From a virus, in the IMG/VR virus record IMGVR_UViG_3300017735_000083, positions 1-26,460 of that record: a stretch of 26,460 bases of DNA. One strand, 5' to 3'. Position numbers and translations under genes: made by a program. Under the pieces are notes generated by a model, which worked only from the letters and a program-made list of their open reading frames with translations, did not search any database and had not been told where the DNA came from. This document shows, one piece after another, positions 1 to 26,460 of the stretch (position 1 is the stretch's first letter; each line of letters begins with the position of its first letter).

Positions 1-2962
1 CATTTCCTGCTACAGTCGTACCAAGACCAGTTGGCACCGCGCCGTGCGAATAAGAACCTGTGTTATAAGACACAGTAACGCTACAACCATCGTCGCCTTG
101 CATACCTGCAAATGCGTTAACCGTTATTCTAAAATTAGAATTTGGCCGCCGCGGAGTAATAGACGTGTATAAGGGATACGTATTAATATCAGTCCAATTT
201 CTATTAGTAGTAATTTCTTTGAATTCATTGGATGGCCATAGCGCAGCGCTTAAACCACTTGTAATAGAAGGAAGATCTTGCGCGGATTGGATCTTTCTAT
301 CAGAAATTGATTGCACCAAATTGGGAACAAGCCAACTATCAATATATTCCTTTGTAACAAGTGATTTATTGCCAGCTGCATCAATTTCAGCATTACTTAA
401 ATCGCCTGCAATAACTTTATCACCTCTTAAATTAACTTGATCAAAATCTCCAGCATAATTAATTGTAAGGCCATTCGTATCAGCAACGAGTGCTCTACCT
501 TGTTGACGGCCGGAATCACCTTTAGCTCCACTAGGCGATGTGTTCATACGTAAGTCAAAGCCACTAACATAAAGATGTCCATTGCCCGTCCATGTTGGAT
601 GGCCATCAGATAGTTTTAAATTCGTTGTTTCAAATCCAATTTCACCAAGTGTTCCACCAGTTGTTTCAAATTCGTCAAATTGACTATCGCCTAAAGTAAT
701 ATCAAGTGTTGCAATCTTATCAGCCTTTACTTTCATAATATAAGTAAGAGCTACGTATGGCTGATAATTAGAATTTGCACCTAGATTAATATCATGTGAG
801 TGAGCTAGATTTTGGCCTCCTAAATCAAATCTTAACCTCATAGGGCCATCACCCCCTAACGTACTATTTCCATCTAAATTACCATCAGTTCCTCTTAAAT
901 CTTCTGATCCGCTAAGAACACCATCCCTTGCGGCCAGTTGAGTGCGCCAAAGATACGCGGATCCAGTAACGCCTGAAGGCAAATTAGCTTGCGTTAATAT
1001 TTTACCTTGCGTTGATCCAGATATATCCGATGAACCTGCAATATCGCGAATTGCAAAATTATTTACGCCTTCCTTACGACCAACTACTACTTTCTGTCGT
1101 AAATCGGGTAAAGTGCTAATTCCTAAAGCTGTTTGTAAAGCAGTTTTTTCAGTTGCATCTAATTGTGTTAAACTTGAAATTGCTTGACCTTTACATTCTT
1201 CAAATCCATTTGGGATACTTTGTCCACTTGCCCATGCAAATACTGTTCCAAGAGGTGCAGTTTCGTTTTGTACGAATGCTGTAACATTTTGTGAAACCGC
1301 TGATACTGTTTTCCATGATAATGTACCTAATCCATTATCAGTCAATACACGACTTGTGCCATCAACACCACCACCTGTTCGCGAGGTTGGCCATGTATAT
1401 GTTAAGTTACGAATGCGTGAAAGATTACCTATTACTTCTAAATCAGCATTATTAGAAGCTGTTCCTACTGTCACTTTACGAGATTTTCCTGCTAGATGGC
1501 CATCAGGTTCTAACCTTAAAATTTCCACTAAACTTTGGGCATTTGTTGCAACTTTAAATACCATATCGCCTGTACCATAAGCTTCGGGGTTTGCGGCCAA
1601 TGTAGGTGCTTCACTTTTTACACAAGCAATTTGACCACTCAATTGGCAATCTGTTAATTCGATATCTGTAACACCCTGTAAATCAGTAGCAGTAGAATCA
1701 GGTGTATAAAAATTAATTGCAGGTCCTGCACCAACTTCATCAGCATTAGCACTTCCAATTGCAAGATTTAAAAGACCAGTGGGTGTTTGTGTTGTAGTAT
1801 TATAATTAACGCTTTTGCCAATAAATAGTTTAGAACGTAATGAACTAATATCATCATTATCCGTATCCATTACAATTCTACCACCTCTTAATGTAGACGC
1901 GTGACTATTGACTTCGTAAATCCGTACATCTTCATCAAGCTCATTTTTACGTATGTTATTCTTATAAGGCTGATCGAGTTGAAAGTGCCAAGAGTTTCCA
2001 TACGCTTCATTTGCGTCATCAGCGTATATCATATCAACATTGGCATTATCTGATCCTCCATATGATGTAATAATACTTCCGCCTTTTACAACTAAGTTTT
2101 CTCTTAAGTTTAAACTAACATTAGTAGCAACAGTTGCATTACGTATAATGTCTTCTGACGAATATCCAATTTGCATTTTACCACGAGGATTTTCATCTTG
2201 CGTGTCATGTTCTGTAATTATAATTCCTGATGTAAGACGCTCAATTTCAATATTTTGAATAATAGTATCATCATTAGCAGTTGCCCATTCATCACCACTT
2301 GTATAATGATTAACATAAATTATATCAAAGAATTTAGAACCTGGATCGAATTTATTATCAATAGCTTCGTTAGTGGCGTTAAAACCATACATAAGCGCGC
2401 TATATTCTGTTATACCATTATTTACATCAGCGTTTGGTAAAACTAAACCCTCCGCCAACGCGTAATTAAAAGACGCGGCATCATCTGTTCGAAGAGCCTG
2501 AAAGCTTTCGTTTAAGCCAATGGCACCGAGATAAATTCTATTCTCTCCGCTTGTCCTTAAATTTTTAATTCTTACTTTAATTCTATATGTTGCATTAGGA
2601 TCAATTGGAACACGTGTACGAATTCGTACCCATTGTTGGTATTTTTCTGCTTCATTACCATAAGAAGTATTTGCTAAAGTAAAACGAACTCCGCCATTAG
2701 CTAAATCATAAGAGACTTCATCGGCCGGATCCCATGTTGCGCCAACTGGACTCTCAGTACCAGTCGTAGCTTGTTCTGGCAAAGCTGTCATTCGAAAAAC
2801 ATCGCCAGTCCAATCATAATCACCTAAGTATAAATGAGAACCAGTTTCAACCGCGGCTTTAGCGCTTTCAGCAATACTATTTGTAATTCTACGCCAATCG
2901 TTAAATGTATCAGCTGTTGAAATTGTACGTATAGGTAAATGATCTTGATCTGTTGTTGACAT
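1..2962 (-). CDS. Large tail fibre with phage tail-collar domain (3' end outside window)
   Basis: Read by hand as one open minus-strand frame from an ATG at 2962 to the left edge, at least 987 residues with no stop. The N-terminus has DTFNDWRRITN (about residues 18-28), resembling the virion-anchoring start of other T4-like marine fibres. At about 560-745 there is a tail-collar domain: PLGTVFAWASGQSIPNGFEE, then LPDLRQKVVVGR, closing with HSHD and QPYVALTYIMKV, as in T4 gp12 and related short tail fibres. Just before it lies a RIRNLTYTWPTS segment common in marine fibres. Unlike gp12, at least 240 more residues follow the collar domain, including GAKGDSGRQQGRAL, and these may carry receptor binding. 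It is the last gene of the minus-strand structural run, 4 nt after a small coiled-coil gene. There is no clear Shine-Dalgarno; a GATAAATA word sits just upstream. Role as a host-contacting fibre is inferred from the domain and position. Confidence 0.85.
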   Translation of the reverse strand, partial: MSTTDQDHLPIRTISTADTFNDWRRITNSIAESAKAAVETGSHLYLGDYDWTGDVFRMTALPEQATTGTESPVGATWDPADEVSYDLANGGVRFTLANTSYGNEAEKYQQWVRIRTRVPIDPNATYRIKVRIKNLRTSGENRIYLGAIGLNESFQALRTDDAASFNYALAEGLVLPNADVNNGITEYSALMYGFNATNEAIDNKFDPGSKFFDIIYVNHYTSGDEWATANDDTIIQNIEIERLTSGIIITEHDTQDENPRGKMQIGYSSEDIIRNATVATNVSLNLRENLVVKGGSIITSYGGSDNANVDMIYADDANEAYGNSWHFQLDQPYKNNIRKNELDEDVRIYEVNSHASTLRGGRIVMDTDNDDISSLRSKLFIGKSVNYNTTTQTPTGLLNLAIGSANADEVGAGPAINFYTPDSTATDLQGVTDIELTDCQLSGQIACVKSEAPTLAANPEAYGTGDMVFKVATNAQSLVEILRLEPDGHLAGKSRKVTVGTASNNADLEVIGNLSRIRNLTYTWPTSRTGGGVDGTSRVLTDNGLGTLSWKTVSAVSQNVTAFVQNETAPLGTVFAWASGQSIPNGFEECKGQAISSLTQLDATEKTALQTALGISTLPDLRQKVVVGRKEGVNNFAIRDIAGSSDISGSTQGKILTQANLPSGVTGSAYLWRTQLAARDGVLSGSEDLRGTDGNLDGNSTLGGDGPMRLRFDLGGQNLAHSHDINLGANSNYQPYVALTYIMKVKADKIATLDITLGDSQFDEFETTGGTLGEIGFETTNLKLSDGHPTWTGNGHLYVSGFDLRMNTSPSGAKGDSGRQQGRALVADTNGLTINYAGDFDQVNLRGDKVIAGDLSNAEIDAAGNKSLVTKEYIDSWLVPNLVQSISDRKIQSAQDLPSITSGLSAALWPSNEFKEITTNRNWTDINTYPLYTSITPRRPNSNFRITVNAFAGMQGDDGCSVTVSYNTGSYSHGAVPTGLGTTVAGN

Positions 2963-2966
2963 AATA

Positions 2967-3176
2967 TTATTTATCTATTTTTTGAATAAGTTTTTCGACT
3001 AATGACGTAAGATTTTTTACATCGCTTTTTAACTCAGCCATTTCTTTTTCTTTTTCTTTTTTTAATTCTTTTTTTCGTTTCAGAGCATTATAAGTTTTAA
3101 TATCACGATTTATAATTGCTCCACTTGATAAATCTTTTTCAAAGCTTGTGTTATCTTTTAAAATTAATTTTGACAT
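2967..3176 (-). CDS. Small coiled-coil protein between two giant structural genes
   Basis: A 69-residue protein, charged and with no membrane segment. The C-terminal half is Lys/Glu-rich and carries a clean heptad series (M46, L49, V53, L56, V60, L63, I67), predicting a short parallel coiled coil. It begins 2 nt after the 1827-aa gene ends and stops 4 nt before the fibre gene starts, so it is probably co-translated with both. Small coiled-coil proteins of this size next to fibre genes can be virion linkers or folding helpers; T4 gp57A (79 aa, all-helical fibre chaperone) is a functional analogue to consider, but I see no sequence match that proves it. The gene looks real because of the tight spacing, the same strand and the ordered heptads. 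Confidence 0.75.
   Translation of the reverse strand: MSKLILKDNTSFEKDLSSGAIINRDIKTYNALKRKKELKKEKEKEMAELKSDVKNLTSLVEKLIQKIDK
2968..2975 (-). promoter_or_regulatory. Possible late-promoter-like word before the fibre gene
   Basis: On the minus strand the bases read GATAAATA, one mismatch from the T4 late-promoter word TATAAATA, 5 nt before the fibre ATG at 2962. It overlaps the end of the preceding small gene. The arrangement matches two exact copies in this window that sit 6-8 nt before a start codon. The mismatch and AT-rich context keep confidence low. Confidence 0.3.
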
Positions 3177-3178
3177 AA

Positions 3179-6100
3179 TTAAACAGTGCTAAAAGTTGCA
3201 ATTGCTCTAAAGTCTTTAATTGTTGGAATAATTCTATGATCCGTTGTAGTTGAAATGACTCTTACCGCAATCGCATTAAACTCAATTGATTTTCTAGAAT
3301 CATTTGTACCAAGTAACTCCGGATCAAAATCAAATTCAATTTCACGGAATACGCCTTCAGGTGTAACAGGTATCGATGCAGTTGGTTGTATTTCATACCA
3401 AGGAACAGAATCATAATCTTCTTCACCTACACGTAGTTTTACTAAAACTCGAATATTGGTATTTATTGTAGGACGATTCGCTGCTAAGAAAATGTTAACT
3501 CTATCAGCGGGAGAATTGAGAACCACAGAACGAGTGATATAACTCATTTTCGTACTACTTAAACCAGCATCTGTTAAGTAGCTAAAGTCATCATCTTTTC
3601 TAGTATCATTAGTATCTACAACACTTGCAAAATCTGATAAATTACTATTAGCAATTTTGGCTTTAGCAGGATCGTTGATTAAATTGTAAATTGAAAGTAA
3701 AGACAACCTTTGTGTATCGAGTTGAGGTGTGATATTTGTATCACTTGTAGTAAGAGTTGCTCGTACAGTAATAACATTGTTGTTTGTACCTCCACCGACA
3801 CTTAACGCGCCTACAAGTTGCGTAGATGAATCTAAATCAACATTTTGATTTGCAATTAGTGTTTTAGATGGTGTCGTATTTGATGTACCATAAACATAGG
3901 TAATATCTGTTTCAGGCAACTTAACCTCTTCGGCCAAAAGTCTAAAGTAAGAATTTGAATATGTATTTAATGTTGCTGATGCGGTAGCTGCAACTGTAGG
4001 ACTTCCACCAGAGAATGTAATCGCTGGAATTTCTGTATATCCGCTACCAGGATTTACAAGAGTAAGAGAATTCACAACTCCTCCACTTATTGTTGCTGTT
4101 GCTGTTGCCTGTGTTCCTCCATTTGCTGGTGCACTAATTAATACACTTGGTGCACTGCCATAACCTGATCCACCAGTATCTAAATCAATTTGTGTTACGT
4201 TACCATTAAATTGAGTTTGAAAATCTACAGTTTTAGATGAACTATAAACAGCTTTCTTAATTTTGAATTTAAAATCTCTATTTTGATTAGGTGTCCATGT
4301 AGAAGCATTTTGTGATTTGAATGAAACACCAGCATAAGGATTCTTAGAAATCTTTTGTTGTGTTACATTATCCGTTCCACCCGTTTCTGCCATCCATAAA
4401 CGATATTCCGGAGAATTGGATAAAACAACAATTGCATATTCAACACCAGGCTGTAAGAACACGGGTTGATCATAAGTAAATAGTGTAGCAGTATTAGCTT
4501 GTGTTGCATTTGTTCCTGCGCCATCTACACTTGCTTGAACATCACCAGGATTTAAAATAACTTCGGTACCAGGTATAACTTTTTGTGTAGGAATACCATT
4601 TTCAACTGTTACAAGGTGTGTTCTTACAGGAATAGTAGAATGTTTCTTTTGGAAATATAATTCTATTCCAGTTGAATAAACACCATTTTGATAATCACCA
4701 ATAATGAATGATTGAGCAAGAGGATCGTAGTATCTTACCTTTGACGTATCGCGACTAGTAAGAATAGAACTATTTCGCACGTCTGACAATCTTTGTTCGT
4801 TAAATTGCGGGATACGAGTAGTAACAATTGCGTTTGACTTTGACTCAATTAAACCGCTTGCATTATAAGTTGCTTGTGCACTTGTAGTTTGTTCAGCATC
4901 TTGATTTTGTTGCGAATCAGTTAATTTAAATATTCGTTCACCGGTTCTAAATCTAAATTCTTTATTGTTTGGAATAATTAAACTTCCACGCAAAATACCA
5001 TTATCGTCTGATATTAATTCATGCCTCGCTGAAAGCTCAGAACCTTGAAGATCTGTAAGTTCGCGATCTTTAAAGGTTGCAACTGCTTCACTCATCGCAG
5101 TAGAATGAGTTACATTAGCAAATGTTCCTCCTCCACTCATATCAGATAATGCAGTACAATAATCTGAAACGTTCTTACCATCAAAGAAAACGTAAAGTCG
5201 TGTATTAGGTTTCATTAACTTAGCTTCGAAGTTAATTCTACGCGAACGAATAAATGGAACAAAACTTACGTCAACAATTCTTTCACCAGCATTAATTGTA
5301 TGGTCGAAGTATTCTAATGTTCTACGAATTCCAGATCTTATCTCAGTAGTATTTGTAAATGTTTCGGAAAGCTTACCTTTAATAGGTCTCCAATTTCCAG
5401 TAAATCCTAATGCTGCTTTTGCAGCTTTATTCGCAGCTTTATTTGCACCTTTATCATGTCTACCAATTTGTATATTACGTGTTTCTGTGGTTGTTCCTCT
5501 CCACGCAACTTCCCATTCGTCCCAAACAGTACCAAGCATATTTTGTTCTCGTGCCATTTGCGCAAACTGATCATACGCAGAGGTATCATTAATTACGATA
5601 TCGGGCCGTTGGTTTGTTTCTTTCCATTCATCCGTTGTAGGTGTAAGAGTTACGTGCCCTTGCCAATCTGCTAAGTCAAAAGGATTAACGCTTTCAGAAA
5701 TGCTTGCAAGAGGCTGATCTATTAAAGCAGTTTCAGTAAAGTCAAGTTGAATAATATCTGAATCTTCTTCGCCATCGGTTGTAGCTTTTAATAGCGTATC
5801 GTTCATTTCAAACTGAGGACGTAATACTCCACGTGATGCATCAATTGAACACGCATAATCGCTGTCAGAAGGATTACCAATGTTATGACCAAAGAAGCTA
5901 TCAACTAAAATGCCATTTTTAAACCTTTGATCACCTGCTGCAGTAAAAATATCTTTATCTAATGTTTCTTTTTCAAGCAAAGAAAGTGAAGTATAATATT
6001 CAACGTTTTTAATTCTACGTGCAAGACTTCCAATATCTTTCATCGTATATCTACGATTGTCAAGATATTTTGGTGTAATGTCTGAGGCTTCTTCTGTGAA

Positions 6101-8662
6101 ACCAGGAACGTTTAATTCGTATAACGCCATTCTATCTTCAGAAATTTCTGGAGGCTGAGGATCAGATGAAGGTGTTCCTTCAACTACAGAGAATTCGCCA
6201 ATATTATTTACAACGACTTTATCAATTCTTCCATTGTAAGCATCCATTGAACTAATTTCGATCAAGCCATTTGGGTCGAGAGGAAATACTGTACCAATAC
6301 CTTTCTTTTGTCTAAAGTCAATGACGTCTGAAAGCTTATCGTTTTTATACGTTGGAATATCTTTATACGTAGAAGTCGCTGCGTTATTATAACTATTCAC
6401 TGTAGCAAAATCACCAGTACTTGTCCAATTCCAATATCTAAATGAAACTTTCCAATCAGTTGTTCCAGCACTATAATCTGCTGTTCCAATATATTGTACT
6501 CTTGCTTCATCATAATAATTATCTCTTTGACCATTGTCTAAAACATAATCACTTTCAGGAACAGTTACAAATCCTGAGCCAGTATCTACTTCTACTTTAC
6601 TAACGTCAATTAAGTCGTAATATCCTGTTAAAGTAATATAACCTCCCGATGCAACACCGGTATTATTTACTGCCACAGCAGTTCCACCACTCTTTTCGTC
6701 AATCTCTTTTGTCGTTATACTAAAATTAGTATCTTCATATGGAGCAATTGCAGAACCTGCATCTCCAGTAGGACCAATATCACTTGCTAATTCAAGTGTT
6801 AACGTTTGACCGCCGGTGCCTGTTGGTGCGCTATTTAAATCAACGTCGGTTCCATCATCTTCTAATAAAACATAATCTGAAACTGCATCAGAATAAAACG
6901 AATCACCAGAATCAAGTCCTCCTAATTGAGGTGTTGTTCCATCTAAATTAGGAAACAGTTTTCTACCTTTAACACTTGCAACTGAAACACTTGCAACAGT
7001 AGTAACTGGTAATTGAATAATAGCATTTGACTCGGAAGCATTCTGTAATTCGAAAGTACTTCCTGATAGTGGTTCGAATTCGAATTCTGCTTGATGAATT
7101 TTATCAGCGTCAGCAAGTGATTTACCATCTGTTGTAATATTAATATCGTAAATGTAAAGTTGATATTTTCCTGTGTTAACTTTTTCGATTGTTCTTAATT
7201 TACAAGTACCTATAACAACACCACCGTCTTCAATATTTGCTGTAGTTGTTTCAGCCGCAGTAGGATTAAACAATTTAGCATTAGTAACACTTGATACAAA
7301 ATCTCCAAATACATAACCACCGATCGTAGCTGAAACTTCTAGATTAGTAGTTGTTTCTGTATCACGCGCCTTGAGCACCGGTATTTCAACCTTTTCATTT
7401 AATTCGATTCGATAGCCAGAAACATATGCTGTCGATGGTTCTAATCCTACAATAAATCTTTTTTCACCAAATTCTGCTGCGGTATCTAAGCCAAGTGCAA
7501 TATCGCCTGCTGTATTTAATGCAGTAATTTCTGCTGTCGTGTATTTACCGCGGTTGCCTACACCATCGTTTAAATATTCACGCAAATCGAGTTGAAATGG
7601 CTTAACGGTGTAATTACCACTTTCTTCAAATGTTCTTTCAGCAAACTTACGATCAAGTTGGGTGTATTCTGTACGAGCTGGCAATAAAGCTTTATCGGTA
7701 CTTACATTTAAAAGATTTACAAATTGACCTGAAGTTGTATCAATTAAAACATCAGGATTATTTTGTGTTGTGGTGTTTCCACTTATGGTATTACCAATAA
7801 TAGTAGTATCCGTTGTGAGGAACTTCAGTGCAAGAGATATTTGATATCGGTGTGCACCAGGTGCAACTTCATTTGGTTCACCTGAAGCGTTATCAAGCAA
7901 ATCGGTATCTTCATTCGCAGTAATAGTATTTTCAGTTACCAACCAATTAATCGATCCATCAAATTCCTGTGTCTTATTCGTTTTGGATATAAAGATCGAT
8001 GTTTTATCAACTACAATAAAATTACCATTAATAAAGAATACACCTTCTTCAACATTTATGGCTGAAGCATATCCTACTCGTTCGACAGTGCCCAATACAT
8101 CACCAAAACCGATAACAGTTTCAGTTGTTGGTGTTTGAATTGCGTCTGCATTTAAATTGTGAATTGTTTCAGATGCACTAAATACTTGAGTCTCTGGTCC
8201 AGCAGCGCTACCATCGGCCTTTAAATATCTTAAATAAAATCTGTAAATAACACCAGTAGCTCCGACTTGATCGTATACTCTTTGATAACCTAAAATTTCT
8301 GCTGTTAAATCACTTGCTGTAGTATTATTATTATCACCTAATAAATTAAGCTCTGATATATAAGACTCTTGGGCTATTAAATCGGCATCAGTAATATCAA
8401 TGTCGACATAATAAATGTTAGGATCATACGACGTTAAACCATCGATAACTGGTGTTCCGTCTTTATAAACACTACGACCAAATTGATCAATTTGGTTTTG
8501 TAAAGTAGTCTGAATTTGATTTAATTCTCTGACCTGAACTGAAACACCCGGTTGAAATAAAACTCTCACATAATTTTTATCGCGAGGGCTTTTACCGCCA
8601 GATGCACCTTCATTTAAATAATCGTCAAAGTAAGGTTGACCTTCGAATGATTTAATTGCCAT
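3179..8662 (-). CDS. Giant DUF4815-type baseplate/tail structural protein
   Basis: 1827 residues. The N-terminus (about 10-70: FDDYLNEG, KNYVRVLFQPGVSVQVRELN, then a segment ending FGRSVYKDG) fits the DUF4815 family of phage structural proteins, typically found beside baseplate genes in marine T4-like phages. The middle is beta-rich and repetitive with many Gly/Thr/Asp turns. Around residue 1490-1560 there are two GSGY units (GGSGYGSAPSV and GSGYTEIPAITF) separated by an Ala/Thr-rich strand. About residues 1310-1430 (YYDPLAQSFIIGDYQNGVY onward) resemble a virion jelly-roll or adhesin segment. It follows gp8 with a 14-nt gap, where T4 has gp9, gp10 and gp11, none of which I find. It may therefore take over the peripheral baseplate role of gp10 and fibre attachment; that assignment is positional. 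AGAGA lies about 8 nt before the ATG as a modest ribosome site. Confidence 0.85.
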   Translation of the reverse strand: MAIKSFEGQPYFDDYLNEGASGGKSPRDKNYVRVLFQPGVSVQVRELNQIQTTLQNQIDQFGRSVYKDGTPVIDGLTSYDPNIYYVDIDITDADLIAQESYISELNLLGDNNNTTASDLTAEILGYQRVYDQVGATGVIYRFYLRYLKADGSAAGPETQVFSASETIHNLNADAIQTPTTETVIGFGDVLGTVERVGYASAINVEEGVFFINGNFIVVDKTSIFISKTNKTQEFDGSINWLVTENTITANEDTDLLDNASGEPNEVAPGAHRYQISLALKFLTTDTTIIGNTISGNTTTQNNPDVLIDTTSGQFVNLLNVSTDKALLPARTEYTQLDRKFAERTFEESGNYTVKPFQLDLREYLNDGVGNRGKYTTAEITALNTAGDIALGLDTAAEFGEKRFIVGLEPSTAYVSGYRIELNEKVEIPVLKARDTETTTNLEVSATIGGYVFGDFVSSVTNAKLFNPTAAETTTANIEDGGVVIGTCKLRTIEKVNTGKYQLYIYDINITTDGKSLADADKIHQAEFEFEPLSGSTFELQNASESNAIIQLPVTTVASVSVASVKGRKLFPNLDGTTPQLGGLDSGDSFYSDAVSDYVLLEDDGTDVDLNSAPTGTGGQTLTLELASDIGPTGDAGSAIAPYEDTNFSITTKEIDEKSGGTAVAVNNTGVASGGYITLTGYYDLIDVSKVEVDTGSGFVTVPESDYVLDNGQRDNYYDEARVQYIGTADYSAGTTDWKVSFRYWNWTSTGDFATVNSYNNAATSTYKDIPTYKNDKLSDVIDFRQKKGIGTVFPLDPNGLIEISSMDAYNGRIDKVVVNNIGEFSVVEGTPSSDPQPPEISEDRMALYELNVPGFTEEASDITPKYLDNRRYTMKDIGSLARRIKNVEYYTSLSLLEKETLDKDIFTAAGDQRFKNGILVDSFFGHNIGNPSDSDYACSIDASRGVLRPQFEMNDTLLKATTDGEEDSDIIQLDFTETALIDQPLASISESVNPFDLADWQGHVTLTPTTDEWKETNQRPDIVINDTSAYDQFAQMAREQNMLGTVWDEWEVAWRGTTTETRNIQIGRHDKGANKAANKAAKAALGFTGNWRPIKGKLSETFTNTTEIRSGIRRTLEYFDHTINAGERIVDVSFVPFIRSRRINFEAKLMKPNTRLYVFFDGKNVSDYCTALSDMSGGGTFANVTHSTAMSEAVATFKDRELTDLQGSELSARHELISDDNGILRGSLIIPNNKEFRFRTGERIFKLTDSQQNQDAEQTTSAQATYNASGLIESKSNAIVTTRIPQFNEQRLSDVRNSSILTSRDTSKVRYYDPLAQSFIIGDYQNGVYSTGIELYFQKKHSTIPVRTHLVTVENGIPTQKVIPGTEVILNPGDVQASVDGAGTNATQANTATLFTYDQPVFLQPGVEYAIVVLSNSPEYRLWMAETGGTDNVTQQKISKNPYAGVSFKSQNASTWTPNQNRDFKFKIKKAVYSSSKTVDFQTQFNGNVTQIDLDTGGSGYGSAPSVLISAPANGGTQATATATISGGVVNSLTLVNPGSGYTEIPAITFSGGSPTVAATASATLNTYSNSYFRLLAEEVKLPETDITYVYGTSNTTPSKTLIANQNVDLDSSTQLVGALSVGGGTNNNVITVRATLTTSDTNITPQLDTQRLSLLSIYNLINDPAKAKIANSNLSDFASVVDTNDTRKDDDFSYLTDAGLSSTKMSYITRSVVLNSPADRVNIFLAANRPTINTNIRVLVKLRVGEEDYDSVPWYEIQPTASIPVTPEGVFREIEFDFDPELLGTNDSRKSIEFNAIAVRVISTTTDHRIIPTIKDFRAIATFSTV

Positions 8663-8676
8663 ATTCTATATCTCTA

Positions 8677-10140
8677 TTAAAGTTGTATAACTAATTTGAT
8701 GTCTTCAGTTTGCTGCTCACTTCGTGTGATCTGTATTCTATTTTCATAGAATATAATTTCACCAGCTTTTTGCGTGTATTCAGACGAACCAACAGAAGAA
8801 TAAGCTTGACTTATATGCTCGGTTGATTCATTTTCTCTATCTAAAACTTTAGCTGTACCACTTGTTGGAAAAGCCTTTTTATTAATCTTATCGTTGTTAT
8901 TCTGATGAAAATAAATTCGATAATTTACAGTATCAACCTTATCTACAAACGCTCGTGCACTAACTTCACTTGTAATGTCTACGCTAAGAATATCTCCAAC
9001 TGCTACACTTCCTGCACTTACAGATGAGCTTAATTGTAAATATCTTAAAGTGTCAAGTGTTTCAGTATCGGTGTATGTTCCTCCAGTCGGTGAGTCATTA
9101 TCATCTGTACGAACATCAGCTTCAGTTCCTCGTAATAATGATACTTGGCGATAAGGAATAACCGGAGCATCTCCTTCAAGGTTTCCTTCTAATGATGCTT
9201 CTAATCCTATGTAATAAGAAGGTAAATCCTTAGCAACATTATAACCAAATCCATTTTCTGGTCCAATTAAAACAACTCCTTCTGCACCACTTCCAGTACT
9301 ATCCGTAATTACCAAAGATGCTTCGGTCCAATCTAAACCTAAGACTCCAGCAGCAATGTCAATGTTTGTAATTACGCCACCTGAAATTGTAACGTCTAAA
9401 TCTGAACCACCATTTACTCCACCAATATCTGAATTATTACCAACTATTTTTACTGTTGGCGTACTGCTGTATCCAGTTCCTCCGCTTAATAATTTAACGC
9501 CATAAATAATTCCTGTAGTTTCGTTAGCATCAGCTGCAGCTTGAATATTACTTGATGAAACTTCAACAAACTGAGTAGTATTAAATCCTGTTGAAGACGG
9601 GATCACATCAGCAACATATGCCCATTGATAATTGACTCCAGAGGCTCCGCCAGCTAATTCGTAATCATTGCCTGAACCAGTTTGAGGTATATCATTACCA
9701 GTAGTTTCTTGACCATTTGTGTTACTGCCATCAGTTTTATTTCTTAAACATACATAAATTTTATCATCATATACAGCATAACACGGCTGAAGATTATCAG
9801 CACCAGAAACAGTTGGAATAAAACACGTTGGATCGCTTACGTCATATCTTTTATAAATCAATCCTTGTTGATATTCAATACGAGGAATAACCCGTGAATT
9901 ACGAGAAACTTCAACCAAACCAATTAGGTTTTCTTTTACTTCTTCTTTTTCTCTTATAGAACCATCTGGTACGCTTGGTGCAAAACCAGCTACTGCTTCA
10001 TCAGCTGCTGTGTCAGTCCAAGGATCAGATTTACCAATACCAATATAATAATTTGGACTCGATCCTGCTGTATCAGCTATTTCTTCAATGAGCCGATCTG
10101 CCAAATTTTTTCTAAAATCATCTGTAATAATTGCTGCCAT
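8677..10140 (-). CDS. 8: Baseplate wedge subunit gp8
   Basis: 487 residues against 334 in T4 gp8. The N-terminal stretch IGIGKSDPWTD ... AGFAPSVPDGS, followed by LIGLVEV, matches the T4 pattern FGRSEPWSS ... VGFAPPYPTDS ... MGTVKV. The C-terminus GEIIFYENR ... QQTEDIKLVIQL matches T4 GEMIYMENR ... DQTEEINILF. gp8 dimerises in the wedge and links the inner gp6/gp7 core to peripheral proteins. The extra length lies in the middle: about residues 215-300 hold a GGTGYSSTPTV unit and a Gly-rich beta region like the GSGY units of the neighbouring 1827-aa protein, absent from T4 gp8. A dedicated late promoter precedes it, with AAAGAG about 10 nt before the ATG. It is the first gene of a unit with the DUF4815 protein, the coiled-coil protein and the fibre. 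Confidence 0.93.
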   Translation of the reverse strand: MAAIITDDFRKNLADRLIEEIADTAGSSPNYYIGIGKSDPWTDTAADEAVAGFAPSVPDGSIREKEEVKENLIGLVEVSRNSRVIPRIEYQQGLIYKRYDVSDPTCFIPTVSGADNLQPCYAVYDDKIYVCLRNKTDGSNTNGQETTGNDIPQTGSGNDYELAGGASGVNYQWAYVADVIPSSTGFNTTQFVEVSSSNIQAAADANETTGIIYGVKLLSGGTGYSSTPTVKIVGNNSDIGGVNGGSDLDVTISGGVITNIDIAAGVLGLDWTEASLVITDSTGSGAEGVVLIGPENGFGYNVAKDLPSYYIGLEASLEGNLEGDAPVIPYRQVSLLRGTEADVRTDDNDSPTGGTYTDTETLDTLRYLQLSSSVSAGSVAVGDILSVDITSEVSARAFVDKVDTVNYRIYFHQNNNDKINKKAFPTSGTAKVLDRENESTEHISQAYSSVGSSEYTQKAGEIIFYENRIQITRSEQQTEDIKLVIQL

Positions 10141-10168
10141 GTTATTAATTCTCTTTAGTTAATAGTTT

Positions 10169-10176
10169 TATTTATA
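10169..10176 (-). promoter_or_regulatory. T4-type late promoter for gp8 unit
   Basis: The minus strand reads an exact TATAAATA here, the word bound by the T4 late sigma factor gp55. It lies in the short gap between gp7 and gp8. With the T4 spacing (start site 6 nt after the last A) transcription would begin near 10163, giving a leader of about 22 nt that contains the AAAGAG ribosome site before the gp8 ATG at 10140. Confidence 0.8.
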
Positions 10177-10181
10177 CGATT

Positions 10182-13100
10182 TTATAGTATTCCTAGATCA
10201 GTTCTTTCTACATCTATACTACTATTATTATAAGTTGTTCCATCACCATCTGCTTCTCTACTACTTAAATCATAACCACTCGTTGTTGTTGCTGGTGCAG
10301 AGGACGATTCAGCACCAGCAAAAAATCCACGTACGTAAGGAAAAATATCATCCCTACCAAATCCTTCAATAAGACTATTTAAAGCCGTGAATTTTAGGGG
10401 CTGTTCAAAATTTAAACTTTCTTCAGTTGCACCTTGATCTAAACGATAACTACCGTATTGACTCATTGGTCTATGTTCAGCAGTAAACTTAAGTTGACCT
10501 AAGGCATATTGCGAATACATTCTTTCATCAATATTTTCTGAACTTTCTGCAATAAAGCTTAATACAATATGCGCAAAATAATTCTTTCCAACATTAATCC
10601 AATATTGTTCTTCTGCAGTAACTGCGCTATCAGTAGGTGTAAGGAATGCTTCAATTAAGAATGTAAGAGTTGCAAATTCCTTGTATAAGTAACCAGGCTG
10701 ATATGTTGGAGTGCCATAACCAGTTGGATTCATTGCATCAATACTTGGATCGCGAATCCAACTAAAATCGTTTCGATAATCTACATTGTCGCCAATAAGA
10801 CGATACAAAGAATTAATTTCTTTTTCAAGATCATCAATAGATTGTTGTATAAGTGCTTTTTGCTCTAGGTTTTGTTCTGCTTCAAGGCTGCGTTTTAAAT
10901 TATAGTAATCAATTATATAATGATCGTCCCACGTATTATCTTTGAATATTTTAAGAATTAACGCAGCAAATAATTTCATGCCCGCAGGATGAACTAGATT
11001 ATTAAATTCGTTTATCCACTGAGTTGATGTAATGCCTGATTGTATTTCATATGAAAAATCTTGCCAATAGTTACTATCTTGAAGTTTATTAACATTTGAT
11101 GCAAAACTTCGTTTATCTAAATATTTTCCACCTGTAACTACGTCGTCTTTTTCTTCAAAAGTTAACTCAACTAACTTCGGAGTACCAAGCAAATCATCAA
11201 ATTCAACATACTGTGTATTTGAAGAAATATCAGAATGAGTTACGCCTGTATAACCTATTTCATATACAAATCGATTGTCACCTTGTATAATTCCATTTTC
11301 AACAAGAGATTTTGTTCTATTATAAAGATTTGTAATTTCGCTTTGTGATAATTCTTTATCATAAGAATATAAAGAATTTATTTCACCAGAAAAAGGTAAA
11401 TTTGCAAATTGAGTAACGTCAGTGAACGTAGTATTATAATTTGGATTTGAGGTTGTATCTAGATAACCTTCAACTACTACTCCTGTTCTATCAAGTGAAA
11501 ATCCTGAAGTGATATTCCCTATTGAAAGTAAAGGACTATTTGAACTTCCGGATACATCAGGAAAAGAGAAAAAATCTCCATCACCACTCGTTGAACCTGT
11601 GAATATATTTTCCCACGTACCTCCATCTAAACTAATGTCAATAGAACCATTTCCAGTTGCGTTGTGTCTTACCGCAACCATGTGCCAATCATTATCAGTA
11701 ATTTTATTTACACTTGAAAAATTACTATAATCTGAGTGAAACATCTTACTTTCAAAGTTAACGGAACCTTTGATAAAAGGAGTTCCAGCAGTACCATTCG
11801 CAGGATACATTGGCCGCCCGTCGACAGCTGTACCTAATTGATCTGATGGTATTGGTCTAAATCTTCCTATTGCTCCGTCCGATTGTCGTATAAGCAGATG
11901 AGACCAATTTTCTCCATTCCATTTTTTATAACTATAAATCGTACTATATGACATCCCACTAGCTTCAGCACCAGAGTTTTGCTGAATAAAATTGTCTTTT
12001 TTCACCCAAGAAACAAATGTGTATTCTTCTGTAGGTCTTATTAATTGATTTGAAAGGGCATTAGTTCTAATGGTATCTGTAACATTTTTAGTACTAATCC
12101 AATGTCCCGCCAACTCCGGATTAAACTCTAAAGAATTCGTAGTATGATTACAATATTGACATACGATATTTCCATCTACTTCACCAAAATTTGAAATATC
12201 ATTTACAATTGATGTACCATCTTGATAAGAATCATCTATTCCAAAATCGTAATAAAGTTTAAGAGAATCATTTAAGGATTGCTCAGGCTGTAAACCACCT
12301 GAATAGTTTGTTTCAACTAATTCTTGTCGGATCAAATCAATTGATGAAAGTGTTCCGTATTTTTTTGCAGGATATGTACCTACCGTTGTAGCATTTTTAT
12401 TCGCAGTTACATTTGTATTTGTATCGTCAACCGCGATTGATACGTCATCATTACATACTTCAACTTCGTGTAAATGTATTGCTGAGATAGCTCCATCAAA
12501 CCATTTACTATTTAGCGCCGGATTTTCATAATTGTTTTCGTCAGTTCCTGTTCCTGCTTCACTACCATCACCTATTACGCCAAACCTTTTAGCACCAGAA
12601 CCAAGTGCACTCAAACTACCATTGCCAATTCCTACAAATTTTGCAACACCGTCAATCCATAATATAATACGTTGATTTGCGACACTATACGTAACACCAA
12701 CATAATGATAATTGCCATCGTTAACTTTTAAACTTGTATCAACCGCACTGGACTGATCGCCCGAACCTCGGCCGTTTGCTGCGATGTCAAATGCATTATT
12801 CTCCCCACTGAGCATAGTTGTTTGAATTCCTCCTGTATTTGAAGCCTTTCCGCTAAACGCAAGAAATCCATCACCATTCACATATAGATTAAAAACTTCT
12901 GATCGATCAAAATCAATTAACGCCCAATTTGTATCGTTAAAAGATCCATCAGCAGTACCGCTATCATAATCTGTACGCATCCAAACAAAACATGACATTT
13001 CAGCAATGGTTTTTCCATCGCCATAATTTAAATCGGCAATGACTGCATAATCACCAGTTGTTCCATTATTAAATTCATAAGCTTTTTCTGAAAAAAGATA

Positions 13101-13778
13101 ATTCGACGCTAAGCCTCCTCTAAGTAGCGCGTTATGACCTTCGCCCGATAAATCATACCAAGTCGAAGCATTTGGAATATGACTATCACCATCTGCAGCG
13201 TGAATATAAAAACTTGTAGAATGACTTAATGCAGGACGATTGAAAAAATCAAGAGTTGTACCTATGTTTTGATTTGATAACTCGTATCCATTTGTAGTAT
13301 AACCCGTAACTGTTGACAGCAAATTAATATTTTCCTTTCTTTGCCAATTACCTTCAGATAAGCGAAACAGCGTATCCTTTGGATAAAAAATATCAATTGA
13401 CTCATCGAAAAATAATTTAAAAAACGTAATTGCTGAGTTTTCTGTTCCACGAGAAGAATAGTAATCAACTACTCTTTTATAAAAAGAAACTTTATTAAAG
13501 CTTAAAGATTCGGGAAAAGTTTTTGCAATTTCCTTTTGTATTTCGTCAATAAACTCTAAAGAGGCACGATCGATATCTTGTTCCTTTGTGATACTTTCAA
13601 TTTCAAGTGAAGGCATACCTTCGCTATTTAAAAAGCGATAGTAGTCTTCAAGTAAACGAATAAGCGTATCAGCATTTTCTCTTTGCTGTTCAGGAATTAA
13701 GTCCGCAACTCGTGAAGATTCAACATTACTTACCTGAGGCCTTTGTGTGGTTACGTACGATTCAATATAATTTGACAT
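10182..13778 (-). CDS. 7: Baseplate wedge protein gp7-like with two inserted LamG-type domains
   Basis: 1198 residues, gp7 by gene order (between gp6 and gp8) and by length (T4 gp7 is 1032). The N-terminus (about 1-148) is helical and includes ADTLIRLLEDYYRFLN and VDYYSSRGTENSAITFFKLF, typical of the marine T4-like version. About 885-1198 resumes with KLQDSNYWQDFSYEIQSG and LVHPAGMKLFAALILKIF. Between these lie two concanavalin/LamG-like sandwiches: about 190-445 (TWYDLSGEGHNALL ... DGNYHYVGVTY ... ILWIDGVAKFVG) and about 505-825 (LKLYYDFGIDDSY ... NDWHMVAVRHN ... SGEINSLYSYDKELSQSEI). The W/YDLSGxGHNA, DGNYHYVGV and DGxxK steps are the LamG landmarks. In T4, gp7 joins the (gp6)2-gp7 wedge core; the LamG parts are likely surface modules that bind sugars or protein. 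Ribosome site CGGAG lies about 9 nt before the ATG. It starts 2 nt before the gp6 stop on the map. Confidence 0.82.
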   Translation of the reverse strand: MSNYIESYVTTQRPQVSNVESSRVADLIPEQQRENADTLIRLLEDYYRFLNSEGMPSLEIESITKEQDIDRASLEFIDEIQKEIAKTFPESLSFNKVSFYKRVVDYYSSRGTENSAITFFKLFFDESIDIFYPKDTLFRLSEGNWQRKENINLLSTVTGYTTNGYELSNQNIGTTLDFFNRPALSHSTSFYIHAADGDSHIPNASTWYDLSGEGHNALLRGGLASNYLFSEKAYEFNNGTTGDYAVIADLNYGDGKTIAEMSCFVWMRTDYDSGTADGSFNDTNWALIDFDRSEVFNLYVNGDGFLAFSGKASNTGGIQTTMLSGENNAFDIAANGRGSGDQSSAVDTSLKVNDGNYHYVGVTYSVANQRIILWIDGVAKFVGIGNGSLSALGSGAKRFGVIGDGSEAGTGTDENNYENPALNSKWFDGAISAIHLHEVEVCNDDVSIAVDDTNTNVTANKNATTVGTYPAKKYGTLSSIDLIRQELVETNYSGGLQPEQSLNDSLKLYYDFGIDDSYQDGTSIVNDISNFGEVDGNIVCQYCNHTTNSLEFNPELAGHWISTKNVTDTIRTNALSNQLIRPTEEYTFVSWVKKDNFIQQNSGAEASGMSYSTIYSYKKWNGENWSHLLIRQSDGAIGRFRPIPSDQLGTAVDGRPMYPANGTAGTPFIKGSVNFESKMFHSDYSNFSSVNKITDNDWHMVAVRHNATGNGSIDISLDGGTWENIFTGSTSGDGDFFSFPDVSGSSNSPLLSIGNITSGFSLDRTGVVVEGYLDTTSNPNYNTTFTDVTQFANLPFSGEINSLYSYDKELSQSEITNLYNRTKSLVENGIIQGDNRFVYEIGYTGVTHSDISSNTQYVEFDDLLGTPKLVELTFEEKDDVVTGGKYLDKRSFASNVNKLQDSNYWQDFSYEIQSGITSTQWINEFNNLVHPAGMKLFAALILKIFKDNTWDDHYIIDYYNLKRSLEAEQNLEQKALIQQSIDDLEKEINSLYRLIGDNVDYRNDFSWIRDPSIDAMNPTGYGTPTYQPGYLYKEFATLTFLIEAFLTPTDSAVTAEEQYWINVGKNYFAHIVLSFIAESSENIDERMYSQYALGQLKFTAEHRPMSQYGSYRLDQGATEESLNFEQPLKFTALNSLIEGFGRDDIFPYVRGFFAGAESSSAPATTTSGYDLSSREADGDGTTYNNSSIDVERTDLGIL

Positions 13779-13780
13779 AT

Positions 13781-15646
13781 TTAATAACTCCGATTAAACG
13801 GTGAGTATTGTATTTTACCCGAATTTCCGGAAACTGCAACTGTATCAACTTCTCCGGTAAAGATCGATTCAGCAGTATCAACTTCAAGAATCAAATTTCT
13901 TTTTCCAACAATATCATTCGAGCGTGGATACGTTTTAATTTTAATTATTTGTGTGCCATCAACTAAAAGAGGATTGATTGAAACTGCTCCGGTTTCAGGA
14001 TAAACAGTTCCAATACTTGAAGTAACGCGGCGCTTTTCTCCATTTACGAGACGATAAGTATAAAGGTTTCGTGTTGTTTCGTCTTTTGCTTCGTCCTCAA
14101 TATAAAAGAGTTCATTTTGATATGTATAAGGATCCGCGCTTATCATTGGATCTACCTGTGTAATTTTTGTTCCAAGAGGAACCGTGAAGTTGACAGGAAT
14201 TACTTGATTATTACCAAGCCTTAAAACAATGTTCTTATAAAGATTTACATTTGCATTCGAACTTATAATTGAAACATCGGCGTCATCAATCACTTTGAGG
14301 AAATTTGAATAACGGAAAATGCCCTCAAACTTTTCAAGAATATTTAAACTGTAATTATTAACAGCATGAATTACTTTACTTTGAAGTTCTCCTTGAGAAA
14401 GAGATGTTGTGTTTGAATTATATTTAAATATACAACCAACATAAATATAAAGCAATTCAGGATCTACAATCTCAGGTTGAATCGCAAGAATCTTTTTCGA
14501 TTGAAGTAAAGAAAGCAAACGGGATTTTTCTGCTTGTGTTAATGTATCTGCATCATTTGGTTTAGCCGCGATCATAACTCTTCCATACTTTGGTGGTACA
14601 TTATCTTCACCACCCCAAACCGAAAGCGATTGTAAATTCGAAAACTCTTTACTAATCAACGCGCTATAGTCTGTTGCAGAAACTGCGCGGTTCTGTGTAA
14701 TAAAAGAAAGAGGTGCAGTAAACTTAATACTTTCAATTCCTTCACGATCGGAACCACTTCCACTTGCCGATGTTGTTTGAATTGAAGCAAGTGTTATTGT
14801 GCTTGAAGGATTTGAACTCGTAAAAGTAAATGATTGAATACCATTTGCAAGAACACCGTTCGTCTGTAAATACTCAACCTTAATAATATTTCCTGATTCT
14901 AATTTCTTTCCAAGGACTCCATCACCAAACTCAACCTGGAAAAACTCCTGGTGATTCTCATACAAGAAATAAACAGGAGCATCGCCACTAATATTACTAA
15001 AGCTTTCAAATCGAGTAAAGGCTTCTTTTATTTGTGTATTACGAGAAGGATACACGTTTACCGACATATGTTGTGTATCAATCATTGGATCAGCAAGAAC
15101 AAACTTCTGATTCTCAACATTTGTGTTTACATCGAATGTTCTTGTTCTTAATCGTCCTTCATAAATATCTACATTTGGAAAAACAAATTCAAGAGCGCCG
15201 GTTGTTCCATTCACGGAAGCCGAAGAATTGTATGAGCTGAGTGTAACAAAAGTATATGTAACACCATCGACGATCCCGCTAAAGGTGGAACCTTTTGGCA
15301 GGGACGCGACCGATGTAATGTCTGCATTGGCATCTGCATTAAACGTAAGTGATACGCTTGCAATTGCCGCGGTCATACTTGATGGAGTATATCCAAGAAG
15401 CTTCGCACGTGATACTACATTTGCTCGAACCTGTGCTGATTCGAGGAATGATTCGTTTAACGCGACATGAGCATTCACCGCGTTGTAGTGTGTATTATAT
15501 GCTAATACATCGATGAGTGTATTTAAACCTGAACCGTCGAAGTCCCAGTCCTTAAATTCAGAATCTTGACGCTGAAAGTATTCTTTAATATTTTTCTTTA
15601 TCTCGGTAAAATCGAGTTCTGTAACATTGAGTGTATGTCTGCTCAT
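13781..15646 (-). CDS. 6: Baseplate wedge subunit gp6
   Basis: 621 residues (T4 gp6 660), close to family length. The N-terminus LDFTEIKKNIKEYFQRQDSE, then GSGLNTLIDVLAYNTHYNA and NESFLESAQVRANVVSRAKL, is the gp6 / J-type wedge signature: helices that dimerise into the iris around the central hub. Further on, QNRAVSATDYSALISKEFSN and YGRVMIAAKPND fit the conserved central region of the family, and the C-terminal third is beta-rich. gp6 with gp7 and gp25 forms the inner wedge whose opening triggers sheath contraction. Its ATG overlaps the gp25 stop by 4 nt (ATGA), so translation is likely coupled. The upstream ribosome site is weak (AGAAAG). Confidence 0.93.
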   Translation of the reverse strand: MSRHTLNVTELDFTEIKKNIKEYFQRQDSEFKDWDFDGSGLNTLIDVLAYNTHYNAVNAHVALNESFLESAQVRANVVSRAKLLGYTPSSMTAAIASVSLTFNADANADITSVASLPKGSTFSGIVDGVTYTFVTLSSYNSSASVNGTTGALEFVFPNVDIYEGRLRTRTFDVNTNVENQKFVLADPMIDTQHMSVNVYPSRNTQIKEAFTRFESFSNISGDAPVYFLYENHQEFFQVEFGDGVLGKKLESGNIIKVEYLQTNGVLANGIQSFTFTSSNPSSTITLASIQTTSASGSGSDREGIESIKFTAPLSFITQNRAVSATDYSALISKEFSNLQSLSVWGGEDNVPPKYGRVMIAAKPNDADTLTQAEKSRLLSLLQSKKILAIQPEIVDPELLYIYVGCIFKYNSNTTSLSQGELQSKVIHAVNNYSLNILEKFEGIFRYSNFLKVIDDADVSIISSNANVNLYKNIVLRLGNNQVIPVNFTVPLGTKITQVDPMISADPYTYQNELFYIEDEAKDETTRNLYTYRLVNGEKRRVTSSIGTVYPETGAVSINPLLVDGTQIIKIKTYPRSNDIVGKRNLILEVDTAESIFTGEVDTVAVSGNSGKIQYSPFNRSY

Positions 15647-16533
15647 CGTAGTCTTTCTAAATAAAATTCGGTGTTATCGTTTGTATCAGATATCACAATA
15701 GTATATCCAATATTTATCTTATACGCGTTGCGGTCTGAGTTATCAAATACCTGCACCGTCACATTTGCAATCCGAGGTTCGTGATCTGTTAATACACGAA
15801 TGATCTCTTCCTTTAAAGCAATTGCAGTACCGACATCCGCCGGCTCAAATAATAATGCGGTCACGTTCGAACCTAAATACGGTTGAAAGGGCCTATCAGT
15901 AAAATTACTCAAGACAAGATTCTTTACAGACTGCTGCACCGCTCTTGTATCCTTCAAAGGTCGCACATCATACAGATTCGGATGTATCTTCAAATCAAGA
16001 GGAATGTCAGAATATACGGCAGGCGAAGAAGTCCGCGAACTTTGAAAAGCATCAGATTGTCCAGAATTTACAGTCAAAGCCGCTTGGTAATTTGGTACAG
16101 GATTATCATAAGCAACTGGTAGACTCTTTATTACTGTTGGAACAGGCGGCGTACTAAATCCAAAAACCACTTCCCAGGTAGTTGCTAAGTCTGGAGTAGC
16201 CACATCATCGTTTGAGTAATACCAACTTATAAACCTTGCTCCAATCTGCCAATTATTTAGATAGGGATTCCATTGTATGAATGCACCCTCATTAGTATAA
16301 TTCGGTTTACCACTAAAGGTACCCACTTGACGATAAACACCATTTGCTCCACTCGCTCCAGCACCATATACTAATATATCACCTGTTTCGACAACGGTTG
16401 AAACAGCATCTACATGTTCAGTACCAGACATTAAACTACCATCTGGCATATAGTGCATACCCGCAGGAGCAGGAGGCAAACCAGCAAGATTCAAAGATCT
16501 TTCTGCGAAAACCACTGTATCATCGTAACTCAT
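15643..16533 (-). CDS. 25: Baseplate wedge gp25 with ~170-aa N-terminal extension
   Basis: The last 120 residues (about 175-296) are a gp25/GPW-type wedge protein: DIPLDLKIHPNLYDVRPLKD, then AVQQSVKNLVLSNFTDRPF, and the family EPR motif at 252-254. T4 gp25 is only 132 aa. The other roughly 170 residues in front are extra. They begin with LPPAPAGMHYMPDGSLMSGT (about 19-38), a motif I associate with other T4-like virion proteins, then a compact beta-rich unit with Trp/Tyr (GVYRQVGTFSGKPNYT, FIQWNPYLNNWQIG), then a Ser/Thr/Pro linker. gp25 starts sheath polymerisation and belongs to the gp6-gp7-gp25 core. The long N-terminal part may reach out of the wedge or replace a missing peripheral protein; this is inference. 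An exact TATAAATA lies 8 nt before the ATG and no Shine-Dalgarno is visible. Confidence 0.88.
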   Translation of the reverse strand: MSYDDTVVFAERSLNLAGLPPAPAGMHYMPDGSLMSGTEHVDAVSTVVETGDILVYGAGASGANGVYRQVGTFSGKPNYTNEGAFIQWNPYLNNWQIGARFISWYYSNDDVATPDLATTWEVVFGFSTPPVPTVIKSLPVAYDNPVPNYQAALTVNSGQSDAFQSSRTSSPAVYSDIPLDLKIHPNLYDVRPLKDTRAVQQSVKNLVLSNFTDRPFQPYLGSNVTALLFEPADVGTAIALKEEIIRVLTDHEPRIANVTVQVFDNSDRNAYKINIGYTIVISDTNDNTEFYLERLR

Positions 16534-16541
16534 ATATAATC

Positions 16542-16549
16542 TATTTATA
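16542..16549 (-). promoter_or_regulatory. T4-type late promoter for gp25-gp6-gp7
   Basis: Exact TATAAATA on the minus strand, followed by GATTATAT and the gp25 ATG. T4 spacing puts the start site near 16536, giving a leader of only about 3 nt and no room for a Shine-Dalgarno. The same word with nearly the same trailing bases (GATATA) precedes the gene at 22293. Confidence 0.7.
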
Positions 16550-16579
16550 ATATATCGCTCATAGTTTCAGGCCTAAAAT

Positions 16580-16591
16580 TCTCGCGCGAGA
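16580..16591 (-). terminator. Possible hairpin (TCTCGCGCGAGA) after PAAR
   Basis: A perfect 12-base palindrome that can fold as a 4-bp stem with a GCGC loop, extended by AA/TT pairs across one A-A mismatch. On the minus strand it is followed by ATTTTAGG, a short T stretch. This is a weak intrinsic-terminator shape at the end of the PAAR transcript, just before the gp25 promoter. The T tract is too poor for a firm call, and an alternative pairing with ATCTCGC at 16622-16628 exists. Confidence 0.3.
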
Positions 16592-16729
16592 TTTCGAAGA
16601 CAATTTCAAATATAACTTTTTATCTCGCATACAGGTGCTCCAAGGCATTAGTTAGAAACAGAATAAGTGTAGTGAAACGTTATACGGCTACTAGGGCCAC
16701 GGCGGTTTGACTTGTCTATATAACGCTCC

Positions 16730-16764
16730 AAGGATTCTGCACAGCAGTATCTTAAGGATTCTGC
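16730..16764. repeat. Direct repeat AAGGATTCTGC, two copies 24 nt apart
   Basis: The 11-mer occurs at 16730-16740 and 16754-16764. Related shorter repeats surround it: GCTCCAAGG occurs near 16637 and again near 16725, and CTTAAG occurs twice around 16751-16770. Together they suggest local duplication in the gap after the PAAR gene. No function is evident. Confidence 0.55.
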
Positions 16765-16777
16765 GCTTAAGGCTTTA

Positions 16778-17065
16778 TTAACCTGCAAATACATTACTGC
16801 TCCCTGCTGCAACTGAGGTACATCCTGATACTGCGTCTCCAACACGCCCTATACCTAGACCATTTACCTTTACTGTTCCGCTACCACTTGTAATAGCTGC
16901 GCTGTGTGCTGGACAAGGACTACCTGGTAATAAGTGCACAGTATTTTTATGTGATTGACAAGATACAGGTCGGCCATTAACAAATACATTGCCTGAACCT
17001 TGCGCCCTTACCATACCAGAACAGTGAGCAAAATCAGCATCTCCTATACGTGTTACAGCAGGCAT
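16778..17065 (-). CDS. 5.4: PAAR-repeat spike-tip protein (gp5.4-like)
   Basis: 95 residues, nearly the same as T4 gp5.4 (97). It is a PAAR protein: MPAVTRIGDADFAHCSG at the start, the turn-rich core VFVNGRPVSCQ ... GTVKVNGLGIGRVGDAVSGC, and repeated short Gly-bounded strands that form the small cone. Candidate metal ligands are H14, H39 or H44, H54 and C82, in line with the His/Cys zinc site of PAAR tips. The protein caps the end of the gp5 beta-helix and sharpens the needle that pierces the outer membrane. Its ATG overlaps the stop of the 153-aa gene by one base (TAATG), so it is translationally coupled. It is the last gene of the unit that starts with gp48. Confidence 0.93.
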   Translation of the reverse strand: MPAVTRIGDADFAHCSGMVRAQGSGNVFVNGRPVSCQSHKNTVHLLPGSPCPAHSAAITSGSGTVKVNGLGIGRVGDAVSGCTSVAAGSSNVFAG

Positions 17066-17526
17066 TACGGATATATCTCCTTGAGTTTATTCATAAAGGT
17101 TGTAATATCAGTATCAACAACATGATTAAAGGTAATTGTTTCACTTGATTCAGCAAATGTAATAGCATCTTCAATAGTAACTACTGCAGTATATTGTTTC
17201 GTTACACTCCGTGCTGGATCTTGATTCGCCTCAAATATAATATGATTCTCCGGCACCTCAGCAAAGGTAGTACTGATAGTTGGTGTTACAGTCAAATCAG
17301 ACTCTCCGACTGGTATAGACTTTAACTCGTCAGCAAACGCGTCCTCATAACTACCCGTTATTACTATAGTAGTATCAGTAGTCGATAGAGTAATGCCCGA
17401 ATCGATATTACCAACCGGCGTGCATGTAATCGATATCACCGTATCAGCACCAGGATCAGGAACTATAGTCCTTATAAACTCAGTATTCCTTACAACATTC
17501 GCAGGATCTGTTATCGTAACTGGCAT
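17065..17526 (-). CDS. Beta-rich protein of unknown function between gp5 and PAAR
   Basis: 153 residues, predicted mostly beta, rich in Thr, Ile, Val and Asp, with no signal peptide, membrane segment or known motif. It has an N-terminal PVTITDPANVVRN and ends with TFNHVVDTDITTFMNKLKEIYP-like helical residues (about 131-153). The ATG overlaps the preceding small gene by 16 nt and has AAAAGAG about 6 nt upstream, a fair ribosome site. It overlaps the PAAR start by one base. Its place between the spike (gp5) and its PAAR tip suggests a part of, or assembly factor for, the central hub, or a baseplate protein of similar abundance. I do not recognise the family. Confidence 0.75.
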   Translation of the reverse strand: MPVTITDPANVVRNTEFIRTIVPDPGADTVISITCTPVGNIDSGITLSTTDTTIVITGSYEDAFADELKSIPVGESDLTVTPTISTTFAEVPENHIIFEANQDPARSVTKQYTAVVTIEDAITFAESSETITFNHVVDTDITTFMNKLKEIYP

Positions 17527-17717
17527 GATTCTCTTTTGATTAGCTCTTGTAGTTTATCATGAAAGGCATGTATCAGTTCGTGCTCTTCTTCAGTATGTGG
17601 AGGCTCAGGAATATCAGGCATAAAAGATATTACCGCACCTATTTGATCTGGTATAGACTCAAAATCAGTATAAGGTATTACCTCACCGTGCATACGTATA
17701 ATAAACTTTCCTTTCAT
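17511..17717 (-). CDS. Small acidic protein of unknown function downstream of gp5
   Basis: 68 residues beginning MKGKFIIRMHGEVIPYTD, then a Pro/Glu-rich middle (PDIPEPPHTEEEHE) and an amphipathic helix (LIHAFHDKLQELIKRE). No membrane segment or catalytic motif. It starts 1 nt after the gp5 stop and its end overlaps the next gene by 16 nt, so it belongs to the same transcript. The dense packing and ordinary composition support a real gene. A short beta-hairpin plus helix fits a small structural or assembly partner of the hub, but nothing identifies its role. Confidence 0.65.
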   Translation of the reverse strand: MKGKFIIRMHGEVIPYTDFESIPDQIGAVISFMPDIPEPPHTEEEHELIHAFHDKLQELIKRESCQLR

Positions 17718-17718
17718 A

Positions 17719-18588
17719 TTAATTTAAATCGATCTTCGCACCATCGATATCGATATTACCCGTTACCTTTGTAGTCTGCGAGCCCTTAATCGTTTCAGTA
17801 TAGTTACCATCTACAGTTATATTGTAGTCGCCCTTTACATGTGTATTAGCATTACCATCGATGTGTACATTACAGGCGCCCTGAATACGTACATTCTCAC
17901 CAGATACAACGAGTCTGTAGTTATCGCCGTTAATAATCGTCAGAGAATCTCCGTTCGCCCTTATTTCATTAAACGTTCCAGTACAGTGATAATCTAATAA
18001 CCTTTCTGCATTATCGCTATCGTCTACCTCAAATACATGCCCTTTCGGTGTTGTTATTACCTTATTATTCGGATATACTGGTTTATCGCTTATACTAGGA
18101 AAGGTTATCGGTACATGTGTTGATTTTTTTGTATTACCTATACCAATCAGTGATTCTCTTTGTATATAAGAAGGTGCTGTTTTATACTCTTTTGTAGCCT
18201 GTAGAGGTTGATCGTTAGTATTTTCGTTTATAATTGGATATATACCAGACGGATCGCTAAATCCTTTTGTAGTATCAGCAGCAACTGTAGATTGTGATGG
18301 AATTGTACCCATTATAACAGGATCTTGTGCTGTATGTCCATCGCGAAAGAAGCCAACTACCCATGTTCCGTTTAATATACCAGTCGCGGAATGGCCTATT
18401 TTCGAGTGCGATGGTGATTGTATAGGATTCATGACGCATGCCCACGGTAAAGACACCGTCGGTATCTCATCTTGACGGTCGCTATGGTATCCGTAACAGC
18501 GAACACGTACACGGCCGAGTTCCTTCGGATCCTGTATATCCTCTACGACGCCGGTAAACCATATAAAGGTTGTATATAGATTATTCAT
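17719..18588 (-). CDS. 5: gp5-type central spike without lysozyme domain
   Basis: 289 residues from the ATG at 18588. A longer frame with a start at 18636 exists, but the inner start aligns with T4 gp5 (MNNLYTTFIWFTGVVED against NNLNWFVGVVED) and has AAGGAT 12 nt upstream. The OB fold is at about 8-100 (GVVEDIQDPKELGRVRVRC, LPWACVMNPI). GFSDPSGIYP at 109-118 matches the end of the T4 OB/linker region. T4 then has a roughly 170-aa lysozyme; here the protein goes almost straight to VYPNNKVITTPKGHVFEVDD and the C-terminal beta-helix of eight-residue VxGxxxxx repeats (about 215-285). It is thus a VgrG-like needle without peptidoglycan-cutting activity. The gene overlaps gp27 by 8 nt, in line with the gp27-gp5 complex in the hub. 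Confidence 0.93.
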   Translation of the reverse strand: MNNLYTTFIWFTGVVEDIQDPKELGRVRVRCYGYHSDRQDEIPTVSLPWACVMNPIQSPSHSKIGHSATGILNGTWVVGFFRDGHTAQDPVIMGTIPSQSTVAADTTKGFSDPSGIYPIINENTNDQPLQATKEYKTAPSYIQRESLIGIGNTKKSTHVPITFPSISDKPVYPNNKVITTPKGHVFEVDDSDNAERLLDYHCTGTFNEIRANGDSLTIINGDNYRLVVSGENVRIQGACNVHIDGNANTHVKGDYNITVDGNYTETIKGSQTTKVTGNIDIDGAKIDLN

Positions 18589-19885
18589 AGTTGAGTGTAT
18601 CCTTCTTGACTCGTGCTGTAATAAAGTACTTGCCATTTTGAAAGGTGTGTTTCGTGCTTGTAATTAAATAATCGCCTGATAGATACTCGTCGACTGTATC
18701 GTTTTGTGAATAGCCAAGTGTCTTTTTTGCGTCAGGTGATATTGCTTTCGGTAAAGTGAGTGTAATCAGTGTTCCTGCTGTCAGGTCGAGGTCGCCGTAT
18801 AATGATATATCGTGTGTGAGTGTATCGAGAAGTTCGTTATGTGCCTGTATAAGTGAACCGTGTTTCGACCTTTCGGTATTCATATTCTGTTTTGTGTCCT
18901 CGTTAAAGGATAAACTATTCTGTGAAATATAGTCAATACGCGCTTTTGTATAGTCTGTAAGAGGCTTTTCGTCGACTGTAAAGCTATCTGATAGATTATT
19001 TGTTTGACTCGCCTTAAAGTGTTCAGTGTACTTATAAGGTGTTTGTGTATATGTTTTGGTCGCGATATCAACCGTATTTGTTTCAGAAGCATAAGCACCT
19101 TCCGCCATCTGAAAGACTGTGCCAAGCTTCAAATCAGAAGTAATCGAAAGTATTTTGCGTCGTCTTTCGTTATAATCTTCTTTACCCATTGGATTTGCGG
19201 TGTATTCCTTTGACTTAATATAGTTATCAAATGGTGTTTGACTCAACATTTCAGATAATGGAAGTACGTTTATTTTTCCATTCAGTGTTTCAAACATATA
19301 ATAAGGTGACTGTAAATCGTTTGACGATACATCAAGTAATCTTTTTGCGACCTGTAAGGGTTGCTGATACGGATATATTCCCTTACACGCTGTATTTGAT
19401 TGTACAATATTCAGGCTTTCTTGTTCTATTTTGCAGTCGCCTGTTAAAATCTTTTGAATAATATCGGTTGTATTGCCATCATACGCTCGCGATATCTTTG
19501 AAATACGTGATATATAAGCATGTTCTGATATTGCAGAAAAGGTAAACACTTGCAGCTGATCGTTATTTTGTTTAGAATAAAGAGGATATTCAGTCACGAT
19601 AAACGATAGTTTTAATTCCTTTACATTGTCCTCGTCGGTCTTTGTAATATCGATCGTGATTCTTTCCTGACCAATTAACGAGTGAAATTCAATCAGATTT
19701 GTAGCATCTTTTACGCTAAAAGAGGCAATAAGCGTTGGTGAATATATACTCTCTTTTATGCTAAACTCAGTGATTAAGTGTTGAATATCAAAGGTTTCAC
19801 CCTTATGATTCGTCAATTTAATACTGTTAACAAGATATGCCGAGGGTACAATTGATTTACCCTGTTCTGTAAGTCCACTATTCAT
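18581..19885 (-). CDS. 27: Baseplate hub protein gp27-like
   Basis: 434 residues (T4 gp27 391). The N-terminal domain (about 15-120) has the tube-like beta pattern SIKLTNHKGETFDIQHLITE and SIYSPTLIASFSVKDATNLI, typical of hub proteins of the gp27/VgrG-N class. The middle has ISRISKISRAYDGNTTDIIQ and the conserved step PYYMFETLNGKINVLPL. The C-terminal part has GDLDLTAGTLITLTLPK and YLITSTKHTFQNGKYFITAR, a late beta domain. gp27 trimerises as a pseudo-hexameric adaptor between the tail tube and the gp5 spike. The gene overlaps gp53 by 8 nt and gp5 by 8 nt. Identity rests on pattern and on its partner gp5; family-level similarity to T4 itself is weak by eye. Confidence 0.85.
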   Translation of the reverse strand: MNSGLTEQGKSIVPSAYLVNSIKLTNHKGETFDIQHLITEFSIKESIYSPTLIASFSVKDATNLIEFHSLIGQERITIDITKTDEDNVKELKLSFIVTEYPLYSKQNNDQLQVFTFSAISEHAYISRISKISRAYDGNTTDIIQKILTGDCKIEQESLNIVQSNTACKGIYPYQQPLQVAKRLLDVSSNDLQSPYYMFETLNGKINVLPLSEMLSQTPFDNYIKSKEYTANPMGKEDYNERRRKILSITSDLKLGTVFQMAEGAYASETNTVDIATKTYTQTPYKYTEHFKASQTNNLSDSFTVDEKPLTDYTKARIDYISQNSLSFNEDTKQNMNTERSKHGSLIQAHNELLDTLTHDISLYGDLDLTAGTLITLTLPKAISPDAKKTLGYSQNDTVDEYLSGDYLITSTKHTFQNGKYFITARVKKDTLNYE

Positions 19886-20855
19886 TAATCAATTCTTTAA
19901 ATCTACGAGCAAATTCGTCAATTCTTTCTGGTCGAATGATTTTAATTTCCTGTCTCGAATCATTGAGAGTATTTTCATACTCAGTATTTGTTATATACGT
20001 AGGACTCGAGCTAAAAACGTTATTTGGATTAAAGGCTTCATAGGCCGATACTCTTTCACCGTCTTTATTTAAATAATGGTGAGGTGCGTTTTTTTCAAGA
20101 AGAATGCTTGTATAAATGTAATAAGGCTCTTCATTTGCCATATGATCAGCAAATTGCTGATAAAAGGCATCGCTACCAACAGTTAAGTTAGTACCATCAG
20201 GGAATGCTCGCCCGTAATAATAACTAAAGGTTCCAGCGTCAATGTTCGACATATAATTATAAAAATCAATATTCCACTGTTTCTTTATTAATTCGACCTC
20301 TTGATATTCTTTGCTAAAAATATTATAAGGATTTATAAACTGATAAAAGGATAAGTCACCTGGGCTAGAACCAATTATCGAATTAAAGTCTGTATCGTTT
20401 GTTCTTTTAAATTTAATAGCATACGTTTCGGGATCATACTCGTCAAAATACATCCTTTCTACAGGATTATCTCTATTGTACATTGTAACGTATTGATTAA
20501 AGGGAAATTCGTTTTGAATGATACCAGCATTTGGAACTGTTAGAATAAGCCTATCATACTTATCGCTAATGAATTTTTCAAGCGTTAATTGACTTTTAGG
20601 CCAAGCGCGGTAGCCATCCTTTAAATGGTCGTTTACGATAAAGAACGTCCAATAGTATTCAGGCGTATTGTATAACAATTGCGAAATAATATCAGGCCGT
20701 GCACCATCGATTATATCGTATTTGGTGTATGCAACTGAATCTTTTGCTAAAATGTCGTTTACGTCAACTGCACGAGATATATCAATAATAGTTTGAAGCT
20801 GTCCAATTGATGCTATATCATATTCTTTTGTAGGAAACTGTTTAAAAAGGCTCAT
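19878..20855 (-). CDS. 53: Baseplate wedge subunit gp53
   Basis: 325 residues against 196 in T4 gp53. The conserved core is ARPDIISQLLYNTPEYYWTF, then NDHLKDGYRAWPKS, matching T4 PEELANAIYGNPQLYWVLL ... NDNYDPYYGWITS. The C-terminus ENTLNDSRQEIKIIRPERID fits T4 ENEKLRQIKIIAKSDIN. The extra 130 residues lie in the middle (about 115-255, Tyr/Asn/Asp-rich). gp53 clamps neighbouring wedges together around the hub, so longer insertions may contact neighbours or the sheath. It begins 6 nt after the gp48 stop; AAAGAC about 12 nt upstream is a weak ribosome site. The call is firm for the core and open for the insert. Confidence 0.92.
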   Translation of the reverse strand: MSLFKQFPTKEYDIASIGQLQTIIDISRAVDVNDILAKDSVAYTKYDIIDGARPDIISQLLYNTPEYYWTFFIVNDHLKDGYRAWPKSQLTLEKFISDKYDRLILTVPNAGIIQNEFPFNQYVTMYNRDNPVERMYFDEYDPETYAIKFKRTNDTDFNSIIGSSPGDLSFYQFINPYNIFSKEYQEVELIKKQWNIDFYNYMSNIDAGTFSYYYGRAFPDGTNLTVGSDAFYQQFADHMANEEPYYIYTSILLEKNAPHHYLNKDGERVSAYEAFNPNNVFSSSPTYITNTEYENTLNDSRQEIKIIRPERIDEFARRFKELINE

Positions 20856-20861
20856 TAGTAT

Positions 20862-21800
20862 TTAGTCTTTTGCTGGTATTTTTTCTGAATTTGAATCTGT
20901 TCCGGATTGTAACATTGTAGGCTGTCCATCAGAGCCAATTTGTCTTTCATTCATTTGACCTGATTCCATTTTAATTAAATCATCACGAGTAAGTACTCTT
21001 GTTTCTTGGTACGTAATAGCCATATCAACTTCGAGTGGCGCGCCGTCTGTAAAGAACATGCTTTGGCCAGCATTAAAATTAGTATTTACTGTTGTTAAAT
21101 AAGAGCTGTATATTGCTGGAATAAATTTATTCTCTTTACCTGTTTCAAAATCGATAAATTTAATTGTCCAAACTGGTGGATAGTCTAAGGTGAATTTATT
21201 TTCGCCAGTCTGAGGTTTAGCGTATGTATAATGACGGAAACGCTGATGTATTTGACGTATTGCTTCAGCTTCAGCTTCGCTATTTGCAATCATTTTAAAG
21301 CTAAAGCTAAACTGTCTAACTGTATTGCCTGTAAAATTACTATTGGTATTTGGATTAATTAACGCTCTTTGTGATAGTTTTGCTTGTTCAGCAAACGGTG
21401 TCATCGACATGCCAATTGTTGCGGCTTGGCCACCTTTAAGAGTAGACGCTTGATTAACAACAGAACCTATACCTGCACCTGCAGAACCAAGAAATCCTGC
21501 ACCACCTGCTGACGCTTCTGTAGCTGCTTCAACTGCGCCTGCGCCAACAGTTCCAAGTATTCCTAAATCTATAGTACCATACGCTCCGCCATCATTAAAA
21601 CCAATACCTGCTGGGCATGGTAAATAAACTGTTTGTGGTACTACCTTTTCTCCTTCTTTTGTATAGGCAGTAAGCATAACAACTTGCTGTTTAGGCGTAC
21701 TCGTTAGATCTAAAGGATATTGTAATAGTCCTTTATTATTTATCGATAATCCTTTAAAATTACCAAATAGTTCCTGTGTTAGCTTTGATAGAAATGACAT
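20862..21800 (-). CDS. 48: Baseplate tail-tube cap gp48
   Basis: 312 residues (T4 gp48 364). After a short N-terminal helix it has a Gly/Ala-rich stretch (about 85-125: GAGAVEAATEASAGGAGFLG), then the tube-fold region RQFSFSFKMIANSEAEAEAI, QIHQRFRHYTYAK, LDYPPVWTIKFID and the closing VDMAITYQETRVLTRDDL typical of gp48. gp48 sits on the hub and, with gp54, forms the first tube rings on which gp19 polymerises. It is the first gene of the leftward transcript, preceded by an exact TATAAATA and AAAAGG at good spacing before the ATG. The Gly/Ala stretch is unusual for a tube-fold protein and may be a flexible loop. Confidence 0.88.
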   Translation of the reverse strand: MSFLSKLTQELFGNFKGLSINNKGLLQYPLDLTSTPKQQVVMLTAYTKEGEKVVPQTVYLPCPAGIGFNDGGAYGTIDLGILGTVGAGAVEAATEASAGGAGFLGSAGAGIGSVVNQASTLKGGQAATIGMSMTPFAEQAKLSQRALINPNTNSNFTGNTVRQFSFSFKMIANSEAEAEAIRQIHQRFRHYTYAKPQTGENKFTLDYPPVWTIKFIDFETGKENKFIPAIYSSYLTTVNTNFNAGQSMFFTDGAPLEVDMAITYQETRVLTRDDLIKMESGQMNERQIGSDGQPTMLQSGTDSNSEKIPAKD

Positions 21801-21807
21801 ATAAATA
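21800..21807 (+). promoter_or_regulatory. T4-type late promoter for gp4 (rightward)
   Basis: Exact TATAAATA on the plus strand, its first base being part of the gp48 start codon on the other strand. T4 spacing puts the start site near 21813, with a leader of about 21 nt before the gp4 ATG at 21835. It forms an 8-bp inverted repeat with the leftward promoter at 21819-21826. Confidence 0.8.
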
Positions 21808-21818
21808 CCTTTTGTAGT

Positions 21819-21826
21819 TATTTATA
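21819..21826 (-). promoter_or_regulatory. T4-type late promoter for gp48 unit (leftward)
   Basis: Minus-strand TATAAATA. The predicted start site is near 21813, giving a 12-13 nt leader with AAAAGG before the gp48 ATG at 21800. It faces the rightward promoter, with 11 nt between the two words. Confidence 0.8.
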
Positions 21827-21834
21827 ATAAAATC

Positions 21835-22278
21835 ATGACTTATTCAGGACGATATAAACCAAAGAACGTAGGAAAATACGAAGGAAATACTTCAAACATT
21901 AAATATCGATCACTTTGGGAAAGACAGGTTATGCGGTGGCTTGACAATAATCCAAGTGTTATTGGATGGAATTCAGAAGAGATTGTTATACGATATCGTT
22001 GTAAAACTGATGGACAGACCCATAGGTATTTTACAGACTTTTTTATAAGAATGAAAGATGGCAAGAAGTATTTGATTGAAGTTAAACCCAAAAATCAAAC
22101 AGCTCCGCCAAAAGAACCAAAGCGAAAGACGAAAAAGTATTTAAAAGAAGTTATGACATACGCTAAAAACATATCTAAATGGGAATCTGCTAAAGTGTAT
22201 GCTCAAAAAAATGGTATGATATTTCAAATTTGGACTGAAGACACAATTAAAGGTTTAGGAATAAAGTTGCTCACATAG
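21835..22278 (+). CDS. 4: Head completion protein gp4 (TnsA-like nuclease fold)
   Basis: 147 residues, same size as T4 gp4 (150), and clearly homologous: MTYSGRYKPKNVGKYEGN against MAYSGKWVPKNISKYRGD, then the NIKYRSLWER ... WLDNNPSVIGWNSEE segment, and the C-terminal QIWTEDTIKGLGIK. Candidate PD-(D/E)xK residues are E48/E49, D68, E82 and K84 (YLIEVKPK), so the active-site pattern is complete. In T4, gp4 acts late in head maturation with gp2, before tail joining. It opens the rightward run, directly after the face-to-face late promoters; no clear Shine-Dalgarno is present. Confidence 0.95.
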   Translation: MTYSGRYKPKNVGKYEGNTSNIKYRSLWERQVMRWLDNNPSVIGWNSEEIVIRYRCKTDGQTHRYFTDFFIRMKDGKKYLIEVKPKNQTAPPKEPKRKTKKYLKEVMTYAKNISKWESAKVYAQKNGMIFQIWTEDTIKGLGIKLLT

Positions 22279-22286
22279 TATAAATA
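22279..22286 (+). promoter_or_regulatory. T4-type late promoter almost touching the start codon at 22293
   Basis: Exact TATAAATA beginning at the gp4 stop region, followed by GATATA and the ATG. T4 spacing gives a start site at about 22292, predicting a leaderless or nearly leaderless transcript for the 195-aa gene and those after it. Confidence 0.65.
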
Positions 22287-22292
22287 GATATA

Positions 22293-22880
22293 ATGGCTAT
22301 ATCGTACATAGATAGATTGCAATCACAAGCATTTAAAGCTGGTGTTGAAAAGAATACTGAAAAGTCTCTTAATTGGTTTAAAAATCAGTTAAGAGGTATG
22401 AAGTCTATAAACAGACAAGCGCTTTTAAAGGATGAAAATTTGAAACAAAGAAGTCGTCCATTGCCTGGTCGCATGTTTCATTTTTTCTATGATCCCAAAC
22501 ACAAGAAAACACTTCCTTATTATGATAGATTCCCTTTAATTTTTATGGTAGAAAAGGCAAAAGGTGGTTTTTATGGATTAAACTTACACTACTTACCATA
22601 TAAGCAACGTGCCCTTTTCTTTGATCGCCTTACTGATTATAGTACAAATAAACGCTATGATTTAAGTACTCGCTTAAGACTATCCTATAATCTTTTAAAG
22701 AGTGCTTCAAAATTAAGTATGTATGGTCCATGTTTTAAACACTACTTGAGTGAACACGTACGATCTAAAATGGTTGAAGTTCCAGCAAGTGAGTGGGAAA
22801 CTGTTTTGTTTTTACCAACCGAAAACTTTAAGAAAAAGAGTACATCGTCCGTTTGGACCGACTCAAAAAGAATGATATAA
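22293..22880 (+). CDS. Conserved T4-like virion/head protein, possibly DNA end protector gp2-like
   Basis: 195 residues, basic, no membrane segment. The core has LPGRMFHFFYDPKHKKTLPY, YDRFPLIFMVEKAKGGFYGL and NLHYLPYKQRALFFDRL, a combination I recall from T4-like marine phages, where such proteins are sometimes annotated as DNA end protector gp2 or just structural. The C-terminus has VPASEWETVLFLPTENFKKK and SSVWTDSKR. In T4, gene 2 and gene 4 are neighbours and act together in head completion; here the gene follows gp4 by 14 nt. That context supports gp2, but I cannot align it to T4 gp2 (274 aa) from memory, so the name is left open. The start is preceded by TATAAATA, with no Shine-Dalgarno. 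Confidence 0.7.
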   Translation: MAISYIDRLQSQAFKAGVEKNTEKSLNWFKNQLRGMKSINRQALLKDENLKQRSRPLPGRMFHFFYDPKHKKTLPYYDRFPLIFMVEKAKGGFYGLNLHYLPYKQRALFFDRLTDYSTNKRYDLSTRLRLSYNLLKSASKLSMYGPCFKHYLSEHVRSKMVEVPASEWETVLFLPTENFKKKSTSSVWTDSKRMI

Positions 22881-23561
22881 ATGAGCTTTATAGATACAGT
22901 TAAAAACGCCCTTAACCCAAGCACCATTGATTCCTTTAAGGCCAATATTGGAAAGCATGGAGGTTTAGCACCACAAAATAGATTCGTTGTTATTATGACT
23001 CCGCCCCAAGCAAGTCTTTTAAACATCGATTTACAAGGTGTAGGTGCATCACTATTGAGTGGAACATTCGATCCTATGTCACTTATTAACGATCCAAGAG
23101 ATGTAGCGTTATTGTGTGAATCATGCTCTTTACCAGGTAGACAAATACAGACAATTGACCACACAGATTTTAGGCAAACAACCAAAAGACCTAATGGCTA
23201 TTTTAACGAAGATATTACATTTACTTTTCATTTAACAAATGATTATTATATGAAAAAATTATTTGATAAGTGGTCTGGTCTAATAATAGATCAAGAGTCT
23301 TATAAATTAAACTATAAAGCCAATTATGTTTCAGACATAATTATACAACAACTTGATCAAAACAATACACCAATTTATGGTATAAGGCTTAAAAACGCCT
23401 TTCCTGTTACATTGGCTACAATTGATTTGACTAACGCTGGAACTGAAACACAAAAATTAAGTGTTACTATGGCGTATGACGATTTTGAACCTGAAGGAGC
23501 TATTTCCTCCGTACTTTCAGGTGTTAAAGAAATAGTAGGAGGAATACGAAGATTAATATAA
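22881..23561 (+). CDS. Tail tube-fold protein, probably tube initiator gp54-like
   Basis: 226 residues with the tube-protein layout: a short N-terminal region, APQNRFVVIMTPP, then ESCSLPGRQIQTIDHTDFRQ, KRPNGYFNEDITFTFHLTND, MKKLFDKWSGLIID, and a last beta sheet (LKNAFPVTLATIDLTNAGTE, KLSVTMAYDDFEPE). Marine T4-like phages carry several such proteins (gp19, gp48, gp54). The length is above T4 gp19 (163) and below gp54 (321). Its place just before gp26/51 and gp29, with gp48 encoded nearby, favours gp54, the ring between gp48 and the gp19 tube; gp19 cannot be excluded. ATG overlaps the word ATATAAATG; the previous stop ends directly at the start, so translation is probably coupled. Confidence 0.8.
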   Translation: MSFIDTVKNALNPSTIDSFKANIGKHGGLAPQNRFVVIMTPPQASLLNIDLQGVGASLLSGTFDPMSLINDPRDVALLCESCSLPGRQIQTIDHTDFRQTTKRPNGYFNEDITFTFHLTNDYYMKKLFDKWSGLIIDQESYKLNYKANYVSDIIIQQLDQNNTPIYGIRLKNAFPVTLATIDLTNAGTETQKLSVTMAYDDFEPEGAISSVLSGVKEIVGGIRRLI

Positions 23562-23577
23562 AAAAGTGATATAAATT

Positions 23578-24273
23578 ATGACATTACCAAAACTAGAATC
23601 GCCGAAGTATGAAGTAGTCATACCTTCGACAAAACAATCGTATGAAATTAGACCTTTTCTTGTAAAAGAAGAAAAGATTCTTATGATCGCGCAAGAATCA
23701 AGCAATACCGCGCAGATCGTAAAGGCAATGAAAGAGATTATTTCTGCCTGTTCGTTTAATAAAATAAAAGTAAATGAACTTACGAGCTATGATGTAGAAT
23801 ATTTGTTTTTGCAATTACGCGCTATTAGCGTTGGAGAAACTGCAGACGTTAAATTCAAATGTTCTGAGTGCGCGCACGAGAATGAAGTAACCATCAACCT
23901 TAAAGAAGTTGAAGTCAAATATCCTGAAAAGGAAGTAAGCAATAAGATCCAATTAAATGATTCGATCGGCATTGTTCTTAAGCCTTTATCTTTATCTGAT
24001 ATGAGTAAAATTGAAGAAGATGCTGATATTGTTGAGACTATTACACTCGTTATTGATTCAATTTATGATGAAGATAACGTATATGACTCTAAAGAATCGT
24101 CTAAAAAGGAATTATACGAGTTTGTTGAATCATTAAACCATACACAGATCGAAAAGATTCAAGAATATTTAACCAATCAGCCAAAGCTTTCATACGAAGT
24201 TAAATTTGTATGTTCTGAGTGCGGCCACGAAAACACTATAACATTAGAAGGAATTCAGTCTTTTTTTACCTAG
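23578..24273 (+). CDS. 26: gp26-like baseplate/tail assembly chaperone (zero frame)
   Basis: 231 residues (T4 gp26 208). The N-terminus LPKLESPKYEVVIPSTKQSY, RPFLVKEEKILMIAQES and YDVEYLFLQLRAISVGE is the T4 gp26 family (Pfam T4 baseplate protein) pattern. It contains two matching zinc-knuckle-like motifs, KFKCSECAHEN (C95, C98, H100) and KFVCSECGHEN (C212, C215, H217), which may join on one metal. It ends FFT-stop directly after seven T bases (24261-24267), where a -1 slip would carry translation into the gp51-like frame. It lies upstream of the tape measure, the same relation as lambda G/GT. gp26 is thought to aid hub assembly around gp29. TATAAATT directly precedes the ATG; no Shine-Dalgarno is visible. 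Confidence 0.92.
   Translation: MTLPKLESPKYEVVIPSTKQSYEIRPFLVKEEKILMIAQESSNTAQIVKAMKEIISACSFNKIKVNELTSYDVEYLFLQLRAISVGETADVKFKCSECAHENEVTINLKEVEVKYPEKEVSNKIQLNDSIGIVLKPLSLSDMSKIEEDADIVETITLVIDSIYDEDNVYDSKESSKKELYEFVESLNHTQIEKIQEYLTNQPKLSYEVKFVCSECGHENTITLEGIQSFFT
24261..24267 (+). promoter_or_regulatory. Probable -1 ribosomal frameshift site T_TTT_TTT
   Basis: Zero-frame codons are TCT TTT TTT ACC TAG. Two Phe tRNAs can slip back one base and re-pair perfectly. The -1 frame then reads TAC CTA GGC CTG (YLGL), joining gp26 to the gp51-like part. The zero-frame stop is only one codon later. No strong downstream hairpin was seen; CCTAGGCCT could form only a small one. Confidence 0.75.
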
Positions 24274-24455
24274 GCCTGTCGCATGATTCACTAATAAATC
24301 ACTATCAAACTAACTTTTCTATGGCCCAACACCATAAATATAGTTTAACAGAACTTGATAATATGATTCCATGGGAGAGGCAAATTTACGTTTCACTTTT
24401 AATGGAACACATCAAAGAAGAAAACGAAAAGATTAAAAACTCTAATTTAAAATAA
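24267..24455 (+). CDS. 51: gp51-like hub assembly segment, expressed by -1 frameshift from gp26
   Basis: 62 codons in the -1 frame relative to gp26: YLGLSHDSLINHYQTNFSMA, HHKYSLTELDNMIPWERQIY, then an amphipathic helix MEHIKEENEKIKN. The FFYLGLSHDSLxNHYQTNFS and LTELxNMIPWER patterns are familiar from small T4-like proteins annotated as gp51 (hub assembly catalyst). The frame has no ATG before 24321; upstream there is only a GTG at 24219 inside gp26 with no ribosome site. The conserved FF residues are encoded by the slip site itself, so the natural product is probably a gp26-gp51 fusion of about 292 residues. Its stop TAA touches the gp29 ATG. T4 gp51 is much longer (249 aa), so orthology with T4 gp51 is uncertain, while membership of the marine family is likely. 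Confidence 0.75.
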   Translation, partial: YLGLSHDSLINHYQTNFSMAQHHKYSLTELDNMIPWERQIYVSLLMEHIKEENEKIKNSNLK

Positions 24456-26156
24456 ATGGCAAATGAAGATAACAGTTTAGATGATGTAGTCAATAAGTTA
24501 AAAGATATTGAAGGCCTCATCAAAAAAGGAAGTAAAGACTCAAAGAGCGATAAGAAAACTACATCTATTGCATTAAGCAAATTAGGTAATTCTATTAAAG
24601 GCTCTTTAGGTACTTTAAAATCTTCAATCACTGCTCCATTTGCTGCACTAAAAAATACAATCACTGCTCCTTTTGAAGGAATTAAATCGGCGTTAATAGC
24701 ACCATTTGATTTTCTTAAAAAAGGATTTAGCGGCATTGGTAACTTTTTTAAAAATCGTAAAGAACAAAAATCTCTTCAAGGACTTGGAAAGGCTATTGAT
24801 AGTTTAAGGGGTGAACTTACCACAAAATTCGATAAACTGGTTGAAATTGGTAACGATACCTTAAACGCTATTGCATCGATTAATGCATCTGCACCAATGG
24901 AAAAGGGTAATGATTTAGCAGATGCTGAAAAGCGTAAAGAGCAAAAGGCTTTATTAGTACGAATAGCAGAGTCTATTGAAAATATGTCTGGCGCGCCTTC
25001 AGCTGGAGGTGATGTAAAAGCAAGTGGTGGTGTTGGTGCACTTGGTAAAATTGGAAAAAGTTTAGGTGCAGGAATTGGTGGTCTAGTTAAAGGCATTGGT
25101 GCTGGATTTGCTGCAGTTGGTAAAAACTTTGGCAGAGTAATTAAAGGTGCTATAGCAATTGCTGCAATCGGTGCATCGTTAATTCCTGCAGCAAAGGCGT
25201 TTCAAGAATTTAGTGAAGTAACGTGGGATGCTGTTAAAGTAGGACTAACAGTATTAGCCGGTTTAACCGTTGCAGCTGCCGCATTAAGTTTTGCTTCACC
25301 TGCAATATTAATTGGCGCGGCTGCAATTGGTGTATTGGCACTTGCAATGTTACCTGCTGCAAAAGCGTTTCAAATGTTTGGTGCTGCTTTAAATGAGCAT
25401 GTAATGCCAGCGCTTAAACAATTTCAGCCAATCATTAATGATTTCATTGATAGATTAATTACTAACTTTGGTTCTCTTTCTGAAATTGTTCAAGGGTTTA
25501 TTGGTGGAACAATTGATGTACTAGTAACAGCGTTTGAAAGAGCGACTTCTAGTATAGGAGGTCTTATACAGACAATTAGTACTGAAATTCAAGAACTTGG
25601 TGCACTTGATGGCGCTTCATTATTATCAGTTGCCGCGGGTATTACTGCAGTTGGTGCATCACTTGCAGCGTTTGGCGCTGGTGGAACAATTGGTAAAATA
25701 TTAGGATCGATTGGCGAAGGATTTAGCAAACTTTTTGGTGCTGAAAGCCCTATTGAACAATTGAAAGAAATTGCCAATCTTGGGCCTTCGTTAGAACGAG
25801 GTATTGCACCATTAGAAAAAATTCCTGTAATTTTAAAACAAATTAGTGAATCTTTAAAAACCGGATTTAAAGCAGAAATTTCAGATGCTGGTGATGCAAT
25901 ACACGATTTGCTTAAAGACATTGATAAGGGTTTGGACAAAATCGACTTCAAAAAACTTGATAAAGTTACAGGTCTTATTATTCATAGAGTAGTAACTGAA
26001 ACTGCTGACGTAAGCAGAGAACAATCTGAAGCAAATCGCGCTTCGATGACAAACGCGATCGTGGATTCAAGAACAACAAATGCTCCAAAGGTCGAAAGCG
26101 TAACTTATAACGATAGCGGTTTAATTGATAGAACTGCTAACTCTTTTGCGTACTAA
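24456..26156 (+). CDS. 29: Tail tape measure / baseplate hub gp29
   Basis: 566 residues, close to T4 gp29 (590). The layout is that of a tape measure: a charged helical N-terminus, a long helix-rich stretch, hydrophobic segments at about 225-310 (VIKGAIAIAAIGASLIPAAK, VGLTVLAGLTVAAAALSF, IGAAAIGVLALAMLPAAK) and a helical, polar C-terminus. Two repeats are visible: ITAPF/ITAPF/IAPF at about 58, 69 and 80, and the pair LIPAAKAFQEF / MLPAAKAFQMF. The membrane-like part probably enters the host inner membrane at DNA ejection; length of the helical part sets tail length. It starts directly after the gp51-like stop (TAAATG) with no Shine-Dalgarno, so its yield likely depends on ribosomes finishing the frameshifted chaperone. 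Its stop overlaps the A-run of a minus-strand terminator. Confidence 0.9.
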   Translation: MANEDNSLDDVVNKLKDIEGLIKKGSKDSKSDKKTTSIALSKLGNSIKGSLGTLKSSITAPFAALKNTITAPFEGIKSALIAPFDFLKKGFSGIGNFFKNRKEQKSLQGLGKAIDSLRGELTTKFDKLVEIGNDTLNAIASINASAPMEKGNDLADAEKRKEQKALLVRIAESIENMSGAPSAGGDVKASGGVGALGKIGKSLGAGIGGLVKGIGAGFAAVGKNFGRVIKGAIAIAAIGASLIPAAKAFQEFSEVTWDAVKVGLTVLAGLTVAAAALSFASPAILIGAAAIGVLALAMLPAAKAFQMFGAALNEHVMPALKQFQPIINDFIDRLITNFGSLSEIVQGFIGGTIDVLVTAFERATSSIGGLIQTISTEIQELGALDGASLLSVAAGITAVGASLAAFGAGGTIGKILGSIGEGFSKLFGAESPIEQLKEIANLGPSLERGIAPLEKIPVILKQISESLKTGFKAEISDAGDAIHDLLKDIDKGLDKIDFKKLDKVTGLIIHRVVTETADVSREQSEANRASMTNAIVDSRTTNAPKVESVTYNDSGLIDRTANSFAY

Positions 26157-26185
26157 AAAAGAGGTGGCCAATTAAGACCACCTCT
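26155..26185 (-). terminator. Rho-independent terminator for the right-hand minus-strand gene
   Basis: On the minus strand AGAGGTGG, a 10-nt loop, CCACCTCT and then a T run (complement of the As at 26155-26160). This is an 8-bp stem plus U tract. The plus-strand side has no T run, so it works mainly for leftward transcripts and would stop them before they enter gp29 antisense. Confidence 0.88.
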
Positions 26186-26240
26186 CGAACCGTTAGGAAT
26201 TGGCTCACCCCTATAATCTTAGGACTTGCTTACCAGTGAA

Positions 26241-26460
26241 TTAACTTTGGGCGAGTTTTGCGAAGTACGATAACGTATCTTCATCAGATTCACCTGTATC
26301 ACTTTCACTTGAGCTTGTCGGGGCTACCGCTTCCGTTGAAGACTCAACCGAATTGGGCGTCACCGGTTCCTTAGTTGTATTCAACTCAATATGTTGTTCG
26401 GTAGTAAATGTACTTGCTACATCTACTTCGCCAATTACTTCAAAGAGTTTCTTCTTCAAA
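26241..26460 (-). CDS. C-terminal part of an unidentified minus-strand protein (5' end outside window)
   Basis: The last roughly 72 residues of a frame open to the right edge; the TTG near 26459 is simply the first full codon, not a believable start. The visible part begins LKKKLFEVIGEVDVAST, passes through a Thr/Ser/Glu/Pro-rich linker (about 25-58, with an acidic tail ESDTGESDEDT) and ends LSYFAKLAQS. Such a disordered acidic linker with a short helical tip is common at the C-terminus of virion or scaffold proteins, but I do not recognise this one. The gene converges with gp29 and is closed by the terminator at 26155-26185, 55 nt after its stop. Confidence 0.7.
   Translation of the reverse strand, partial: LKKKLFEVIGEVDVASTFTTEQHIELNTTKEPVTPNSVESSTEAVAPTSSSESDTGESDEDTLSYFAKLAQS

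Follow-up and report, generated by a model that had tools for sequence, protein, structure and literature searches.

The gp26/gp51 locus and its neighbours

The window considered here, i.e., the whole stretch of DNA that was analysed, comprises 26,460 bases of an uncultivated virus record (IMG/VR). Within it, a gp26-like gene lies between a tail tube-like gene and a probable tail tape measure gene, and a gp51-like segment continues in the -1 frame from the end of gp26 (Table 1). The gp26 product matches Pfam PF12322 (T4_baseplate; E 8.7e-63, 212 bits vs. a cut-off of 24.5) and phrog_150 (4e-71), and it contains Cys-rich, zinc-ribbon-like stretches. The tail tube-like product also matches PF06841 (E 5.5e-6, slightly below the Pfam cut-off), and the phrog_634 family matched by the -1 extension is labelled 'baseplate hub assembly catalyst'.

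Table 1. Features at and next to the gp26/gp51 junction, in window coordinates
Feature	Position	Strand	Evidence
Tail tube-like gene, directly 5' of gp26	22881..23561	+	phrog_45 tail tube, E 2.8e-36
gp26-like gene, short tail assembly chaperone form (putative), 231 aa, 0 frame	23578..24273	+	PF12322; phrog_150; structure model
Slippery heptamer T TTT TTT, -1 frameshift (predicted)	24261..24267	+	Sequence; 180/180 loci of the layout
-1 frame extension, gp51-like C-terminal segment, 62 aa + TAA	24267..24455	+	phrog_634, E 5e-27; hhalign
Probable tail tape measure gene, 566 aa	24456..26156	+	Weak profile matches: phrog_1272, E 9e-7, and three others

The last codons of gp26, TCT TTT TTT ACC TAG (24259-24273), include a run of exactly seven T's, with the 0-frame codons TTT at 24262-24264 and 24265-24267 and the 0-frame stop TAG at 24271-24273. 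Read in the -1 frame, the sequence continues as VFFYLGLSHDSLINHYQTNFSMAQHHKYSLTELDNMIPWERQIYVSLLMEHIKEENEKIKNSNLK and terminates at TAA 24453-24455, so that the joined product would comprise 292 aa. The window has 8,522 codons and four in-frame copies of T TTT TTN, of which only the gp26 copy stands where a gene ends with an open -1 frame after it. An earlier, sequence-only reading of this DNA had given the coordinates, the codons and the joined peptide FFYLGLSHDS correctly. Its statement that the -1 frame has no ATG until 24321 is likewise accurate, the GTG at 24219, upstream in the same frame, having been left out. The same reading had placed the junction directly before the tape measure gene; the adjacency holds, as the ATG of the next gene (24456) immediately follows the stop of the gp51 frame, whereas the identity of that gene as a tape measure rests on weak profile matches. 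In HTVC008M, a gene annotated as 'putative tail tape measure' is found a little 3' of the gp51 region, and in several relatives one small gene separates the gp51 segment from the tape measure gene. A tblastn search with the putative tape measure protein returned no relatives among 50,697 phage records; the gp26 gene, by contrast, has more than a thousand relatives in phage records. Elsewhere in the window, a small protein encoded on the minus strand (16778-17065; MPAVTRIGDADFAHCSGMVRAQGSGNVFVNGRPVSCQ...) has, as judged by eye, the look of a PAAR-type spike tip.

Conservation of the heptamer and coding in the -1 frame

Relatives were gathered as 160 IMG/VR loci in two sets and 26 stretches from named phages, 19 of which have the gp26-then-gp51 layout. 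The heptamer T TTT TTN is in frame at all 180 loci with this layout, the window counted, although these are not independent cases, since the two IMG/VR sets partly overlap and many loci are closely related (135 distinct junctions). All 100 loci of the first set carry it, and a script found it in 79 of the 80 loci of the second; in the remaining one, where the 0-frame stop comes several codons later, the heptamer was read by eye. The layout with the heptamer spans Kyanoviridae, marine Straboviridae, Pootjesviridae and others, and the named phages cover Kyanoviridae, Schizotequatrovirus, Chrysonvirus, Emmerichvirinae, Emdodecavirus and Pootjesviridae as well as one Stenotrophomonas and one Desulfovibrio phage. 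Across the 180 loci, the T run is six to eight bases long, and the 0-frame stop almost always lies one or two codons past the heptamer, the last base of which is variable (T TTT TT(C/T/G/A)). The codon preceding the two Phe codons specifies Ser, Asp, Asn, Ala or Thr, yet ends in T in every case. Moreover, TTT serves as the first Phe codon in every one of the 68 distinct junctions of the first set (background 0.61), and none of the remaining 19 Phe-Phe pairs of gp26 has the heptamer form.

These features bear on two explanations in which the ribosome does not slip. It is extremely unlikely that the two frames are joined by transcriptional slippage, in which RNA polymerase would stutter on the T run and produce mRNAs with one base more or less: the window does offer seven T's, but the run is only six T's long in 44 of 68 distinct junctions, which is short for polymerase slippage, and the X XXY YYZ pattern for tandem tRNA slippage, aligned to the codons, is strictly retained. 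Sequencing errors are frequent at homopolymer runs, and a single gene might thus have been split by an indel within the T run; the chance of this is practically negligible, because the two-frame layout recurs in independent isolates and metagenomes, 180 loci in all, and the relatives thereby refute it.

The -1 frame behaves as coding sequence from the junction onwards. In each of the 129 testable junctions, it stays open for 59 codons or more, whereas the +1 frame reaches 50 open codons in none. In most relatives, the first 18 codons past FF come before any ATG of the -1 frame. Among the single-base codon differences in this stretch, 66% are synonymous if read in the -1 frame vs. 18% in the 0 frame, and the differences fall mainly at -1-frame third positions. 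Upstream of the junction, a start codon in the -1 frame is absent from 62 of 68 distinct junctions, and GTG 24219 is therefore not a conserved start; a stop lies at most three codons before FF in that frame in 14 of the 68. Furthermore, among 130 closed frames, 79 lack ATG, GTG and TTG both upstream and within their first 15 codons, and two relatives (locus L082 and Desulfovibrio phage 7757) have none across the entire gp51 frame. As the segment is conserved without a usable start in such relatives, a frameshift is the only simple route to its translation.

Database records mostly list gp51 as a gene of its own, often from an internal ATG (HTVC008M, S-PM2, P-SSM2, ValKK3, phiM12 and others), and in some relatives an ATG does occur shortly past the gp26 stop. 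Nonetheless, it is very unlikely that the small gp51 gene has a start of its own, at ATG 24321, at GTG 24219 or by coupled re-initiation past the gp26 stop, with a T run that is only incidental. The codons between FF and the first ATG, 20 in most relatives, are conserved as protein, two relatives lack any ATG, GTG or TTG, and the heptamer is retained despite varying flanking residues; in the window, a start at ATG 24321 would omit FFYLGLSHDSLINHYQTNFS, a segment that aligns with T4-type gp51. The -1 slip and the gp26/gp51 fusion put forward in the sequence-only reading are supported by the in-frame heptamer at every compared junction of this layout, the missing gp51-frame starts, the coding-type substitutions in the -1 frame and the homology of the fused product described below. 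In S-PM2, P-SSM2, ValKK3, phiM12 and RL38J1, a -1-frame ATG is found at the gp26 stop or a few bases from it, and in relatives of this kind a separate gp51 fragment could be produced besides the fusion.

Downstream of the slip site, the fold in the window is weak (z -0.58 against mononucleotide shuffles), and no stimulatory element is evident there. A strong downstream hairpin was observed only in S-PM2 (z -4.9), P-HM1 (z -4.0) and Melnitz (z -2.6), in the first two shortly past the slip, at about 60 bases, and is absent from the lineage of the window. A Shine-Dalgarno-like stimulator upstream of the slip was also considered and rejected: its pairing energy (-5.9 kcal/mol) is close to that of synonymous shuffles (-5.2 kcal/mol), and such an element is therefore unsupported beyond the conserved Glu-Gly codons.

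Two predicted forms of a putative tail assembly chaperone

At this locus, a programmed -1 ribosomal frameshift very probably yields a tail assembly chaperone in a short and a long form; slippage in vivo, its efficiency and the chaperone role in this phage are what we infer. The majority of ribosomes would terminate at 24271 and release gp26, whereas a minority, with the two Phe codons in the P and A sites, would shift one base back, T TTT TTT re-pairing as TTT TTT, and translate the 62 further codons to give gp26-51. The two proteins would most likely co-assemble on the tape measure protein and recruit tail tube subunits, and both would then exit the finished particle, like lambda gpG/gpGT. 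In the T4 branch, each of these two products has its own gene: the short one is gp26, and the long one is gp51, encoded in a single reading frame.

Comparison with the T4-type proteins is consistent with this scheme. A profile of the computed fusion products aligns with T4-type gp51 at 99.3% in hhalign, over 242 columns that span the junction and are colinear end to end. The C segment alone reaches 97.2% against T4-type gp51, gp26 reaches 97.6% against the N-terminal part of that protein, and T4-type gp26 and gp51 reach 95.9% against each other, whereas reversed and column-shuffled controls gave at most 1.5%. In addition, T4-type gp51 scores as PF12322 across the complete gp26 domain. In T2 and a Gelderlandvirus, the slip site is absent, gp51 comprises 249-250 aa, and gp26 and gp51 are adjacent paralogs on opposite strands. 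The earlier statement that T4 gp26 and gp51 are separate genes fits what is found, since in T2 the long form is encoded in frame as one gene without a slip site. The homology of the fusion product to gp51, and that between gp26 and gp51, indicate that the T4 branch has one gene for the short form and another for the long form; as judged by sequence comparison, the short form there is T4-type gp26, a paralog of gp51.

The AF2 model of gp26 (pLDDT 87.8) was aligned with 995 solved chains in VIA. The best match was Rbstp2171 (3fgx; Z 8.3, a value close to the usual noise ceiling; rmsd 3.8, 85 aligned residues), followed by YqbN (3klu; Z 6.5, rmsd 4.4, 85 aligned residues), and the next match reached 4.7; both leading matches are confined to gp26 residues 1-95. 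Rbstp2171 and YqbN are named tail assembly chaperones (PMC9603447). A Foldseek search of gp26 against the PDB returned no significant matches, and PF08890 (Phage_TAC_5) had no sequence match in the window. A structure was likewise predicted for the T4-type in-frame gp51; with this model, no chain reached Z of at least 5 in VIA, and chaperones were absent from the matches listed. With modest Z values and a non-significant Foldseek result, the match to the chaperone fold that YqbN and Rbstp2171 have in common with HK97 gp13 counts as support rather than proof. T4 gp26 and gp51 are described as hub assembly chaperones, with gp51 missing from the particle (PMC3004832). The best reading of the fold match, the genomic position and the logic of two products from one locus is that gp26 and gp26-51 probably form a G/GT-type chaperone pair, and this proposal of the sequence-only reading is well supported by sequence, the fold match adding to it.

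Known systems, annotation and wider distribution

Xu, Hendrix and Duda reportedly described, in 2004, a conserved frameshift of tailed phages; the lambda G/GT tail assembly chaperones are a known pair of this type. Like lambda G/GT, the locus in the window combines a short and a long form through a predicted -1 slip close to where the short frame ends, directly before a (probable) tape measure gene. At 231 aa, gp26 is larger than lambda G, and it differs from it in having the Cys-rich stretches mentioned above; the likeness is one of layout. In Vandenendeviridae and Andersonviridae, a frameshifted tail assembly chaperone is known, with a -1 shift at the poly-T motif GTTTTT, and its C-terminal part is usually listed as a separate hypothetical gene (PMC12846349). 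A poly-T -1 shift that ends the short chaperone is common to these phages and the window, although the families and the motif differ and the two are likened by layout.

The sequence-only reading had further anticipated that gp26/gp51 would be unified with the tail assembly chaperones of siphophages. This is supported but is not new: according to the accounts given in PMC10274946 and PMC12846349, T4 gp26/gp51 were unified with tail assembly chaperones by Vladimirov et al. (2022, Virology 566:9-15), a study to which PMC12846349 also refers when it mentions poly-T slip signals of genes of this kind. As far as those accounts describe it, the T4 gp26/gp51 system of that study has its protein families in common with the present locus: the joined product can be aligned from one end to the other with T4-type gp51, and gp26 with T4-type gp26. 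The locus is thus a new, well-supported member of a group whose unification has already been published. It differs from T2 and its relatives in that their long form is a separate in-frame gene, whereas here a single locus would give both forms by the predicted frameshift. In this respect, it offers a clean case of a -1 frameshift for which T4 has a duplicated counterpart that needs no frameshift, with two proteins that are both genetically tractable.

In cyanophages, a 'short gp51' that lacks the first ~200 residues of T4-type gp51 has been reported (Sullivan et al. 2010, PMC3037559). It corresponds to the same gp51-like segment as the -1 extension in the window, and the ~200 residues would be missing because gp26 supplies them via the frameshift, which accounts for this published puzzle. 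Many marine phage records would accordingly carry half a protein, the gp51 of cyanophages, pelagiphages and related phages being the tail end of the gp26-51 product; a joined gp26-51 gene is marked in none of the annotated records examined.

It can be proposed, tentatively and at slightly less than even chances, that frameshifting at one locus is ancestral for the gp26/51 chaperone of the whole T4-like superfamily and now exists in three versions: the canonical T TTT TTN in Kyanoviridae, marine Straboviridae, Pootjesviridae and others; in Ackermannviridae, a slip at ATT TTC AT(T/C) TAA that is non-canonical and weaker; and, in the T4 branch, its replacement through duplication of the gene and an in-frame fusion. 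If ancestral frameshifting is true, the 'reduced' gp51 of cyanophages is an annotation artefact.

In Ackermannviridae, the gp26-like gene ends without an X XXY YYZ heptamer. An invariant ATT TTC AT(T/C) TAA is found there in 18 IMG/VR loci and two named phages, and the -1 frame nonetheless encodes a gp51-like segment (FHLIFE... and similar) that is conserved; given the missing heptamer, this suggests a non-canonical slip. The corresponding ends read GTT TTC ATC TGA in Serratia 3M and CTT TTC ACT GTC TGA in phiA8-29.
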